64,000 bases of DNA from Billgrantia saliphila. Its GTDB lineage: Bacteria; Pseudomonadota; Gammaproteobacteria; Pseudomonadales; Halomonadaceae. Below, in pieces: positions 1 to 64,000 of this stretch (within the stretch, counting starts at the first letter, position 1; every line of letters begins with the position of its first letter). The DNA lies in assembly GCF_002930105.1 (NCBI RefSeq), contig NZ_PJRN01000002.1:186001-250000 (forward strand). Reading direction: 5' to 3'. A program made the translations under genes and the position numbers. The notes under the pieces are model-generated. The model was not told where the DNA came from. It did no database searches and worked only from the letters and a program-made list of their open reading frames with translations.

Positions 1-1379
1 CCTACGACCGCATGCACGAGTTCACCCGCCTGCTCGCCGCCTACCCCGAGATCGTCGAGCGCCTGGACGGTTTCGAATCGCTGTTTTCACAGTGGTCGAC
101 ACAATCAAGCGAGGTACTCGCGCTTCACGCCGACGGCAACACAGTTACCGCCCGAGAGCGGCTCGAGGGAACGTCGCTTGCCGCCTTCGACCAGTTGAGA
201 GATGTCTACAACCAGGCAGGCGAACTGGCCGACGCAAAGGTCGTCGAACTCGAAGCCCTGACGCTGGCACGCGTCAGGACACAGCAGTTCGGCGTGCTCG
301 GCTTCTCGTTTCTGGTCTTTCTCGCCGCTGTCGCGATTGCCCTGGTCGGCCCCATGTTGATGTCGCGAGCCATTCGCCAGATCACGAGCCGCATAAAGGA
401 GATCACGGAGGGTGACGGCGACCTGACGGCACGCATCGAAAGTCGGCGCAAGGATGAACTGGGCGAGCTGGCCGAGCAGTTCAACGCCTTCGTACTGCGC
501 ATCGACAAGACCCTGCAGACCGTGCGCAGCAGTACCCATAGCGTGCACCACGCTTCAAACGAGATCGCCAGGAGCAGTCAGGATCTGGCCTCGCGAACCG
601 AACAGACCGCCGCCAACCTGCAGGAGACCTCGGCCTCGATGGAGGAAATCACGGCCACGGTGGGCAACACCTCCGACGCCACGCAGCAGGCCAATCAGTT
701 GGTACAGGAAACGGTGGGCGTCGCTCGCCGCGGCCAGGAGGCCATGGCCCAGGTCGAATCCACCATGGACGACATCAGCCGCTCCGCGACGCAGATCAAC
801 GAGTTCATCGGCCTGATCGACGGCATTACATTTCAGACCAACATTCTCGCACTCAATGCCTCGGTGGAGGCCGCACGCGCCGGTGAACACGGGCGCGGAT
901 TCGCTGTGGTGGCTCAAGAGGTTCGCACCCTGGCCAGCCGTTCGAGCGATGCGTCTCGCGGAATCCGCGAGCTGATCGATACCTCCGTCTCCCGCACCCA
1001 GTCGGGGGCCAGCCTGGTCAAGAGCACGGGCAAGACCATGCAGGAGATCGTCGCCAGCATCGAGCGCATCACCGGCGTCATCAGCGAAATCAGCGCCGGT
1101 GCCAAGGAGCAGAGTCAAGGTATCGCCCAGGTCAACACCGCGGTCTCCGAACTCGACAACATGACGCAGCACAATGCGTCGCTCGTCGAGCAGACCAGTG
1201 CCGCGGCGGCGGAGATGCGTGAACAGGTCGCACGACTGAACGACCTCATCGCCAGCTTCCGCCTGAGCGATTCCACCGACACGGAGCAGACCTTGCTGCC
1301 CGCCCCGGTCGCTCCGAGCCACCGACACAGCGACTCTCGCCGACGTCAGGAAGCGCTGCCGACCGCAGCGTCGTTCTAA
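1..1379 (+). CDS. Methyl-accepting chemotaxis protein, 5' end outside window
   Basis: Inner-membrane chemoreceptor that signals to CheA/CheW. The frame is open to the left edge, so the N-terminus (first membrane segment and part of the sensor) is missing. From the first visible Met at 12 the product has 455 residues: the end of a helical periplasmic domain, a membrane helix at about 93-115, a HAMP domain at about 115-168 and a long cytoplasmic coiled-coil signalling domain. The hairpin tip carries the classic ITFQTNILALNASVEAARAG segment. There is no C-terminal NWETF-type pentapeptide for CheR tethering. The ligand cannot be inferred from this fragment. Confidence 0.93.
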   Translation, partial: YDRMHEFTRLLAAYPEIVERLDGFESLFSQWSTQSSEVLALHADGNTVTARERLEGTSLAAFDQLRDVYNQAGELADAKVVELEALTLARVRTQQFGVLGFSFLVFLAAVAIALVGPMLMSRAIRQITSRIKEITEGDGDLTARIESRRKDELGELAEQFNAFVLRIDKTLQTVRSSTHSVHHASNEIARSSQDLASRTEQTAANLQETSASMEEITATVGNTSDATQQANQLVQETVGVARRGQEAMAQVESTMDDISRSATQINEFIGLIDGITFQTNILALNASVEAARAGEHGRGFAVVAQEVRTLASRSSDASRGIRELIDTSVSRTQSGASLVKSTGKTMQEIVASIERITGVISEISAGAKEQSQGIAQVNTAVSELDNMTQHNASLVEQTSAAAAEMREQVARLNDLIASFRLSDSTDTEQTLLPAPVAPSHRHSDSRRRQEALPTAASF

Positions 1380-1400
1380 CCGTGGTATCGACGGCCTTGG

Positions 1401-1898
1401 CTAGGCTGGCACGAAATGCAGCGCAAGGCCGTTGTTGCACCAGCGCAGCCCCGTGGGCTCGGGACCGTCGGCGAAGACATGACCCTGATGGCCGCCGCAG
1501 CGGGCGCAATGATACTCGCGCCGCGGCCATACCAGGCTGAAGTCGAGCTGGCTCAGCAGATGTCCCTCGATGTGTTCGTAGAAGCTCGGCCACCCGGTGC
1601 CGGAGTCGTACTTCATGGCACTCTCGAACAGCGGCAGGTCGCAGCCGGCGCAGCGGTATTCGCCCTCGCGGGTTTCCTTGTCCAGCGGGCTGGACCAGGG
1701 TTCCTCGGTACCGTGATCGCGCAAGATCTCGAACTGCTCGGGCGTGAGCCGCTCCCGCCACTCGTCGCGCGACAACTCGAGGCGCTCGAGGCCGGGCGCC
1801 GCCTCCAGCGACAGGCGCGGAAATCCCCAGCCGACGCCGGGCAACAGACTGGCCGCGCCGGCGGTACCCAGCAGGCCGAGAAAAAGACGGCGTTTCAT
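1401..1898 (-). CDS. msrB: Exported peptide-methionine (R)-S-oxide reductase MsrB
   Basis: Reduces methionine-R-sulfoxide in proteins. The 165-residue product begins MKRRLFLGLLG and runs into a hydrophobic Ala/Leu/Gly stretch, a twin-arginine-like signal, so it is probably periplasmic. Zinc cysteines are C83/C86 and C131/C134; the catalytic cysteine is C154 in RWCNNG. The ATG at 1898 is preferred over an in-frame TTG at 1910 because GGGGGAG lies 5 nt before it. It converges on the chemoreceptor gene. A secreted stand-alone MsrB is less common than the cytosolic form; family assignment is firm, export is inferred. Confidence 0.92.
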   Translation of the reverse strand: MKRRLFLGLLGTAGAASLLPGVGWGFPRLSLEAAPGLERLELSRDEWRERLTPEQFEILRDHGTEEPWSSPLDKETREGEYRCAGCDLPLFESAMKYDSGTGWPSFYEHIEGHLLSQLDFSLVWPRREYHCARCGGHQGHVFADGPEPTGLRWCNNGLALHFVPA

Positions 1899-2055
1899 GC
1901 TCTCCCCCAAGCGCTGCAGCGCAGCGCCACAGTGCCCATAGCTGAATGTATGGCTGTTTCCGTTCAGACTCGCTGGGTGGCGGTAGGTTCAGGTATTGGC
2001 CCAGCAACGTTTCTCGACTAGAGTCGAGTCCCCTGCCCACGCATCAGGATAGCTC

Positions 2056-2448
2056 GTGCATCGCTTCATGATTCGCCGGCATCGCCTACTGGCTTGCCTA
2101 GGTCTGCTCGCTCTGGGCCTGGCCATCGGCGGACCGTTGCTGAGCCAGTCCCAGCGCCTGCTCGAGGCCGAGCACGCAGCGCATGGTGCGCCCCGTCACG
2201 ATGAACAGCCTACCTCTCATCACGAGGCTTACTCTTCCGGAGAACCGAGCAAGCACCACGCAACGCTTGAAGCCTGCGACTACTGCACTCTCTTTCTGCA
2301 TATGCCGGGAATGCTGCTGGGCAAGACCGTCGCGCCCGACCTGCGCCATGCCTCGCCCAGCCCACCTGTCGTACCAAAATGGCGTCTCGGCCCTGGCGAG
2401 CGGTATCCGCGCTATCGCGGACGTGCCCCACCCCCGCGCTCCGTCTGA
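2056..2448 (+). CDS. DUF2946-family membrane-anchored protein
   Basis: Small protein (130 aa) with an N-terminal hydrophobic segment (about residues 11-30), a His-rich middle, a CDYC motif (C74, C77) and the C-terminal RAPP-type ending typical of DUF2946. Start is GTG 2056 with AGGA 6 nt upstream; ATG 2068 is an alternative. Members often sit beside PepSY or TonB-receptor genes, and here a PepSY membrane protein begins 68 nt after its stop. The His/Cys content suggests metal handling at the cell envelope, but function is not established. Confidence 0.7.
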   Translation: MHRFMIRRHRLLACLGLLALGLAIGGPLLSQSQRLLEAEHAAHGAPRHDEQPTSHHEAYSSGEPSKHHATLEACDYCTLFLHMPGMLLGKTVAPDLRHASPSPPVVPKWRLGPGERYPRYRGRAPPPRSV

Positions 2449-2516
2449 CCCACCCCGTTCGCCCAGGCTTCCTGGCAGGCCTGGCGGCCGTTCGTTCTCG
2501 GTTCAGGAGCACATTC

Positions 2517-3908
2517 GTGACATCTCGATACCCGGCGACGCCTACCCGTCGCACCGGCAGGCTGTTGCTTGCCTTGTTAGCCCGCCTTCATGGCTATATC
2601 GGTCTCTTCGTCGCTCCTTTCATACTGGTGACGGCTCTCTCCGGCATCGCCTATGCCCTCTCTCCCTCGCTTGAAGCCTGGCTCTATCGCGATGCACTGA
2701 ATAGCGTGCAAAGCGGAACACCGAGGCCCCTTGCCGAGCAGGTCGAAGCAGCACAGCGCCGCCTGGGCGAGGCTACCCTGCCGGCCGCCGTTCGACCGGC
2801 ACCACGCCCCGGCTCTACCACCCGGATAATGTTCGCCGACCCCGGCCTCGGCCCATCCGAGCATCGCGCCGTCTTCATCGACCCCATCTCCCTCGAGATC
2901 AAGGGCGACATGACCGTCTACGGCACCAGCGGCGTGTTGCCCTTGCGCACCATCATCGACCAATTCCATCGCGGGCTGCTGCTGGGCGATGCAGGTCGGC
3001 TCTACAGCGAGCTCGCCGCCTCCTGGCTATGGGTCGCCGCCTTGGGCGGGCTTACGCTGTGGCTGCAGCGGCGTCGCGCGCTGCGCACACAGGTAGGACG
3101 GCATGCCCTGCGTCGCCGCCATGCCACCCTGGGCGCACTCGCCGCCCTGGGCCTCGTGCTTTTTTCCGCTACCGGACTCACCTGGTCGAAGTGGGCAGGG
3201 GGGAATATCGCCGAATTGCGGCATGCCTGGGGCTGGGGCACACCGAGTGTGTCGACGCAGCTGCCCGAGCAGAGCGTCAGCAACGCGCAGGCTCACGATG
3301 AACACAGCGAACACGGACACGCGCATGCGCCGGGCGCGGGTCCATGGAGTCTGGCGGATTTCGATCGCGCCCTAGGCGTTGCCCGTGCGGCCGGCATCGA
3401 TGCCAGGCTGGTGCAGATCGAACCGCCCGCTGGCGCGGACAGAGCCTGGCGCGTAGCCGAAATCGACCGCAGCTGGCCCACCCAGGTGGATCAGGTCGCC
3501 CTGCATCCGCATACTCTGGCAATCACCGATCGCGCCGATTTCACTACATTCCCGCTGGCCGCCAAGCTCACCCGCTGGGGTATCGATCTGCACATGGGCA
3601 CGCTGTTCGGCCTGCCCAATCAACTTGCCTTGGCGGCAGTCGCCATCTGCCTGGTGGTGCTGGTGTGCTGGGGATACGCGATGTGGTGGCGCCGTGTGCG
3701 GGCGGCCCAAGGGAGACGCCAGGAGACGTTGAGCGAGATAGTCATGGCGCTGCCATGGCCAACGCGGTGCTGCCTGCTGGGTATCGCCATGGCGCTGGGG
3801 CTGGCACTGCCGGTATTGGGCGCGAGCCTTCTGCTGTTCGCCGTCATCGATCTGTTGCGCTGGCAAGTGACGCGACGACGCAAAGCGGCACGCGTACCGG
3901 GCCATTAA
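2517..3908 (+). CDS. PepSY-associated TM helix protein (COG3182 type)
   Basis: Inner-membrane protein of the PepSY_TM family, often linked to iron/siderophore or other metal uptake. From GTG 2517 (AGGAG at 2505-2509, 7 nt spacing) the product is 463 aa. An upstream ATG at 2379 would overlap DUF2946 and adds low-complexity sequence, so I reject it. Membrane helices are visible at about 20-45, 155-180, 195-220 and 365-390, with two more near the C-terminus. A His-rich loop (HDEHSEHGHAHA) lies around 258-270. Probably co-expressed with the DUF2946 gene; the His loop and the partner's CxxC hint at metal binding. Confidence 0.85.
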   Translation: MTSRYPATPTRRTGRLLLALLARLHGYIGLFVAPFILVTALSGIAYALSPSLEAWLYRDALNSVQSGTPRPLAEQVEAAQRRLGEATLPAAVRPAPRPGSTTRIMFADPGLGPSEHRAVFIDPISLEIKGDMTVYGTSGVLPLRTIIDQFHRGLLLGDAGRLYSELAASWLWVAALGGLTLWLQRRRALRTQVGRHALRRRHATLGALAALGLVLFSATGLTWSKWAGGNIAELRHAWGWGTPSVSTQLPEQSVSNAQAHDEHSEHGHAHAPGAGPWSLADFDRALGVARAAGIDARLVQIEPPAGADRAWRVAEIDRSWPTQVDQVALHPHTLAITDRADFTTFPLAAKLTRWGIDLHMGTLFGLPNQLALAAVAICLVVLVCWGYAMWWRRVRAAQGRRQETLSEIVMALPWPTRCCLLGIAMALGLALPVLGASLLLFAVIDLLRWQVTRRRKAARVPGH

Positions 3909-3910
3909 CA

Positions 3911-3944
3911 CAGCGGGGGAGGAGCTTACGCCCCTCCCCCGCTG
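3911..3944. terminator. Bidirectional terminator hairpin between PepSY gene and pckA
   Basis: Perfect 12-bp inverted repeat (CAGCGGGGGAGG / CCTCCCCCGCTG) with a 10-nt loop, between two convergent genes. Neither side has a long T-run, so termination strength is uncertain. Confidence 0.6.
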
Positions 3945-3963
3945 TTGCCGCGTTCGGCTCGCT

Positions 3964-5520
<1,557 letters not shown>

Positions 5521-5657
5521 GTCGTTTCCTGGGCCTTGCGGCCGGTTCTCTCTCGTGTGCCAGGCGTCCGTAACGCGAAGGCGTCGTTGAGGTTTCCGAT
5601 CGTCCGTGCGGATACTTTGCCGTCTTGTCATGTGGCGATCGGCCTTAAGGCGGCGCC

Positions 5658-5686
5658 ATTATGGCAAAAAGGGAGCCGTCAGGAAA
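5658..5686 (-). promoter_or_regulatory. Candidate pckA promoter
   Basis: Reading the minus strand: -35 TTTCCT (5681-5686), 17-bp spacer, -10 CATAAT (5658-5663), giving a leader of about 130 nt. The -35 match is weak. It is in the 317-bp gap between hslO and pckA (5521-5837), in which I see no gene; the only other feature there is the HexR-like box. Confidence 0.4.
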
Positions 5687-5708
5687 CGGTAACGTTGGCC
5701 GAAGTTCT

Positions 5709-5723
5709 TGTAGTTTTACTACT
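5709..5723. promoter_or_regulatory. HexR-like operator upstream of pckA
   Basis: TGTAGTTTTACTACT matches the gammaproteobacterial HexR consensus TGTARTWWWAYTACA at 14 of 15 positions. Its centre is about 65 nt upstream of the predicted pckA start site, a position suited to activation. The 13-bp core differs by one base from the core of the box upstream of edd (52413-52427). hexR itself is not in this window. Confidence 0.6.
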
Positions 5724-5837
5724 ACATCGGGCCATATCGCAGCAGTTTGACTACCGTCATGCTTGTGCGTCGCAGCAAAGTCAGGCGAACGAACGAGACG
5801 ACTCCTCGAATTCTCGCTCGTTCCAGCCAGCACCGGC

Positions 5838-6713
5838 CTAATGCAGGGTCGGCGGCGGACCATCCTGCGCGCTGATCAACGCCTCGACCTCGCTCTCCCC
5901 GAAGCGGTAATGGGTATGGCAAAAATGGCACTGGGTCTCGATCTCGCCTCTTTCGACGATGATCTCGCGCAGTTCCTGAGCACCGAGAGTCAGCAACGCC
6001 TCTCCAATTCGCTCGCGCGAGCAGGTGCAGCCGAAATGCAGCGGCTTGGGATCGAATACACGCACCGTCTCTTCGTGGTAGAGGCGATGCAGGAATTCGC
6101 GCTGCTCGAGCCCCAGCAGTTCGTCGGTGGTCAGGGTGTGCGCCAGTTGAACGGTCCGTTCCCAGGCGTCCTCATCCTGGTTGTGCGACTCGTCCGGCAG
6201 ACGCTGGAGCAGCAGGCCGCCGGCGCGCTGCCCGTCGGCACGCAACCATAAATGCGTTGGTAGCTGCTCGGATTGGGCGAAATAAGCCTCGAGGCAACCG
6301 CCCAAGCTATCATGATCGAGCGCCACGATGCCCTGATAACGGTTGCCCTCGCGCGGGTCGAGGGTAATCATGATATGGCCGTCGCCGACCAGTTCGCGAA
6401 AGCTGGCCTCGCCTTCGGGCAGGGAGGCGTCTTCATCCACCCGGGCAATGGCACGCAACTCACCACCAGGGTTGGACTCGGCCATCAGCAGCGACAGCTC
6501 GCCCTGGCCGCGCACTTCGATGCTGAGGACGCCGTCGAGCTTGACAGTGTCGGTGAGCAGCGCCACGGCGGCCAGCAGCTCGCCCAGCAGGCGATTTATC
6601 GCCGGCGGGTAGCCGTGGCGGTCGAGCACCTCGGCATAGGCGCGCTCGAGAGTGACGATTTCGCCACGCACGTTGGTGCGCTCGAACAGGAAACGCTGGA
6701 TCTGATCGGTCAT
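5838..6713 (-). CDS. hslO: Redox-regulated molecular chaperone Hsp33
   Basis: Cytosolic holdase chaperone activated by oxidation and unfolding. 291 aa, normal family length. The C-terminal redox switch has the expected four zinc cysteines, C229-x-C231 and C262-x2-C265. Start ATG 6713 gives the typical [19 protein letters not shown]-terminus; the ORF remains open to 6764 but that extension is unlike the family. It follows hslR (65-bp gap) on the same strand, as in E. coli. Confidence 0.97.
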
Positions 6714-6778
6714 GGGAATCCCAGGTGAAGTCGTTCGCAATGGTCGGCAGGCGCTCTGATGCATTTACCTACAGACAC

Positions 6779-7165
6779 TCATTCGTCCTGCTGGCGCTGG
6801 AAGCGCTGGATCTCGCGGCGCTGCTTCTTGTCGGGACGCTTGAGAGGATGCTGCATGGCCTGGTTCGTCAGGCGCCGACCTTCCGCCTCGCGCGTCCGGC
6901 GCTCGGCACTCTCGGGCGTCTCGCGATAGAGTTCACGCGCCTCGGGGGCGCCTCGGCGCTGATCGGAGAGCGCCACGACTTCCACTTCCCAAACGTCCCA
7001 GCCCTGCGGCACGCGGATCAGGGCGCCCACTTCGACGCTCTTGCTGGTCTTGGCGCGGGCCCCGTTATAGTGCACCTTGCCACCTTCGATGGCCTTCTTG
7101 GCCAGGGCGCGGGTCTTGAAGAACCGCGCGGCCCATAGCCACTTGTCGAGTCGTACGCTATCCAC
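6779..7165 (-). CDS. hslR: Heat shock protein 15 (ribosome-associated S4-domain protein)
   Basis: Binds stalled 50S subunits carrying nascent peptidyl-tRNA. 128 aa; an N-terminal S4 RNA-binding domain (RLDKWLWAARFFKTRALAKKAI) is followed by a basic charged tail rich in Arg, Lys and Gln. Starts with GTG at 7165 with GGGGAGG just upstream. It lies 15 bp after yrfG and before hslO, the conserved heat-shock order. Confidence 0.95.
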   Translation of the reverse strand: MDSVRLDKWLWAARFFKTRALAKKAIEGGKVHYNGARAKTSKSVEVGALIRVPQGWDVWEVEVVALSDQRRGAPEARELYRETPESAERRTREAEGRRLTNQAMQHPLKRPDKKQRREIQRFQRQQDE

Positions 7166-7180
7166 TCCACCTCCCCTGCG

Positions 7181-7876
7181 TCATAGCCCTTGGGCAGCAC
7201 TGTCGCCACGCAGCTCCGGCGGCAGCTCCTGCGGCAATATCGTCGCGAAGCGATCCAGGGCGACGAACTCCTCCAGCTCCTTCTCCGGCCGGGTGCTGTC
7301 GGGTTGCTTGATGCCGAGTAAATGCCGGATGCCGAACTCGCGCGCGCTCTCGAGCACCTCGGGATTGTCATCGATGAACAAGGTACGCGCCGGGTCGAAC
7401 GGTTCGACCTGCTGCAGGGCGAACCAGAACGCCTGTGCCTCCTTCGGCACGCCGAGGTCGGCCGACGAGACGATGGCATCCAGATAGCTCTCGAGACCCG
7501 TCAGGGGCAGCTTGAGTTCCAGGCTCTCACGGTCGGCGTTGGTGGCGAGCACCACGCGCGGGTGCGCCTGTTTCAGCCATTTGAGGAAATCCAGCGCGTC
7601 GCTGCGCAGGCCGATCAGATGCTGCACCTCGCGTTTGAGGGCGACGATATCCACGCCCAGCTCGCGACTCCAGTAGGCCAGGCTGTACCAGTTGAGCGTG
7701 CCTCTTTCGCGCAGGATGCGTGCTCGCACGGTTTCCTGTGTGGCCTCGTCGAGACGGTGCAGCTCAACGTAGCGTCGCGGCAGATGTTCCAGCCAGAAAT
7801 GGCTATCGAAGTGAAGGTCGAGAAGCGTACCGTCCATGTCCAGCAGAACGGTATCGATGCCGCGCCAATCGATCAT
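7181..7876 (-). CDS. yrfG: HAD-family GMP/IMP nucleotidase YrfG-like
   Basis: Haloacid-dehalogenase phosphatase; E. coli YrfG dephosphorylates purine nucleotides. 231 aa with motif I DMDGT (nucleophile D13, acid/base D15), motif II TNAD and motif III/IV FIDDNPEV. Location directly upstream of hslR and divergent from nudE matches the E. coli locus, where igaA also lies between; igaA is absent here. Substrate is inferred from synteny and similarity. Confidence 0.88.
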   Translation of the reverse strand: MIDWRGIDTVLLDMDGTLLDLHFDSHFWLEHLPRRYVELHRLDEATQETVRARILRERGTLNWYSLAYWSRELGVDIVALKREVQHLIGLRSDALDFLKWLKQAHPRVVLATNADRESLELKLPLTGLESYLDAIVSSADLGVPKEAQAFWFALQQVEPFDPARTLFIDDNPEVLESAREFGIRHLLGIKQPDSTRPEKELEEFVALDRFATILPQELPPELRGDSAAQGL

Positions 7877-7989
7877 GGCGACTCCCGGTGCGTCTTGGCG
7901 ATGGAAGGCGTGGTATTGTACTCAAAGCATTCCCCCGGCGCATTCCCGCGATCGCTAGCCGGGGCTCGCACGCCCGCCACGGAGTTTTC

Positions 7990-8577
7990 ATGACCGACAC
8001 ACCCCGACTGCAGAAACCCCAGGTGCTGTCACGCCAGTCGGTGGCAAAAAGCCGCCTGTTCCACGTCGAAGCGCTGGAGCTGCGCTTCGCCAATGGCGCC
8101 GAGCGCACCTTCGAGCGACTGACCGGCAGCGATCAGGGGGCGGTGATGATCGTCGCCATGCCCGATCCCGAACATGTCCTGCTGATCCGAGAATATGCCG
8201 CCGGATTCGAGGATTACGTGCTGACGCTGCCCAAGGGGCTGGTCGACCCGGGCGAGGACATCGTCACTGCCGCCAATCGCGAATTGATGGAAGAGTGCGG
8301 CTTCGGCGCGCATCACATAGAGCCGCTGGTGGAGCTGTCGCTGGCTCCCAACTACATGCGCCACCGCATGCAGGTGTTGCTGGCCACCGACCTCTACCCC
8401 AAACGACTGCCCGGCGACGAGCCGGAGCCGCTAGTGGTGGAAACCCACGCCCTCGAGGAGTTGCCGGCGCTATTGATGCGCGACGACTTCCACGAGGCCC
8501 GGGCCATCGCCGCGCTGTTCATCGCCCGCGATACCCTGCGTCTGCGTCGGCACGAGGCTTCTCCGCTGAGCTGGTGA
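7990..8577 (+). CDS. nudE: ADP-sugar/NADH-type Nudix hydrolase NudE
   Basis: Hydrolyses ADP-linked dinucleotides such as ADP-ribose, Ap3A and NADH. 195 aa. The Nudix box is intact at 83-105: GLVDPGE, seven residues, then RELMEECGF. Start ATG 7990 has GGAG 5 nt upstream (7981-7984); the longer open frame to 7720 overlaps yrfG and is rejected. Transcribed divergently from yrfG-hslR-hslO, the same arrangement as in E. coli. Confidence 0.94.
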   Translation: MTDTPRLQKPQVLSRQSVAKSRLFHVEALELRFANGAERTFERLTGSDQGAVMIVAMPDPEHVLLIREYAAGFEDYVLTLPKGLVDPGEDIVTAANRELMEECGFGAHHIEPLVELSLAPNYMRHRMQVLLATDLYPKRLPGDEPEPLVVETHALEELPALLMRDDFHEARAIAALFIARDTLRLRRHEASPLSW

Positions 8578-8604
8578 GCTGCAGCGACGTGCCAAGGTTC
8601 GCGC

Positions 8605-9702
8605 TCAGGCGCCGCGGCGATGCAACAGCTTGCGCATGCTGCCATTGCCCTCCTTGAGGCGGATCCAGCGATCCTGGCGGTAGCTGTCCAGCCCCGCCTC
8701 CAGCAGCACCATCACCTCGGTGGCCTCTTCGACCGTCACCGGCGGCGGCGAGCCTTTCGTCAAGGTTTCGACAAGACCGGCATAGTACGCCAGGTAATCC
8801 CCCGGCAGCCCCGGATGCTCGCGGGAGGTCAACGAAATGGCATCGTCGTCGCCCTCGTCGATCGAGAGCTTCCCAGGTCGCGGATCGATGCCCCAGTCGC
8901 GAGTCGGCGTGCGCCCCTCGCGCAGCCAGTTCTCCTGCGGATCACGCCCATACTTGACGAAGCTGCCGCGCGTCCCGTGCAGCGCCAGCTGCGGCGTGGG
9001 CTCGGCCACCAGCGAGCTGGCGCGCAGGGTGACGCGAATGTCCTCGTAGTCCAGCAAGGCGTGAAAGTCATCGTCCACCTGGGCGTCGTCGCGCGCCGCC
9101 ATTAGGTCGAGTAGGATCGCACGCGGCATGCCGAACAGTTCGCGCGCCTGATCGAGCAGATGCGCCCCGAGGTCGTACCAGATGCCGCTGCCGGGCTTCT
9201 GCTGCTCCCGCCAACGATCGGCCACCTTGGGGCGGAAGCGATCGAAGCGCAGCTCGAGCGCCACCGGCCGGCCCACGGTACCCGCCTTGATCAGCGCCTG
9301 CAGGGTACGGAAATCGCTGTCCCAGCGACGATTGTGGAAAACGCTGAGCATGCGCTCGGCCTTGTCGGCCTCGGTCTTGAGCAGCTTGGCTTCGGACAGC
9401 GTTACCGTGAACGGCTTGTCGATCACCACGTGCTTGCCGGCAACCAGCGCCGCCTTTCCCAGCGGGAAATGGGTCTCGTTGGGACTGGCGATCACCACCA
9501 GGTCGATGTCGGGACGGCTCAAAAGCGCCGCCGCCTTGGGCAGTACTTCCACGTCAGGCAACGCCTCGCGTACCTTGTCGGCAGAGCCGCTGACCACGGC
9601 CAGCAGCTCGAGCCCGGGGGTTGCCTGAATCAGGGGGGCGTGGAAGACGCGGCCAGCGATACCGAAACCGATCAGGCCGACGCCGAAGGTCTGCTTGTGC
9701 AT
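8605..9702 (-). CDS. Gfo/Idh/MocA-family NAD(P)-dependent oxidoreductase
   Basis: 365 aa. The N-terminal Rossmann domain begins VGLIGFGIAGRVFHAPLI; the active-site Lys motif is HVVIDKPFTVTLSEAK (EKP-type, here DKP), followed by the alpha/beta C-terminal domain with WYDLGAHLLDQ. This is the YdgJ/YdgJ-like subgroup, in which substrates are sugars or inositols. It follows ilvD on the same strand with an 81-bp gap that holds a terminator-like hairpin, so it is probably transcribed separately. Substrate unknown. Confidence 0.85.
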   Translation of the reverse strand: MHKQTFGVGLIGFGIAGRVFHAPLIQATPGLELLAVVSGSADKVREALPDVEVLPKAAALLSRPDIDLVVIASPNETHFPLGKAALVAGKHVVIDKPFTVTLSEAKLLKTEADKAERMLSVFHNRRWDSDFRTLQALIKAGTVGRPVALELRFDRFRPKVADRWREQQKPGSGIWYDLGAHLLDQARELFGMPRAILLDLMAARDDAQVDDDFHALLDYEDIRVTLRASSLVAEPTPQLALHGTRGSFVKYGRDPQENWLREGRTPTRDWGIDPRPGKLSIDEGDDDAISLTSREHPGLPGDYLAYYAGLVETLTKGSPPPVTVEEATEVMVLLEAGLDSYRQDRWIRLKEGNGSMRKLLHRRGA

Positions 9703-9743
9703 ACGTCGTTTCGCCTTGCTGCTTGGAATGGAAAGTGCGCACG

Positions 9744-9771
9744 ACGCACCGGGCCAGGCCGCCCGATGCGT
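9744..9771 (-). terminator. Terminator-like hairpin after ilvD
   Basis: 11-bp inverted repeat with one mismatch (ACGCACCGGGC / GCCCGATGCGT, 6-nt loop), 12 bp after the ilvD stop codon. No strong T-run follows. Confidence 0.45.
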
Positions 9772-9783
9772 AGAACGGGAAGT

Positions 9784-11628
9784 TCAGTCGAGCTTGGAGA
9801 GGTCGCGCACTGCCCCCTTGTCGGCGGAAGTGGCCAGCAGCGCATAGGCCTTGAGCGCCGCCGAGACCTTGCGCACACGTTGAATGCTCGGCTTCCAGGC
9901 ATCGGCGCCCTTGGCTTCCATCGCCTCGCGCCGGCGCGCCAACTCGTCGTCGGAGAGCAGCACGTCGATACGCCGGTTGGGAATGTCGATACGAATGACA
10001 TCACCGGTCTCGACCAGGCCAATGGCACCGCCCGCTGCCGCCTCGGGCGACACGTGGCCGATGGAGAGCCCCGAGGTACCGCCGGAGAAGCGGCCGTCGG
10101 TGAGCAGCGCGCACGCCTTGCCCAGGCCCTTCGACTTGAGGTAGGAAGTGGGATAGAGCATCTCCTGCATGCCCGGCCCACCCTTCGGCCCTTCATAGCG
10201 GATGACGACGACGTCGCCCTCCCTCACCTGGCCGCCAAGAATGTGCTCGACCGCCTGGTCCTGGGACTCGACCACATGGGCCGCCCCCTCGAAGACCAGA
10301 ATCGAATCGTCGACCCCGGCGGTCTTGACCACGCAGCCATCCAAGGCGATGTTGCCGCGCAGGACGGCCAGACCGCCCTCCCGGGAGAAGGCGTGCTCGA
10401 GATCGCGGATGCAGCCGCTGGCACGGTCGCCGTCGAGGCTCGGCCAGCGTGCGCTCTGGGAGAAAGCCACCTGGGTGGGAACGCCGCCGGGGCCCGCCCG
10501 GTAGAACTCCACGACCTCGGGGCTGGGGTTCCTCATGATATCCCACTCGTCCAGCGCGTCCTTGAGGGTATCGCCGTACACCGTCGGTACGCGGGTATCG
10601 AGCACACCGGCCCGGTCAAGCTCGCCGAGGATCGCCATGATGCCACCGGCACGATGAACGTCCTCGATGTGGTATTTCTGTGTGTTGGGCGCCACCTTGC
10701 ACAGCTGCGGCACTTCCCGTGACAGACGGTCGATGTCGGTCATGGTGAAGTCGAGCTCGGCCTCCTGGGCGGCGGCCAGCAGGTGCAGGATGGTATTGGT
10801 CGAGCCCCCCATGGCGATGTCCAGCGTCATGGCGTTCTTGAACGCGGCGAGCGAGCCGATGGCACGCGGCAACAGATGGGCCTCCTCGCCCTCGTAGTAG
10901 CGCTTGGCCAGCTCGACGATGCGATGGCCGGCGGTCTCGAACAGCCGGCGGCGGTCGGCATGGGTCGCCACCACGGTACCGTTGCCCGGCAGCGCCAGGC
11001 CCAGTGCCTCGGTCAGACAGTTCATGGAGTTGGCGGTGAACATGCCGGAGCAGCTGCCGCAAGTGGGGCAGGCGCTGCGTTCGACCTCGGCCAGCAACTC
11101 GTCGTCGACGCTGTCGTCGGCGGCCATCACCATGGCATCGACCAGGTCGAGGCCGTGATCGAGCAGCTTGGTCTTGCCGGCTTCCATAGGGCCGCCGGAA
11201 ACGAAGATGGCGGGAATGTTGAGGCGCATGGCGGCCATCAGCATTCCGGGCGTGATCTTGTCGCAGTTGGAGATGCATACCAGAGCGTCGGCGCAGTGGG
11301 CGTTGACCATGTACTCGACGCTATCGGCGATGATGTCGCGGCTCGGCAAGGAGTAGAGCATGCCGTCGTGGCCCATGGCGATGCCATCGTCCACGGCGAT
11401 GGTATTGAACTCCTTGGCCACCCCACCGGCTTTCTCGATCTCACGCGCCACCAGCTGGCCCATGTCCTTGAGATGCACGTGACCGGGCACGAACTGGGTA
11501 AAGGAATTGGCCACGGCGACGATCGGCTTGTGGAAGTCGTCGTCCTTCATGCCGGTGGCACGCCACAGGGCGCGGGCCCCGGCCATGTTGCGGCCGGCGG
11601 TGGTGGTGCGGGAGCGATATTCGGGCAT
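9784..11628 (-). CDS. ilvD: Dihydroxy-acid dehydratase
   Basis: Iron-sulfur enzyme of valine, leucine and isoleucine synthesis; converts 2,3-dihydroxy-isovalerate and its methyl homologue to the 2-keto acids. 614 aa, the long IlvD form. Cluster ligands are in CISNCDK (C122) and CPTCGSC (C193), and [21 protein letters not shown] is typical. It is distinguished from the related 6-phosphogluconate dehydratase (edd) at 52.5 kb by these motifs and length. It stands alone rather than in an ilvGMEDA operon. Confidence 0.97.
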
Positions 11629-11762
11629 GGTGTCCTCTTTTTTTTGCGCTGGTGCGCTATACGATTCGCGCCGTCTCGGGCCGCCCTTGGGCAGCGACGG
11701 TCTCGGTGTCCAGACTGTCCGTTGATTCTGTCACGCGACCGGCCGTCAGGCTAGTGAGCCGG

Positions 11763-12308
11763 TCACAGCACCAACGGGTTGTCAGCGGGAAGCGGCTGAG
11801 TGCCATAGAGCACCCAGACGTCCAGCGCCGGCCCCAGGTCCTCGATCAGGCGCAGCTTGTCGGGGTGCTGCTCCAGCGCCTGGCGAGCACAGATACCCGC
11901 CTCGAAGCGGCCTGCCAGCAGCCCCTCGGCCACCGCCACGGTAGTAGGAGCCTCGATCTCCTCGGCGAACCCCGTGAGGTCGGTGTAGTAGCGGGTGGCC
12001 GGCTGCCGTGCTACCTGGCGAGGTTCGGCGATCTCGCGCCGCGCCAGTAGCGCCAGCGGATGGCTACCGGCGATGAAGGCGTCCACCGGAAAGGCGCGAT
12101 GCATGTAGCGGCCCACGCAATCGGCATGGCTGAAGTGGGCCGTGCACTGCAGGACCCGTTCCACCTCCCCCGCTACCAGCGCTGCGAACGCCGTGGGAAA
12201 ATCGTCGAACAGCCTCGCTTCGGCAGCGGCGGGACCGCGAGCCTCGAGGTATCGGCGCAGCACCAGCGCGTGATTGCTTCCCTCGGGCCCCAGCGTGGCA
12301 ATGATCAT
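11763..12308 (-). CDS. Prephenate dehydratase-like (BacA-like) single-domain protein
   Basis: 181 aa, no signal peptide. It opens with ATLGPEGSNHALVLRRYL, like the GPxGT start of prephenate dehydratase, and has a TRYY segment where the catalytic NxTRF of true dehydratases would fall. No ACT regulatory domain follows. Size and divergence resemble the BacA prephenate decarboxylase group more than PheA. ATG 12308 has GGAGGAGAACGAG upstream. It begins 24 bp after the TRAP permease stop, so it is the third gene of the TAXI transporter operon. The fold is confident to moderate; the substrate is unknown. Confidence 0.6.
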   Translation of the reverse strand: MIIATLGPEGSNHALVLRRYLEARGPAAAEARLFDDFPTAFAALVAGEVERVLQCTAHFSHADCVGRYMHRAFPVDAFIAGSHPLALLARREIAEPRQVARQPATRYYTDLTGFAEEIEAPTTVAVAEGLLAGRFEAGICARQALEQHPDKLRLIEDLGPALDVWVLYGTQPLPADNPLVL

Positions 12309-12332
12309 CTCGTTCTCCTCCGGCCTTGCGGC

Positions 12333-14144
12333 TCATAGCAAAAAGATCACCAGTGTTCCGGCGATGACCAGCGCGACCCGCAGCCACGCCGCACGCCGCG
12401 CAATCACACCGAAGGAGATCGCCGCCAGGCCCGCACCGACCTTCAACATGTCGATGATGGCGGCAACGGGGTCGTAGGCCAGGCGAATGATGTCCGGATT
12501 GGCGATCATGGCCAGCGGTATGATGTAGAGCCCGATGCCCAGCGCCATGGCCTTGATCGCCACCTTGAGCCAGTTCTCCCCCACCATGCCGGCGGCGATG
12601 AAGACCCCGCCGCACACCGGCGGCGTGATGGTCGAGAGCAGCGCGAACCAGAACACGAACAGGTGCGCCAGCAGCGGCTCGAGCCCCAGCGCGGTGAGCG
12701 CCGGGCCCGCCACCGAGACGCAGATCACATAGGCGGCGGTGGTCGGCACCTCCATGCCCAGCACCAGGCAGGCAAGCGCAGTGAACAGCAGCGCCGGCCA
12801 CAGCATTTCTCCTGAAAGCGAAAGGATGGCGGAGGTGATCTTGACGCCGAGTCCCGTCATCGACAGTACGCCGATCACCAGCGAAGCGCAGATGATGATC
12901 GCCCCGATCACCGCCACCTGGCGGCCCGCGATAACCATCGCCTCGCCCATGCGCATGGCGAAGCCGCGCAGCGAGAAGCGCAGGCGCACATCGAAGCACA
13001 GCAGCAACATGCCGGCGAAGATGGCGACGCTCGCTGCGTACTGGGGCGTGACGCCGCCGAGAAAGATGCGCTCGAGCAGCAGCACGAAGGGTACGGCGAA
13101 GAACAGCGAGGTGATCAGCACCTCCTTGCCGCTGGGTTGTTCGCTCGCGGCCATCGGCCGCAGGTCATGTCGCGTGGCAAAGGCGTCGATACCCATCCAC
13201 ACGGTAGCGAAGTAAAGGATCGCCGGCAGTGTCGCCGCCGCCATGATCTGGGTGTAAGGCGTGCCGGTGAGCTCCACCATGACGAAGGCCCCTGCCCCCA
13301 TCAGTGGCGGCATGATCTGCCCGCCCGACGAGGCCACTGCCTCCACGCCGCCGGCCAAGGCGCGCGGATAGCCCAGCCGAACCATGGAGGGAATCGTGAC
13401 CGCCCCGGTGGACGCCACGTTGGCCGAGGCGGAGCCCGAAATCGAACCCATCAGGGCGGATGAGATCACCGAGACCTTGGCCGCCCCGCCAGTCAGCCGT
13501 CCGGCGACGGCGCTGGCCATGTTCATGAAGCCGCGCCCCGCCTCACCGGCGTTGAGCACTGCGCCGAAGATGACGAAGATCGCCACCACCCCGACGCTGA
13601 CCCCGGTCAGCTTGCCCCACAGTCCGCCCTCGGCGATGGTCAGCGTGCCGACGAAGCTCGGCAGTGGCAGCCCCGGATGGCCGAACTGCCCGGGTATCAG
13701 ATCGCCAAACAGCCCATAGAGCAGCGCTGCAAGCGCCACCAGCGGCAGCGGCCAGCCGATCGCTCGGCGCGCCGTCTCCAGCGCCAATACGATCAAGAAG
13801 CCACCGACCAGCATCTGGAAGGCGGTGTCGATGAAACCGTACTGGTTCGACAGCGCCTCCTCGTTGAGCACGATGTAGGCGCAGGCGGCAAGGCCGAGCA
13901 GCGTCAGCCCCCAGCCGCTCCACTGCTCGTAGCGTGACCGCGCGGCGTGGATCAGTATCCACGGCAACGCCAGCGCCATGTGGATCGGCCGGCTCACCAG
14001 GGCCGGCGCCAGGCCGTAGAAGATCAGCCCCAGATGAAACGCCACGGTGATGGCACCCAGGCCCACCCAGAGGGGCTGCAGTCGCACCGAAACGCCGCCG
14101 GCGACCGCGGCGGCCGCCGGCGAGGAACAACGGGTCGATGACAT
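12333..14144 (-). CDS. TRAP transporter fused permease (TAXI type, DctQM fusion)
   Basis: 603-aa inner-membrane protein with about 16 or more hydrophobic helices. The first third corresponds to the small DctQ-like subunit and the rest to the DctM-like channel, with GSISGSASANVASTGAVTIP and the VASSGGQIMPPLMGAGAF block characteristic of fused TAXI-TRAP permeases. It works with the periplasmic receptor encoded just upstream (14208-15185). A strong hairpin in the 63-bp gap between them may lower permease expression relative to receptor. Confidence 0.95.
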   Translation of the reverse strand: MSSTRCSSPAAAAVAGGVSVRLQPLWVGLGAITVAFHLGLIFYGLAPALVSRPIHMALALPWILIHAARSRYEQWSGWGLTLLGLAACAYIVLNEEALSNQYGFIDTAFQMLVGGFLIVLALETARRAIGWPLPLVALAALLYGLFGDLIPGQFGHPGLPLPSFVGTLTIAEGGLWGKLTGVSVGVVAIFVIFGAVLNAGEAGRGFMNMASAVAGRLTGGAAKVSVISSALMGSISGSASANVASTGAVTIPSMVRLGYPRALAGGVEAVASSGGQIMPPLMGAGAFVMVELTGTPYTQIMAAATLPAILYFATVWMGIDAFATRHDLRPMAASEQPSGKEVLITSLFFAVPFVLLLERIFLGGVTPQYAASVAIFAGMLLLCFDVRLRFSLRGFAMRMGEAMVIAGRQVAVIGAIIICASLVIGVLSMTGLGVKITSAILSLSGEMLWPALLFTALACLVLGMEVPTTAAYVICVSVAGPALTALGLEPLLAHLFVFWFALLSTITPPVCGGVFIAAGMVGENWLKVAIKAMALGIGLYIIPLAMIANPDIIRLAYDPVAAIIDMLKVGAGLAAISFGVIARRAAWLRVALVIAGTLVIFLL

Positions 14145-14164
14145 AGACGATCCAGTCTGTCGGC

Positions 14165-14200
14165 CCGGGCCGTATCGGTGGGAGTACCGACCCGGCCCGG
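14165..14200 (-). promoter_or_regulatory. Intercistronic stem-loop between TAXI receptor and permease genes
   Basis: Inverted repeat CCGGGCCG / CGGCCCGG enclosing a second stem TCGGT / ACCGA around a 6-nt loop. Such stems after binding-protein genes commonly protect the upstream mRNA or attenuate downstream genes; that role is inferred here. Confidence 0.5.
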
Positions 14201-14207
14201 TGATTGG

Positions 14208-15185
14208 TTAACGCAACTCGTCGGGAATTTCGATGCTGACTTCGTCGTAGTAGCGTACGGCGCCCGGATGCAGCGATCCGGCGATATTGCCGATCATGTC
14301 GTGGGTGATACTACCCCACCAGGGTGACTCCTCGGCCATGGCCTCGCGCCGCTCCCAGAAGGTTTTGGTCAGGGTATAGGCGGTCTCGTCGTCCATCCCG
14401 GTGGTGGTATAGGCGATCACCGGCAGCGAAGTGGTCTGGACATCCTCGTCGACGCCGGCGTAGGTCCCCCCCGGTATGGTCTGACGTGTCGCCCCGGTCT
14501 GCTCGATCTGTTCGTCGGTGAAACTGACCAGGCTGATCGGCATGCTGGCCGCGGTCTCGATCACGTTGGGCGTGGGAAATGAACTCGCCGTGACGAAGGC
14601 GTCGATCTGGCCGTTCTTCAGTGCATCGGGGCCACTGCCGATCTCGGCGTTGGCCACCTCCACCTTGTCCTGCATGTCGAACAGTTCCAGATAGCGCTCG
14701 GCCTCTCGGGCACCGAAGGTGCCGCGACCGATCAGGATCTCCTTGCCCTCGAGTTCCTCCAGGCCGATCACGCCCGCGTCATCGGCCACCACGAAATGCA
14801 TGGTAATGGCGGGAATGGGGAACAGACCGCGGATCTCCTCGAAACGCGGGTGTTGACGCTCGGCGAAGGGACCCTCGCCCTCCAGCGCCCGCGTCACCAG
14901 CCCGGGCGGCGTAGTGAAGACGTAGTTGCCCTGGCGCGCCATTACCTCCATGACGTTCTGCACCGAACCCTGGCTCTCTTCCAGCGTCACGACGATCTCG
15001 CCGTCGGTCCCCTTGCGGATCGCCTCCGACAGTTCGACCCCCATCTGGTAGTAGGCGGTGCCCGCCGAGGCGGATTTGTAGGTAACTCGAGTCTCGGCCT
15101 GGGCCGACAGAGCGGCGGCGCCCACCAGTACGGCAGTGGCCGATGCCAGAAGCGTGCGAGCGAGGAAATGCGTGCGGTAAGGCAT
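14208..15185 (-). CDS. TAXI-family TRAP transporter solute receptor
   Basis: Periplasmic binding protein, 325 aa, with a signal peptide ending near LSAQA (about residue 30). The mature part follows the TAXI pattern: TYKSASAGTAYYQMGVELSEAI near the N-terminus and ILIGRGTFGAREAERYLELF in the middle. It captures the substrate for the fused permease encoded next. Characterised TAXI substrates are mainly glutamate/2-oxoglutarate-like acids, but most members are unassigned. First gene of a minus-strand operon; its promoter lies in 15186-15301, shared with the divergent SDR. Confidence 0.93.
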   Translation of the reverse strand: MPYRTHFLARTLLASATAVLVGAAALSAQAETRVTYKSASAGTAYYQMGVELSEAIRKGTDGEIVVTLEESQGSVQNVMEVMARQGNYVFTTPPGLVTRALEGEGPFAERQHPRFEEIRGLFPIPAITMHFVVADDAGVIGLEELEGKEILIGRGTFGAREAERYLELFDMQDKVEVANAEIGSGPDALKNGQIDAFVTASSFPTPNVIETAASMPISLVSFTDEQIEQTGATRQTIPGGTYAGVDEDVQTTSLPVIAYTTTGMDDETAYTLTKTFWERREAMAEESPWWGSITHDMIGNIAGSLHPGAVRYYDEVSIEIPDELR

Positions 15186-15278
15186 GTGTCTCTCCGTTCA
15201 TGTCCAGCATCGCTGAGCGATGATCTTGTTATCGTGATGTCATGCAATGGCGTAGCAGTGAAACGTTCTGCAATCACA

Positions 15279-15284
15279 TATAAT
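15279..15284 (+). promoter_or_regulatory. Candidate -10 box of the SDR gene
   Basis: A perfect TATAAT lies 18 nt before the first ATG (15302). No good -35 is seen 16-18 bp upstream, so an activator may be needed. The predicted start site leaves a leader of only about 10-20 nt. Confidence 0.45.
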
Positions 15285-15307
15285 GCCGATTTTTCAGGTA
15301 AATGAGT

Positions 15308-16051
15308 ATGCGCAAAACAGCCATGCGAATCACGGCCGTCCTGGGAGGAGCCGGCGGAATCGGCCTTGCCGTCGCCGAGGCGCTGCTGGAGGCGGGCGAC
15401 TTCGTCTTCGTGCTCGATCTCGAAAAGGCGGAAGAGCGGGTAGCCCACTTGTTCGAGCGATGGCCCGGACGCTGCTGCTTCGTGGCTTGCGACATGGGCG
15501 ACGCCGAAGGCATCTCACGCGCCTTCGCCCGGATCGGGGCACATGGCGAGGGGCTCGACGCCTGTATCAATGCGGCCGGCGTGATCCGTCGCGGAAAGTT
15601 CGTCGACGTCTCACCCGACGAGCTCGGGGAGATGCTTGCGGTCAACGTCAACGGCGCCTATCAGGCGCTGCAGGCCGCCACGCGTCTGATGATCGGCGGG
15701 CACGGCGGTCGCCTGGTCGTCGTCGCATCGGCCCATGGCCTGCGCACCACCGCCGAGCGCACTGCCTACGCCATGTGCAAGGGGGCCATGCTGGCGCTGG
15801 CCCGTGCGCTGGCGGTGGAACTCGGCCCGCACGGCATTCTGGTCAATGCCGTGGCACCGGGGCCGGTCAGCGCCGGTATGCAGGACGCCGCGTCCGAGTC
15901 ACGCCGCCGGTGGCAGGCGGCCACCCCCCTCGGGCGGGTCGCCGAGGCCAGTGAGGTGGCCCGCGCGGTCACCTTCCTGGCTTCCGCCGACAATACGTTC
16001 ATTACCGGCGAAACCGTGGTCGTGGATGGTGGCGCCAGTGTCGCCATGTAG
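15308..16051 (+). CDS. Short-chain dehydrogenase/reductase (SDR)
   Basis: 247-aa classical SDR: nucleotide-binding GGAGGIG (about 13-19), NAAG at 88-91, catalytic S141, Y154 and K158 (YAMCK), and the C-terminal TFITGETVVVDGG. ATG 15308 is favoured over ATG 15302 because AGG at 15296-15298 is 9 nt away from the former and only 3 nt from the latter. It is divergent from the TAXI operon across 116 bp, so it may act on the imported substrate. BacC-, FabG- and dihydrodiol-dehydrogenase-like functions are all possible. Confidence 0.88.
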   Translation: MRKTAMRITAVLGGAGGIGLAVAEALLEAGDFVFVLDLEKAEERVAHLFERWPGRCCFVACDMGDAEGISRAFARIGAHGEGLDACINAAGVIRRGKFVDVSPDELGEMLAVNVNGAYQALQAATRLMIGGHGGRLVVVASAHGLRTTAERTAYAMCKGAMLALARALAVELGPHGILVNAVAPGPVSAGMQDAASESRRRWQAATPLGRVAEASEVARAVTFLASADNTFITGETVVVDGGASVAM

Positions 16052-16113
16052 CGCCCTGCGGAGATGGCTCCGCTGCCCCGAAAGGCAGCGAGATCAACCA
16101 TTGGCGGCAGGAC

Positions 16114-18552
16114 TCAAAGGTCGAAGGCGACCCGAGCCACATCGCGATAGCGCTTGGCGAAATGCGCCGTCATGCCCTCCCTGAGGAAGTCGGGCAGCTC
16201 TTCATAGTCGCGACGGTTGGCCTCCGGCAGAATCACCTCGAAGATTTTGCTGCGCCGCGCGGCGATGATCTTCTCGCGAATTCCGCCCACCGGCAGCACC
16301 TGCCCGGTCAGCGTCAACTCGCCGGTCATCGCCAGCGGCCGGTCGATGGCCTGGTGACGTGCCAGCGACAACAGCGCCGTGGTCATGGTCACGCCCGCCG
16401 AGGGGCCATCCTTGGGCGTGGCGCCCTCCGGCACGTGCAGATGCACGAAAGCGGAGTCGAAGAAATCGGTATCGACACCGTATTCGGCGAGATGCCCCAG
16501 CGTGTAGCTGTAGGCGATATTGGCCGACTCCTGCATCACTTCACCGAGCTTGCCGGTGAGCTTGAAGCCACGCGTCAGCGAGTGCACCTTACCCGCCTCG
16601 ATGGGCAGCGTGGCGCCACCCATGGCGGTCCAGGCCAACCCGGTGACCACTCCCTCGCCCTTGAGTACCTGCTCTTGGCGGAACAGTGGCGCGCCGAGGT
16701 ACTCCTCCAGGTTCTTGACCGAGATGCGCACCGACTCCTGATCGCCCTCGAGTAGCTTGACCGCCGACTTGCGCACGATGCTGTGCAGCTGCTTCTCGAG
16801 CTGGCGCACCCCGGCCTCGCGGGCATAACCCTCGATCACCTGGCGCAGCGCCGCATCGGTCAGATTGATGCGCTTCCTCGGGATCTTGTCGCGCTCGAGC
16901 AGCTTGGGCCAAAGGTGATGCTTGGCGATCGCCATCTTCTCCTCGGCGATATAGCCGGACAGACGGATCTGCTCCATGCGGTCGAGCAGCGGGCCGGGGA
17001 TGGTATCCAGCGCGTTGGCGGTGCACACGAACAGCACCTTGGAGAGATCCAGACGCACATCGAGATAGTGATCGAGGAAATCGACGTTCTGCTCGGGATC
17101 GAGCACCTCGAGCAGCGCCGAGGCGGGATCGCCCTGGAACGATTTGCCCAGCTTGTCGATCTCGTCGAGCATGATCACCGGATTCTCGACTTCCACTTCC
17201 TTGAGCGCCTGCACCAGCTTGCCCGGCATGGCGCCGATGTAGGTACGACGATGGCCCTTGATCTCGGCCTCGTCGCGCATGCCGCCCACCGAGAAGCGGT
17301 AGAACTCCCGCCCCAGCGCCTCGGCGATGGAGCGGCCGACAGAGGTCTTGCCCACCCCGGGCGGCCCCACCAGCAGCAGAATGGAGCCGCCGACGTCGCC
17401 CTTGAAGGTACCTTCGGCGAGAAACTCGATGATGCGTTCCTTGACGTCCTTGAGGCCGTCATGGTCGCGGTCCAGAATCGCGCGGGCATGCGCCAGGTCG
17501 AGCTGGTCCTCACTGCGCACGCCCCACGGCATGGAAGTCAACCAGTCGAGGTAGTTGCGAGTGGTGCCGTACTCCGGCGAACCGGTCTCGAGTACCGAAA
17601 GCTTGTCGAGTTCCTCCTCGATGCGGGTGAGCGTCTTGGGCGGCACCGTCAGCCCCTCGAGCCGATCGCGGAAAGTATCGACGTCGTTCTCGCGGTCATC
17701 CTTGGAGATGCCCAGCTCGCGCTGGATCACCTTGAGCTGTTCGCGCAGGAAGAATTCCCGCTGACGCTCCTGCATCTGCGCGTTGACCTGCTCGCTGATC
17801 TCGGTCTGCAACTGGGCGACGTCGATCTCCTTGCGCAGCAGCGGCAGCACCTTTTCCATGCGCGCCTGGACCGGCATCGTCTCGAGCACGCTCTGAAGTT
17901 CGTGCCCCTTGGCCGAGGTGATCGCCGCGGCGAAATCGGTCAGCGGCCCCGGCTCGTGCGGACTGAAGCGATTGAGATAGTGCTTGAGCTCCTCGCCGTA
18001 GAGCGGGTTGATCGGCAGCAGTTCCTTGATACCGTTGATGATCGCCATGGCGTAGGCGCGAGTCTCGTCCTCGTCGGCCTTGACCGGCTCGCGCGGATAG
18101 CTGACTTCGACCAGGTAAGGCGGCTTTTTCGACAGCCAGCGCTGGATGCGGAAACGGCGCAGGCCCTGGGCGATGAATTGCAGCTGCTGGTCCTCGCCTT
18201 GCAGCTTGTGCACCTTCACCGCCGTGCCGATCTCCGGAAAGTGCTCATGACCGAGCTCATCCACCGAAGCGTCGCCGACGAAGGCCACGCCCAGGGTATG
18301 ATGCGGCGTGTTGCCGACCCGGCGGATGGTCTCCTCCCAGCGCTCGCGGTTGATCACCAGCGGCTGAACCTGAGCCGGGAAGAAGGGTCGGTTGTGGATC
18401 GGCAGCAGATAGATGCGCTCGGGCAGGTAATCGCTGGCCGGTACCACGGCATGGCTGGCCACTTCGTCGACCTCACCATCGGAGCCCAGCGCCTCGTTCG
18501 CCTCCCCTTTCGCCTGCTGCCAGTTCCGTTCGTCCTGATCATGTTCGCTCAT
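16114..18552 (-). CDS. lon: ATP-dependent Lon protease, probably the second (AsrA-like) Lon
   Basis: 812-aa AAA+ serine protease. Order: LAN substrate-binding domain (starts [22 protein letters not shown]), Walker A GPPGVGKT near 394-401, Walker B IMLDEIDK, and the protease domain with the S718/K761 dyad (43 residues apart, as in E. coli Lon). ATG 18552 has GAGG upstream; the frame is open further to 18627. It is not next to clpPX, and its N-terminal block resembles the Pseudomonas AsrA-type second Lon, so a house-keeping lon may exist elsewhere. That subtype call is inference. Confidence 0.93.
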
Positions 18553-18649
18553 GAACACCTCGTCCTGAAGCTGAAAAGCCGAAAGCACACTGCCCTGTGG
18601 AATGTGGGCAGCATAGGCCAACTTCAAGTCGAGCCAACATTTTGTCGAC

Positions 18650-19888
18650 TCAGCGTGCCAGGTTGGGCAGCGGGCGCCCGTTGACCCTCACCTGGCCGCG
18701 CCCGATATCGACTTCCAGTGTGCGAGTGTCCAGCGGCAGGCCGAGCCACAGCGCCACCACCGTGGGCAGCTCATACCAGGTAAAGTCGCCGTCGATGCGA
18801 CGGCGCCAGCGCTCGCGCATGTCCGGTTCGTCGAGTTCGACCACGCTCAGCTCGTCGAGGCGACGCCCGTCGAAGAACAGCGAGCCATCGATGCGGGCCG
18901 AGAGACCCAGCATGGGACTGTCGAGTTCGAGACGCTGCAGATCGAGACGCGGCGAATCTCGTAGTATCCGCAGCAGCTGTGGCTCGATCGCGGCCAGCAG
19001 CGGCCGCTCTCCACCCCCATGCCGCCCGCCGGCGGCCAAGCGGCGCAAGCGCTTGATGGTGCTGCGGATGGCGTCGGCATTGAGCCGCGACAGCTCCGCC
19101 TCGAGCTGACCGGTGAGCAGCACCTGCTCGGCGGTGTGGATATCGCCCAGGTCCAGCGAGAGCTGCATCCTGAGCTCCTGGTCGTCGAGCGCAATGCGGT
19201 TGGCCAGCTGCACGGTACCGCCATCGAGTTCGAGTTGTGGCTGTTGCCAGTTGAACGAGGCGATCTCCAGGCGATCCTCCTGCGTGAAGGAGTGGGCGCC
19301 TTCGGTGTAGGCATACTGGCTGTTGAGAACGGAGGGGCCGATCTCCAACCGGGCCGCCCCGTCGCTCAGCACCCAGCGCTTGAGTTGAGCGCGCAGACGC
19401 CAATTGCCACGTTCGCCGCTGAAGCGCAGCCGACCGCCATCGAAGGACAGTTCACGCTCTTGCTGGGTGATGCGCAGCGGGGCGAGTTCGAGGCCGCCTT
19501 CCAGGGTACCGGTCAGGGTGCGGTAGCTGGCTTCCCAGCGGGGCGGAGGAGACGCCAGCGAATCGCCGAAAAGATCGGCGGCTTCCGGGCCGTACTGCAG
19601 CGACGCCTCGCCGTCGAGGTGAGTGCTGAGCACGCCGTGCCTGGCGCGGTAGGTCAATTCCAACTGCCAACTGTCGCCCAACAGCGGCGCCAGGCGGATA
19701 CGGCCGGTCGACTGCCACCAGCCCCGATCGACATCCACGCGTTCAACGTCGAGCTCCCCTCGCGCCTCCAGATCGGTAAGAGTGCGCGCCATCTCGCGTT
19801 CGAAGAGCCAGCTCGAGGCCGCCTGCGCGGCCAGCCACGCCAGCAGCAGCGCGACCAGCAGCGGGACGATGAGACGTTCCTTGCGCAT
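18650..19888 (-). CDS. DUF945 (YdgA) family envelope protein
   Basis: 412 aa with an N-terminal membrane anchor (IVPLLVALLLAWLAAQAASSWLFE) and a long, beta-rich, probably periplasmic body with no enzymatic motif. Pattern and length agree with DUF945/YdgA. It lies 97 bp upstream of lon on the same strand. The family has structural resemblance to bridge-like lipid-transfer proteins, but I cannot assign a role here. Confidence 0.75.
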   Translation of the reverse strand: MRKERLIVPLLVALLLAWLAAQAASSWLFEREMARTLTDLEARGELDVERVDVDRGWWQSTGRIRLAPLLGDSWQLELTYRARHGVLSTHLDGEASLQYGPEAADLFGDSLASPPPRWEASYRTLTGTLEGGLELAPLRITQQERELSFDGGRLRFSGERGNWRLRAQLKRWVLSDGAARLEIGPSVLNSQYAYTEGAHSFTQEDRLEIASFNWQQPQLELDGGTVQLANRIALDDQELRMQLSLDLGDIHTAEQVLLTGQLEAELSRLNADAIRSTIKRLRRLAAGGRHGGGERPLLAAIEPQLLRILRDSPRLDLQRLELDSPMLGLSARIDGSLFFDGRRLDELSVVELDEPDMRERWRRRIDGDFTWYELPTVVALWLGLPLDTRTLEVDIGRGQVRVNGRPLPNLAR

Positions 19889-19941
19889 TGCTCCGCCCCC
19901 CTTGTCGTTTCCTTGACCCAGGCTCTATCCCACCGTATCCA

Positions 19942-20415
19942 TCAATGAAGCCAGAGCCACAGGTGCATCGTGCTCCAGGCATAGATGCCGGCCAGCACAT
20001 CGTCGATCATGATGCCGAAGCCCCCGGCCACCCGTCGGTCGGCCCAGCGTATGGGCCAAGGCTTGAACACGTCGAAGATGCGAAACAGCACGAACCCCCA
20101 CAGGGCCGCTTCCCACGAGAAGGGAACCGCCGCCATGGTAATCCAGTAGCCGACGAATTCGTCCCACACGATACCCGAGTGATCGTGGACGCCGAGGTCG
20201 CGGGACGTCCTGTCGCACAGCCAGACACCGACCATGAAGGAGACGGTAACCAGCGTCAGATACCAGTTCAGCGGCAGCTCCGACAGCAACCAGTAGAAGG
20301 GAATCGCCGCCAACGTTCCGAAGGTGCCCGGGGCCCACGGCACGGCGCCGCTGCCGAGCCCGAAGGAGAAGAAGTGTATGGGGCGTCGCCAGACGCTCTG
20401 GGGGGCGCGGTTCAT
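19942..20415 (-). CDS. pgpA: Phosphatidylglycerophosphatase A
   Basis: Dephosphorylates phosphatidylglycerol phosphate in the inner membrane. 157 aa with several membrane helices and the family blocks GSGAVPWAPGTFGTLAAIPFY, IVWDEFVGYW and RIFDVFKPWPIRWADRR, whose acidic residues bind Mg2+. Its ATG overlaps the thiL stop by 4 bp (ATGA), so it is translationally coupled. Last gene of the ribD-to-pgpA string, as in Pseudomonas. Confidence 0.96.
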   Translation of the reverse strand: MNRAPQSVWRRPIHFFSFGLGSGAVPWAPGTFGTLAAIPFYWLLSELPLNWYLTLVTVSFMVGVWLCDRTSRDLGVHDHSGIVWDEFVGYWITMAAVPFSWEAALWGFVLFRIFDVFKPWPIRWADRRVAGGFGIMIDDVLAGIYAWSTMHLWLWLH

Positions 20416-21365
20416 CCTCCGCCTCCCTGGAAATGCTGCCAGCCATGGGTACCGTCCAGAGCCACGCCTACCACACCGCGCTCGTCACGGGCCACGCCGA
20501 TCGGCGTCAGCGCCAGACCCAATCCCGCCAGGCGCCGCGTGGCCTCGTCCAGTGCCGTGGATGGCAGGCTCACCAGCAGCTCGTAATCATCGCCGCCGCT
20601 GATAGCGGCGCGGTGCGCCTCCTCGCACCCCAGCGCTTCGACCAGGCCCTCGGCCAGCGGCAGTGCTTCGGCCTCGAGCCGGGCGCCGACCCCCGAGGCG
20701 GCCAGCAGATGTTCGAGATCTGCCAGCAGGCCGTCGGAGATGTCGATCGCCGCGTGTATCAGGTCGCGCAGGGCCAGGCCGGCGGCCAGCCGGGGCTGCG
20801 GCATCAGGTAGCGTGCCAGCAGCGGGTGCGACAGGTCGCGCTCACCGCGCCGCCACAGGGCCAGGCCGCCGGCACCACCGCCCAGCGCGCCGGTCACGGC
20901 CAGTATATCGCCGGCCCGAGCACCGCCTCGCGTCAGTGCCTGGTCGGGTGATACTTCACCCATGACCGTCACGCCGACGGCCAGCTCACCGCGGGTCACG
21001 TCGCCGCCCACCAGCGCAGTGCCGCTCGACCGGCACAGTCCATGGAAGCCGCGTGCGAACTCGGCCAACCAGGCATCGTCGTCGGCGTGCAGCGAAAGCG
21101 CCATCAAGCACCAGCGCGGCTCGGCCCCCATCGCTGCCAAGTCGCTCAGACTCACCGCCAGCGCCCGGTAGCCGATGGCCTCGGGCGGCGCGTCGGCGGG
21201 GAAATGCACGTCGGCCACCGATGTGTCGACGCTGACCGCCAGGCGCAGACCCGGCCGCGGAGCTAGTAGCGCACAGTCGTCGCCCACGCCGAACGCCACG
21301 CCGGACTCGGGAGCCGGCGTGGCAGGCGTGAAATGGCGGGCGATCAGTTCGAATTCGCTGGCCAC
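20412..21365 (-). CDS. thiL: Thiamine-monophosphate kinase
   Basis: Phosphorylates thiamine monophosphate to thiamine pyrophosphate. 317 aa. Typical blocks are FELIARHF at the start, VGDDCALL, SVDTSVADVHF, ALAVSLSDLAAMGAEP, ALVGGDVTRG and AISGGDDYELL. GTG 21365 is chosen: it lies 10 bp after the nusB stop and gives the normal length, while the ORF's earlier start at 21488 would overlap nusB heavily. Confidence 0.95.
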   Translation of the reverse strand: MASEFELIARHFTPATPAPESGVAFGVGDDCALLAPRPGLRLAVSVDTSVADVHFPADAPPEAIGYRALAVSLSDLAAMGAEPRWCLMALSLHADDDAWLAEFARGFHGLCRSSGTALVGGDVTRGELAVGVTVMGEVSPDQALTRGGARAGDILAVTGALGGGAGGLALWRRGERDLSHPLLARYLMPQPRLAAGLALRDLIHAAIDISDGLLADLEHLLAASGVGARLEAEALPLAEGLVEALGCEEAHRAAISGGDDYELLVSLPSTALDEATRRLAGLGLALTPIGVARDERGVVGVALDGTHGWQHFQGGGG

Positions 21366-21375
21366 CGGGAATCTC

Positions 21376-21882
21376 TCAGCGGCGACGTGCGCTGACCTCG
21401 GCGCTACGCAACCGAGCGGCCAACTTGTCGAGGATGCCATTGACGTACTTGTGTCCGTCAGTGGCGCCGAAGGATTTGGCGAGTTCAACCCCTTCGTTGA
21501 TCACGACCCGATAGGGCACCTCCAGTCGCCGGCTGAGCTCATAGGTGCCGAGACGCAGGATGGCCAGCTCGATGGGATCCAGTTCCTCGAGGCGACGATC
21601 GAGCAGCGGCGAGATGGCGGCATCCAGCTCGCCGCGAAAGCGCACCACGTTGTGCAGCAGCTCATGGAACAGCGCCAGGTCGGCGATCTGCATCACCTTG
21701 ACCCAGTTCTCGTGATCCTCAAGATCCTCGTCGGGCTGTTGGCCGCGAAATTCCGCTTCCACGGCACTCGCCGACTTGCCGGTCAACTGCCATTGGTACA
21801 GCCCCTGCACGGCCAGCTCGCGGGCCGCGCGCCGAGCCTGCTGGCCCGCCGACGGGGTGCGCTGCCGACGCGATTCACTCAT
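21376..21882 (-). CDS. nusB: Transcription antitermination protein NusB
   Basis: Binds NusE (S10) and boxA RNA in rRNA antitermination. 168 aa, all-helical, with [20 protein letters not shown] near the N-terminus and [19 protein letters not shown] toward the end. An N-terminal extension of about 15 basic/polar residues is a little longer than in E. coli. ATG 21882 overlaps the ribH stop by 4 bp. Confidence 0.97.
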
Positions 21883-22382
21883 GCCTGCTCTCCGCTCTGC
21901 GAAACGTCGTCGCCGAAGCCGCGCATCAGCGACACCATCTCCATGGCGGCCATGGCGGCTTCAGCGCCCTTGTTGCCGGCCTTGGTACCGGAGCGCTCGA
22001 TGGCCTGCTCGATCGAGTTGACCGTCAGCACGCCGTTGGCGATGGGGGTGTCGAACTCGAGCTGAAGGTTGCCCAGCGCTGCATTGCAGCCGCCCGCCAC
22101 GTACTCGAAGTGGGGCGTGCCGCCGCGAATCACCGCGCCCAGGGCGATGATCGCGTCGGGGCGCACCACCTGCAGGGCTCGCTTGACCGCCAGCGGCAGT
22201 TCCCAGGCCCCCGGCACGTGCACGATATCGATATGGTCCGGGTCCACGCCGTGGCGAACCAGGCTGTCCACGGCACCTTCTACCAGGCTATCGACGACAT
22301 GGTGGTTGAAACGCCCCACCACGATGACGTAGCGGCCGTCGACGTCGACGAAGTTACCTTCCAGTTGAGACAGGGTAGTCAT
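21879..22382 (-). CDS. ribH: 6,7-dimethyl-8-ribityllumazine synthase
   Basis: Condenses the ribityl-aminopyrimidine with 3,4-dihydroxy-2-butanone 4-phosphate, the penultimate step of riboflavin synthesis. 167 aa with [47 protein letters not shown] and the C-terminal NKGAEAA segment. It follows ribBX (99-bp gap) and is coupled to nusB. The SD is weak but the N-terminus is conserved. Confidence 0.97.
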
Positions 22383-22481
22383 CGCTAATTCCTGAAAATG
22401 GTCTTGCTGAAATCGGTTTGGGTCCGGAAGAGCCGAGCGGGCCCGACAGCGACCGCGGCCCCTGCACGGGACGAAGCGGAC

Positions 22482-23636
22482 TCAGCCTTCGTCGTTTTTT
22501 GCGCCTTCTCCCGGCGCGATCAGCTCGACCACTTCCAGGTCGAAGCCGGACAAGGCGGAGAACTTCCACGGCGAACTGAGCAGGCGCATGCGCCCCACGC
22601 CCAGGTGCCGCAGAATCTGCGAGCCGGTGCCTATGCTCAGATAGTTGCCGGCGCCATCCGAGTCGCTGGTGCGCGGCAGGCGGCGACGCTCCAGGAACAC
22701 TTCGAACTGATCGCGGAGGTCCTGACGCGGGCGGCCGTCGTCGAGCAGTACGAAAACGCCCTGCTCGGACCGAGCGATCTCCTCCAGCGCGCTGTGAATG
22801 GTCCAGTTACGGCTCTCGCCCTTCTGCAGCCCCAGCAGGTCGCGCATGGTATCGGCCAGATGCACGCGCACCGTGGTCAGCGTGTCGGGAGTCGGCTGCC
22901 CCTTTACCAGCGCCAAATGATGGGCGTTCTGGATGCGATCGTGGAAGATATGCAGGGTCAGCTGCCCCACGGCGGTTTCCACCGGCGCGGCTTCCACGGG
23001 CTCGACGGTGCGCTCGTTGTGGATACGGTAATGGATCAGATCGGCGATGGTGCCCATCTTGAGCCCGTGCTCGGCGGCGAAGCGCTCCAGCTCGGGACGC
23101 CGGGCCATGCTGCCGTCGTCGTTCATGATCTCGCAGATCACCCCGCTGGGATCGCAGCCGGCCAGGGCGGCGAGGTCGCAGGCCGCCTCGGTATGCCCGG
23201 CGCGGCGCAGCACGCCGCCCGGTTCGGCCATCAGCGGGAAGATGTGGCCGGGCTGGACGATATCCTCGGCCTGGGCGTTGCGCGCCGCGGCCACACGCAC
23301 CGTATGCGCGCGATCGGCGGCCGAGATGCCGGTGGTGACGCCCTCGGCAGCCTCGATCGACAGCGTGAACTTGGTACCGAAGCCGGAACCATTGTCGCTC
23401 ACCATCAGCGGCAGCCGGAGTCGCTCGCAGCGCTCGCGGGTCATCGGCATGCAGATCAGGCCACGCGCGTGGCGCGCCATGAAATTGATGTGTGCGGCCT
23501 CGACCTTCTCGGCGGCCATGATGATGTCGCCTTCGTTCTCGCGATCCTCATCGTCCATGAGGATCACCATCTTGCCCTGGCGAATGTCCTCGATCAGCTC
23601 TTCGATGGGAGCCAGGCCCCCGCGGGAGGATTTCAC
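22482..23636 (-). CDS. ribBX: 3,4-dihydroxy-2-butanone-4-phosphate synthase with degenerate GTP cyclohydrolase II domain (RibBX)
   Basis: 384 aa. The N-terminal RibB domain is intact (DDEDRENEGD at about 29-37; HARGLICMPM; GHIFPLMA; HTEAACDLA). The C-terminal half aligns with RibA but lacks the three zinc cysteines: the usual RVHSECLTGD..SLRCDCG segment reads RVHLADTMRDLLGLQKGESR, and the Arg/Tyr catalytic stretch is also changed. It should therefore make the butanone phosphate only; GTP cyclohydrolase II must be encoded elsewhere. GTG 23636 has GGAGA upstream; longer starts (ATG 23702) have no good SD. Confidence 0.9.
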   Translation of the reverse strand: MKSSRGGLAPIEELIEDIRQGKMVILMDDEDRENEGDIIMAAEKVEAAHINFMARHARGLICMPMTRERCERLRLPLMVSDNGSGFGTKFTLSIEAAEGVTTGISAADRAHTVRVAAARNAQAEDIVQPGHIFPLMAEPGGVLRRAGHTEAACDLAALAGCDPSGVICEIMNDDGSMARRPELERFAAEHGLKMGTIADLIHYRIHNERTVEPVEAAPVETAVGQLTLHIFHDRIQNAHHLALVKGQPTPDTLTTVRVHLADTMRDLLGLQKGESRNWTIHSALEEIARSEQGVFVLLDDGRPRQDLRDQFEVFLERRRLPRTSDSDGAGNYLSIGTGSQILRHLGVGRMRLLSSPWKFSALSGFDLEVVELIAPGEGAKNDEG

Positions 23637-23731
23637 TTGGGAATCTCCGAATGGTCTAATTCCTGGCACGACAGTGCGCCGCAGCAGGGCGCTGTCGCTC
23701 ATGTCGCACCGAATTGAATGGGCGTCAGAGT

Positions 23732-23783
23732 ACATTGGCGCGGCGTCGGGCGCCAGTAGTGAGACATTGGCGCGGCGTCGGGC
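23732..23783. repeat. Two 20-bp direct repeats upstream of ribBX
   Basis: acattggcgcggcgtcgggc occurs at 23732-23751 and again at 23764-23783, a 32-bp period, in the 220-bp gap between ribD and ribBX where other species carry the riboflavin synthase gene. I see no ORF and no FMN-riboswitch core in the gap. Function unknown. Confidence 0.75.
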
Positions 23784-23856
23784 CGCAACACTCCTCGTCG
23801 ACCTACCCCGACCATCCGCCACGCCTGGCAAACTTGCCCCCGTGCCCTTTGTACAC

Positions 23857-24993
23857 TCAACCTTGCCGGCTTTCGGGTCGCGCAGTGATTCGCCAATCGC
23901 GACCGATGGCGCGGATGTCGAGTATCTCCAAAGGGCGCTGCTCGGCCATGCGGGTCAGTCCCGGCAGCGCAAACAGCGGCCGCGCCTCGCCGCCCAGCAG
24001 CGTCGGGGCGACGAACAGCTGCATCTCGTCGACCAGGCCGGCATCCAGCATCGCACCGGCGAGCGTCGCCCCCGTCTCCAGCAGGAGTTCATTGACCAGC
24101 TCCTGCTCGGCCAGGTAGCGCATCAGCGCGTGCAGCTCCACACGCCCTTGCTCGCCGCTCGGCAGCACCAGCACCTCGGCCCCGGCAGCCTCCAGCCGCT
24201 TGCGACGCTGGGGATCGTAGCCGCTTACGGTCGCCACCAGGGTGCGGCCGGGCTCGCGCAGGCAAGCCGCGGCCTGGGGCAGGCGCAGTTGGGTGTCGAC
24301 CACGACCCGCAGGGGTTGGCGCGCGGCGACGGCCTCGGCCTCCTCCAGTCCCAACTGAGCGGCCCGCACCGTCAGCCGCGAATTATCGAAGATAATTGAA
24401 TCGACCCCGGTCATGATCGCGCTCGAACGGGCCCTCAACCGCTGCACCTCGCTGCGCGCATGGGGACCGGTGATCCACTGCGACTCGCCCGACTGCATGG
24501 CGGTACGTCCGTCGAGGCTCATGGCCATCTTCAGCCGCACGTAGGGGCGCAGGCGAGTCATGCGCGAAACGAAGCCCGGGTTGAGCGCCCGTGCCTCGTC
24601 TTCCAGCAAACCGACGTCCACTTCTATGTCGGCATCGCGCAACATGGCGATACCACGCCCGGCCACCTCGGGGTTGGGATCCTGCATGGCCACGACCACC
24701 CGTTGCACGCCGGCCTCGATCAATGCCACCGCACAGGGGCCGGTACGACCATGGTGAGAGCAGGGTTCCAGCGTCACATAGGCGGTGGTACGGCGAGCAC
24801 TCTCCCCTGCCATGCGTAGGGCATGAATCTCGGCGTGCGGCTCTCCGGCACGCTCGTGCCAGCCCTCGCCCACGACTCGGTGATTCTTGACCAGTACGCA
24901 ACCCACCCTGGGGTTGGGGTGCGTAGTATAGAGGCCGCGGCGGGCCAGTTTTAGCGCCCGGGCCATCCAGGCGGCGTCGGTCGGTTTGGCCAT
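23857..24993 (-). CDS. ribD: Bifunctional diaminohydroxyphosphoribosylaminopyrimidine deaminase / reductase
   Basis: Second and third steps of riboflavin synthesis. 378 aa: N-terminal deaminase with HAE (53-55) and zinc ligands in PCSHHGRTGPC (C78, C87), then a reductase domain starting RPYVRLKMAMSLDGRTA. Normal length. It follows nrdR by 63 bp on the same strand. No riboflavin synthase gene follows it, unlike the Pseudomonas order. Confidence 0.97.
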   Translation of the reverse strand: MAKPTDAAWMARALKLARRGLYTTHPNPRVGCVLVKNHRVVGEGWHERAGEPHAEIHALRMAGESARRTTAYVTLEPCSHHGRTGPCAVALIEAGVQRVVVAMQDPNPEVAGRGIAMLRDADIEVDVGLLEDEARALNPGFVSRMTRLRPYVRLKMAMSLDGRTAMQSGESQWITGPHARSEVQRLRARSSAIMTGVDSIIFDNSRLTVRAAQLGLEEAEAVAARQPLRVVVDTQLRLPQAAACLREPGRTLVATVSGYDPQRRKRLEAAGAEVLVLPSGEQGRVELHALMRYLAEQELVNELLLETGATLAGAMLDAGLVDEMQLFVAPTLLGGEARPLFALPGLTRMAEQRPLEILDIRAIGRDWRITARPESRQG

Positions 24994-25056
24994 GTCGCTC
25001 CTACGCTGGGTCTTAAAGCTGGCTGCGCTCAGCGATACAGGCTAGCCGGTCACGCT

Positions 25057-25539
25057 TTAATCGTCGGCGTTGCCAGGCGAGAAGCCGGGCTCCTGCGAAA
25101 GCCGATCGATCTCGGCACGAAACTCATCGAGGTCCTGGAAGCGGCGATAGACCGAGGCGAAGCGGATGTAAGCTACCTGATCGAGGCGCTTGAGCGCTTG
25201 CATCACGGCTTCGCCGATATCGCGCGCCTGAATCTCGCGCTCGCCGCTGGCACGCAGCCGATGACGGATCCGTTCCACGGCAGCCTCGATCGCCTCGGCA
25301 CTGACCGGGCGTTTCTCCAGCGCTCGCAGCATGCCGGCGCGCAGCTTCTGTTCGTTGAAGGTTTCGCGCGAGCCATCGGCCTTCACCACCCTGGGCATGA
25401 CCAGCTCGGCGGTCTCGTAGGTAGTGAAGCGCTCACCGCAGGCGGTGCATTGGCGGCGTCGGCGCACCTGGTCGCCTTCCGCCACCAGGCGGGAGTCGGT
25501 CACACGCGTGTCATGGGCGCCACAGAAGGGGCAATGCAT
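25057..25539 (-). CDS. nrdR: Transcriptional repressor NrdR
   Basis: ATP/dATP-sensing repressor of ribonucleotide reductase operons. 160 aa: a zinc ribbon with C3, C6, C31 and C34 (MHCPFC...CTAC), then an ATP-cone domain ([20 protein letters not shown]). Position directly before ribD is conserved in many gammaproteobacteria. A 7-bp hairpin (25563-25580) lies just upstream of the start. Confidence 0.97.
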
Positions 25540-25682
25540 GGTCTCGTTCCGAACGCGAAGCGGGCGACCCGGAGGTCGCCGGGCTCATGATTGGGTATCT
25601 TATTCGGCCAGTAGTGTACCCGCTGGGCCACGCGCCGCCCAGCATCGGTGGCTAGGGCACGGGCGGCGGCGCCCATCGGGAG

Positions 25683-26150
25683 TTACTGATGGCCATGCGC
25701 ATGGTCGTTCCCGCTCTGCTCCAGAATGCGCTTGACCGGTGCTTGCAGTGCCTGGGTCTCGCCCGTATCGAACTCGAGTTCGATACGCACCGACTCTCCT
25801 TCCACCAACGGTTCCGTCAGCCCGATCAGCATCATGTGCAAGCCACCCGGAGCCAGTTCGACGCGCCCACCGGCGGGGATGGCGATCTCGCCGGCCCGGC
25901 GCATCTGCATGACACCGTCCACGCTCTGGTGGTTGTGCAACTCGATCACCTCTGCCGCCGACGTGCTGGCCCCCACCAGCCTGACGTCCCGCTCGGCCGG
26001 ATTATGCAGCGACATGAAGGCCGCTGACGTTGGTGAGCCCGGCGGCACGGCACGCACCTGAGCGTGTTCGATGACCACCGCGTCGGCCAGCGCCGGCAAT
26101 GTGACCACAATGAGGCCGACGGCGGCCAGCAGTTGACGGGGCAGCTTCAT
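25683..26150 (-). CDS. PCu(A)C-family periplasmic copper chaperone
   Basis: Delivers Cu(I) in the periplasm, often to cytochrome oxidase. 155 aa with a cleavable signal (to about residue 22). Copper ligands follow the family pattern: H72/H74 in ELHNH, M81/M83 in GVMQMR and H105-M-M in PGGLHMML. The tail ends with HAHGHQ, extra possible metal ligands. ATG 26150 has AGGAG upstream. It is divergent from a DsbG-like gene (228-bp shared region), which suggests a thiol/copper link. Confidence 0.9.
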   Translation of the reverse strand: MKLPRQLLAAVGLIVVTLPALADAVVIEHAQVRAVPPGSPTSAAFMSLHNPAERDVRLVGASTSAAEVIELHNHQSVDGVMQMRRAGEIAIPAGGRVELAPGGLHMMLIGLTEPLVEGESVRIELEFDTGETQALQAPVKRILEQSGNDHAHGHQ

Positions 26151-26378
26151 GTAGGCTCCTTGCTGTATCGTTGCGCCATGCAGGCAGGAAGAGGCAAACA
26201 GCATACTATGGACCTGGCGGATACAAGGCCTGGATGCGTCAACTCGACACAGCGAGGCGTTAATCGGCAGTCAATGGCTGACCGCCACACTGTCGATTCT
26301 CGCGCTGGCGTCGACGTCTCGTCGGCGCCAAAGCCAAGCCGCTTTCATCGACCTGCATGGATCCCGAGGACTCTCGAC

Positions 26379-27134
26379 ATGGCTTTTCGTATCGCGCTGC
26401 TCTCTGCCACCCTGGCAAGTCTTTATGCCACCACATCGGTTCATGCCGACGCATGGCCGGCCCCCGTACAGGCCCTGGTCGAGCAAGGCCTCGAGATCCA
26501 TGGTGAATTCGAGGCGCCGAGCGGTCTCACCGGCTACGCGGCCAGCCATCAGGGTCGCGAGATGACCGTCTATCTCACCGCCGACGGCAACCATGCCATC
26601 GCCGGCAGCTTGATCGATGCCGAAGGCAACGACGTAGGCGAAGCGGCACTGGACGAACTGGTCCGGCAACCCCAGGAGGAAAAGGTATGGCAGCAGCTGG
26701 AAGCGAGCCATTGGATCGCCGACGGTCGCGACGACGCGCCCCGCGTGCTCTACACCTTCACCGACCCCAACTGCCCCTACTGTCACCGTTTCTGGGAAGC
26801 CACCCGGCCCTGGGTGGAAGCCGGCGACGTTCAGCTGCGCCATATCATGGTGGGCATTCTGCAGCAGGACAGCCCGGCCAAGGCAGCCTCGCTGCTGGGT
26901 GCCGAGGATCCCGAAGCGGCGCTGCGCGAACACAATGGCGGGGATGAGATCGCCCCGGCAGCCCAGCCGCGTGACATCGAGGACCAGGTATTTCGCAACA
27001 ACCAGCTATTCGAGGAGCTGGGCTTCTACGCCACTCCCACGACGGTCTACTACCGCGATGAACGCCTGGATCGTGTCGCCGGCATGCCGGATGAGGAGCG
27101 CCTGAGAGAAATGATGGGCGATGAGGCGCCCTGA
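26379..27134 (+). CDS. dsbG: DsbG/DsbC-like thiol:disulfide interchange protein
   Basis: Periplasmic thiol-disulfide isomerase/reductase, 251 aa. Signal peptide to about residue 24; N-terminal dimerisation-like domain; thioredoxin fold with CPYC at 132-135 and a cis-Pro region YATPTTVYY. ATG 26379 follows GAGGA (spacing about 10); the open frame back to 26064 overlaps the divergent gene and is rejected. DsbG versus DsbC is decided by overall sequence character (NCPYCHRFW), so the symbol is tentative. Confidence 0.85.
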   Translation: MAFRIALLSATLASLYATTSVHADAWPAPVQALVEQGLEIHGEFEAPSGLTGYAASHQGREMTVYLTADGNHAIAGSLIDAEGNDVGEAALDELVRQPQEEKVWQQLEASHWIADGRDDAPRVLYTFTDPNCPYCHRFWEATRPWVEAGDVQLRHIMVGILQQDSPAKAASLLGAEDPEAALREHNGGDEIAPAAQPRDIEDQVFRNNQLFEELGFYATPTTVYYRDERLDRVAGMPDEERLREMMGDEAP

Positions 27135-27210
27135 GCCGTCTCAGACGACAGATCCCAGGCGGCGGCTGCAAGCACTTGCAGGACGCGCCGAGTGCGGGTT
27201 CACCGAAGGG

Positions 27211-27243
27211 GAAAACGAAACCCCGCCCTGATCAAGGGCGGGG
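27211..27243 (-). terminator. Rho-independent terminator of glyA
   Basis: On the minus strand, a 9-bp GC-rich perfect stem (CCCCGCCCT / AGGGCGGGG, 5-nt loop) is followed by TTTCGTTTTC, starting 27 bp after the glyA stop. Confidence 0.85.
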
Positions 27244-27270
27244 TCGATTATGCTGCGGCAGCTCTACGTC

Positions 27271-28536
27271 TCAGCGATAGACCGGCAAGCGCGAGCAAAC
27301 GCTCTCGACCTTGCCCTTCACTTCGGCCTCGATGGCGGCGCTGTCCTCGCCCTTGGCCATCACGTCGAGAATGTCGCAGATCCAGCCGGCCAGCTCGCGA
27401 CATTCGCTTTCGCCGAAGCCACGGGTGGTCACCGCCGGCGTGCCGATGCGCAGGCCGGAGGTGACGAACGGGCTCTGGGGATCGCCGGGCACGGCGTTCT
27501 TGTTGACGGTGATGTGGGCGCGACCCAGGGCGGCATCCGCATCCTTGCCGGTCAGGCCCTGCTTGATCAGCGAGAGCAGGAAGAGGTGATCCTCGGTCCC
27601 CCCGGATACCACGTCATAGCCGCGCTCGACGAAGACGCCGGCCATGACCTGGGCGTTCTTGACCACCTGCTGCTGGTAGGTCTTGAACTCGGGCGCCATG
27701 GCCTCCTTGAAGCACACCGCCTTGGCAGCGATGACGTGCTCGAGCGGACCGCCCTGACCGCCGGGGAAGACGGCGGACTGCAGCTTCTTCTCGATCTCGG
27801 CATCGCCCTCGGCGGAGAGGATCAGGCCGCCACGCGGGCCGCGCAGGGTCTTGTGCGTGGTGGTGGTGACCACGTGAGCGTGGGGCATCGGCGTCGGATA
27901 GATGCCGGCGGCCACCAGGCCGGCGATGTGGGCCATGTCGACCAGCAGGTAGGCGCCCACCTCGTCGGCGATCTCACGGAACTTGGCCCAGTCGATGACC
28001 TGGGAGTAGGCGGAGAAGCCGGCGATGATCATCTTCGGCTTGTGCTCGCGGGCGAGCCTAGCCACTTCCTCGTAGTCGATGCGACCGCTGTCGTCGATGC
28101 CGTACTGCACGGCGTTGTAGTGCTTGCCCGAGAAGTTGGGCTTGGCGCCGTGAGTGAGGTGGCCGCCCGCGTCGAGGCTCATGCCCAGCACGGTATCGCC
28201 CGGCTTGACCAGCGCCTGGAACACGGCGCTGTTGGCCTGGGAGCCGGAGTGGGGTTGCACGTTAGCGTAGCTGGCGTCGAACAGCTGCTTGGCGTAGTCG
28301 ATGGCGAGCTGCTCGACAATGTCGACGTACTCGCAGCCGCCGTAGTAGCGCTTGCCGGGATAGCCTTCCGCGTACTTGTTGGTCAGCTGGCTGCCCTGAG
28401 CTTCGAGAACGCGCGGGCTGGCGTAGTTCTCGGAAGCGATCAGCTCGATGTGCGCTTCCTGGCGTGCGACTTCTTTCTGCATCGCATCGAACAGGGCGTC
28501 ATCGAAACCGGCAATCGTCATGTCACGGCTGAACAT
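27271..28536 (-). CDS. glyA: Serine hydroxymethyltransferase
   Basis: Interconverts serine and glycine with tetrahydrofolate; PLP-dependent, cytosolic. 421 aa. PLP lysine is K229 in [31 protein letters not shown] and [15 protein letters not shown] are conserved. Start ATG 28536 ([13 protein letters not shown]) is chosen over upstream in-frame ATGs at 28557/28554. It is monocistronic with its own terminator. Confidence 0.98.
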
Positions 28537-28659
28537 CGGCGGGAAACCTCGCATCACGGGAAGAGTCGGAAGGCGCCATGATACCCCAGCCCATGACGCC
28601 TTTCACATGAAAGGCCGTCATGAGTGGATGCAGGATTTCTCATGCAAGGTTTAGTCGCT

Positions 28660-30075
28660 TCAGCGCGTCTCCACTTTCACCCCGAGCTTGCCCGGCAGGC
28701 CCAGCGGGTCGTCAGCATAAGTGGACAGTTTGCTCTGGGCCGGCAGGGTGAGGCGCAGGTCCAGCTCCTCGGCGCTGCCTTCCAGCAGGTCCACCAGCGC
28801 CACCAGCACCGCCTGCACCTCGGGACCGAACATCATGCCGAAGCCCTGGGCCTGGGTACGCGCCTGCTCGATGTACTGCGCCTCGGTGACGCCCTGCGTG
28901 GCGGCGCCCAGGGTGACAAGGCGGGGGAACAGCCCTTGATCGGACAGCATCAGATGCATGTCGCCGCCAAGTAGCGTCGCACGCTCCAGCCAGTCGGCAT
29001 CGGCAAAGACCTCGGCCGGGGTCACGCCCTCGGGTAGCAGCACCGGCAGGTTGGCGTCGAATGCCAGGCGCAGGGCATCTTGAATGTCGATGCGGCTGTC
29101 GCTGGTCAGCACGCTGTGCTCCCCCGTGTCCTGCCAACTGCCGAGCAGTGCAGCATCCATCCGCAGCTCCCCGGTGCCGCCGGTGAGCACGTTGCTGGCC
29201 ATGCGCAGCTGGGTACGCTCCTCGGCCGGGGCAAGTTCGATCATGCGCGCCAGGTCGAGCTCCAGCGACTCCAGCCGCAAGCCGCCCTTGCCGTCTTCGA
29301 AGGCGCCGTCGAGATCGAGCTGCGCCACACTGCCGGCGAACTCGCGTGAGTCCACGACGAGATTGCGCAGCAACAGCGTGTCGAGTCGCTCCTCACCTTC
29401 GACATCGATCCCGCGCAGGCCTTCGAAACGCATCGACTCCAGCGTGAAGGAGCCCGAGCCGAGCCCGTCGACATCCTCGGTCGAGCCGGCTACGCCGGTC
29501 ATCTCGAACACGCCGATAGCATCGTGGGTGAGATCCTTGCCGCGTACGCTGTCGATGGACATGCGTCCCTGACGCGTCTGCAGCGGCGTATCGATGAACA
29601 TCTCCTCGGCCAGCTCAGAGGCAAGCTCGATAGCGATGTCGTCGATGGCCAGGCTGCCCAGGCGCACGTCTTCGGGGGCCAGCCCCTCATGCAGCGGAAA
29701 GACCGCGCGCGATGGTTCGCCCAGCACGATGCGCTCGGCCGTCATCAGCGTCAGTTCGGTGAGGCTGTCCTCGATGCGCACCCCTTCCAGGGTCACTTCG
29801 TCGGGACTGTCGTAATCTCCGCTGACGATGTAGCGGTCGATATGCAGTCGCTCGCCCTCCTGCGCCTCGAACATCACGTCCTCGGCGGTAACGCGGGAGC
29901 GCAGCATGGCGCTGGAGACGTCGCCCAGCGTGAGGTTGCCGCCCGCCCCGAACGCCGCACGCAGATCGGCCTCGAGCCGCTCGGCGTCGGCGAGCACCGC
30001 GCCGGAGGCGCCCAGCAGCGCAGCGAGAGTCAGAGATCGGGCCAGGCGCGAAGCCCCGGTTTGCGTAGCCTTCAT
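28660..30075 (-). CDS. Uncharacterised exported protein, beta-rich
   Basis: 471 aa. A signal peptide (LARSLTLAALLGASGAVLADA) is followed by a long body made of repeating segments such as VRLGSLAIDDIAIEL, SFTLESMRFEGLRGI and GLRLESLELDLARMIEL, typical of elongated beta-strand proteins; no enzymatic motif and no further membrane helix. ATG 30075 has AAGGGG 6 nt upstream; three other in-frame ATGs lie just before it. It resembles DUF945-like or AsmA-like envelope proteins in style only; I do not recognise the family. Confidence 0.6.
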   Translation of the reverse strand: MKATQTGASRLARSLTLAALLGASGAVLADAERLEADLRAAFGAGGNLTLGDVSSAMLRSRVTAEDVMFEAQEGERLHIDRYIVSGDYDSPDEVTLEGVRIEDSLTELTLMTAERIVLGEPSRAVFPLHEGLAPEDVRLGSLAIDDIAIELASELAEEMFIDTPLQTRQGRMSIDSVRGKDLTHDAIGVFEMTGVAGSTEDVDGLGSGSFTLESMRFEGLRGIDVEGEERLDTLLLRNLVVDSREFAGSVAQLDLDGAFEDGKGGLRLESLELDLARMIELAPAEERTQLRMASNVLTGGTGELRMDAALLGSWQDTGEHSVLTSDSRIDIQDALRLAFDANLPVLLPEGVTPAEVFADADWLERATLLGGDMHLMLSDQGLFPRLVTLGAATQGVTEAQYIEQARTQAQGFGMMFGPEVQAVLVALVDLLEGSAEELDLRLTLPAQSKLSTYADDPLGLPGKLGVKVETR

Positions 30076-30214
30076 CGACATCCCCTTGTTCATATTCATG
30101 CGAAAGGAAGTGGCGATGATCGGCAGCGCCACGTTTACGGAGTGTAACCGGGAATGCCCCGCCGGCGCGTCTGCAGCGGTGGGGCATTGACCCCCAGTCG
30201 TTCAACGCTGTCCG

Positions 30215-32833
30215 TCACGCCTCGCCGAGCAGCCCCAGGCTCGCCGCCGGTGCCTGGCGTCGCAGGCCATGCGACAGCAGGTGGCCGATGACACCGACCA
30301 GCAATGCGCCGCCGACAGGCAGCGCGAACCACAGCCAGGGATGGGGACGTGGAGCCAGGTCGAGCCAGGCCAGGTAGATTCCGGCGGTGGCCAGCTCGGC
30401 CAGCAGCGCTCCCATCGCCCCGCTGGCCAGACCGAGAATGGCGAACTCGGCGCCCTGCACCCGCGAGATCAGCCGACCGCCGGCACCGAAGACCCGCATC
30501 AGGCCGCTTTCGTGGGCACGCGCCGGCCGGCTCGCGGTCAGCGCCGCATAGAGCACGCTGATGCCGGCCAACAGCACGAAGCCCAGCACCAGCTCCACCG
30601 CCCGGGTGACTTGTGTGATGACCTCGCGCACCTGGGCCAGAATAGCGTCGACATTGAGCAGCGACACCCCGGGGAACGCCTGCACCAGGCGCCTCATGGT
30701 ATCCCCTTCGCCGCTGTTCAGGTGGAAGGCGGTGATATAGCTGTGTCCGAAGCGTTCCAGCACGCCGGGAGGGAAGATGACGAAGAAGTTGGGACGGAAA
30801 CTGTCCCAGTCCAGATCGCGCAGGCTGGCCACCTCACCGACGACCTCATCGCCGCCGATGGTGAAGGTCACCCGGTCGCCTAGTGCCAGTCCCAGCCGCT
30901 CGGCCAGGCCGCGTTCCACCGAAATGGGCACTGCCGTCGCGCCCGGCTCGGCGTCCACCGCCCCGAGCCACCCGCTGGGAGGCTCATCCGGCGTGAGTTC
31001 GTCGAACCACTGTCCCGCGACGATCCGATTGCCCTCGGGCAGCTCGGCCTGCCAGGTCAGGTTGAGCTCGCGGCGCAGCGAATTGTCGCCCCGCGCATCC
31101 GCCGGCACGACGTCACGTGGCGGACGCTCATTGATCGCGGTGAGCCGGCCCCGCACCATGGGATAGAGCGCCGTACGATCGTCGGCAGCGTTCTCCAGAA
31201 CATCGACGAAGCCGTCGCGCTCGCCGGGCTGGATATTGATGGCGAAATAGTTGGGCGTGTCCTCGGGCAACTGCGCCTGCCAAGTGGAGAGCAGGTCGCC
31301 GCGCACCAGGGCGATCATCGCCATGGCGAAGAAGGTCACAGCGAAGGCCAGCAGCTGCCCCAGGCTGGCATTGCGTCGCCGGGCCAGCTGCCGTCCGCCG
31401 AGTCGCACGGCCTGGTACCATTCGGCACCGTTACCTGCTCCCTGCAGCGGGAGACGCGTCGTCATGCGCAGCACCAGGCTGAGCAGAAGCGTGCCCAAGC
31501 CCCACAGCACCACCAGCATGATCAGGCCGCCGACCAGCAGCGACGCGGCCAGGGCGAAATCGCCGGAGTAGAGCCACAGCAGGCCGCCGAACACCAGACT
31601 GGCCACCAGCACCACCAGCCAGGCCGAGGCTGGCAGCGGGTCAAGCTCCCGACGCAGCACCTTGAGCGCGCTGACGCGTCTCAGGCGCAGTAGCGTCGGG
31701 CCGGCGAAGCCCACCAGCACCGCCAACGCGGTAAGCACCCCGAGCGCAAGGGGCAGCCAACCCGGCGGCGGCAGCGTGAGCGGCAGGAAGGCGGTCAACA
31801 GCGCCAGCAGCACGGCCTGCCCGGCCAGGCCCAGCAGCGCACCCAGCGCCGAGGCCGCCAGTGCCAGCCATAGCAGCTGCAGGGCAAAGAGCCGCGCCAG
31901 CTCGCGCTGGGTGGCACCGAAGCAGCGCAGCAGCGCCGCGGTGTCCAGATGGCGCTCGACGTAGCGCCGCGTCGCCATGGCCACCGCCACCCCGGCCAGC
32001 AGCACCGCTGCGAGCCCCGCCAGGCTGAGGTACTTCTCGGCACGCTCCAGGGCGCTGCCGAGGCCCGGTCGGTCACGGCGCACATCGCGCACTTCCACTC
32101 CGTCTCGGCGCAGGCGATCGAGCCGCGACTCCACGCGTTCCACCGCCTGGGGCGGTCCCGCAGCGAGAATCTCGTACTCCACCCGCGATCCCTCCTGCAC
32201 CAGGTTAGTGGCACCGAGGTCGTCGACGTGCATCATCAGACGCGGGTTGAAGCTGCCGAAGCCGGCCGATTGGTCAGGCTCCCGCTCGATCAGACCACCC
32301 AGCGTCAGTTCGGCCTCGCCGACGCGAATGCGATCGCCGGGCTCGGCCTCGAGCAGCAGCGCCAGCCGCGGCGACACCCACACCTCCCCTGCCGCGGGTC
32401 CTTGCGCCGTCGTCTCGACGCCGTCACCGAAGTCGACGTGCAACACGCCGTAGTGCGGGTAGACGTTATCGACCGCCTTGAGGCTGGCCGGCTGAAAAGC
32501 CTCCCCATGGCTGACCATGGTCACCATGTCGATCTGATCGCTGAGGGTCAGCCCGGCCTCCTCCAGTGCGAGACGCAGTTCGCCATCGAACGGGCGTCCC
32601 TGCTCGAGCACCAGATCGCCGCCCATCAACTGGCCGGCCTGACGCGTCAGGCCGCGATCCAGCCGATCGAGAAAGAAGCCGATCATGGTCGAAGCTGCCA
32701 CCGCCAGGGCCAGCGCCACGAACAGCGCGCGCACATCGCTGGCGCGAAGGTCCCGCAGCAGGCCGCGTGCCGAAAGCCGCAGCAGGCTGGCCGCCGTCGC
32801 CGCTTGCATCGGCGCGGCCGAGCTCCGACTCAT
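30215..32833 (-). CDS. ybbP: ABC transporter permease, FtsX/MacB-like (YbbP)
   Basis: 872-aa inner-membrane protein with two FtsX domains. One membrane helix is near the N-terminus (VRALFVALALAVAASTMIGFFL), clusters lie around 260-460 and at the C-terminus, and a large periplasmic domain sits between. Its start overlaps the ybbA stop by 4 bp. With YbbA it forms a mechanotransmission-type ABC complex rather than a classical importer. Conserved with the divergent tesA gene, as in E. coli. Confidence 0.92.
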   Translation of the reverse strand: MSRSSAAPMQAATAASLLRLSARGLLRDLRASDVRALFVALALAVAASTMIGFFLDRLDRGLTRQAGQLMGGDLVLEQGRPFDGELRLALEEAGLTLSDQIDMVTMVSHGEAFQPASLKAVDNVYPHYGVLHVDFGDGVETTAQGPAAGEVWVSPRLALLLEAEPGDRIRVGEAELTLGGLIEREPDQSAGFGSFNPRLMMHVDDLGATNLVQEGSRVEYEILAAGPPQAVERVESRLDRLRRDGVEVRDVRRDRPGLGSALERAEKYLSLAGLAAVLLAGVAVAMATRRYVERHLDTAALLRCFGATQRELARLFALQLLWLALAASALGALLGLAGQAVLLALLTAFLPLTLPPPGWLPLALGVLTALAVLVGFAGPTLLRLRRVSALKVLRRELDPLPASAWLVVLVASLVFGGLLWLYSGDFALAASLLVGGLIMLVVLWGLGTLLLSLVLRMTTRLPLQGAGNGAEWYQAVRLGGRQLARRRNASLGQLLAFAVTFFAMAMIALVRGDLLSTWQAQLPEDTPNYFAINIQPGERDGFVDVLENAADDRTALYPMVRGRLTAINERPPRDVVPADARGDNSLRRELNLTWQAELPEGNRIVAGQWFDELTPDEPPSGWLGAVDAEPGATAVPISVERGLAERLGLALGDRVTFTIGGDEVVGEVASLRDLDWDSFRPNFFVIFPPGVLERFGHSYITAFHLNSGEGDTMRRLVQAFPGVSLLNVDAILAQVREVITQVTRAVELVLGFVLLAGISVLYAALTASRPARAHESGLMRVFGAGGRLISRVQGAEFAILGLASGAMGALLAELATAGIYLAWLDLAPRPHPWLWFALPVGGALLVGVIGHLLSHGLRRQAPAASLGLLGEA

Positions 32834-33582
32834 GCCTCCACCTCGTCGCGCGCCAGCTCGACGAGGTGCCCCTCCTCGAGCCGCAGGCAGCGGTCGCAGC
32901 GCCTTGCCAGGGCATGATCGTGGGTCACCAGCACCAGCGTGGTACCGGCCTCGCGATTGAGCTGGAATAGCAGCTCGATGATGCGCGCACCGGTGGTCGG
33001 GTCCAAGTTGCCGGTGGGCTCGTCGGCGAAGACCAGCTCGGCGCCGGTGACGAAGGCGCGTGCCAGCGCCACGCGCTGCTGCTCACCCCCGGAAAGCTGC
33101 TTGGGCAAATGCTCGAGTCGCTCACCGAGGCCCACTCGCGTCAGCCAGTCGCGGGCGCGCTCGGAGGCATCCGGCCGCGGCGACAGCTCCAACGGCAACA
33201 GCACGTTCTCCAGCGCCGTCAGGGTCGGCAACAGCTGGAAGTTCTGGAACACGAAGCCCACCCGACCTGCCCGCAGCCGTGCACGTCCGTCCTCGTCCAG
33301 CTCGGCGAGCGACTCACCGAACAGCTCCAGCTCGCCATCGCTCGGTGCATCCAGCCCGGCGAGCAGTCCGAGCAGGGTGGACTTCCCCGCCCCGCTCTGG
33401 CCAAGGATCGCCACGCTTTCGCCGGGGAACACTTGCAACCCCAGGTCACTCAGAATGGTGAGCCGGCGCTCGCCGCTCGCCACCTGCTTGTTCAGGTGGC
33501 GGGCGTGTAGAATCGGGCTGACCGCGTGTCCCGCAACGGGAGCACGCTTGACATCCGCGTCTTGGATCGAGGAGTCGGACAT
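32830..33582 (-). CDS. ybbA: ABC transporter ATP-binding protein (YbbA)
   Basis: 250 aa, MacB/LolD-type ATPase. Walker A GQSGAGKST at 61-69, signature LSGGEQQRVALARA, Walker B LVFADEPTGNLD and the H-loop VTHDH are intact. ATG 33582 is the best start; in-frame Mets further upstream lie inside tesA. The N-terminus is about 20 residues longer than usual. Its start codon overlaps that of the divergent tesA gene by 2 bp. Confidence 0.95.
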   Translation of the reverse strand: MSDSSIQDADVKRAPVAGHAVSPILHARHLNKQVASGERRLTILSDLGLQVFPGESVAILGQSGAGKSTLLGLLAGLDAPSDGELELFGESLAELDEDGRARLRAGRVGFVFQNFQLLPTLTALENVLLPLELSPRPDASERARDWLTRVGLGERLEHLPKQLSGGEQQRVALARAFVTGAELVFADEPTGNLDPTTGARIIELLFQLNREAGTTLVLVTHDHALARRCDRCLRLEEGHLVELARDEVEA

Positions 33583-34255
33583 GGTGAGAGGCTTCCCCTT
33601 GGATTGGATACGAAAAAGCATCGGCCTGGCGCTGTGCGCCCTACTGATGACGCTGCCACCGCTGGGCCATGCCGATGAGCGACCGGTATTGCTGATTGTG
33701 GGCGATAGCCTGAGCACCGCTTACGGCATCGAGCGTGAAGCAGGCTGGGTCAGTCTGCTTGAGGCCCGACTGGGCGAAGAGGTGCGCGTCGTCAACGCCA
33801 GTATCAGCGGCGAGACGAGCAGCGGCGGTGCGAGCCGACTCCCCGAGCTTCTCGGACAGCACGACCCCGACATCGTTCTGCTCGAACTGGGCGGCAACGA
33901 CGGTTTGCGTGGCCTGCCGCCGTCCCAGCTCGAGGCCAACCTGGCCGGCATGATCGAAGCCAGTCTCGAGGCGGACGCCCAGGTGTTGCTGCTTGGCATC
34001 GATATTCCCCCCAACTATGGCCAGGCTTACCGCAACGCCTTCACCGGTGTGTTTCCCCGCCTGGCCGCTACCTACGAAGTACCGCTGGTGCCCTTTCTGC
34101 TCGAGAACGTGGCGCTCGAACCCGGCATGATGCAGGAGGACGGTATCCACCCCACCGCGGATGCCCAGCCGACCATCCTCGACAACGTCTGGCCCGAACT
34201 CGCCCCGCTGCTGAAACGATACGGTGAGCCGACGGCCGCCATTGGTCAGGACTGA
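33581..34255 (+). CDS. tesA: Multifunctional acyl-CoA thioesterase I / lysophospholipase / arylesterase
   Basis: Periplasmic SGNH hydrolase, 224 aa. Signal peptide about 1-31. Catalytic S43 in GDSLS, oxyanion residues G79 region and N106 (GGND), and D187/H190 in DGIHP. ATG 33581 has GAGGAG 6 nt before it; an in-frame TTG at 33599 is a weaker option. tesA divergent from ybbA-ybbP is a conserved arrangement. Confidence 0.96.
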   Translation: MVRGFPLDWIRKSIGLALCALLMTLPPLGHADERPVLLIVGDSLSTAYGIEREAGWVSLLEARLGEEVRVVNASISGETSSGGASRLPELLGQHDPDIVLLELGGNDGLRGLPPSQLEANLAGMIEASLEADAQVLLLGIDIPPNYGQAYRNAFTGVFPRLAATYEVPLVPFLLENVALEPGMMQEDGIHPTADAQPTILDNVWPELAPLLKRYGEPTAAIGQD

Positions 34256-35160
34256 GCCGGCACCGGACTCTGCCACTGCTGTAGTCCCAACCCGCCGAGG
34301 ATCAGCACCAGCCCCACCAGGGTTGACGCCAGGATCGGCTCGCCGACCACCAGATGCAGCAACAGCAGCGATATCGGCGGCGAGAGAAAGATCAGGTTCG
34401 AGACCCGCGCCGTGCGCGACACCCGGTGCACGGCCAGTTGCCACAGCACGAAGGCGATGCCCATTTCGAACAGCCCGACATAGATGCCGGCCGTCACTCC
34501 GGCCCAGCCGGGCCAAGCAAATCCGGGCCCGAGTAGCATCAACAGGGTCAGCACCGGCAGGCCGACGCTGAAGTTCTGCCACTGGGCAACCAGCGGCGGG
34601 CGGCGGTCACGCACATTGAGCAACCAGTAGAGCGCCCACAGCAGGGTCGAGGCCAGCGCCAGCCCCACGCCGAGCGGATCGGCGAAGGCGACGTCGAACA
34701 CCGCGCCCCGAGTGGCAATGACCCAGACCCCCGAGTAGGCAACCAGCCCGGCCAGGATATCGACGCGGGTCAGGCGCTGGCCGAGGATGGGCACTGCCAG
34801 GAACGCCATGGTCAATGCCCAGGTGTAGTTGAGCGCCATCGCCTCCTGCCCCGGCAGGCGGTCGTAGGCGCCGAACAGCACCAGGTAATAGGCCACCGGG
34901 TTCATCAGCCCCGCCCAGGCGGCCGTGCGCCAGCCGCGACGCAGCGCCTCGCGCAGCAGCCCCTGGCGCAGCATCAGCCCGCCGATCAGCAGCCACGACA
35001 CAAGCGAAGCCAGCCACATCAGCTCCAGCGGCGTCATGTGTCCGAGCGCCACCTTGAACGCGGTGGCCACGGTGGACCACAGCGCCACCGCACCGAGGCC
35101 GAAGAGCATCGCCTGGCGGTCCCGGGAAGGGACGTCCATGTCCATCGCCTCGCTTTTCAT
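34246..35160 (-). CDS. EamA/DMT-superfamily transporter
   Basis: 304-aa inner-membrane protein with about ten helices in two EamA repeats (first starts AMLFGLGAVALWSTVATAFKVAL, second after WVIATRGAVFD). Typical exporters of amino acids or metabolites; substrate unknown. ATG 35160 overlaps the SelT-like stop by 4 bp, so the two are coupled. Its 3' end overlaps the tesA 3' end by 10 bp on opposite strands. Confidence 0.88.
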   Translation of the reverse strand: MKSEAMDMDVPSRDRQAMLFGLGAVALWSTVATAFKVALGHMTPLELMWLASLVSWLLIGGLMLRQGLLREALRRGWRTAAWAGLMNPVAYYLVLFGAYDRLPGQEAMALNYTWALTMAFLAVPILGQRLTRVDILAGLVAYSGVWVIATRGAVFDVAFADPLGVGLALASTLLWALYWLLNVRDRRPPLVAQWQNFSVGLPVLTLLMLLGPGFAWPGWAGVTAGIYVGLFEMGIAFVLWQLAVHRVSRTARVSNLIFLSPPISLLLLHLVVGEPILASTLVGLVLILGGLGLQQWQSPVPAQS

Positions 35161-35426
35161 CGATCGATATGGCCCAGGTCGCGTTCGGGATCGAGCCGGT
35201 CGCGGACCCGCTGCTTGAGCTGTTTCACGTCGGGAAAGCCGCCGTCGCGCTTGCGTTCCCACAACGATTCGTCGTCGTAGAAGATTTCGAAGTAGCCGCC
35301 GTGGGAGGGCACCAGGGCCACCTCCTCCAGCGTCTCGCCGAAGGTGGAGAGCAGCTCCTGAGCGTACCAGGCGCTACGCAGCAACCAGTTGCACTGGGTG
35401 CAGTAGTGGATGCGGATACGTGACAT
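35157..35426 (-). CDS. SelT/SelW/SelH-like (Rdx) thioredoxin-fold protein
   Basis: 89 aa. It begins MSRIRIHYCTQCNWLLRSAW with a CxxC redox pair (C9, C12) after the first strand, followed by GGYFEIFYDDESLWERKRDGGFPD, which is the Rdx family signature. All-cysteine form (no UGA). Probably a cytosolic redox protein of unknown target. Translationally coupled to the EamA transporter. Confidence 0.88.
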   Translation of the reverse strand: MSRIRIHYCTQCNWLLRSAWYAQELLSTFGETLEEVALVPSHGGYFEIFYDDESLWERKRDGGFPDVKQLKQRVRDRLDPERDLGHIDR

Positions 35427-35481
35427 GGCGTTCACCTGTCGCAAGAATGGAGCCGTTGATCATAGCAGCCGAGGAGCCCGG

Positions 35482-36798
35482 ATGGCCGAACGTGACATCA
35501 GCCAATCCCGTCTGTACGAATGGCTGACCGGCGACGAGGACAGCCGGATGTGCCTCGACATTCCCGACGAGGCGTGTGTCGAGCAGCCGCGCAACTTCTT
35601 CCTTCACCTGTTCGCCGCGCTGGGCAACAAGCTCGCCGACGAACTGGCCAGCGCCCGTCTGGTGCTGCCCTGGCTGCTTGGGGTGATCGGCGCCCCGCTG
35701 TGGATGGTCGGCCTGCTGGTGCCGATCCGCGAGGCCGGCGCTCTGCTGCCGCAACTGTTCGTGGCCGGCTTCATCCGGCTCAGACCCGAGCGCAAGTGGG
35801 CATGGGTACTGGGCGGTACCTTGCAGGCCCTGGCGGCGGCAATCCTTGCCCTGCTCGCGCTGTTCGGCCATGGCAGCCTCGGCGGTGCCCTGGTGTTGGC
35901 CGTACTGGTGGCGCTGTCGCTGGCCCGCGGGCTCTCCTCGATCGCCACCAAGGACGTATTGGGCAAGACCATCGCCAAGCGTCGCCGCGGCAACCTGATG
36001 GGCTGGAGCGGCAGCGTGGCCGGCGCCGTCACCTTGGCCGCCGGCAGTGTCCTGATGCTTTTCGACGACCGCCCCGGCGAGTTGGCCCTGGCGATACTGC
36101 TCGGTGTCGCCGCCCTGGGATGGGCGCTCAATGCAGTGTGTGCGGCACGCATCCACGAGACGCCGGGGGCAGTGGAGGGTGGCGAGAACGCCTGGCACAG
36201 CATCAAGTTGGGCCTACGCCTGCTGCGCGAGGATCGTGCCTTCCTGCTTTTCAACCTGACCCGCTCGCTGCTGCTGGCCAGCGCCCTGGCGCTGCCTTAC
36301 GTGGCCCTGCTCGGTCAGCGTCAGAGCGGCACCGAGCTGGGCGGCCTGGGAGTCCTGATCGTAGTGTCCGGCGTCGCGGGCATGGTGGCGAACCCGATCT
36401 GGGGCAAGCGTGCCGACACCTCCAGCCGCATCGTACTGCGCAATGCGGGGCTGGGCACGGCGGGCTGCTGCCTGCTCGGCGCCGCCATCGCCTGGCTGCC
36501 CGGCGACTGGACGGACCGGGTATGGCCCTTCGCCGCGGTCTACGCTCTGCTCACGATCGTGCACGCCGGCGTGCGCCTCGGCCGCAAGACGTATCTGGTC
36601 GACATGGCGGGGCAGGATCGACGCGCGCTCTACGTCGCGCTCTCCAACACCCTGACCGGTGTCATGATGCTGCTTGTGGGCGGCGCTACGGGGCTGCTGG
36701 CGCAGTGGCTGGGTACCGACTGGCTGCTGGTGGCGCTGGCCGGCATGGGGCTGGCGGCCTCCGCTATCGCCGGCGGGCTCCCCGACGTGGAGCGGTGA
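35482..36798 (+). CDS. MFS transporter
   Basis: 438-aa major facilitator superfamily permease with about 12 helices after a 45-residue hydrophilic N-terminus containing MCLDIPDEACVEQPRNFFLHL. ATG 35482 has GAGGAG upstream; the ORF from 35410 would overlap the SelT-like gene start. No substrate motif I can name. Divergent from the SelT/EamA pair. Confidence 0.88.
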   Translation: MAERDISQSRLYEWLTGDEDSRMCLDIPDEACVEQPRNFFLHLFAALGNKLADELASARLVLPWLLGVIGAPLWMVGLLVPIREAGALLPQLFVAGFIRLRPERKWAWVLGGTLQALAAAILALLALFGHGSLGGALVLAVLVALSLARGLSSIATKDVLGKTIAKRRRGNLMGWSGSVAGAVTLAAGSVLMLFDDRPGELALAILLGVAALGWALNAVCAARIHETPGAVEGGENAWHSIKLGLRLLREDRAFLLFNLTRSLLLASALALPYVALLGQRQSGTELGGLGVLIVVSGVAGMVANPIWGKRADTSSRIVLRNAGLGTAGCCLLGAAIAWLPGDWTDRVWPFAAVYALLTIVHAGVRLGRKTYLVDMAGQDRRALYVALSNTLTGVMMLLVGGATGLLAQWLGTDWLLVALAGMGLAASAIAGGLPDVER

Positions 36799-36903
36799 CG
36801 CCGGCCGACACGGCCTTTTCACCCTGGCACCGGCTGGCCAAGATATCGCATAGTGACGTTTACGCACGCCAAGCCGTCAGGATCCGAGACAGGAATGCCT
36901 TGA

Positions 36904-37338
36904 ATGAAACGCACGCCACTGATCAGCCCCGAACTGCTGGAGCGCATCGTCGACGCCTCGGAGGACGGCATTGTCATCGCCGAGCAAGAGGGCGACGACA
37001 ACATCCTCATCTACGTCAACAAGGGCTTCGAGCGTCTCACCGGCTACAGCACCGACGAGATCCTCTACCGGGACTGCCGCTTCCTGCAGGGTGACGATCG
37101 CGACCAGCCGGCGCTGGAGAAGATTCGCAAGGCGCTGGCCCAGGGACAGCCGTGTCGCGGAGTTCTGCGCAACTACCGCAAGGACGGCACCCTATTCTGG
37201 AACGAGCTGTCGATCACTCCGGTATTTGACGATGCCGACGAGCTGACCTACTTCATTGGCGTGCAAAAAGACGTCACCGAACGCGTCGAGGCTCAACAGG
37301 AGCTCGAGAGACTCAAGGCCGAGCACGGTCCTTCTTGA
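36904..37338 (+). CDS. Short LOV-domain blue-light photoreceptor
   Basis: 144 aa: a single PAS/LOV domain plus a short C-terminal coiled coil (VTERVEAQQELERLKAEH) and no output domain. The adduct cysteine is C58 in YRDCRFLQGDDRDQ, flavin-contacting Asn are N90 and N100 (RNYRKDGTLFWN) and the signal Gln is Q121 (GVQKDV). The sequence is very close in pattern to the Pseudomonas putida short LOV proteins (SB1/SB2). It should bind FMN and form a light-driven cysteinyl adduct, signalling through dimer change or a partner. The G of the usual GxNCRFLQ is Y. Confidence 0.92.
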   Translation: MKRTPLISPELLERIVDASEDGIVIAEQEGDDNILIYVNKGFERLTGYSTDEILYRDCRFLQGDDRDQPALEKIRKALAQGQPCRGVLRNYRKDGTLFWNELSITPVFDDADELTYFIGVQKDVTERVEAQQELERLKAEHGPS

Positions 37339-37364
37339 CGGTGGCCCCTGCTGCTGGCACTCAT

Positions 37365-37387
37365 CGACATTCCGTGTCGGTTTTTTT
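37365..37387 (+). terminator. Probable terminator after the LOV gene
   Basis: Short stem CGACA / TGTCG with a 5-nt loop, followed by G and seven T (37381-37387). The stem is only 5 bp. Confidence 0.5.
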
Positions 37388-37399
37388 ACTCAACGAGAC

Positions 37400-37454
37400 T
37401 TGCTCTCGGCCTCTTCTAGATATATATAGCCGTCAGGTACCAGCCACTGGTACC
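37400..37454 (+). promoter_or_regulatory. Candidate promoter with a palindrome at the start site
   Basis: -35 TTGCTC (37400-37405), 17-bp spacer, -10 TATATA (37423-37428) in an AT-rich patch. Immediately downstream is a perfect 8-bp inverted repeat GGTACCAG-cca-CTGGTACC (37436-37454) positioned at about +1 to +20, where a repressor could bind. It would drive the small gene at 37549. Confidence 0.5.
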
Positions 37455-37548
37455 GATGGCGCTTCAGGTCCGTCGCTTCGGACACGAAGCGAACTCGCGA
37501 TACGTCGATCGCCAGAGCGGTCGGCACCGGGCCATGGGAGGATGTCGC

Positions 37549-37767
37549 ATGAGCCATGAACCCCTTGTCAACGACTCTCACGATGACGAACAGGATTTCC
37601 TGGAAGCCGTGAACGATGACGAATACGTCCGTCCGCGCGCCTCTAGCCGCGCCGACACCCTACGCGCCCGACGACGCGTCGAGGCCCTGCTCGAAGAGCG
37701 GCGCCTGCAGCGTGCCATCGAAGACGACTGGATGCTGCCCGACGAGGAAGAGGAGGAAGAGGAGTAG
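37549..37767 (+). CDS. Small acidic protein, PA3496-like putative envelope integrity protein
   Basis: 72 aa. It begins MSHEPLVNDSHDDEQ and has a basic helix (RADTLRARRRVEALLEERRLQRAIEDDW) and a terminal run of eight Glu after LPDEE. No signal peptide or membrane helix. The Arg-helix plus DDW ending resembles the PA3496 family of unknown function. ATG 37549 has GGGAGG 7 nt upstream. Confidence 0.65.
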   Translation: MSHEPLVNDSHDDEQDFLEAVNDDEYVRPRASSRADTLRARRRVEALLEERRLQRAIEDDWMLPDEEEEEEE

Positions 37768-37780
37768 CATCACCTCACCG

Positions 37781-37806
37781 GGCGGGGCATCCAGGGCTGC
37801 CCCGCC
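37781..37806 (+). terminator. Terminator-like hairpin before ettA
   Basis: Perfect 9-bp stem GGCGGGGCA / TGCCCCGCC with an 8-nt loop, 14 bp after the small acidic gene. No T-run follows, so it may be weak. Confidence 0.4.
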
Positions 37807-37928
37807 ACCCATCTCCGTCCGGGCCCAGATCTCGGCATTCAGCCCACAGGCCACGTCGAAGCTGGCCTTTGCCCCGCTCGGCCACTATCATCGTGGCCAC
37901 AGAAACCCCTCAACCCCAGTGGAATTCC

Positions 37929-39590
<1,662 letters not shown>

Positions 39591-39612
39591 TCCCGCGGGT
39601 ATCGTAATCGAC

Positions 39613-39638
39613 GAGGCCTCGCCCTAGGGCGAGGCCTC
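39613..39638. terminator. Bidirectional terminator between ettA and the DUF1328 gene
   Basis: Nearly uninterrupted palindrome GAGGCCTCGCCC-ta-GGGCGAGGCCTC (12-bp arms), 22 bp after the ettA stop and between convergent genes. Confidence 0.6.
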
Positions 39639-39673
39639 TTGCCGTGCGGCATCGGATAGGCGTCTACGCCTCG

Positions 39674-39832
39674 TCACGGTCGCCGACCGGTGATCAGCGA
39701 GACGATGAACAGCACGATGAACAGGAAGAACAGGATCTGGGCGATGGTTGTGGCCGCACCGGCGATACCCGAAAACCCCAGGACACCCGCGATGATCGCA
39801 ATAATCAGGAACAGCATTGCGTTGCCGAGCAT
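39674..39832 (-). CDS. DUF1328 small membrane protein
   Basis: 52 aa, almost entirely hydrophobic: [20 protein letters not shown], then [15 protein letters not shown] and a GRRP tail, i.e. two membrane helices. This is the DUF1328/YtjA family, commonly stress-induced and of unknown function. An ideal SD (AAGGAGGT) lies 5 nt upstream of ATG 39832. Its upstream region includes the hairpin at 39928-39952. Confidence 0.9.
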
Positions 39833-39927
39833 GATAGACCTCCTTGATCGTCATGGCGCCATCCGTTGACGCCGAACCATCCCGCTTAGGTGTCTTTCAG
39901 GCTTGCGTGTACGGGGCGCAGCGTCAA

Positions 39928-39952
39928 GTTACCGAGGGTCATCCCTCGTAAC
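39928..39952 (-). terminator. Hairpin downstream of lpxL
   Basis: GTTAC(C)GAGGG / CCCTCGTAAC: a 10-bp stem with a one-base bulge and a 4-nt loop, 29 bp after the lpxL stop. A TTGACG follows on the minus strand and could be the -35 of the DUF1328 promoter. Confidence 0.4.
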
Positions 39953-39981
39953 GCCATGCGTCGCATTGAAACCTGCAGGCC

Positions 39982-40896
39982 TCAGTAAAAGCCCGGCTCG
40001 CCTCTTGGGCGGGTCTTGAAGCGTCGATGCAGCCACAGGTACTGCTCGGGATGCTTGCGTATCGCCTCCTCGATGAACGCATTGACACGTGCGGCATCGG
40101 CCACCTCGTCATCGCTGGGAAAATTCTCCAACGGCGGCCGGCATTCGATGGTGTAGGTGCGGTCGTCGGGGTTGCGATGGAACATCAGCGGCACCACCGG
40201 TGCGCCGGTCATCCGGGCGATCTTGGCCGTCAGCCGGATCGTGGCGGCCTCGATGCCGAAGAAGGGGGCGTATACACTGGCGTCGCGTCCGAAGTCCTGA
40301 TCCGGCGAATACCAGACGATATGCCCGGCCTTGATCCGGCGCACCACGCCGCGCAGGTCGTGCCGATCGATGGCTTCGCCGAAGATATGGCTTCGCGCAC
40401 CGGTCATGAAGCGGTCGAACAGCGGGTTGTTGTGGGGTCGGTAGACCACGTCAGCAGGAAAGAACAACGAGTGCAAGGCACCGCCGAGATCCAGCGTGGA
40501 GAAGTGAATGCCGATCAGCAGCACACCCTTGCCGCGCGCGTGTGCCTCGGCCAGATGGTGCGCGTTGCGGTAGGTAACCCGATGACGTAAATGGCGGGCA
40601 TCGCGGCACCAGGCGGTGGCCGTCTCGAGAATGCCGATGCCGTTGGCGGCGAAGGTTTCCTTGACCCGTTTCTCGCGCTGCGCCTCGTCAAGCTCGGGAA
40701 AGCACAGACGCAGATTGGTATCGACGATATGCCGCCGTCGCGGCACCAGCCGCCAAGCCAGCAGACCGAGGCCACGGCCGACGGCTAGCTTCAGTCGCCA
40801 CGGCAACCAGGCGCCTAGGTGCATGGCGCCGATCGCCAGCCAGGCGGGCCAGTAGCGGGGGTGAGCGAAGGAATCGGGCCAGTTGCGCTTGGACAT
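39982..40896 (-). CDS. lpxL: Lipid A late acyltransferase (LpxL/LpxP family)
   Basis: Adds a secondary acyl chain to Kdo-lipid IVA at the inner membrane. 304 aa with an N-terminal hydrophobic segment (about 18-50), the catalytic HX4D motif H131-FSTL-D136, VVYRPHNNPLFD and IVWYSPDQDFG. Normal family length (about 305). Follows alr by 45 bp on the same strand. Confidence 0.95.
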   Translation of the reverse strand: MSKRNWPDSFAHPRYWPAWLAIGAMHLGAWLPWRLKLAVGRGLGLLAWRLVPRRRHIVDTNLRLCFPELDEAQREKRVKETFAANGIGILETATAWCRDARHLRHRVTYRNAHHLAEAHARGKGVLLIGIHFSTLDLGGALHSLFFPADVVYRPHNNPLFDRFMTGARSHIFGEAIDRHDLRGVVRRIKAGHIVWYSPDQDFGRDASVYAPFFGIEAATIRLTAKIARMTGAPVVPLMFHRNPDDRTYTIECRPPLENFPSDDEVADAARVNAFIEEAIRKHPEQYLWLHRRFKTRPRGEPGFY

Positions 40897-40941
40897 TCTC
40901 GTTCTCGTTCGGATCGGGGTCGGCTTCGGTCGCAGGTTCGA

Positions 40942-42054
40942 TCAATCCCCATAGCGCCTGGGCACTCGGGGAAGAATGCCGGTCAGCAGCGTATAGCTGA
41001 TGGTGTCGCAATGGCGCGCCACCTCATCGACCGAGAGTACCGCACCGTGCCGCGACCGCCCCCAGAGCACCGCTTCGCTGCCGATATCGGCTTCGGCAAT
41101 GTCGGTGACGTCGACGGTGAGCATATCCATCGATACCTTGCCGGCAAGGGCCGCGCGGCGCCCCGCGATCAGTATCGGCGTACCATCGGCCGCGTGCCGA
41201 TCATAACCGTCGCCATAGCCGCAGGCCACCACGGCAATCCGCGACGGCCGCGGTGCACGCCAGCGGCCGCCGTAGCCCACCGGCTCACCCTGTGCCAGCT
41301 CGCGAATGGCGATGATCTCCGAACGCAGCGTCATGACCGGCTCGAGCTGGCGGCTGGCTTCGCTGGGCTGTTCCAACGGGTCGCTGCCGTAGAGCATCAC
41401 GCCGGGGCGCACCCAATCGCCATGCGCCTGCGGCCAGGCCAGGGTCGCCGGGGAGTTGGCCAGGCACAACGGCGCCTTGAGCGTTTCCGCGAGATTTCGC
41501 ATGCAGTCGAGCTGCTTGCGGCAGTAGCCCGGATCGACGGCGTCGGCAGTGGCGAAGTGGCTCATCAGCAACGGATCGGCGACGCGATCGGGAGCGGCGG
41601 CCAGGCGCGCCCAGACATCGGCGGCCCGCTCGGCGGGGAAGCCCAGTCGATGCATGCCGGAATCGACCTTGAGCCACACCGGGATTGGGCGCTGCGGGCG
41701 ATAGGCCAGCAGCGCCCGGACCTGCCATTCGCTGTGCACCGCCAGCCACAAGCCCAGAGCCTCGACACGGGGCAGCTCAGCGGCCTCGAAGATGCCTTCA
41801 AGCAATACCACGGGAGAGCGCACGCCACCGTCGCGCAGGGCTTCGGCCTCCTCCAGGCAAGCCACGGCGAAGGCCGGCGGCCGCTCTCCCGGCGGCAGGG
41901 CTTCCAGCGCCAGGGCGCAGGCCACGGCGCCATGGCCGTAGGCATTCGCCTTGATCACGGCCAACGCCCGGCTCCCCGAGGCCAGTTCACGGGCGATGGC
42001 GTAGTTGCGACGCAGGGCGACGAGATCGATATCGGCGACCAATGGCCTGGCCAT
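40942..42054 (-). CDS. alr: Alanine racemase
   Basis: PLP enzyme making D-alanine for peptidoglycan. 370 aa. PLP lysine K35 in AVIKANAYGHG and the second catalytic Tyr Y261 in VGYGGRW; SMDMLTVDVTD is conserved. ATG 42054 has GGAGG 6 nt upstream. A small hairpin (GGAACC-tgcg-GGTTCC, 42081-42096) lies in its leader, downstream of the tolC terminator. Whether it is biosynthetic (alr) or catabolic (dadX) cannot be told; no dadA neighbour. Confidence 0.96.
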   Translation of the reverse strand: MARPLVADIDLVALRRNYAIARELASGSRALAVIKANAYGHGAVACALALEALPPGERPPAFAVACLEEAEALRDGGVRSPVVLLEGIFEAAELPRVEALGLWLAVHSEWQVRALLAYRPQRPIPVWLKVDSGMHRLGFPAERAADVWARLAAAPDRVADPLLMSHFATADAVDPGYCRKQLDCMRNLAETLKAPLCLANSPATLAWPQAHGDWVRPGVMLYGSDPLEQPSEASRQLEPVMTLRSEIIAIRELAQGEPVGYGGRWRAPRPSRIAVVACGYGDGYDRHAADGTPILIAGRRAALAGKVSMDMLTVDVTDIAEADIGSEAVLWGRSRHGAVLSVDEVARHCDTISYTLLTGILPRVPRRYGD

Positions 42055-42100
42055 GGCGAGCCTCCAAGGTAAAACGGCCCGGAACCTGCGGGTTCCGATG

Positions 42101-42126
42101 AAGAAAAACCACCGACGCATCGGTGG
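42101..42126 (-). terminator. Rho-independent terminator of tolC
   Basis: Minus strand: stem CCACCGA / TCGGTGG with a 4-nt loop followed by TTTTTCTT, 38 bp after the tolC stop. Confidence 0.85.
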
Positions 42127-42164
42127 CTTTCGGTCGCATACGTCCCGCTAGCGCAGAGCCGCGT

Positions 42165-43613
42165 TCAGGACGGCGCCTGGGGGCGCTCACCAATGTTCAT
42201 CACCGAATCACCGCTGGCTTCGTCGGGCAGCTCCAGCGAGACACGCTCCTCCTCGGAGAGCCAGGCGTTGACGGTGCGTATCGACTCCGGCCCGAGCAGG
42301 CCGGCCTGCTGCTGCAGCTGCAACAGACTGAGAATGTAGTCGTAGCGTGCCTCGGCATGCTCGGCGATGGCATTGAACAGGTTCTGCTCGGCATTGAGCA
42401 CGTCGACGATGTTGCGCGTGCCTACTTCATAGCCCGAGCGGGTCGCCTCGAGCGCGCTCTGGTTGGAGACGATCGCCTGGCGCCGTGCCTCGACGGTCTC
42501 CACGTTATTGTTGACCTGAGTGAACAGCGAGCGCACCTGCTGAACGGTATCGCGACGCTGGGCCTCGAAGTCGTACTGGCTGGCCTCGAGCAGAAAGCCG
42601 CTCTGGCGGATCTGAGCCCGCGTCGTGCCGCCGGTGTAGAGCGGCAGGCTGGCGCGCAGACCGATCTGACTCTCCGACTGGTAGGAGGTACCGGTACGGT
42701 CGCTGTCCGACCAGCCGTAATTGGCGAAGGCGGAAAGCACCGGCTGCTGCCCGGCACGCGCGATGTCGACGGAGCTGCGCGCCACTTCGACGCCGGCCTC
42801 GGCCAGCTGTACGAGGGGGCTGCTTGCCATGGCCAGTTGCACCCACTCCTCGCGATCGACCGGCACGGGCCCCTCGATGGGCACCTCCTCCTCGAGCGCC
42901 TCGATGCTCCGGTAGCGGTGGCCGGTCAGACGCTCGAGCGCTTCGAAGCTGACCTGCATGGCTCCCTCCGCGGCGATGCGCTGGGCGCGAGCCAGGTCAA
43001 AGGAAGCCTGGGCTTCGTGCACGTCGGTAATGGCGATCAGGCCGACCTCGAAGCGCTCGCGGGCTTGTTCCAATTGCCGGCTGATGGCGGTTTCCTGCGC
43101 CCGTCGCGCGCTGAGCACGTCGTGGGCACGCAGGATCTCGAAGTAGGCGCTGGCGACATCGAACAGCAACTGCTGCGTGGCGACGTCCACCGTCAGCGCG
43201 TCGCGGTCGATCTCGCGCTCGGCCCGTTCGAGTTCGGCGCGTCGCGAGGGGGCATAGAGCGCCTGCTCGGCATCCAGGGTCAGGCTGGCACTGTTGACGG
43301 TATCTTCGGTCTCGAATGCCTCTGAAGGCACACCGGGAAACCGGGCACCCTCGTTGGCACTGGAGTAAGTGCGGGCATGACTGGCGCTGCCCCCCACGGA
43401 AAGCTGGGGCAGCAGCGTCCCGCGCTGAGCGTCCCGCGCAGCTTCGGTGGCGCGAAAACCGGCGCGAGTGGAGCTCAGTTCGGCATCGTTGTCGAGCGCA
43501 TCCTGGGTGATCGTCCAGAGATCGGCGGCCTGGGCGTTGGCGGTCATGGCCAGACCGACGAGTACGGCCAGACCGCGGCGACGAAAGTGCCTAGAGATCG
43601 GGGGGCGGAGCAT
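42165..43613 (-). CDS. tolC: TolC-family outer membrane channel
   Basis: Trimeric outer-membrane exit duct for efflux pumps and type I secretion. 482 aa with a signal peptide (to about ANAQA, residue 30), two long helical repeats with TolC periodicity, and PLYTGGTTRAQIRQS plus VGTRNIVDVLNAEQNLFNA, a conserved block. ATG 43613 with AAGGG upstream; a TTG at 43634 is weaker. No pump genes nearby, so it is probably a general partner, as in E. coli. Confidence 0.93.
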   Translation of the reverse strand: MLRPPISRHFRRRGLAVLVGLAMTANAQAADLWTITQDALDNDAELSSTRAGFRATEAARDAQRGTLLPQLSVGGSASHARTYSSANEGARFPGVPSEAFETEDTVNSASLTLDAEQALYAPSRRAELERAEREIDRDALTVDVATQQLLFDVASAYFEILRAHDVLSARRAQETAISRQLEQARERFEVGLIAITDVHEAQASFDLARAQRIAAEGAMQVSFEALERLTGHRYRSIEALEEEVPIEGPVPVDREEWVQLAMASSPLVQLAEAGVEVARSSVDIARAGQQPVLSAFANYGWSDSDRTGTSYQSESQIGLRASLPLYTGGTTRAQIRQSGFLLEASQYDFEAQRRDTVQQVRSLFTQVNNNVETVEARRQAIVSNQSALEATRSGYEVGTRNIVDVLNAEQNLFNAIAEHAEARYDYILSLLQLQQQAGLLGPESIRTVNAWLSEEERVSLELPDEASGDSVMNIGERPQAPS

Positions 43614-43675
43614 TGATTCTTTTCCCTTGTTCAACCCTGCATGGTAAGGACGCTAATGATAACCCGGCAGCATGC

Positions 43676-43710
43676 AGAAAATATGCAGCCGGTCTGTCGA
43701 CCGGCTGCAT
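43676..43710 (-). terminator. Terminator of rpoS
   Basis: Perfect 12-bp stem ATGCAGCCGGTC / GACCGGCTGCAT with a 4-nt loop, 20 bp after the rpoS stop, followed on the minus strand by ATTTTC. Confidence 0.75.
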
Positions 43711-43729
43711 CGTCGATACATCAGTCCCG

Positions 43730-44719
43730 CTATTCGTTGAAGATGTTATCCATCGACAGGCCCTGCTTCTCGAGCACCCGACGCAGTTTCTTGAGCGCCT
43801 CGACCTGGATCTGCCGCACCCGCTCGCGGGTCAGACCGATCTCGTCGCCGACCTCCTCGAGAGTGGCGGCCTCGTGACCGCGCAGGCCGAAACGGCGCAC
43901 GACCACTTCCATCTGCTTTTCGGTCAGTTCCGCCAGCCAATCGTCGACGTGCTCCTTGACGTCGACGTCGACCAACGAGGATTCCGGACCCTGCTCGTTG
44001 TCGTCGGCAAGCGTCTCGATCAGCGGCTTGTCGCTCTCGCCGCCCATCGGATAATCCACCGAGGAGACGCGCTCGTTGAGCCCCATCATCTTCTTCACCG
44101 ACTCGACAGGCTTGTCGAGGTAGTCGGCGATCTCTTCCGGCGTGGCCTCGTGATCCAGCTTCTGGGTCAGCTCACGGGCCGCCCGCAGGTAGATGTTGAG
44201 TTCCTTGACCACGTGGATCGGCAGCCGGATGGTGCGGGTCTGATTCATCAGTGCCCGCTCGATGGTCTGGCGAATCCACCAGGTGGCATAGGTGGAGAAG
44301 CGGAAGCCGCGCTCGGGATCGAATTTCTCCACCGCCCGAATCAGCCCGAGGTTGCCCTCCTCGATCAGATCGAGCAGGGTCAGCCCCCGGTTGAGGTAGC
44401 GTCTGGCGATCTTCACCACCAGGCGCAGGTTGGACTCGATCATCCTCGCCCGCCCTGCCGGGTCTCCCTTCTGAGCGAGGCGTCCGAAGTACACCTCCTC
44501 CTCGGGGGTCAGCAGCGGCGAGAAGCCGATCTCGTTGAGATAGATCTGAGTGGCATCGAGGCTATGATGATAGTGTTTGTCCTCCCGACTCAGCGCTTTC
44601 TCGAACGCATCGTCGTCACTATCGCTGGCCGAATTATCCGCGTCCGCCCCGAGTTCCTGTTCGGCCTCGGTGACGTCGTTGAGATCCACATCCTGAAGGT
44701 CCCGTTCAAGCATGCTCAT
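43730..44719 (-). CDS. rpoS: RNA polymerase sigma factor RpoS
   Basis: Stationary-phase/general stress sigma factor, 329 aa. Region 1.2 [17 protein letters not shown]; region 2 [55 protein letters not shown] (conserved -10 recognition); region 4 with [17 protein letters not shown]. The acidic N-terminus is typical. It follows nlpD by 150 bp; in relatives the main rpoS promoter lies inside nlpD. An alternative start is ATG 44713. Confidence 0.98.
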
Positions 44720-44869
44720 CGGTTGCTACCCCGTAGTTTCGTCCTGAGGTGCCGGTACACCTGGCATCGTTTTGTAGCACGCAGCTTCTTTTACTTGTTG
44801 TGTTTCCTCATGGTGCCCGTCGCCGGGCACCGTGGGCCACCGTGACGCCCCGGTGGCGCCGCAGCCGAA

Positions 44870-45961
44870 CTATCGCTGCGGCAGATACTGAAGGGGGTCC
44901 TGAGGCTGGCCATCCTTGCGCACCTCGAAATGCAGCCTGGCACTTTCGGCGTCGCTATCGCCCATCGTAGCGATCACTTCGCCGGCCTCGACCACATCGT
45001 TCTCCGTGACCTGGAGCGAATCGTTGTGGGCGTAAGCGCTCAGGTATTGGTCGTTATGCTTGAGCAGGACGAGGTTGCCGTAGCCCCTCACCCCGCTGCC
45101 CGCATAGACCACGATACCGGGGCCAGCTGCTCTGACAGGTTGCCCCTTTTGCCCGGCGATATCAATGCCGGCGGTGATGCTGCCACCCTCACCGAAGCTA
45201 CCAACCACTTCTCCATCGGTAGGCCACTGCCAGTCAACGTCTTCCACCGGCGTATAGCTTTGACTCTCGCGCTCGGGCTGGCGTTCCGGCGCTCCCGCCA
45301 CCTCGGTGCCGGCATCCGGTTCTGCCTCGGCAGCCGGTTCCGGCTCTTCCTCGGGCTGAGCCGCAACGGCAACGTCCTCCTCGACACGAGAAGCTTCCTG
45401 CGATGTATCGGCGGGAGCCTGCGCAGGCGCTTCGGACCGTCCGTCGGACTGAGACGACGTCGCCGATCGGTTGCCGGCTACGCTCTCGGCGCCGGCGAGA
45501 GCCGCCTGACTCGGTGCCGCCCGGTCGCCCTCGAGAGACTGCACGGTCAGGCGCCGGTTGCGCTCGATGGCCTCCTCGTCGGGCAGCAGCCAGTCGTCGC
45601 CCTCGCTCCCCGCGGCGCCGCTGCCGAGAGCACTTGCCGTCGCCACTTGTTCCCCATCCCGTTCACCGGAGCGCTGTTCCTGCGACGGTTCGCCCGCGGC
45701 ATCGCCCAGGCGCAGCTCCTGACCGGGTTGAATGCGGTAGGGCGGGCTGATGTCGTTGAGGCGGGCCAGGTCGCGATAGTCCATGTCATGGCGCCAAGCG
45801 ATGCCATACAGGGTATCGCCCTGTTCCACCGTGTAGCGGCCGATCGTCTCGCTCTCCCGGCTCGCCGAGAGATCGCGGACCTGGGGCGTGCCACGCTCCT
45901 GCTGGGCGGCACAGCCGGCCATCGCCAAGGCAACGGCCGTCATGAGGAACACCTTACGCAT
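44870..45961 (-). CDS. nlpD: LysM/LytM lipoprotein NlpD, amidase activator
   Basis: Outer-membrane lipoprotein that activates the AmiC amidase at division. 363 aa: lipobox LAMAGC with C17, LysM domain at 42-86, a long Glu/Ala/Ser-rich linker, and a C-terminal LytM domain (about 250-362). Catalytic zinc ligands are lost (TAGID for HxGxD; ARLHFEV for HLHFE), as expected of an activator and not an enzyme. ATG 45961 is chosen because AAGGAGG lies 9 nt away; ATG 45970 directly abuts it. It overlaps the DUF368 gene by 8 bp. Confidence 0.93.
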   Translation of the reverse strand: MRKVFLMTAVALAMAGCAAQQERGTPQVRDLSASRESETIGRYTVEQGDTLYGIAWRHDMDYRDLARLNDISPPYRIQPGQELRLGDAAGEPSQEQRSGERDGEQVATASALGSGAAGSEGDDWLLPDEEAIERNRRLTVQSLEGDRAAPSQAALAGAESVAGNRSATSSQSDGRSEAPAQAPADTSQEASRVEEDVAVAAQPEEEPEPAAEAEPDAGTEVAGAPERQPERESQSYTPVEDVDWQWPTDGEVVGSFGEGGSITAGIDIAGQKGQPVRAAGPGIVVYAGSGVRGYGNLVLLKHNDQYLSAYAHNDSLQVTENDVVEAGEVIATMGDSDAESARLHFEVRKDGQPQDPLQYLPQR

Positions 45962-46937
45962 TGGAGCCATCCTCCTTGTCAGGCGGGGGTTGAGAGCCTT
46001 CAGTTGCCATGTCGGGGTTGTCCCCGGCATAGCGATCAAGCATGAGGACCAGGGCCGCTCCGACCAGCATGGTCACCAGCACCGGCAGCAGCAGGCCGGG
46101 CTCCCCGGTCAGGTCGGCGTAGTGGCCGGGTGTCAGGTAGCGGTAGTCGAGCGGGATCATGCGCCCCTCGGGGCCGAGCTGGTAGCGGACGAGTTCACGC
46201 CAGGGCCACAGCACCGGCAGTGAGCCGACGATGAAGCCGACCAGCAGCTGCAGGGTCGCGGCGTGATAGTGGCGAAGCAGCCATGAAAGCAGGCGAGAGA
46301 AGCCGAACAGGCCAATCAGGCAGCCGATCGAAAACGTGCCGAGCAGCGCCAGATCGAAGCTGCGTATGCCCTGCATCACGGTTCCGTAGAGTCCCATGGA
46401 GAGCAGCAGGAAGCTGCCCGAGACGCCGGGCAGCAGCAGCGCGCTGATGGCGATGGCCCCGGCGATGACGAGCATCAGCGAGGGGCTGCCCAGCAGGTTG
46501 ACCATGGGCATCAACTTGGGTAACCCGTGCGCCAGCAGCAGACCGACGACCAGCGGCAGCAAGTGCCACGGTTTCCAGTCGACGGGATGACGACTGACCA
46601 CCAGCGCCGAGGCCGCCACCAGGCCGAAGAAAAAGCCGTTGAGCAGCAGCGGATAATCATCCAGCAGCCAGACGACCAGATGTGCCACGCTGACCAGACT
46701 GATGCCGACACCAAGCAGCAGCGGCAGCGCGAACGCCAGGTTGAGGTGGACGACGAGCCCACGCAGCCCGCCGCGTCGCCAGGCCGGGATGGCGGCGGGA
46801 CCGAACTGTTTGATGGTATGAATGAGCTCCTCGTAGATCCCGGTGACGAAGGCAATGGTGCCACCGGAAACGCCTGGCACGGCGTCGGCCGCGCCCATGC
46901 CGGCCCCCTTGAGAAAGACACTGAGTTGTCGCTTCAA
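45954..46937 (-). CDS. DUF368 membrane protein, probable undecaprenyl-phosphate transporter (PopT-like)
   Basis: 327 aa, about 8-10 membrane helices. GAADAVPGVSGGTIAFVTGIYEELI and its second copy ALLLPGVSGSFLLLSMGLYGTV are the paired DUF368 signatures. Family members recycle undecaprenyl phosphate across the inner membrane. It starts with TTG 46937, supported by AAGGAGT 6 nt upstream, and the TTG overlaps the pcm stop by 4 bp. It is inserted between pcm and nlpD, which are adjacent in E. coli. Confidence 0.92.
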   Translation of the reverse strand: MKRQLSVFLKGAGMGAADAVPGVSGGTIAFVTGIYEELIHTIKQFGPAAIPAWRRGGLRGLVVHLNLAFALPLLLGVGISLVSVAHLVVWLLDDYPLLLNGFFFGLVAASALVVSRHPVDWKPWHLLPLVVGLLLAHGLPKLMPMVNLLGSPSLMLVIAGAIAISALLLPGVSGSFLLLSMGLYGTVMQGIRSFDLALLGTFSIGCLIGLFGFSRLLSWLLRHYHAATLQLLVGFIVGSLPVLWPWRELVRYQLGPEGRMIPLDYRYLTPGHYADLTGEPGLLLPVLVTMLVGAALVLMLDRYAGDNPDMATEGSQPPPDKEDGSNA

Positions 46938-47614
46938 CGAATCACTCCTTGCAACAGCGGCACGAAGCGTACCCGCTCCAGCCGCTGGACGTCATGTTGG
47001 TGGCCGAGGCGCCGCACCCGGGTCAGCCACTGCGCCCCCGTCGCATCGGCCAGCGGCAGGATCATCACACCTCCGTCGGCCAACTGCGCGATCAAGGCCT
47101 CGGGCAATTCATGGGCGCAGGCGGTAAGCAGCACGACATCGAAAGGTGCGGCTTCCTGCCAGCCATGGCCGCCGTCGGCCAGACGCAGGCGCACGTTATG
47201 CGCCCGCAGCAGGCGCAACCGCTGTGCCGCCCGGCGATGCAGGGCACTGATGCGCTCCACCGACCACAGCTCCGGCACCAGGCGAGACAGGATCAGCGTC
47301 TGATAACCGGACCCGGTACCGATCTCCAGCACGCGTCGTGGCGCCTCACCCATCACCAGCTCGGTCATGCGCGCCACCATCCATGGCTGCGATAGCGTCT
47401 GGCCATGGCCGATGGGCAACGAGGTATCCTCATAAGCACGATGAGCCAACGCTTCGTCGAGGAACAGATGGCGCGGCTCGCCGGCCATGGTCCGCAGCAC
47501 CCGTTCGTCGACGATGCCCTGGTCTGCCAGGCGCGCCGCCATTCGGTCACGGGTTCGCTGCGATGTCATGCCGACACCGCGCAGCAACTCAGACAATCGT
47601 TCAGGCGAATGCAT
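46934..47614 (-). CDS. pcm: Protein-L-isoaspartate O-methyltransferase
   Basis: SAM-dependent repair of isoaspartyl residues in damaged proteins. 226 aa with [31 protein letters not shown] and the SAM loop [19 protein letters not shown] 47614 (AGGG 8 nt upstream) overlaps surE by 14 bp; ATG 47569 (MTSQRTRDR) would give the 211-aa length usual in Pseudomonas and is a real alternative. One unusual feature: the later motif reads [12 protein letters not shown] where many have TAAxxxxPxxL. Confidence 0.94.
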
Positions 47615-48347
47615 CCAGCCAGCCCTGCACATCTTCGATAGCGGCACGCTGCGTCAGGTCGGTCTGCAACGGCGTGATCGACACATAGCCCGCCTCGATG
47701 GCGGCGAAATCGGTATCCGGGCCATCATCGGCATTCTGTCCCACGGCCGCAATCCAGTAGCGCAGCCGCCCACGCGGATCGCGTACCTCCATCGGCCGCT
47801 CGGCCGGACCGCGATAGCCCATGCGAGTGACGCGAAAACCCTGGATCTCGTCCCAGGGTAGGTCCGGCACGTTGACGTTGAGCAGGCTGCGGGGCGGCAA
47901 CGAGAGCTGGTCTGCCGCCCCCACCAGGCTCGCCGCCACACGCCCGGCGGTGTCGAAATGGTGCGAGCCGACCAGCGACATGGCGATCGCCGCCATGCCC
48001 AGGTTGCGCCCTTCCATGGCTGCCGCCACGGTGCCCGAGTAGAGCACGTCGTCTCCCAGATTGCCGCCATGGTTGATGCCCGAGATCACCAGGTCGGGTT
48101 TCTCGTCCCAGACACCGTTGACACCCAGATAGACACAGTCGGCCGGCGTTCCGTCGACGCAGTGGAAACCGTTGTCCAGTGCCGTCAGCGACAGCGGCCG
48201 GCTGAGCGTTAACGAGTTGCTCGCCCCGCTGCGATCGCGATCGGGCGCTACCACGCGCAGCCGGGCATGCGGCGCCAGCGCCTCGTAAAGGGCGCGCAGG
48301 CCCGGAGCATGAACTCCGTCATCGTTGGAAAGCAAGAGTCTGCGCAT
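47601..48347 (-). CDS. surE: 5'/3'-nucleotidase SurE
   Basis: Metal-dependent survival-protein phosphatase. 248 aa. [17 protein letters not shown] carries the DD metal ligands; [15 protein letters not shown] and [22 protein letters not shown] are diagnostic. ATG 48347 with AGAGGT upstream; a GTG at 48374 that overlaps the truD stop is possible but adds nine unusual residues. Confidence 0.97.
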
Positions 48348-48370
48348 GGATATGACCTCTTCGATATGGC

Positions 48371-49450
48371 TCACGCCTCGGCGTGGATGCCGTCAAGCGC
48401 AAGCGTAAGCGTCGGATGCGCGATCAGTTCGCGCAGCACTGCCGTGGCGAAACCGCCCCGCGGCAGGCTGAAATCGAGCCGCAATCGATCGCCCTCGTAC
48501 GTCAGCTGTGGATGATCCAGGCGCATGCGCAGGGCGCGCCGGGCCAGGCGGACGCCGCTGCGCTCGAGCCCTTCGCACAGCGCCGCATGCCGCACCTGGA
48601 GCGCCTGCTCGTAGCGCCCCGCCTCGCCGCTGGCGTGGGAGTCGCCGACGCCCCACAGTATACCGGTGGGGTGCAGGTCGAGCGTTGCCGCCCGCTCGCT
48701 CAGATCGGCAGCGACCGTCTCGACGACGAACTGGCTCGCCGTCCCGTCGAGCATCGCCACGTCGCCCGGTACCAGATGCTGCCAACTGCCGTCCGCCAAG
48801 CGCGTGGCCAGCAGTTCGTTGAACAGGAAGCTGCGCGCGGCGGAGAGCAGCATGCCCTCACGATCGTCACGCTTGCGCCAGCCGCGCGCCAGCACCGCCC
48901 GAGCGCGCATCAGATTACGCCCCTCCGGGCCGAAGCGCTGGGGGCCGAACAGGTTGGGCACGCCATGCCGGCACAGCCAGGCCCAGCGTTGGTCGAGGCC
49001 GGCCTGGACCGCCACCCCCGATATCCGCAGGGTGAAGCGGTTGGTGCGGTGAACGCCGCGCTTGAGCTTACGTGGATGACGCACCTGCTCGAGCACGCGT
49101 ATCCCGCACTCGCCCAGCCGCTCGCTCAGGTCGGCCGGCGCCTCGCGGCCCGGCAGGTGTAGCGAGAGCCACTGCCGGGTCACGGCAATGCGATCCTTCA
49201 TGCCCGAGTAGCCCACGGCGCGCTGCGGCAAATTGCCGACGCGTGCGAGATGACGCACCGCCTCCAGGGTGGTAAGGCCGCGCTTCTCGATCCATAGCCA
49301 CAGGTGCTCGCCATGCCCCTCCGGCGCGAAACCGAGCGACTCCTCGACTACGAAGTCCTCTGGCACCAGGCGGTATTCGCCGGCGCTGGGCGGACCGAAT
49401 TCGGCCTCGGTGGCACGTGGCCAGTCCCGCCGTCCTAGCGTCTCGCTCAC
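48371..49450 (-). CDS. truD: tRNA pseudouridine(13) synthase TruD
   Basis: Modifies U13 in tRNA-Glu. 359 aa; catalytic D86 in [15 protein letters not shown], plus [10 protein letters not shown] and [12 protein letters not shown]. Starts with GTG 49450, which overlaps the ispF stop by 4 bp. Internal position in the ispD-ispF-truD-surE string matches E. coli. Confidence 0.97.
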
Positions 49451-49935
49451 GCATCATCTCCCCGCCGGGCGAGCAGCACCACGGCTTCGGCGGCGATGCC
49501 CTCGCCACGCCCGGTGAAGCCAAGCCGCTCGGTGGTGGTCGCCTTGACGTTGACGTCATCGATGGAGAGCGCGAGGTCTTGGGCGATACGCTTGCGCATG
49601 GTCGTAATATAAGGTGCCATCTTCGGCACCTGGGCGATTACGGTGGCATCCACGTTGCCGATCCGGTAATCGGCCTCATGGATTAGCGCCGCCACATGGC
49701 GCAGCAGGACGCGGCTGTCGGCACCTTCCCAGGCCGGGTCGGTATCGGGAAAATGGCGACCGATGTCACCCAGGGCGCAGGCGCCAAGCAGCGCGTCGCT
49801 GATGGCATGCAGCAGCACGTCACCGTCGGAGTGGGCAACGAAGCCATGTTCGAAGGGGATGGCGACGCCGCCAATCATCAAGCGGTCACCTTCGCCGAAG
49901 CGATGGACATCGAAACCATGGCCGATGCGGAACAT
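49447..49935 (-). CDS. ispF: 2-C-methyl-D-erythritol 2,4-cyclodiphosphate synthase
   Basis: Fifth step of the MEP isoprenoid pathway. 162 aa with zinc ligands D9, H11 (GFDVH) and H43, [11 protein letters not shown], and the C-terminal [24 protein letters not shown]. The ATG directly abuts the ispD stop (TGA-ATG, no gap). Confidence 0.98.
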
Positions 49936-50688
49936 TCAGGAATTCTCCTCGTGGGCCGATCCGGGGCTCGGTGCCGCCTCGGCCCGCTGAGCGGCCAGGA
50001 CGTGGCCCGCCAACGCCAGGTCCTCCGGGTGAGTGATCTTGATATTGTCGCGGCGTCCAGGCACCAGCCGCGGCGAGAAGCCCAGTTCCTCCACCGCCGA
50101 CGCCTCGTCGGTGATCGTCAGGCCACGCCTGGCGGCTTCATCCAGCGCACGGCGCAGCAGTCCGTAGCGAAAACCCTGGGGCGTCTGCGCGTGCCATAGC
50201 CCGAGTCGCGATTCGGTGGCGGCCACGCGGCCCTCGCCATCGTCACGCTTCATGGTGTCGGCCGCCGGCGCGGCAAGCAGACCGCCCACCGCATCCTGCT
50301 GGAGAATCTGGTAAAGACGCGCCAGATCGTCGATGCTCACGCAGGGGCGTGCCACATCGTGGACCAGTACCCAGTCGTTGTCGTGCGCCTCGTCGGCAAT
50401 CTGAGCCAGCGCCTGTCGCACCGAATCGGCGCGCTCGTCGCCACCGTCGCTGCGCCGCCAGCGGGCGAACGGCACCCAAGCCGGATCGAAGTGGGCATCA
50501 TCGGGGGCGAGGCACAGGCACAGCCGCGCCGCGGGGAAGGCCCGGTGCAAGCGCGCCAGCGTATGCGCCATGACCGGGCGATCGGCCAGCGTCAGGTACT
50601 GCTTCGGCAACTCGGCGCCCATGCGCCGGCCCTGACCCGCCGCGGGAACCACCAGCCACAGCCGCGCATCGAGAGTGCGCTCGCTCAT
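49936..50688 (-). CDS. ispD: 2-C-methyl-D-erythritol 4-phosphate cytidylyltransferase
   Basis: Third step of the MEP pathway; transfers CMP from CTP. 250 aa with the nucleotide-binding loop VPAAGQGRRMGAELPKQYL, VLVHDVARPCV and HAQTPQGF; DEASAVE near the C-terminus. A tail rich in Ala/Glu follows the usual end. ATG 50688 overlaps the ftsB stop by 4 bp. Confidence 0.97.
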   Translation of the reverse strand: MSERTLDARLWLVVPAAGQGRRMGAELPKQYLTLADRPVMAHTLARLHRAFPAARLCLCLAPDDAHFDPAWVPFARWRRSDGGDERADSVRQALAQIADEAHDNDWVLVHDVARPCVSIDDLARLYQILQQDAVGGLLAAPAADTMKRDDGEGRVAATESRLGLWHAQTPQGFRYGLLRRALDEAARRGLTITDEASAVEELGFSPRLVPGRRDNIKITHPEDLALAGHVLAAQRAEAAPSPGSAHEENS

Positions 50689-51002
50689 TGCCCGCTCCCG
50701 CCGCTGTGGGTGTCGCCAGCGCCGCTTGCCACGCCGGGGACCCAATAGAACTGCTCGTCGGTGCGCACCATGCCGATGTCGCTACGCGCCCGCTCCTCGA
50801 TGGCGTCGAGACCCGTCTTGAGATCCACCACCTCGGCGGCCAGGCGTGCGTTGCGGTCGCGCAGCGGCTTGTTGGCGGTGTCCAGCTGGACCACGCGTTC
50901 GCGAATCTCTTCCAGCTCGTAGACGCCGCTGGCGCCGAACCAGAGCCGGTACTGCAGCAGCGCGAGCAGCAGCAGCAGGCCCACGGCGAGCCACTTGAGC
51001 AT
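50685..51002 (-). CDS. ftsB: Cell division protein FtsB
   Basis: Septal bitopic protein that with FtsL and FtsQ links to FtsW/FtsI. 105 aa: membrane helix at 5-20 (LAVGLLLLLALLQYRLWFG), then a periplasmic coiled coil containing LDTANKPLRDRNARLAAEVVDLK, and the conserved EERARSDIGMVRTDEQFYWV. ATG 51002 with GAGG upstream. First gene of the run to rpoS; eno, which usually precedes it, is not present here. Confidence 0.95.
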   Translation of the reverse strand: MLKWLAVGLLLLLALLQYRLWFGASGVYELEEIRERVVQLDTANKPLRDRNARLAAEVVDLKTGLDAIEERARSDIGMVRTDEQFYWVPGVASGAGDTHSGGSGQ

Positions 51003-51111
51003 CGATCCATCCTCATGATTCTGAATGCCCGGCATTATGCCATCATCGCCCGGCCGGCTCACGCCTTGGCAAGGTCACCGTCGATTGACGGCGGTCATCG
51101 GCGCAGCATCG

Positions 51112-52254
51112 CTAGATCGTACCCTGCCTGAACGGCAGGGCACATTCGGCAGCCCGGCAATACGCCTCGACATGGCGGCGCTCCTCGTCGCAGAAGCCTG
51201 CCACGGCACGGCGCAACCCCCGATCGGCAATGTAGTGCAGCGAGCGCAGCCGGCGAGGAGCGAAGCCACGCAGGAGCTTGTGCTCGCCCTGGGTACCGGG
51301 ATCGAAGCACGTCAGCCCCCGCGCCAGGCAGTGCTCGATACCCTGGTAGTAGCAGGCTTCGAAATGCAGGCTGTCGGCCAATACCTCGCTGCCCCAGTAG
51401 CGGCCATACAGGGTGCGGCTACCCTGCAGGCAGAGCGCGGCGGCGACCGGCTGGCCGTCGAGGCGCGCCTGAACCAGCAGCAGCGACTCGGGAAGGGAGC
51501 GACGCAGGCGACGGAAGAAGTCGAGGTTGAGGTAGCCACTGCGTCCACGCTCTAGGTAGGTAATCTCGTAGCAGCGAAAGAAGTGAGCGAGATCCTGCTC
51601 GCCGATGGCCTCGCCTTCCAGACGATGCAAGGTCAGGCCCTGCTCGGCCACCAGGCGCCGCTCGCGGCGAATTGCCTTGCGCCGCTTGGAGCTCAACGCC
51701 GCCAGGAAACCTTCGAAGTCGCCGTAGCCGCGGTCTCGCCACTGGAATTGCACGCCGCCGCGCACCAGCAGATGGGGGCGGACCTGGATCCAGGCATCGA
51801 CCTCGTCGTCGGTGGCGTACAACAGATGCCAGCTCGACAACGCGCTCGCCTCCCACGCCTCGGCCAGCAACTCGCGCGCCATCAGTGGATCGACATCGTC
51901 GGCCAGCGCCAACCGCGGACCCGGTACCGGGGAGAACGGAATCGCCGTGAGTCCCTTGGGATAGTAGCGCCCGCCGGCACGCTCCCAGGCATCGGCCCAG
52001 GCCCAGTCGAACACGTATTCACCGTAGGAGTGGCTCTTGTGATAGTACGGCATGATGCCGACCAGGGACTCGCCACGCCAGAGCGTAAGATGCCGCGGCG
52101 ACCAGCCGGTAGCGCGGCTCACCGCCCCGCTCGCCTCCAGCGCGTGCAGGAATTCATGGCGCAGGAACGGATGATCGTCGCCGACCAGCGCATTCCACTG
52201 CGCGGCGGATACCGCCTCGATGGCGGGCAGCTCCTTGAGGCTCAGCTCGGGCAT
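51112..52254 (-). CDS. GNAT/FemAB-like acyltransferase, DUF482 (COG3146)
   Basis: 380 aa. Conserved blocks include NALVGDDHPFLRHEFLHALE, YVFDWAWADAWERAGGRYYPKG, SSKRRKAIRRERR and FEACYYQGIEHCLARGLTCFDPGTQGEHK. These define the COG3146 proteins, predicted acyl/peptidyl transferases with unknown substrate. ATG 52254 with GGAAG upstream. Same strand as ftsB but 109 bp away. Confidence 0.85.
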   Translation of the reverse strand: MPELSLKELPAIEAVSAAQWNALVGDDHPFLRHEFLHALEASGAVSRATGWSPRHLTLWRGESLVGIMPYYHKSHSYGEYVFDWAWADAWERAGGRYYPKGLTAIPFSPVPGPRLALADDVDPLMARELLAEAWEASALSSWHLLYATDDEVDAWIQVRPHLLVRGGVQFQWRDRGYGDFEGFLAALSSKRRKAIRRERRLVAEQGLTLHRLEGEAIGEQDLAHFFRCYEITYLERGRSGYLNLDFFRRLRRSLPESLLLVQARLDGQPVAAALCLQGSRTLYGRYWGSEVLADSLHFEACYYQGIEHCLARGLTCFDPGTQGEHKLLRGFAPRRLRSLHYIADRGLRRAVAGFCDEERRHVEAYCRAAECALPFRQGTI

Positions 52255-52412
52255 GGCGCTTCCATAGGCATAGCGGTGGCGGCTGCAAGTCATCGATGGA
52301 GGGCCTACATTGTGCCCAGACCCACCTACCCTTTCCATCATCGCCCAGGAAAGTCGCGACGGAAACCGAGGGCAGATAAAAGGCGGTGACGCAGCCGACC
52401 CGACAGACTTTC

Positions 52413-52427
52413 TGTAATAAAACTACG
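52413..52427. promoter_or_regulatory. HexR-like operator upstream of edd
   Basis: TGTAATAAAACTACG matches the HexR consensus TGTARTWWWAYTACA at 14 of 15 positions. It lies 89 bp before the edd ATG. The opposite strand reads CGTAGTTTTATTACA, nearly the same as the box upstream of pckA. Promoter elements for edd are not clear; TTGAAT at 52459-52464 is one possible -35. Confidence 0.6.
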
Positions 52428-52515
52428 CAACATGCGCCCGTCGGCTTCAAAGATCGAATTGAATGCGAGATAATTGTGTAAATTTACTTTCACCAGACAT
52501 TGTGAGGTGTTCCCC

Positions 52516-54402
52516 ATGGCTCGCCCCAGCGCACTACACCCAACCGTCGATCAGGTGACTTCCCGCATCCGCGAACGCTCGCAAGGACGCCGCAAGCTCT
52601 ACGAGGCGCACATGGCCGCTCAGCACAAGCAGGGCGTGCACCGCGGCGAGCTCTCGTGCGGCAACCTGGCTCACGGCTTCGCCGGCTGCGATCATGCCGG
52701 CGACAAGGACCGCCTCAAGCTGACCAATAGCGCCAACTTGGGCATCGTTTCTTCCTATAACGACATGCTCTCGGCGCATCGTCCTTTCGAGGATTACCCC
52801 GCCACCATCAAGGAGGCGGCGCGCGGCATGGGCAGCACCGCCCAGTTCGCCGGCGGCGTGCCGGCGATGTGCGACGGCGTCACCCAGGGCATGCCCGGCA
52901 TGGAGCTGTCGCTGTTCTCCCGCGATGTGATCGCCATGGCCACTGCCGTGGCGCTATCCCACAACATGTTCGACGCCGCGCTGTATCTCGGCATCTGCGA
53001 CAAGATCGTGCCGGGCCTGTTCATCGGCGCGGCGCGCTTCGGTCACCTGCCGGCGGTGTTCGTTCCCGGCGGCCCCATGCCCAGCGGCCTGCCCAACGAC
53101 GAGAAAGCCCGCGTGCGCCAACTCTATGCCGAAGGCAAGGCGGGCCGCGAGGAGCTGCTCGAGGCGGAGTCGCGCTCCTACCACAGCCCGGGCACCTGCA
53201 CCTTCTATGGCACCGCCAACTCCAACCAGCTGATGATGGAGATGATGGGACTGCACCTGCCCGGCGCCTCCTTCGTCAACCCGGGCACGCCGCTGCGCGA
53301 GGCGCTGACCCGCTACGCCGCCGAGCAAGCGGTGCGCAACACCGAACAGAGCGGCAACTACCGGCCCTTCTATCGTCAGATAGACGAGCGCGCGATCGTC
53401 AACGCCATGATCGGCCTGCTTGCCTCCGGCGGCTCGACCAACCATACCCTGCACCTGGTGGCGATGGCCGCTGCGGCCGGCATCACCATCAACTGGGACG
53501 ACTTCACCGCGCTCTCGGCGGTGGTGCCGAGCCTGACGCGTATCTACCCCAACGGCAGCGCCGACGTGAACCATTTCCAGGCGGCCGGGGGCATGAGCCT
53601 GCTGATCCGCGAACTGCTCGGCGCCGGGCTGCTGCACGGCGACATTCCCACCGTGTTCGGCACCGACCTCACCGCGTATACCCAAGAGCCGTTCCTAGAC
53701 GACGGCAAGCTGGTATGGCGCGAAGGCCCCGAGGAGAGCCTCGACCGCGACGTGCTGCGTCCGGTCGATGACCCCTTCGCCCCCACCGGCGGGCTGGTGG
53801 TGCTCGACGGCAACCTCGGTCGCGGCGTGATCAAGATCTCGGCGGTCAAGCAGGCGCACCGCGTGGTCGAGGCACCGGTACGTATCTTCGACGACCAGAG
53901 CCAGGTCAAGGCCGCCTTCGAATCCGGCGAGCTCGACCGTGACGTGGTGGTGGTGGTGCGCTTCCAGGGGCCCAAGGCCAACGGCATGCCGGAACTGCAC
54001 AAGCTCACCCCCTTCCTCGGCGTGCTGCAGGACCGTGGCTACCGTGTGGCATTGGTCACCGACGGGCGCATGTCGGGCGCTTCAGGCAAGGTACCGGCTG
54101 CGATCCACGTCACGCCGGAGGCGGTGGACCGCGGCCCGCTGGCGCGCCTGCGCGAGGGCGACGTGGTGCGCCTGGATGCCGAGAACGGCGAGCTCACCGT
54201 CCTGGTCGACGCCGCCGAGTTCGCCAGCCGCAGCGTCATCGAACCCAACCTGGAGCGCTATCACTTCGGCATGGGCCGCGAACTGTTCGGGGGTTTCCGC
54301 CACCTGGCTGCCAAGGCCGAGCAGGGCGCCGGAGTGTTCGGCGGCTTCGAGGCCGAGGTCCTGTCGCGGGAGTTGGAGAAGATCGAACAGGAGGACCAAT
54401 GA
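52516..54402 (+). CDS. edd: 6-phosphogluconate dehydratase
   Basis: Entner-Doudoroff step converting 6-phosphogluconate to KDPG; iron-sulfur enzyme. 628 aa. Distinguished from IlvD by [46 protein letters not shown] and [16 protein letters not shown] 52516 with GAGG upstream. First gene of a four-gene plus-strand group with glk, mutarotase and fructokinase; eda and zwf are not present. Confidence 0.97.
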
Positions 54403-54424
54403 ACGCATCACGGGAGGGCCGCCC

Positions 54425-55393
54425 ATGACGCGTCAGGCACTCGTCGGCGACATCGGCGGCACCAACGCCCGCTTTGCCCTGGTCACCCCCGGCGAGTTCG
54501 TTCCTCACGACATTATGACGCTGTCCTGTGCCGACTATCCCGGCATGGTGGAGGCGGTGCGCGACTATCTCTCGCAGGTCGGTCGTGTGGCTGATGATGC
54601 GCCGCGCGAAGCGTGCCTGGCCTTCGCCTGCCCCATCGGCGACGACCAGGTGACCATGACCAACAATCATTGGTCTTTCTCGCGGCGCGAGGCGCAGGCA
54701 GCGCTCGGCCTCGAGCGCTTCAAGGCGATCAACGATTTCACCGCCCAGGCGCTGGGGGTGCCGCACGTGGGGCCCGACGAGCTGGTTGAAGTACAGCCGG
54801 GCAGGTCGCGCGAGCATGCCGCCTGCCTGGTCATCGGCCCCGGTACCGGGCTCGGCGTGGCCGGCATCTTTCCGGGGCGCCGGGCGTGGATTCCGTTGCC
54901 CACCGAGGGCGGTCACGTCACCTTCGCCCCCACCGACGAACGCGAGCAGAACCTGCTGCGCCACTTCCGTAATCGCTACGGCCGGGTGTCGGTAGAACGC
55001 ATCCTGTGCGGCCAGGGGCTTCTCGACCTCTACCTGGCGCACTGCTCGCTGAAAGGGACCAACCCGAGCTGCCAGCGCCCCGCAGAGGTAACCGCCGCCG
55101 CCGCGGGCGGCGATGCCATCGCCCGTGATACCCTGCTGCGGTTTCTCAAGATCCTCGGCGACGTCTGCGGCGATGCCGCCCTGACCATGGGGGCGCGTGG
55201 CGGGGTCTACCTGTGCGGCGGTATCCTGCCGCGCCTGCTCGATTGGCTGCCGCAGAGCGGCTTCCGCGAGGCCTTTGCCGACAAGGGACGCATGAGCGCT
55301 TACACCCGGTCGATTCCGGTGCAGGTGGTCACCGCACCCTGGCCGGGTCTGCTGGGCGCCGCCGAGGCCCTGCGCAACGAAGAAGTAGAGTGA
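54425..55393 (+). CDS. glk: Glucokinase
   Basis: Phosphorylates glucose to glucose 6-phosphate. 322 aa, bacterial ROK-unrelated Glk type: [11 protein letters not shown] at the N-terminus, catalytic D104 in [34 protein letters not shown] and [16 protein letters not shown] 54425 has GGGAGGG upstream. The gap to edd is 22 bp, so the two are probably co-transcribed, as in Pseudomonas. Confidence 0.96.
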
Positions 55394-55405
55394 TGAGGAG
55401 GTGAA

Positions 55406-56335
55406 ATGATTCCCCAGAGCCTACGAGCCTTGCTCGATGCCACCGATGGCCAGCGCCAAAGCCAATGGGCAGGACGCCCGATATGGCTGGCCCGCGAAGC
55501 GTGGGGCGAGCTGGCCGTCTGCTTGCAGGGAGCCCAGGTGCTCCACTTTCAACCTTGCGCATCCGGCCACGCGCGAGCCGGCACGCCAAGCGCAGGCGAG
55601 GGCGAAGAAGCGCTGGTGCCCGGCGGCTGGCTATGGGTGACGCCCACGCCGCAGGCGCTGCCCGGCGCCATTCGCGGCGGCATCCCGCTATGCTGGCCCT
55701 GGTTCGCCGACGAGCGCGGCGCCGACGAGAGCCCCGACCGCTCGGGCCCCTTCCACGGTACGGCACGCAAGGCCCAATGGCGTCTGGAGGCGGTAGACGA
55801 ACACGAGGGTGGGGTGGAACTGCACCTATCGCCCAGCGAACGCCTGCATAGCCAGCTGACTCCCCGCGCAGTGATTCAGGCCAACGCCCGGCGGCTCCAC
55901 GTGGAACTGATCACCGAGCACGCCGGCGAGACGCCGATCAAGCTCAGCGGCGCCCTGCACAGCTACCTGGCCGTGGCGGACAGCTTCGCCTGCCGCCTCG
56001 CGGGGCTCGCCGGCGCCCGCTACCTGGACAAGCTGGCCGGCTTTGCCGAGCGTGAACAGCAGGGCGAACTCGCCGTGCGCGGCGGGCTCGACCGCATCTA
56101 TCACAGCAATGCCGAGGTAACGCTCGACGACGGCAGCCACCGCCTGCGTATCGCCCGCCAGGGCAGCGATTCGGCGGTCGTCTGGCATCCGGGCGAGGTA
56201 CTGCCCGACGACACGTCCGCCGAGGCGGCGCGCCACTTCCTCTGTGTGGAGTCGGCCAATACCCGGCTCGATCCGGTATGGCTCGTGCCTGGCGCCCAGC
56301 ACCTGCTGGGTACGACCCTGTCGCGGGTGGATTAG
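55406..56335 (+). CDS. D-hexose-6-phosphate mutarotase (YeaD-like aldose 1-epimerase)
   Basis: 309 aa, galactose-mutarotase-like beta-sandwich. IRGGIPLCWPWF, GPFHGTARKAQW and ALHSYLAVAD contain the catalytic His/Glu region expected of YeaD-type enzymes acting on glucose 6-phosphate. Strong SD (GAGGAGGTG) before ATG 55406, 12 bp after glk. It would speed anomer exchange between glucokinase product and the next enzyme. Confidence 0.9.
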   Translation: MIPQSLRALLDATDGQRQSQWAGRPIWLAREAWGELAVCLQGAQVLHFQPCASGHARAGTPSAGEGEEALVPGGWLWVTPTPQALPGAIRGGIPLCWPWFADERGADESPDRSGPFHGTARKAQWRLEAVDEHEGGVELHLSPSERLHSQLTPRAVIQANARRLHVELITEHAGETPIKLSGALHSYLAVADSFACRLAGLAGARYLDKLAGFAEREQQGELAVRGGLDRIYHSNAEVTLDDGSHRLRIARQGSDSAVVWHPGEVLPDDTSAEAARHFLCVESANTRLDPVWLVPGAQHLLGTTLSRVD

Positions 56336-56385
56336 CCGCGCGAGCCACACGCGTCGGACGACAACAACGACATCGAGGAGCCACC

Positions 56386-57360
56386 ATGACCCCTGTGATC
56401 GCCTTCGGCGAAGCCTTGGTCGACATGCTCTCCAGTCGACTCGGCGACCAGGCCGGCGACGCCCCGGAGACGTTTACCCCTTATGCCGGCGGCGCCCCGG
56501 CCAACGTGGCCGTGGCCTGCGCCCGCCTGGGCGTGCCCAGCCGTTTCCTCGGCATGCTCGGCGAGGATCATTTCGGCGACTTTCTCGCCGCCGAACTCAG
56601 CGCTCACGGGGTCGATCTCTCCGGCGTGGTGCGTACGCGCGAGGCGCGCACGGCGCTGGCGTTTGTCTCGCGCGATGCCCACGGCGAGCGCACCTTCGAC
56701 TTCTACCGCCCGCCGGCCGCCGATCTGCTCTATCGCCTCGAGCACCTGCCGGCCGGTGTCTTCGCCGCCCCCGCCATCGTGCACTTCTGCAGCAACAGCC
56801 TCACGGAGCCCGAGATCGCCGACACCACTCTGGCCATGGCCGATATGGCCAGCCGTGCCGGCTGCCTGGTCAGCGTCGATGCCAATCTGCGCCACAATCT
56901 GTGGACCAGTGGCAGCGCCGACATCGCCCTGGTCACCCAACTGATCGATCGCGCCGGACTGGTCAAGCTTTCCACCGACGAACTCGAATATCTGCGCGCC
57001 GATCATCCGGCCGATGCTTGGCTGGCCGAGCGGCTCGCCACCGGCGTCAGGCTGCTGGTCATTACCGACGGCCCCGGCGAGGTGCGTGCCGTGGGGGTGG
57101 AGACGGATTTTCGCATCGCACCGCCCCGGGTCGAGGCGGTCGATACCACGGCCGGTGGCGACGCGTTCATCGGTGGCCTGCTCGCCGAGCTGGCCGGCCA
57201 TCTCGGAGAGAAGGTCATCGAGGGCGGCTGGCACCGGGACGACGCCCTCCTGCGCCGCGCCGTGGAAACCGCCTGCCGCTGCGGCGCGCACGCCGTGACC
57301 CGCCCTGGCGCCTACGCCGCCCTGCCCGACCGCGACGACCTGGCCCGACTGCGCGGCTAG
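56386..57360 (+). CDS. Fructokinase (PfkB/ribokinase family)
   Basis: 324 aa. Begins VIAFGEALVDMLS; contains AGGAPANVAVACARLG and the C-terminal DTTAGGDAFIGGLLAEL with the catalytic Asp. Sequence style is that of bacterial fructokinases (EC 2.7.1.4), making fructose 6-phosphate from unphosphorylated fructose. ATG 56386 with GAGGAG 5 nt upstream. Fourth gene of the edd group; ends 16 bp before the convergent fruR stop. Related ribokinase-family specificities are not excluded. Confidence 0.85.
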   Translation: MTPVIAFGEALVDMLSSRLGDQAGDAPETFTPYAGGAPANVAVACARLGVPSRFLGMLGEDHFGDFLAAELSAHGVDLSGVVRTREARTALAFVSRDAHGERTFDFYRPPAADLLYRLEHLPAGVFAAPAIVHFCSNSLTEPEIADTTLAMADMASRAGCLVSVDANLRHNLWTSGSADIALVTQLIDRAGLVKLSTDELEYLRADHPADAWLAERLATGVRLLVITDGPGEVRAVGVETDFRIAPPRVEAVDTTAGGDAFIGGLLAELAGHLGEKVIEGGWHRDDALLRRAVETACRCGAHAVTRPGAYAALPDRDDLARLRG

Positions 57361-57376
57361 GGCCGGCGGCGCCCCC

Positions 57377-58375
57377 TCACACCGTAAGCCGCACGGGCAG
57401 GCGCCGGCGCAAGGACCGCGGCACCACCTGCTGCCCGACCCGATAGTCGCCCCGCGTGGCGGCCAGGGCACAGGTCAACGCCGTCGAGGCGATGCGGTCG
57501 TGATCCTGTACCGCCGAGTTGACCGGCAGCGGCAGGAAGTCGAGCAGGCGACTATCGCCGAAGGTGGCCAGGCGCAGCGTCTGCGGCAGGCCACCCTCCT
57601 CGAGCAACACATCGAACACGCCGTCGAGCAGCGTATAGGAGGCCGTGACCACGGCATCCGGAAGCCCGTGCCGCTCGAGCAGCTCGCGCATCAGCCGGGC
57701 GCCCTCGGCGCGGTCGTAGCGCTCGGCGCCGTAGGTGATCGCTTCGAGGTCGCGCCCCGCCAGCGCCTGCTGGAAACCGGCCCGCCGCTCGCGGCTGATC
57801 GACAATGCCGGCACCGCATCCAGCCAGGCGATACGCTTCACCGAGTCGTCGAGCAGCGAACGGGTCAACTGCTCTGCGGCGTCGCGGTCGTTGCTCACCA
57901 CGCTGGCGAAGCGTCGGGGATCGAACCCGCGATCCACCGCGACCACCGGCAGTCCGCCCTCCAGCAGCTCGGCGTAGAAAGGGTCATCCATCGGCAGGCA
58001 GCTGGCGGTGATCAACACCTCGCAACGCTGGGCACGCAGTGCCAGCGCCAGGTCGCGCTCGGTATCCGGCTGGTCGTCGGAGCCGACGATCAGGAGCTGG
58101 TACCCCTGTTCGCGAGCGCCGCGCTCCAGGCGCTTGGCCAGACGCGCATAGCTGGCATTCTCAAGGTCGGGCACGATCAGCCCGAGTATGCGACTCGATC
58201 CGCGGCGCAGCGCCGCGGCCTGGGCGTCGACGCGATAGCCATGCTGGCGAACCATCGCCATTACCCTGTCGACGGTATCCTGGCTGATGCGTCGCTCGGC
58301 GGCCTTGCCGTTGATGACGTAGCTGGCGGTGGTGCGCGAGACCCCGGCCAGTCGGGCGATTTCGGCGAGTGTCAT
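57377..58375 (-). CDS. fruR: LacI-family regulator Cra/FruR
   Basis: 332 aa. N-terminal helix-turn-helix TLAEIARLAGVSRTTASYVINGKAAERRIS with the hinge helix, then a periplasmic-binding-like effector domain (ILGLIVPDLENASYARLAKRLE). This is the FruR/Cra subgroup, which responds to fructose 1-phosphate. AGAGGA before ATG 58375. Divergent from fruB; the 206-bp gap carries several palindromes it may bind. Confidence 0.92.
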   Translation of the reverse strand: MTLAEIARLAGVSRTTASYVINGKAAERRISQDTVDRVMAMVRQHGYRVDAQAAALRRGSSRILGLIVPDLENASYARLAKRLERGAREQGYQLLIVGSDDQPDTERDLALALRAQRCEVLITASCLPMDDPFYAELLEGGLPVVAVDRGFDPRRFASVVSNDRDAAEQLTRSLLDDSVKRIAWLDAVPALSISRERRAGFQQALAGRDLEAITYGAERYDRAEGARLMRELLERHGLPDAVVTASYTLLDGVFDVLLEEGGLPQTLRLATFGDSRLLDFLPLPVNSAVQDHDRIASTALTCALAATRGDYRVGQQVVPRSLRRRLPVRLTV

Positions 58376-58469
58376 GGTTGTCCTCTTGTTCCTAGGGCAA
58401 AGTCTACGTCAGTCGAACGCATTCCCACCCCCTGCCAAAGTCGAAGATGGAGTGGCTTGCCAATTTAAG

Positions 58470-58512
58470 TGAATCGATCCAGCATGAAATTCATCTCAGG
58501 TGACACGATTCA
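58470..58512. promoter_or_regulatory. Cluster of LacI/FruR-type palindromes between fruR and fruB
   Basis: TGAATCGATCCA (58470-58481) and TGACACGATTCA (58501-58512) are 12-bp imperfect palindromes with a central CG, each one base off a perfect LacI-type operator and 31 bp apart (about three helical turns). Between them ATGAAATTCAT (58484-58494) is a third palindrome. A possible -35 TTGCCA (58457-58462) precedes the first site. Confidence 0.6.
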
Positions 58513-58581
58513 TCAAGCGATTTGACCGCCTCACCGACCGATTGCACTGCTCGGCCCGTCGCCGCGATCAGGAGACCCACC

Positions 58582-61467
58582 ATGCTCACGCTACACCCGG
58601 ACGATATCCGGCTCGACTGCCAGGCGACGACCTGGCGCGACGCGCTGGAACAGGCCGCCGAGTCGCTGCACCAGGCGGGGCTGACCGCCGCCGACTACCG
58701 CGACGGCCTGTTCGAGCGCGAGGCGCAGTCCTCGACCTACCTCGGCAATGCCATCGCCATCCCCCACGGGACGCCGCAGAGTCGCGAGCACGTCCGCACC
58801 ACCGGTGTGCGTGTGCTGCAATTCCCGGCCGGGGTCGAGTGGCACGATGGCCAGCGAATCCATGCGCTGGTGGCGATCGCCGCCAAAAACGACGAACACC
58901 TTGATATCCTGCGCCAGCTCACCCACGTGCTCGGCGACGACAGCATCGGCGAGCGGTTGGCCAGTGCCCGCTCGGCCGCCGACCTGGCCGGCCTGCTGTC
59001 GAAGGCGCCGGTGGAGGCGCGCCTGGACGCCGAGACCCTGTGCCTCGGCTTTCCTGCCCGTGACATTCGCGAGCTGGCGCTGGCGGGAGCCGCCCGGCTG
59101 CGCCAGCTCGGCTGCGTCAGCAACGAGTTCGTCGCCACCATGGCCGAATGCACCCCGCTGCGCCTCGGCCAAGGCCTGTGGTTCGCCTCGAGCGACCGAA
59201 GCGTCGAGATACCGGCGCTGAGTCTGGCCACCCCCGCGGATCCGCTGGAGGAGAACGGCGAGCGCGTCAACGGCATGTTCTGCCTCGCTACACGCGGCGA
59301 GGCCCATCGTGGCCTGCTGGAGCGTGTCCTGGCGCTGCTCGATAGCGGGGCGGCCGGCGAGTTGCCCAGGATCGATGCCGCTACCGTGCTGGCACGGCTG
59401 GCCGGCGAATCGGCCACGGCCCATACCCGGCTCGCCCGCGTGCTCAACGCCCACGGCCTGCACGCACGCCCGGCCAAGCAGCTGGTGCAGGTGGCCCGCG
59501 AACAGAGCATGCCGATCCACGTCCGGTTGGCCGAAGGGGGAAATCAAGCGGTACCGGCCACCAGCCTGACCAAGGTGATCAACCTCGGCGCCCGACGCGG
59601 GCAGCAGCTCGCCTTCTCCGCTGAAGGCGCCGACGCCGAGACGGCGTTGCAAGCGGTCTGCGAAGCCGTGGCCACCGGCCTTGGCGAGAGGGTTCTACCA
59701 TTCGACGAGAGCCGCGAGCGAAGTGCGCCACGCGTCCAGGGCGCGTCACCGCCGGAGCCCTTGCCCGCCGATACGCCCCACCCTGGGGTGGCGGCCTCGC
59801 CAGGGCTCGCCATCGCCCCGGTCTTCGTGCTGCAGGCGCCACGCTTCGAGTATCCCGAGCGGGCCGCCGACCCAGTGGAGCAGCAGCATCGCCTGGAACG
59901 GGCGCTGCGTACCGGCGCCCAGCAGCTCGAGGCCCTGGTAGGGGAAGCCCGCGGTGGCGAGGTGGCCGAGATCCTCTCCATGCACGAGGAGATGCTGACC
60001 GACCCCGAGCTGCACCAGGCGGCCCGCGAGGGCATCGGCGAAGGCCGTTCCGCCGAGGCTGCCTGGTGGGACGCCATCGAGACCGCTGCCCATGCCCAGG
60101 AAATGCTCGCCGACCGTCTACTTGCCGAACGCGCCGCCGATCTGCGTGATGTCGGCCGCCGAGTGCTTGGCATCCTCTGCGATGTCGCCCTGCCCGAGGC
60201 GCCCGAGACGCCCTATATCCTGGTCACCGACGATATCGGCCCCTCCGACGTAGCGCGGCTCGACACGCGCCGGGTGCGCGGCCTGCTCACCGCCCGCGGC
60301 GGCGCCACCGCGCACAGCGCGATCCTCGCCCGGGCGCTGGGCATCCCCGCCGTAGTAGGCGCCGGCGAGCGGGTGATGAGGCTGACCAACGGCGAGGAGC
60401 TGATCCTCGACGGCGAACGCGGCCGCGTCACCCCAGCGCCCTCCGCCGAGCGCCGCGCCGCCGCCGAGCAACGCCTGGCCGAGCGCGAGCGCCGTGAAGC
60501 CGAAGCCTGGGCAGCACGCTTCGAGCAGGCCCGTTGCCGCGATGGCCACCGCGTGGAAGTCGCCGCCAACCTGGGCAACACCGCCCACGCTGCCGACGCC
60601 GTGGAGCGCGGCGCCGAGGGCGTGGGGCTGCTGCGCACCGAATTCCTGTTCATGGCCCATGCCCGGGAGCCGGACCTCGACACCCAGATCGAGGAGTACC
60701 GCGAGGCGCTCGACGCCCTGGACGGGCGACCGCTGGTGGCGCGCACCCTGGACGTGGGCGGCGACAAGCCGCTGCCCTACTGGCCGGTGCCGAAGGAGGA
60801 CAACCCCTTCCTCGGACTGCGCGGCATTCGCCTGTCGCTGACCCGCCCCGAGGTGCTCGGAACCCAGCTGCGAGCGCTGTTGATGGCCGCCGCGCCCACA
60901 TCGAACAACCAGCCACGGCCGCTGCGCATCATGCTGCCGATGGTCAAGGATATCGGCGAGTTCCGTGCCGCTCGCGCCATCTTCGATCGCCTGCTCGACG
61001 AGATACCGGCCAGCGAGCGAGCCGTCGACGTGCAGCTCGGCGTGATGATCGAGGTACCTTCGGCGGCGCTGCTGGCGTCGACGCTGGCCGCCGAGGTCGA
61101 CTTCTTCTCGGTGGGCACCAACGACCTGACCCAGTACGCGCTGGCGATCGACCGCGACCACCCCGAACTCTCGGCCCAGGCCGATGGCCTGCACCCTGCC
61201 GTGCTGCGCCTGATCGAGATGACCGTGACGGCGGCTCATGCCCACGGCAAGTGGGTCGGCGTGTGCGGCGAACTGGCCAGCGACGCCATGGCGGTGCCGG
61301 TACTGGTGGGCCTCGGCGTCGACGAACTCTCGGTGAGCGCGCGGCAGGTACCGCTGGTCAAGGCGAGACTGCGCGAGTTCGACCTGAACGAGGCCTACGA
61401 CCAGGCCGAGCTGGCCCTGGCCCAGGCTACCAGCGAGGCGGTACGCGACGCCCTGGAGGTTCGTTGA
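58582..61467 (+). CDS. fruB: Fructose PTS multiphosphoryl protein EIIA-HPr-EI (FPr type)
   Basis: Moves phosphate from PEP to the fructose permease. 961 aa: EIIA-Fru (1-145, H62 in IAIPHGTP), a second EIIA-like region without the His (about 160-275), HPr (about 285-370, H294 in GLHARPAK), then enzyme I (about 395-960, H578 in GGATAHSA; Cys in VGVCGELASD). The unphosphorylatable middle region matches Pseudomonas FruB. ATG 58582 with AGGAG upstream. Its TGA overlaps the fruK ATG by 1 bp. Confidence 0.97.
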   Translation: MLTLHPDDIRLDCQATTWRDALEQAAESLHQAGLTAADYRDGLFEREAQSSTYLGNAIAIPHGTPQSREHVRTTGVRVLQFPAGVEWHDGQRIHALVAIAAKNDEHLDILRQLTHVLGDDSIGERLASARSAADLAGLLSKAPVEARLDAETLCLGFPARDIRELALAGAARLRQLGCVSNEFVATMAECTPLRLGQGLWFASSDRSVEIPALSLATPADPLEENGERVNGMFCLATRGEAHRGLLERVLALLDSGAAGELPRIDAATVLARLAGESATAHTRLARVLNAHGLHARPAKQLVQVAREQSMPIHVRLAEGGNQAVPATSLTKVINLGARRGQQLAFSAEGADAETALQAVCEAVATGLGERVLPFDESRERSAPRVQGASPPEPLPADTPHPGVAASPGLAIAPVFVLQAPRFEYPERAADPVEQQHRLERALRTGAQQLEALVGEARGGEVAEILSMHEEMLTDPELHQAAREGIGEGRSAEAAWWDAIETAAHAQEMLADRLLAERAADLRDVGRRVLGILCDVALPEAPETPYILVTDDIGPSDVARLDTRRVRGLLTARGGATAHSAILARALGIPAVVGAGERVMRLTNGEELILDGERGRVTPAPSAERRAAAEQRLAERERREAEAWAARFEQARCRDGHRVEVAANLGNTAHAADAVERGAEGVGLLRTEFLFMAHAREPDLDTQIEEYREALDALDGRPLVARTLDVGGDKPLPYWPVPKEDNPFLGLRGIRLSLTRPEVLGTQLRALLMAAAPTSNNQPRPLRIMLPMVKDIGEFRAARAIFDRLLDEIPASERAVDVQLGVMIEVPSAALLASTLAAEVDFFSVGTNDLTQYALAIDRDHPELSAQADGLHPAVLRLIEMTVTAAHAHGKWVGVCGELASDAMAVPVLVGLGVDELSVSARQVPLVKARLREFDLNEAYDQAELALAQATSEAVRDALEVR

Positions 61468-62441
61468 TGGCCCGCGTGCTCACCCTCACTCTCAATCCGG
61501 CCCTGGACCTGTCCGTCAGCCTGGAGCGGCTGGTGCCGGGTGCGGTCAACCGCACCCGCGAGACTCACCTGACGGCGGCCGGCAAGGGCGTCAACGTGGC
61601 GCGAGTGCTGGTCGCGCTGGGCCACGACGTCACCGTGTCGGGTTTCCTCGGCGCCGACAACGACGGCCCCTTCCTGCGTGCCTTCGAAGCCATGGGCGTG
61701 GAAGACGCCTTTCTGCGCGTGCCCGGCGAGACGCGCGTCAACGCCAAGCTCGGCGAAGCCGACGGGCGTGTCACCGACATCAACGGTCCGGGCACCACCA
61801 TCGGCCGTGACGCATGGCAGAGCCTGCTCGACGGGCTCGACACGCGCCTGGGCGATGCGCACCGGCGTCCGGATGCCGCGGTCATCGCCGGCAGCCTACC
61901 GCCCGGCGTTGGCGCCGAGGATCTGGCCAACCTGATCACGCGCCTGCGCACCGCCGGCCTGCCGGTGTGGGTCGACACCAGCGGTGCGGCGCTGGACCTG
62001 GCCATCGACGCCCGTCCCACCGCGGTCAAGCCCAACGAGCATGAGCTGGCCGCGTGGGCAGGGGTCGCGCTCGATACCGCCGAGGCCCGGCTCGACGCGG
62101 CCTTACGCCTCTATGCGGCCGGAGTCGAGGAAGCGGTGCTCTCCGCCGGGCCCGACGGGGTGCTGTGGGTCAGCCGTCGGGGCGCCTGGCAAGCGATGCC
62201 ACCGCGCCTGGCGGTCGCCAGCACCGTCGGCGCCGGCGACACCCTGCTCGCCGGGCTGTTGCACGGCGTGCTCTCGAGTCACCCCCCGGAGCAAGCGTTG
62301 CGCCTGGCCACCGCGCTCTCCGCCGAATCCGTCCGCCACGTCGGGGTGGGCGATGCCTGCGCCGACGACTTCGCACACATCCAACAACAGACCCGCGTGC
62401 GTCGCCTCAACGACGTCGACGCAGGGGGAGCCCTCGCATGA
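61467..62441 (+). CDS. fruK: 1-phosphofructokinase
   Basis: Converts the fructose 1-phosphate made by the PTS to fructose 1,6-bisphosphate. 324 aa. Starts VLTLTLNPALDLSV; has GGKGVNVA-type AAGKGVNVARVLVALG and the catalytic STVGAGDTLLAGLLHG. Overlaps fruB by 1 bp and fruA by 4 bp, so all three are translated together. Confidence 0.96.
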   Translation: MARVLTLTLNPALDLSVSLERLVPGAVNRTRETHLTAAGKGVNVARVLVALGHDVTVSGFLGADNDGPFLRAFEAMGVEDAFLRVPGETRVNAKLGEADGRVTDINGPGTTIGRDAWQSLLDGLDTRLGDAHRRPDAAVIAGSLPPGVGAEDLANLITRLRTAGLPVWVDTSGAALDLAIDARPTAVKPNEHELAAWAGVALDTAEARLDAALRLYAAGVEEAVLSAGPDGVLWVSRRGAWQAMPPRLAVASTVGAGDTLLAGLLHGVLSSHPPEQALRLATALSAESVRHVGVGDACADDFAHIQQQTRVRRLNDVDAGGALA

Positions 62442-64000
62442 ACGTCATCATTGTCACCGCCTGCCCCAGCGGCATGGCCACCACTTTCCTCGCCGCCCGC
62501 CGCCTGGAGCAGGCCGCCCGCCGCCTCGGCTGGCAGCCCAGCATCGAGATGCATAGCGAGCTCGAGGCGCTTGTGCCCGTCTCGCCACAGGCCATCGCCG
62601 CTGCCGACCTGATCGTGGTCGCCGCCGATCATGTTCCCGCCGCTCAGCGCTTCGCCGGCAAGCGGCTGTTTCAAGCACCCATCGAGCAGGCGCTGCCCGA
62701 GCCGCAAGCGTTTCTCGAACGCGCCGAGCGCGAAGCGAGCGTTTATGCGGCGCCCGCCGAAGCGGCGCCGGCGGCTGCTCCGTCCGATACCGGCGGCAAG
62801 CGCATCGTTGCCGTGACCGCCTGCCCCACCGGGGTGGCGCACACCTTCATGGCCGCCGAAGCGTTGAGCGAGGCCGGCAGGGGCCTGGGCCATGCCATCC
62901 GCGTCGAGACCCAGGGTTCGGTGGGCGCACAGGACAAGCTGACCGACGAGGAGATCGCCAAAGCCGATGTGGTGATACTGGCTTGTGACATCGAAGTCGA
63001 CCCGACTCGCTTCGCCGGCAAGCGCATCTACCGCACCTCCACCGGCAATGCGCTGAAGAAGCCGCGCCCCACCATCGAGGCGGCCCTCGAGCAAGCCGAG
63101 GTGGAGGACGCCGGCACCGTGGGACGCAAGCGCGAGACCGGCAAGAGTCTCAAGGAGAAGGGGGTCTACAAGCACCTGCTCACCGGTGTCTCCTTCATGC
63201 TGCCCATGGTGGTGGCCGGCGGCCTGCTGATCGCGCTCTCCTTCGTCTTCGGCATCGAGGCCTTCGAGCAGGAGGGCACGCTCGCCGCCGCGCTGATGCA
63301 GATCGGCGGCGGCACCGCCTTCGCCCTGATGATTCCCGTGCTGGCCGGCTATATCGCCTACTCCATTGCCGACCGGCCGGGGATCGCACCGGGCATGATC
63401 GGCGGCATGCTGGCGTCCGACATCGGCGCCGGCTTCATCGGCGGCATCCTTGCCGGCTTCCTGGCCGGCTACGTGGCGCTGGCTGTGACCCGCTACGTCA
63501 GGCTGCCGTCGAGCGTCGAGTCGCTCAAGCCGATCCTGATCATCCCGTTGATCTCGAGCTTGGTCACCGGACTGACCATGATCTATGTGATCGGCGAGCC
63601 GGTGGCGGCGATCCTGACCGGACTGACCGGTTTCCTCGCCGCCATGGATTCCACCAATGCCGTCCTGCTCGGCGTGCTGCTCGGCGCCATGATGTGCTTC
63701 GACCTGGGCGGCCCGGTCAACAAGGCCGCCTACACCTTCGGCGTCGGCCTGCTCTCCACGCAGACCTACGCGCCAATGGCGGCGATCATGGCCGCAGGCA
63801 TGGTGCCCGCCATCGGCATGGGTATTGCCAGCTTCGTGGCACGCAGCAAGTTCTCCGAACCGGAGCGAGAAGCGGGCAAGGCGTCGTTCGTGCTGGGTCT
63901 GTGCTTCATCAGCGAGGGCGCAATCCCCTTCGCCGCCAAGGACCCGTTACGGGTCATTCCCGCCTGCATCGCCGGCGGTGCGGCGACCGGCGCGCTCTCC
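62438..64000 (+). CDS. fruA: Fructose PTS EIIB'BC permease, 3' end outside window
   Basis: Inner-membrane fructose transporter that phosphorylates its substrate. 521 codons are visible. Two tandem EIIB domains (1-about 105 and about 120-220) each keep a phosphorylatable Cys: C9 in VTACPSGM and C129 in VTACPTGVAHT. EIIC starts near 245 (HLLTGVSFMLPMVVAGGLLIAL) and holds several helices up to the edge, including DLGGPVNKAAYTFG and FISEGAIPF. In E. coli FruA the first EIIB' has lost the Cys, so this is the Pseudomonas-like form. Confidence 0.96.
   Translation, partial: MNVIIVTACPSGMATTFLAARRLEQAARRLGWQPSIEMHSELEALVPVSPQAIAAADLIVVAADHVPAAQRFAGKRLFQAPIEQALPEPQAFLERAEREASVYAAPAEAAPAAAPSDTGGKRIVAVTACPTGVAHTFMAAEALSEAGRGLGHAIRVETQGSVGAQDKLTDEEIAKADVVILACDIEVDPTRFAGKRIYRTSTGNALKKPRPTIEAALEQAEVEDAGTVGRKRETGKSLKEKGVYKHLLTGVSFMLPMVVAGGLLIALSFVFGIEAFEQEGTLAAALMQIGGGTAFALMIPVLAGYIAYSIADRPGIAPGMIGGMLASDIGAGFIGGILAGFLAGYVALAVTRYVRLPSSVESLKPILIIPLISSLVTGLTMIYVIGEPVAAILTGLTGFLAAMDSTNAVLLGVLLGAMMCFDLGGPVNKAAYTFGVGLLSTQTYAPMAAIMAAGMVPAIGMGIASFVARSKFSEPEREAGKASFVLGLCFISEGAIPFAAKDPLRVIPACIAGGAATGALS

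Follow-up and report, generated by a model that had tools for sequence, protein, structure and literature searches.

A stand-alone protein of the prephenate dehydratase (PDT) type, here called PDTL, is encoded beside the genes of a TAXI-TRAP transporter in Billgrantia saliphila and many related genomes, and this linkage suggests that salt-loving bacteria import and process a ring-shaped acid. The arrangement is taken to be more than chance because it recurs in dozens of genomes. Our analysis shows gene order, conservation, fold, motif register, and clade-specific residues; catalysis, the use of the imported compound as substrate, and the part played by the SDR are inferred. Little has been established about what TAXI transporters bind (PMC12344293), and a conserved pair that joins such a transporter to a stand-alone PDT-fold protein allows ligand and reaction to be searched for with a single compound set. 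Should a prephenate-like acid prove to be the ligand, the pair would also bear on why some bacteria handle chorismate or prephenate outside their own biosynthesis, as discussed for exported enzymes in PMC10520331. A search of a limited set of papers found none that mentions TAXI, TRAP transporters, and prephenate dehydratase together; the linkage may still have been published.

Gene layout of the locus

Within the window, which is the whole 64,000-nucleotide stretch of B. saliphila DNA that was analyzed, the locus occupies positions 11763 to 16051 and comprises the following features.

11763..12308, minus strand: PDTL, a stand-alone protein of predicted PDT fold, 181 aa (ORF list, AlphaFold2 model, structure matches, clade-specific H13 and H58)
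12333..14144, minus strand: TRAP transporter fused permease, 603 aa (TIGR02123, PF06808)
14208..15185, minus strand: TAXI-family periplasmic solute receptor, 325 aa (TIGR02122, phmmer matches to solved TAXI receptors)
15186..15301, no strand: divergent intergenic region, 116 bp, presumed to hold promoters for both sides
15302..16051, plus strand: classical SDR, an oxidoreductase of 249 aa that is optional in the proposed module (PF13561)

As the initial annotation had described, the receptor, the fused permease, and the 181-aa protein are encoded in one co-directional run (gaps of 63 bp between receptor and permease and 24 bp between permease and PDTL), with the SDR gene divergent across 116 bp. 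A ribosome-binding-like sequence, GGAGGAG, lies upstream of the PDTL start. The promoters are presumed rather than located, since a sigma-70 consensus scan of the 116-bp region found no site. The receptor scored 188.8 bits against TIGR02122 (TRAP_TAXI; cut-off, 84.35) and matched solved TAXI receptors by phmmer, and the permease scored 464 bits against TIGR02123 (TRAP_fused; cut-off, 320.65) and also matched PF06808; by these profile matches the two are ordinary TAXI-TRAP members.

Conservation of the PDTL-permease pair

A survey of gene neighborhoods, one of the checks proposed in the initial annotation, found the permease beside PDTL in all 42 related loci (one scan), with 129 bp or less between alignment ends in 36 of them. 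Locus counts refer to these 42 loci, as a larger set of 51 contains repeated genomes (L185/L016, L150/L033, and L153/L012). The pair was observed in two orientations and in several chromosomal settings (calcium antiporter/NhaD, Lon/IlvD, DctM/dipeptidase, and Zobellella/Oceanisphaera), and its outer neighbors vary. Among loci L044 to L073 (n = 30), the permease lay within a short stretch in 29, the exception being L072 of genome G034, where 5.2 kb separate the permease from PDTL.

Across 61 genomes of the genus, a receptor orthologue and PDTL occurred together in 30, the receptor only in 2, PDTL only in 2, and neither in 27 (Fisher p of 9.5e-13, uncorrected for kinship). Two exceptions to this co-occurrence are at contig ends, which fall in repeat-like sequence after the permease (G024) or inside the permease (G042). 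In genome G020 the receptor and permease persist and 17 codons from the start of PDTL remain, so PDTL was lost there. When 369 genomes of the class were searched with a PDTL profile, three matches were obtained: the source genome itself, G389, and G199, the last a weak match of 45 residues that was not counted as PDTL. The corresponding search of 398 genomes of the phylum gave three matches, all in the window's family, and that of the order of G389 gave a match in one genome of four. Six plasmid records were matched by the window PDTL.

The SDR scored 189.5 bits against PF13561, above the Pfam cut-off, and among the NCBIfam matches listed (best 25 of 229) none reached an equivalog or specific SDR cut-off. 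Its gene was present in 16 of the 42 loci and absent from 26 (a few loci are truncated), and the SDR was therefore rejected as a constant partner. The initial annotation had placed the SDR in the module by analogy with BacC; both its membership and the analogy are weak. In genome G738 (L180), an SDR gene whose product is 40% identical precedes the TAXI gene, a likeness too weak to count.

The TAXI receptor pocket

The glutamate contacts of VcGluP include Tyr45 and Gln93 (PMC11574862). Among 40 aligned receptors of the window type, Tyr45 is kept in all and Ser75 in 39 (one gap), whereas Gln is found in none at place 93, where the register is uncertain, and five further contacts are replaced in all 40 (H123 by Pro, E125 by Ile or Leu, D157 by Ala, Y200 by Thr, and M201 by Ala or Ser). 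The ligand, proposed to be an organic carboxylate, is probably not glutamate. A paralogous TAXI receptor in the same genome is likewise not glutamate-like. A ring diacid, o-phthalate, is carried by a TAXI-TRAP system of Azoarcus (PMC12344293).

Orthologous TAXI-permease pairs without PDTL were found on Rhodobacterales plasmids and in other genomes, and the stretches around them contained no PDTL, bar one chance-level match. Since the aligned pocket residues of these receptors are nearly the same, the receptor substrate need not require PDTL, and the very existence of such pairs disfavors an obligatory coupling of transporter and PDTL. The VcGluP places 40 and 44 are mostly Ser/Ala in PDTL-linked receptors and Lys/Ser in most PDTL-free ones; as most residues are shared and the paralogue is no more glutamate-like, the pocket is only a weak pointer to the ligand. 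The neighbors of the PDTL-free orthologues included no consistent enzyme from which the ligand could be deduced. A 3-carboxymuconate-cycloisomerase-like lyase gene adjoins the permease in G720, and a malonyl-CoA-synthase-like gene lies upstream in G738.

Fold and motifs of PDTL

Against the Pfam PDT family (PF00800), PDTL scored 12 bits (E value of 0.19), short of the curated cut-off of 25.2 bits, and 16 of 27 relatives matched at E values up to 1 (best, 0.0024). Similarity to the Pfam family Phosphonate-bd was also weak and below the cut-off for the window protein (E value of 0.013), with 0.00025 as the best value among the 27 relatives, ahead of PDT and of any other Pfam family. Neither an ACT domain (Pfam and NCBIfam profile searches) nor a chorismate mutase domain (Pfam) was matched. 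No signal peptide was seen by eye in the first residues, and PDTL is accordingly predicted to be cytoplasmic.

Structure prediction, also proposed in the initial annotation, yielded an AlphaFold2 model with a pLDDT of 87.6 and a pTM of 0.76. The best solved match of the model was the prephenate dehydratase 3mwb (Z of 14.8, rmsd of 3.7, 173 aligned), and PDT structures headed both structure rankings (Z of 11.5 to 14.8 in one of them). By this model PDTL has the prephenate dehydratase fold, which together with the lack of an ACT match bears out its earlier description as a stand-alone PDT-fold protein. A PDB sequence search returned no match for the single protein and one chance-level match for its profile.

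The GPxGS-type start motif is common to PDTL and PDT. The initial annotation had read TRYY as standing in place of NxTRF, whose threonine is catalytic in PDT. TRYY (residues 105 to 108) lies mid-protein and aligns with the central PDT motif SHPQSLAQC, whereas the PDT letters NSTRF align on residues 161 to 165, ALDVW, bringing the threonine onto Asp163. TRYY as an altered NxTRF was thus rejected as being out of register. The joint alignment took 12 of 28 PDT domains, three of them shortened by trimming; of 29 PDT loci, one (L147) lacked the start pattern and was excluded. NxTRF itself is present in the PDT rows, and the place of its threonine holds Asp in 18 of 20 PDTL rows, Thr in 9 of 12 PDT rows (with three gaps from trimming), and Met in all 8 rows labeled BacA or TdaC. 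H13 and H58 are invariant in the 20 PDTL rows, and neither place holds His in any of 26 outgroup rows. Among the inner parts of the model, the one around H58 has the lowest confidence (pLDDT of 72 for residues 51 to 60 and 63 for residues 61 to 70).

Relationship to BacA, TdaC, and PheA

In profile comparisons, PheA was more distant from PDTL than were BacA, TdaC, and an actinobacterial group, in agreement with the BacA-likeness noted initially. With hhalign, PDTL matched TdaC at 96.5% over 167 columns and a single sequence, taken to be BacA, at 81% over 171 columns (full-length), whereas the match to PheA-type PDT covered the N terminus only. The presumed BacA sequence also supplied one of the five BacA-labeled alignment rows, of which two others were annotated BacA and two were labeled from similarity. 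All five have Tyr at the place of H58 and Met at that of D163, a combination absent from PDTL. In a tree, PDTL formed its own group (support of 100/99; long branches were flagged and the bootstrap had not settled). A PF00800 search of the source genome listed PheA only, on another contig (C46). Neither of the two results that the initial annotation had named as refuting its reading was obtained: the neighborhoods are conserved, and PDTL is no ordinary PheA domain.

A candidate uptake-and-processing module

We favor, tentatively and at somewhat less than even confidence, the view that the operon serves both uptake and processing of a compound. An organic carboxylate would be captured by the TAXI receptor and brought in by the fused TRAP permease. 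Cytoplasmic PDTL, which within the superfamily falls with BacA and TdaC, may then act as an acid-base lyase that dehydrates or decarboxylates a prephenate-like cyclohexadienyl carboxylate; in the simplest case this would be the very compound that was imported. In some lineages the divergent SDR might reduce or oxidize the product. The import-and-conversion module of the initial annotation keeps its core in the conserved pairing of PDT-fold protein and TAXI-TRAP genes; its SDR part is weak, and TAXI-permease pairs without PDTL, the loss of PDTL in G020, and the wide spacing in G034 count against it.

Distant PDTL members (30 to 41% identical) have other neighbors. On two Variovorax plasmids PDTL adjoins an AroQ-type chorismate mutase and a TctC-type receptor, and on one Bradyrhizobium plasmid it adjoins an MFS transporter, a chorismate mutase, and genes of the PabA/PabB type; in seven other Bradyrhizobium plasmids the matches were only partial and in two pieces. 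In Variovorax ABC operons PDTL lies between the permease and ATPase genes of an amino-acid importer, and a search by way of their receptor for a similar center elsewhere gave matches in six genomes (44 to 51% identity). Variovorax PDTL had no match in phage records. Because chorismate mutases adjoin distant members, prephenate-type chemistry becomes more likely.

The same neighbors raise the possibility that PDTL acts on endogenous prephenate, supplied by a chorismate mutase (that of PheA or a neighboring one), and diverts it, for instance to a non-aromatic keto acid, the transporter handling a different or downstream compound. No signal peptide was seen by eye in the adjoining mutases, prephenate is the substrate of the related BacA in bacilysin synthesis (review PMC9147277), and receptors of this type also exist without PDTL. 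However, the constant neighbors in Halomonadaceae are importer and not biosynthetic genes, and linkage to importers dependent on solute-binding proteins recurs in the distant members, so we hold this explanation to be rather unlikely.

PDTL might instead be a non-enzyme, a cytoplasmic PBP-II-like protein whose role is to sense the solute after import and to control the transporter. TeaD, an accessory protein thought to regulate the ectoine TRAP transporter, offers a model. Solute receptors and LysR effector domains have this fold in common with PDTL, and the weak Phosphonate-bd similarity and the position within the Variovorax ABC operons point the same way. The two invariant histidines, the Asp at the catalytic Thr position, and the chorismate mutase neighbors of some members look like catalysis, and we consider a sensor unlikely. 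Sequence comparison cannot tell an enzyme apart from a binding protein that shares its fold.

Mostly inherited synteny of genes with separate roles would fit the origin of nearly all loci in one family, where one inversion may explain both orientations. We judge it improbable, as adjacency persists across chromosomal settings while outer neighbors change, receptor and PDTL co-occur within the genus, and other transporter genes adjoin the distant members. That PDTL is an ordinary PDT domain for phenylalanine synthesis, despite the common fold and start motif, is highly improbable and was rejected given its subthreshold Pfam score, the replaced NxTRF threonine, the N-terminal hhalign match, and the separate PheA.

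Extending the favored module beyond TAXI-TRAP is speculative, and we think the following unlikely to hold in full: PDTL would be a new family of cytoplasmic PDT-fold lyases serving the uptake of shikimate-pathway-type ring acids, with TAXI-TRAP, TctC-type, ABC, or MFS carriers and some with a dedicated chorismate mutase, so that extracellular chorismate, prephenate, arogenate, or similar cyclohexadienyl compounds might be taken up and used as nutrients or signals.

Comparison with known systems

The transporter belongs to the same TAXI-TRAP class as VcGluP, TtGluBP, and the Azoarcus o-phthalate system, and differs from VcGluP in the five replaced contacts. BacA, like PDTL, is a stand-alone PDT-fold protein of about 200 aa without an ACT domain, and SDR genes are also found behind a BacA-annotated gene in Streptomyces; its setting is an antibiotic cluster, whereas PDTL is linked to an importer. 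TdaC of the tropodithietic acid cluster of Phaeobacter is a further stand-alone PDT-fold protein, but it sits in a tda-type cluster and has Cys and Tyr at the places of H13 and H58 and Met at D163. Its role is termed obscure in PMC7497051, and Janthinobacterium, as described in PMC13163973, makes tropodithietic acid without a tdaC homologue. The PDT domain of PheA has the fold and start motif of PDTL, from which it is set apart by the Pfam cut-off, NxTRF, and the ACT and chorismate mutase domains. The exported chorismate mutase-cyclohexadienyl dehydratase fusions of PMC10520331 are prephenate-pathway enzymes that, like PDTL, have transporter and solute-binding protein genes nearby. According to that account, they are exported and their dehydratase part is PheC-type, for which an origin from periplasmic binding proteins is assumed, whereas in PDTL no signal peptide was seen by eye and the leading structure matches are PDTs.

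Gene organization and fold of PDTL

Tentatively, we read this locus as an uptake-and-processing module, the interpretation with the best support. PDTL, the 181-aa stand-alone protein with a prephenate dehydratase (PDT) fold, would act as a putative lyase on a prephenate-like carboxylate, probably the compound that is imported. The four-gene layout described in the initial annotation was borne out, with the genes for PDTL, the permease, and the TAXI receptor on the minus strand and an SDR gene divergent over 116 bp:

11763-12308, minus strand, PDTL
12333-14144, minus strand, fused TRAP permease (passes its NCBIfam cutoff)
14208-15185, minus strand, TAXI receptor (passes its NCBIfam cutoff)
15302-16051, plus strand, classical SDR, divergent from the receptor gene

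The PDTL/permease and permease/receptor gaps are 24 bp and 63 bp, respectively. The SDR met no specific cutoff among the best 25 of its 229 matches listed.

An AlphaFold2 model of PDTL, built on a 27-sequence alignment, had a mean pLDDT of 87.6 and a pTM of 0.76, and prephenate dehydratases ranked top when it was searched with Foldseek (3mwb, E value of 3.2e-11, TM score of 0.66 by query). VIA-align gave a Z score of 14.8 against 3mwb (rmsd of 3.7, 173 aligned), 11.5 to 12.3 against other structures named prephenate dehydratase, 11.9 against the acylase GqqA, and 11.7 against 3luy, named a putative chorismate mutase; hydroxymethylbilane synthases came next, at 10.5. PDTL might instead be an enzyme acting on endogenous prephenate, the next most plausible reading, albeit an unlikely one. 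The genome's own prephenate dehydratase, PheA, the sole gene returned by a whole-genome PF00800 search, sits on a different contig from PDTL.

Residues distinguishing PDTL from its relatives

It had been proposed that PDTL carries TRYY in place of the NxTRF motif of PDT. NxTRF is indeed absent, but in a 46-sequence joint alignment TRYY corresponds to the central SHPQSLAQC motif of PDT, and NSTRF to ALDVW of PDTL, with Asp163 in the threonine column; the TRYY remark was therefore in the wrong register. The Thr of NxTRF is held to serve as the acid in PDT, and by analogy D163 could take that part in PDTL. This position is Asp in 18 of 20 PDTL rows, Thr in 9 of 12 PDT rows (the remaining 3 being gaps from trimming), and Met in all 14 BacA, TdaC, actinobacterial, and other rows. 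H13 and H58 are found in 20/20 PDTL rows, and His is at neither place in the 26 other rows; place 58 is Tyr in all five BacA-labelled, all three TdaC, and all three other rows. T105, Y108, and G133 are likewise kept in 20/20 PDTL rows.

In hhalign comparisons, the 20 PDTL sequences scored 98.6% over 165 columns against an actinobacterial group (n = 3), 96.5% over 167 columns against one TdaC (the PDT-fold protein of the tropodithietic acid cluster), 81% over 171 columns against one sequence that we take to be BacA, the bacilysin-pathway prephenate decarboxylase, and 30.9% over 51 columns, at the N terminus only, against 28 PheA-type PDT domains. PDTL is not PheA, and that assignment was rejected. 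The five BacA-labelled rows comprised this sequence, two annotated BacA proteins, and two labelled from similarity, one of which clusters with TdaC in the maximum-likelihood tree. The 20 PDTL rows group together in the tree (100/99), and a Streptomyces match from the plasmid search falls outside them; with bootstrap values still unsettled and long branches coming together, the tree does not fix their sister group.

Further PDT-fold genes were observed elsewhere. Actinobacterial ones lie in plasmid clusters (L086 and L087) whose other genes are GalE-like, aminotransferase, NRPS-type, or P450 genes, the PDT part in Nocardia being within an ORF annotated as ferredoxin. Stand-alone ones at L154, L155, L161, and L162 have among their neighbors genes for ATP-grasp and DUF6421 proteins, aminotransferases, and transporters of the EamA/DMT/LysE families.

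The TAXI receptor and transporters without PDTL

The receptor pocket was mapped by aligning 40 receptors to the contacts of VcGluP, a known glutamate-type TAXI system (PMC11574862, in excerpt). Tyr45 and Ser75 are common to both (one gap), whereas H123, E125, D157, Y200, and M201 of VcGluP are replaced and Gln at place 93 occurs in 0/40, the register being uncertain there. Because of these replacements and the missing Gln, glutamate is an unlikely ligand; smaller side chains at 200/201 could leave room for a larger one. Substrates cited for TAXI-TRAP systems include o-phthalate and 2-oxoglutarate/2-hydroxyglutarate (PMC12344293, in excerpt).

Receptor-permease pairs 52 to 66% identical were found without PDTL on Tritonibacter, Leisingera, Sulfitobacter, and Paracoccus plasmids and in further genomes. 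When 10 such stretches (8 with a permease alongside or near, 2 with orphan receptors) were searched with 20 PDTL queries, no PDTL was found beyond a chance-level match in L181 (E value of 0.015 to 0.07). Judging from these gene sets, the transporter therefore can function without PDTL. Their receptors have most of the pocket pattern in common with those beside PDTL, so the pocket alone does not point to PDTL's substrate. On Tritonibacter mobilis plasmid NZ_LR027555.1 (L176, L156), an orthologous pair lies about 18 kb from a tda-type cluster that includes a tdaC-like gene. Downstream of a TAXI-permease pair in genome G720 (L184:1031-4218) comes a gene for a lyase resembling 3-carboxy-cis,cis-muconate cycloisomerase, a possible hint of a muconate-type ligand.

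A role for PDTL in the cytoplasm as a sensor of the solute or a regulator of the transporter is doubtful, slightly more so than action on endogenous prephenate. PDTL passed no family cutoff, with Pfam E values of 0.013 for Phosphonate-bd and 0.19 for PDT; the best values over 27 relatives were 0.00025 and 0.0024, respectively.

Linkage of PDTL to the transporter genes

A gene-neighborhood survey of the kind proposed in the initial annotation covered 42 PDTL loci from a single pattern scan, nearly all from Halomonadaceae plus Zobellella and Oceanisphaera. The permease was present in every locus. A receptor accompanied it in 39; of the other three, L002 and L012 are truncated where their contigs stop, and L033 is without a receptor. 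Permease and PDTL alignment ends were at most 129 bp apart in 36/42 loci. Repeat-like sequence separates them in L002, L006, L007, and L010, and the distances in L040 and L042 are 1,677 bp and 657 bp, the latter with a partially matched permease; a separate search found 5.2 kb in genome G034. Apparently noncoding REP/MITE-like repeated units lie 3' of the permease at L002:1769-2657, L006:6615-7001, L007:6527-7001, L010:6416-7001, and L149:1-217.

Across 51 loci, a few duplicates among them, two layouts were the most frequent. In 16, the calcium antiporter and PDTL genes run toward oppositely oriented permease and TAXI genes, with NhaD beyond. The window type, complete in 10 loci and partial in others, has Lon, a divergent SDR, then TAXI, permease, and PDTL in one direction, followed by IlvD and Gfo. 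The deep halomonad branches L039, L040, and L041 have the tail-to-tail form, and the window's operon order therefore looks derived, judging from tree and layouts. The SDR is present in 16/42 loci; one of them is L040, which has a convergent PDTL gene and an SDR with 54% identity.

Among 61 genomes of the genus, PDTL was found in 32 and an orthologous receptor (identity of at least 70%; next-best match, about 31%) in 32, with both in 30 and neither in 27 (Fisher P = 9.5e-13, not corrected for kinship). As for the exceptions, the contig of G024 ends in repeat-like sequence 217 bp past the permease match, that of G042 stops inside the permease, G058 is missing the receptor and permease start, and G020 keeps receptor and permease with PDTL reduced to its first 17 codons (L148:9285-9335, 94% identical to the PDTL start in L039), the remainder being gone. 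In G459 and G833, of the same family (L183 and L182), NhaD and calcium/sodium antiporter genes flank an orphan TAXI receptor, and both permease and PDTL are absent from this site, where related genomes carry them. Mere inherited synteny is the least probable account of the adjacency.

Distant PDTL members and comparison with known systems

Plasmid-borne PDTL proteins are 30 to 41% identical to that of the window. In two Variovorax plasmids, PDTL is in line with genes for a TctC-type receptor and a chorismate mutase family protein, and both mutases exceed the TIGR01803 cutoff. In V. paradoxus and Variovorax sp. RA8, PDTL lies between the permease and ATPase genes of an amino acid ABC importer, and another, unannotated V. 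paradoxus plasmid has this gene set too. Close to this operon in strain RA8, the stretch L085:9459-12537 holds genes for an Lrp regulator and a member of the indolepyruvate ferredoxin oxidoreductase family, with an acyl-homoserine-lactone synthase gene upstream. In G389, of the window's class, PDTL is at a contig end, its downstream side lying beyond the contig.

PDTL of Bradyrhizobium sp. 187 neighbors PabA- and PabB-type genes, a histone-deacetylase-like gene, a chorismate mutase gene, and an MFS transporter gene. This mutase is over the PF01817 cutoff and below that of TIGR01803 (64.7 versus 73.35 bits); it and the Variovorax mutases are 37 to 41% identical to one another, and no signal peptide was seen by eye in any of them. 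PabA/PabB with a mutase recalls the PapA/PapB route to 4-amino-4-deoxyprephenate, and by this analogy a prephenate analogue would again be upstream of the PDTL reaction.

For a prephenate-processing PDTL, two known systems offer comparison. BacA decarboxylates prephenate without aromatization (PMC9147277, in excerpt); it is clearly related to PDTL by fold and profile, but the residues shared by the BacA-labelled rows are absent from PDTL, and a BacA assignment was set aside. A published parallel is provided by exported chorismate mutase-cyclohexadienyl dehydratase fusions, which have transporters and solute-binding proteins among their gene neighbors (PMC10520331, in excerpt).
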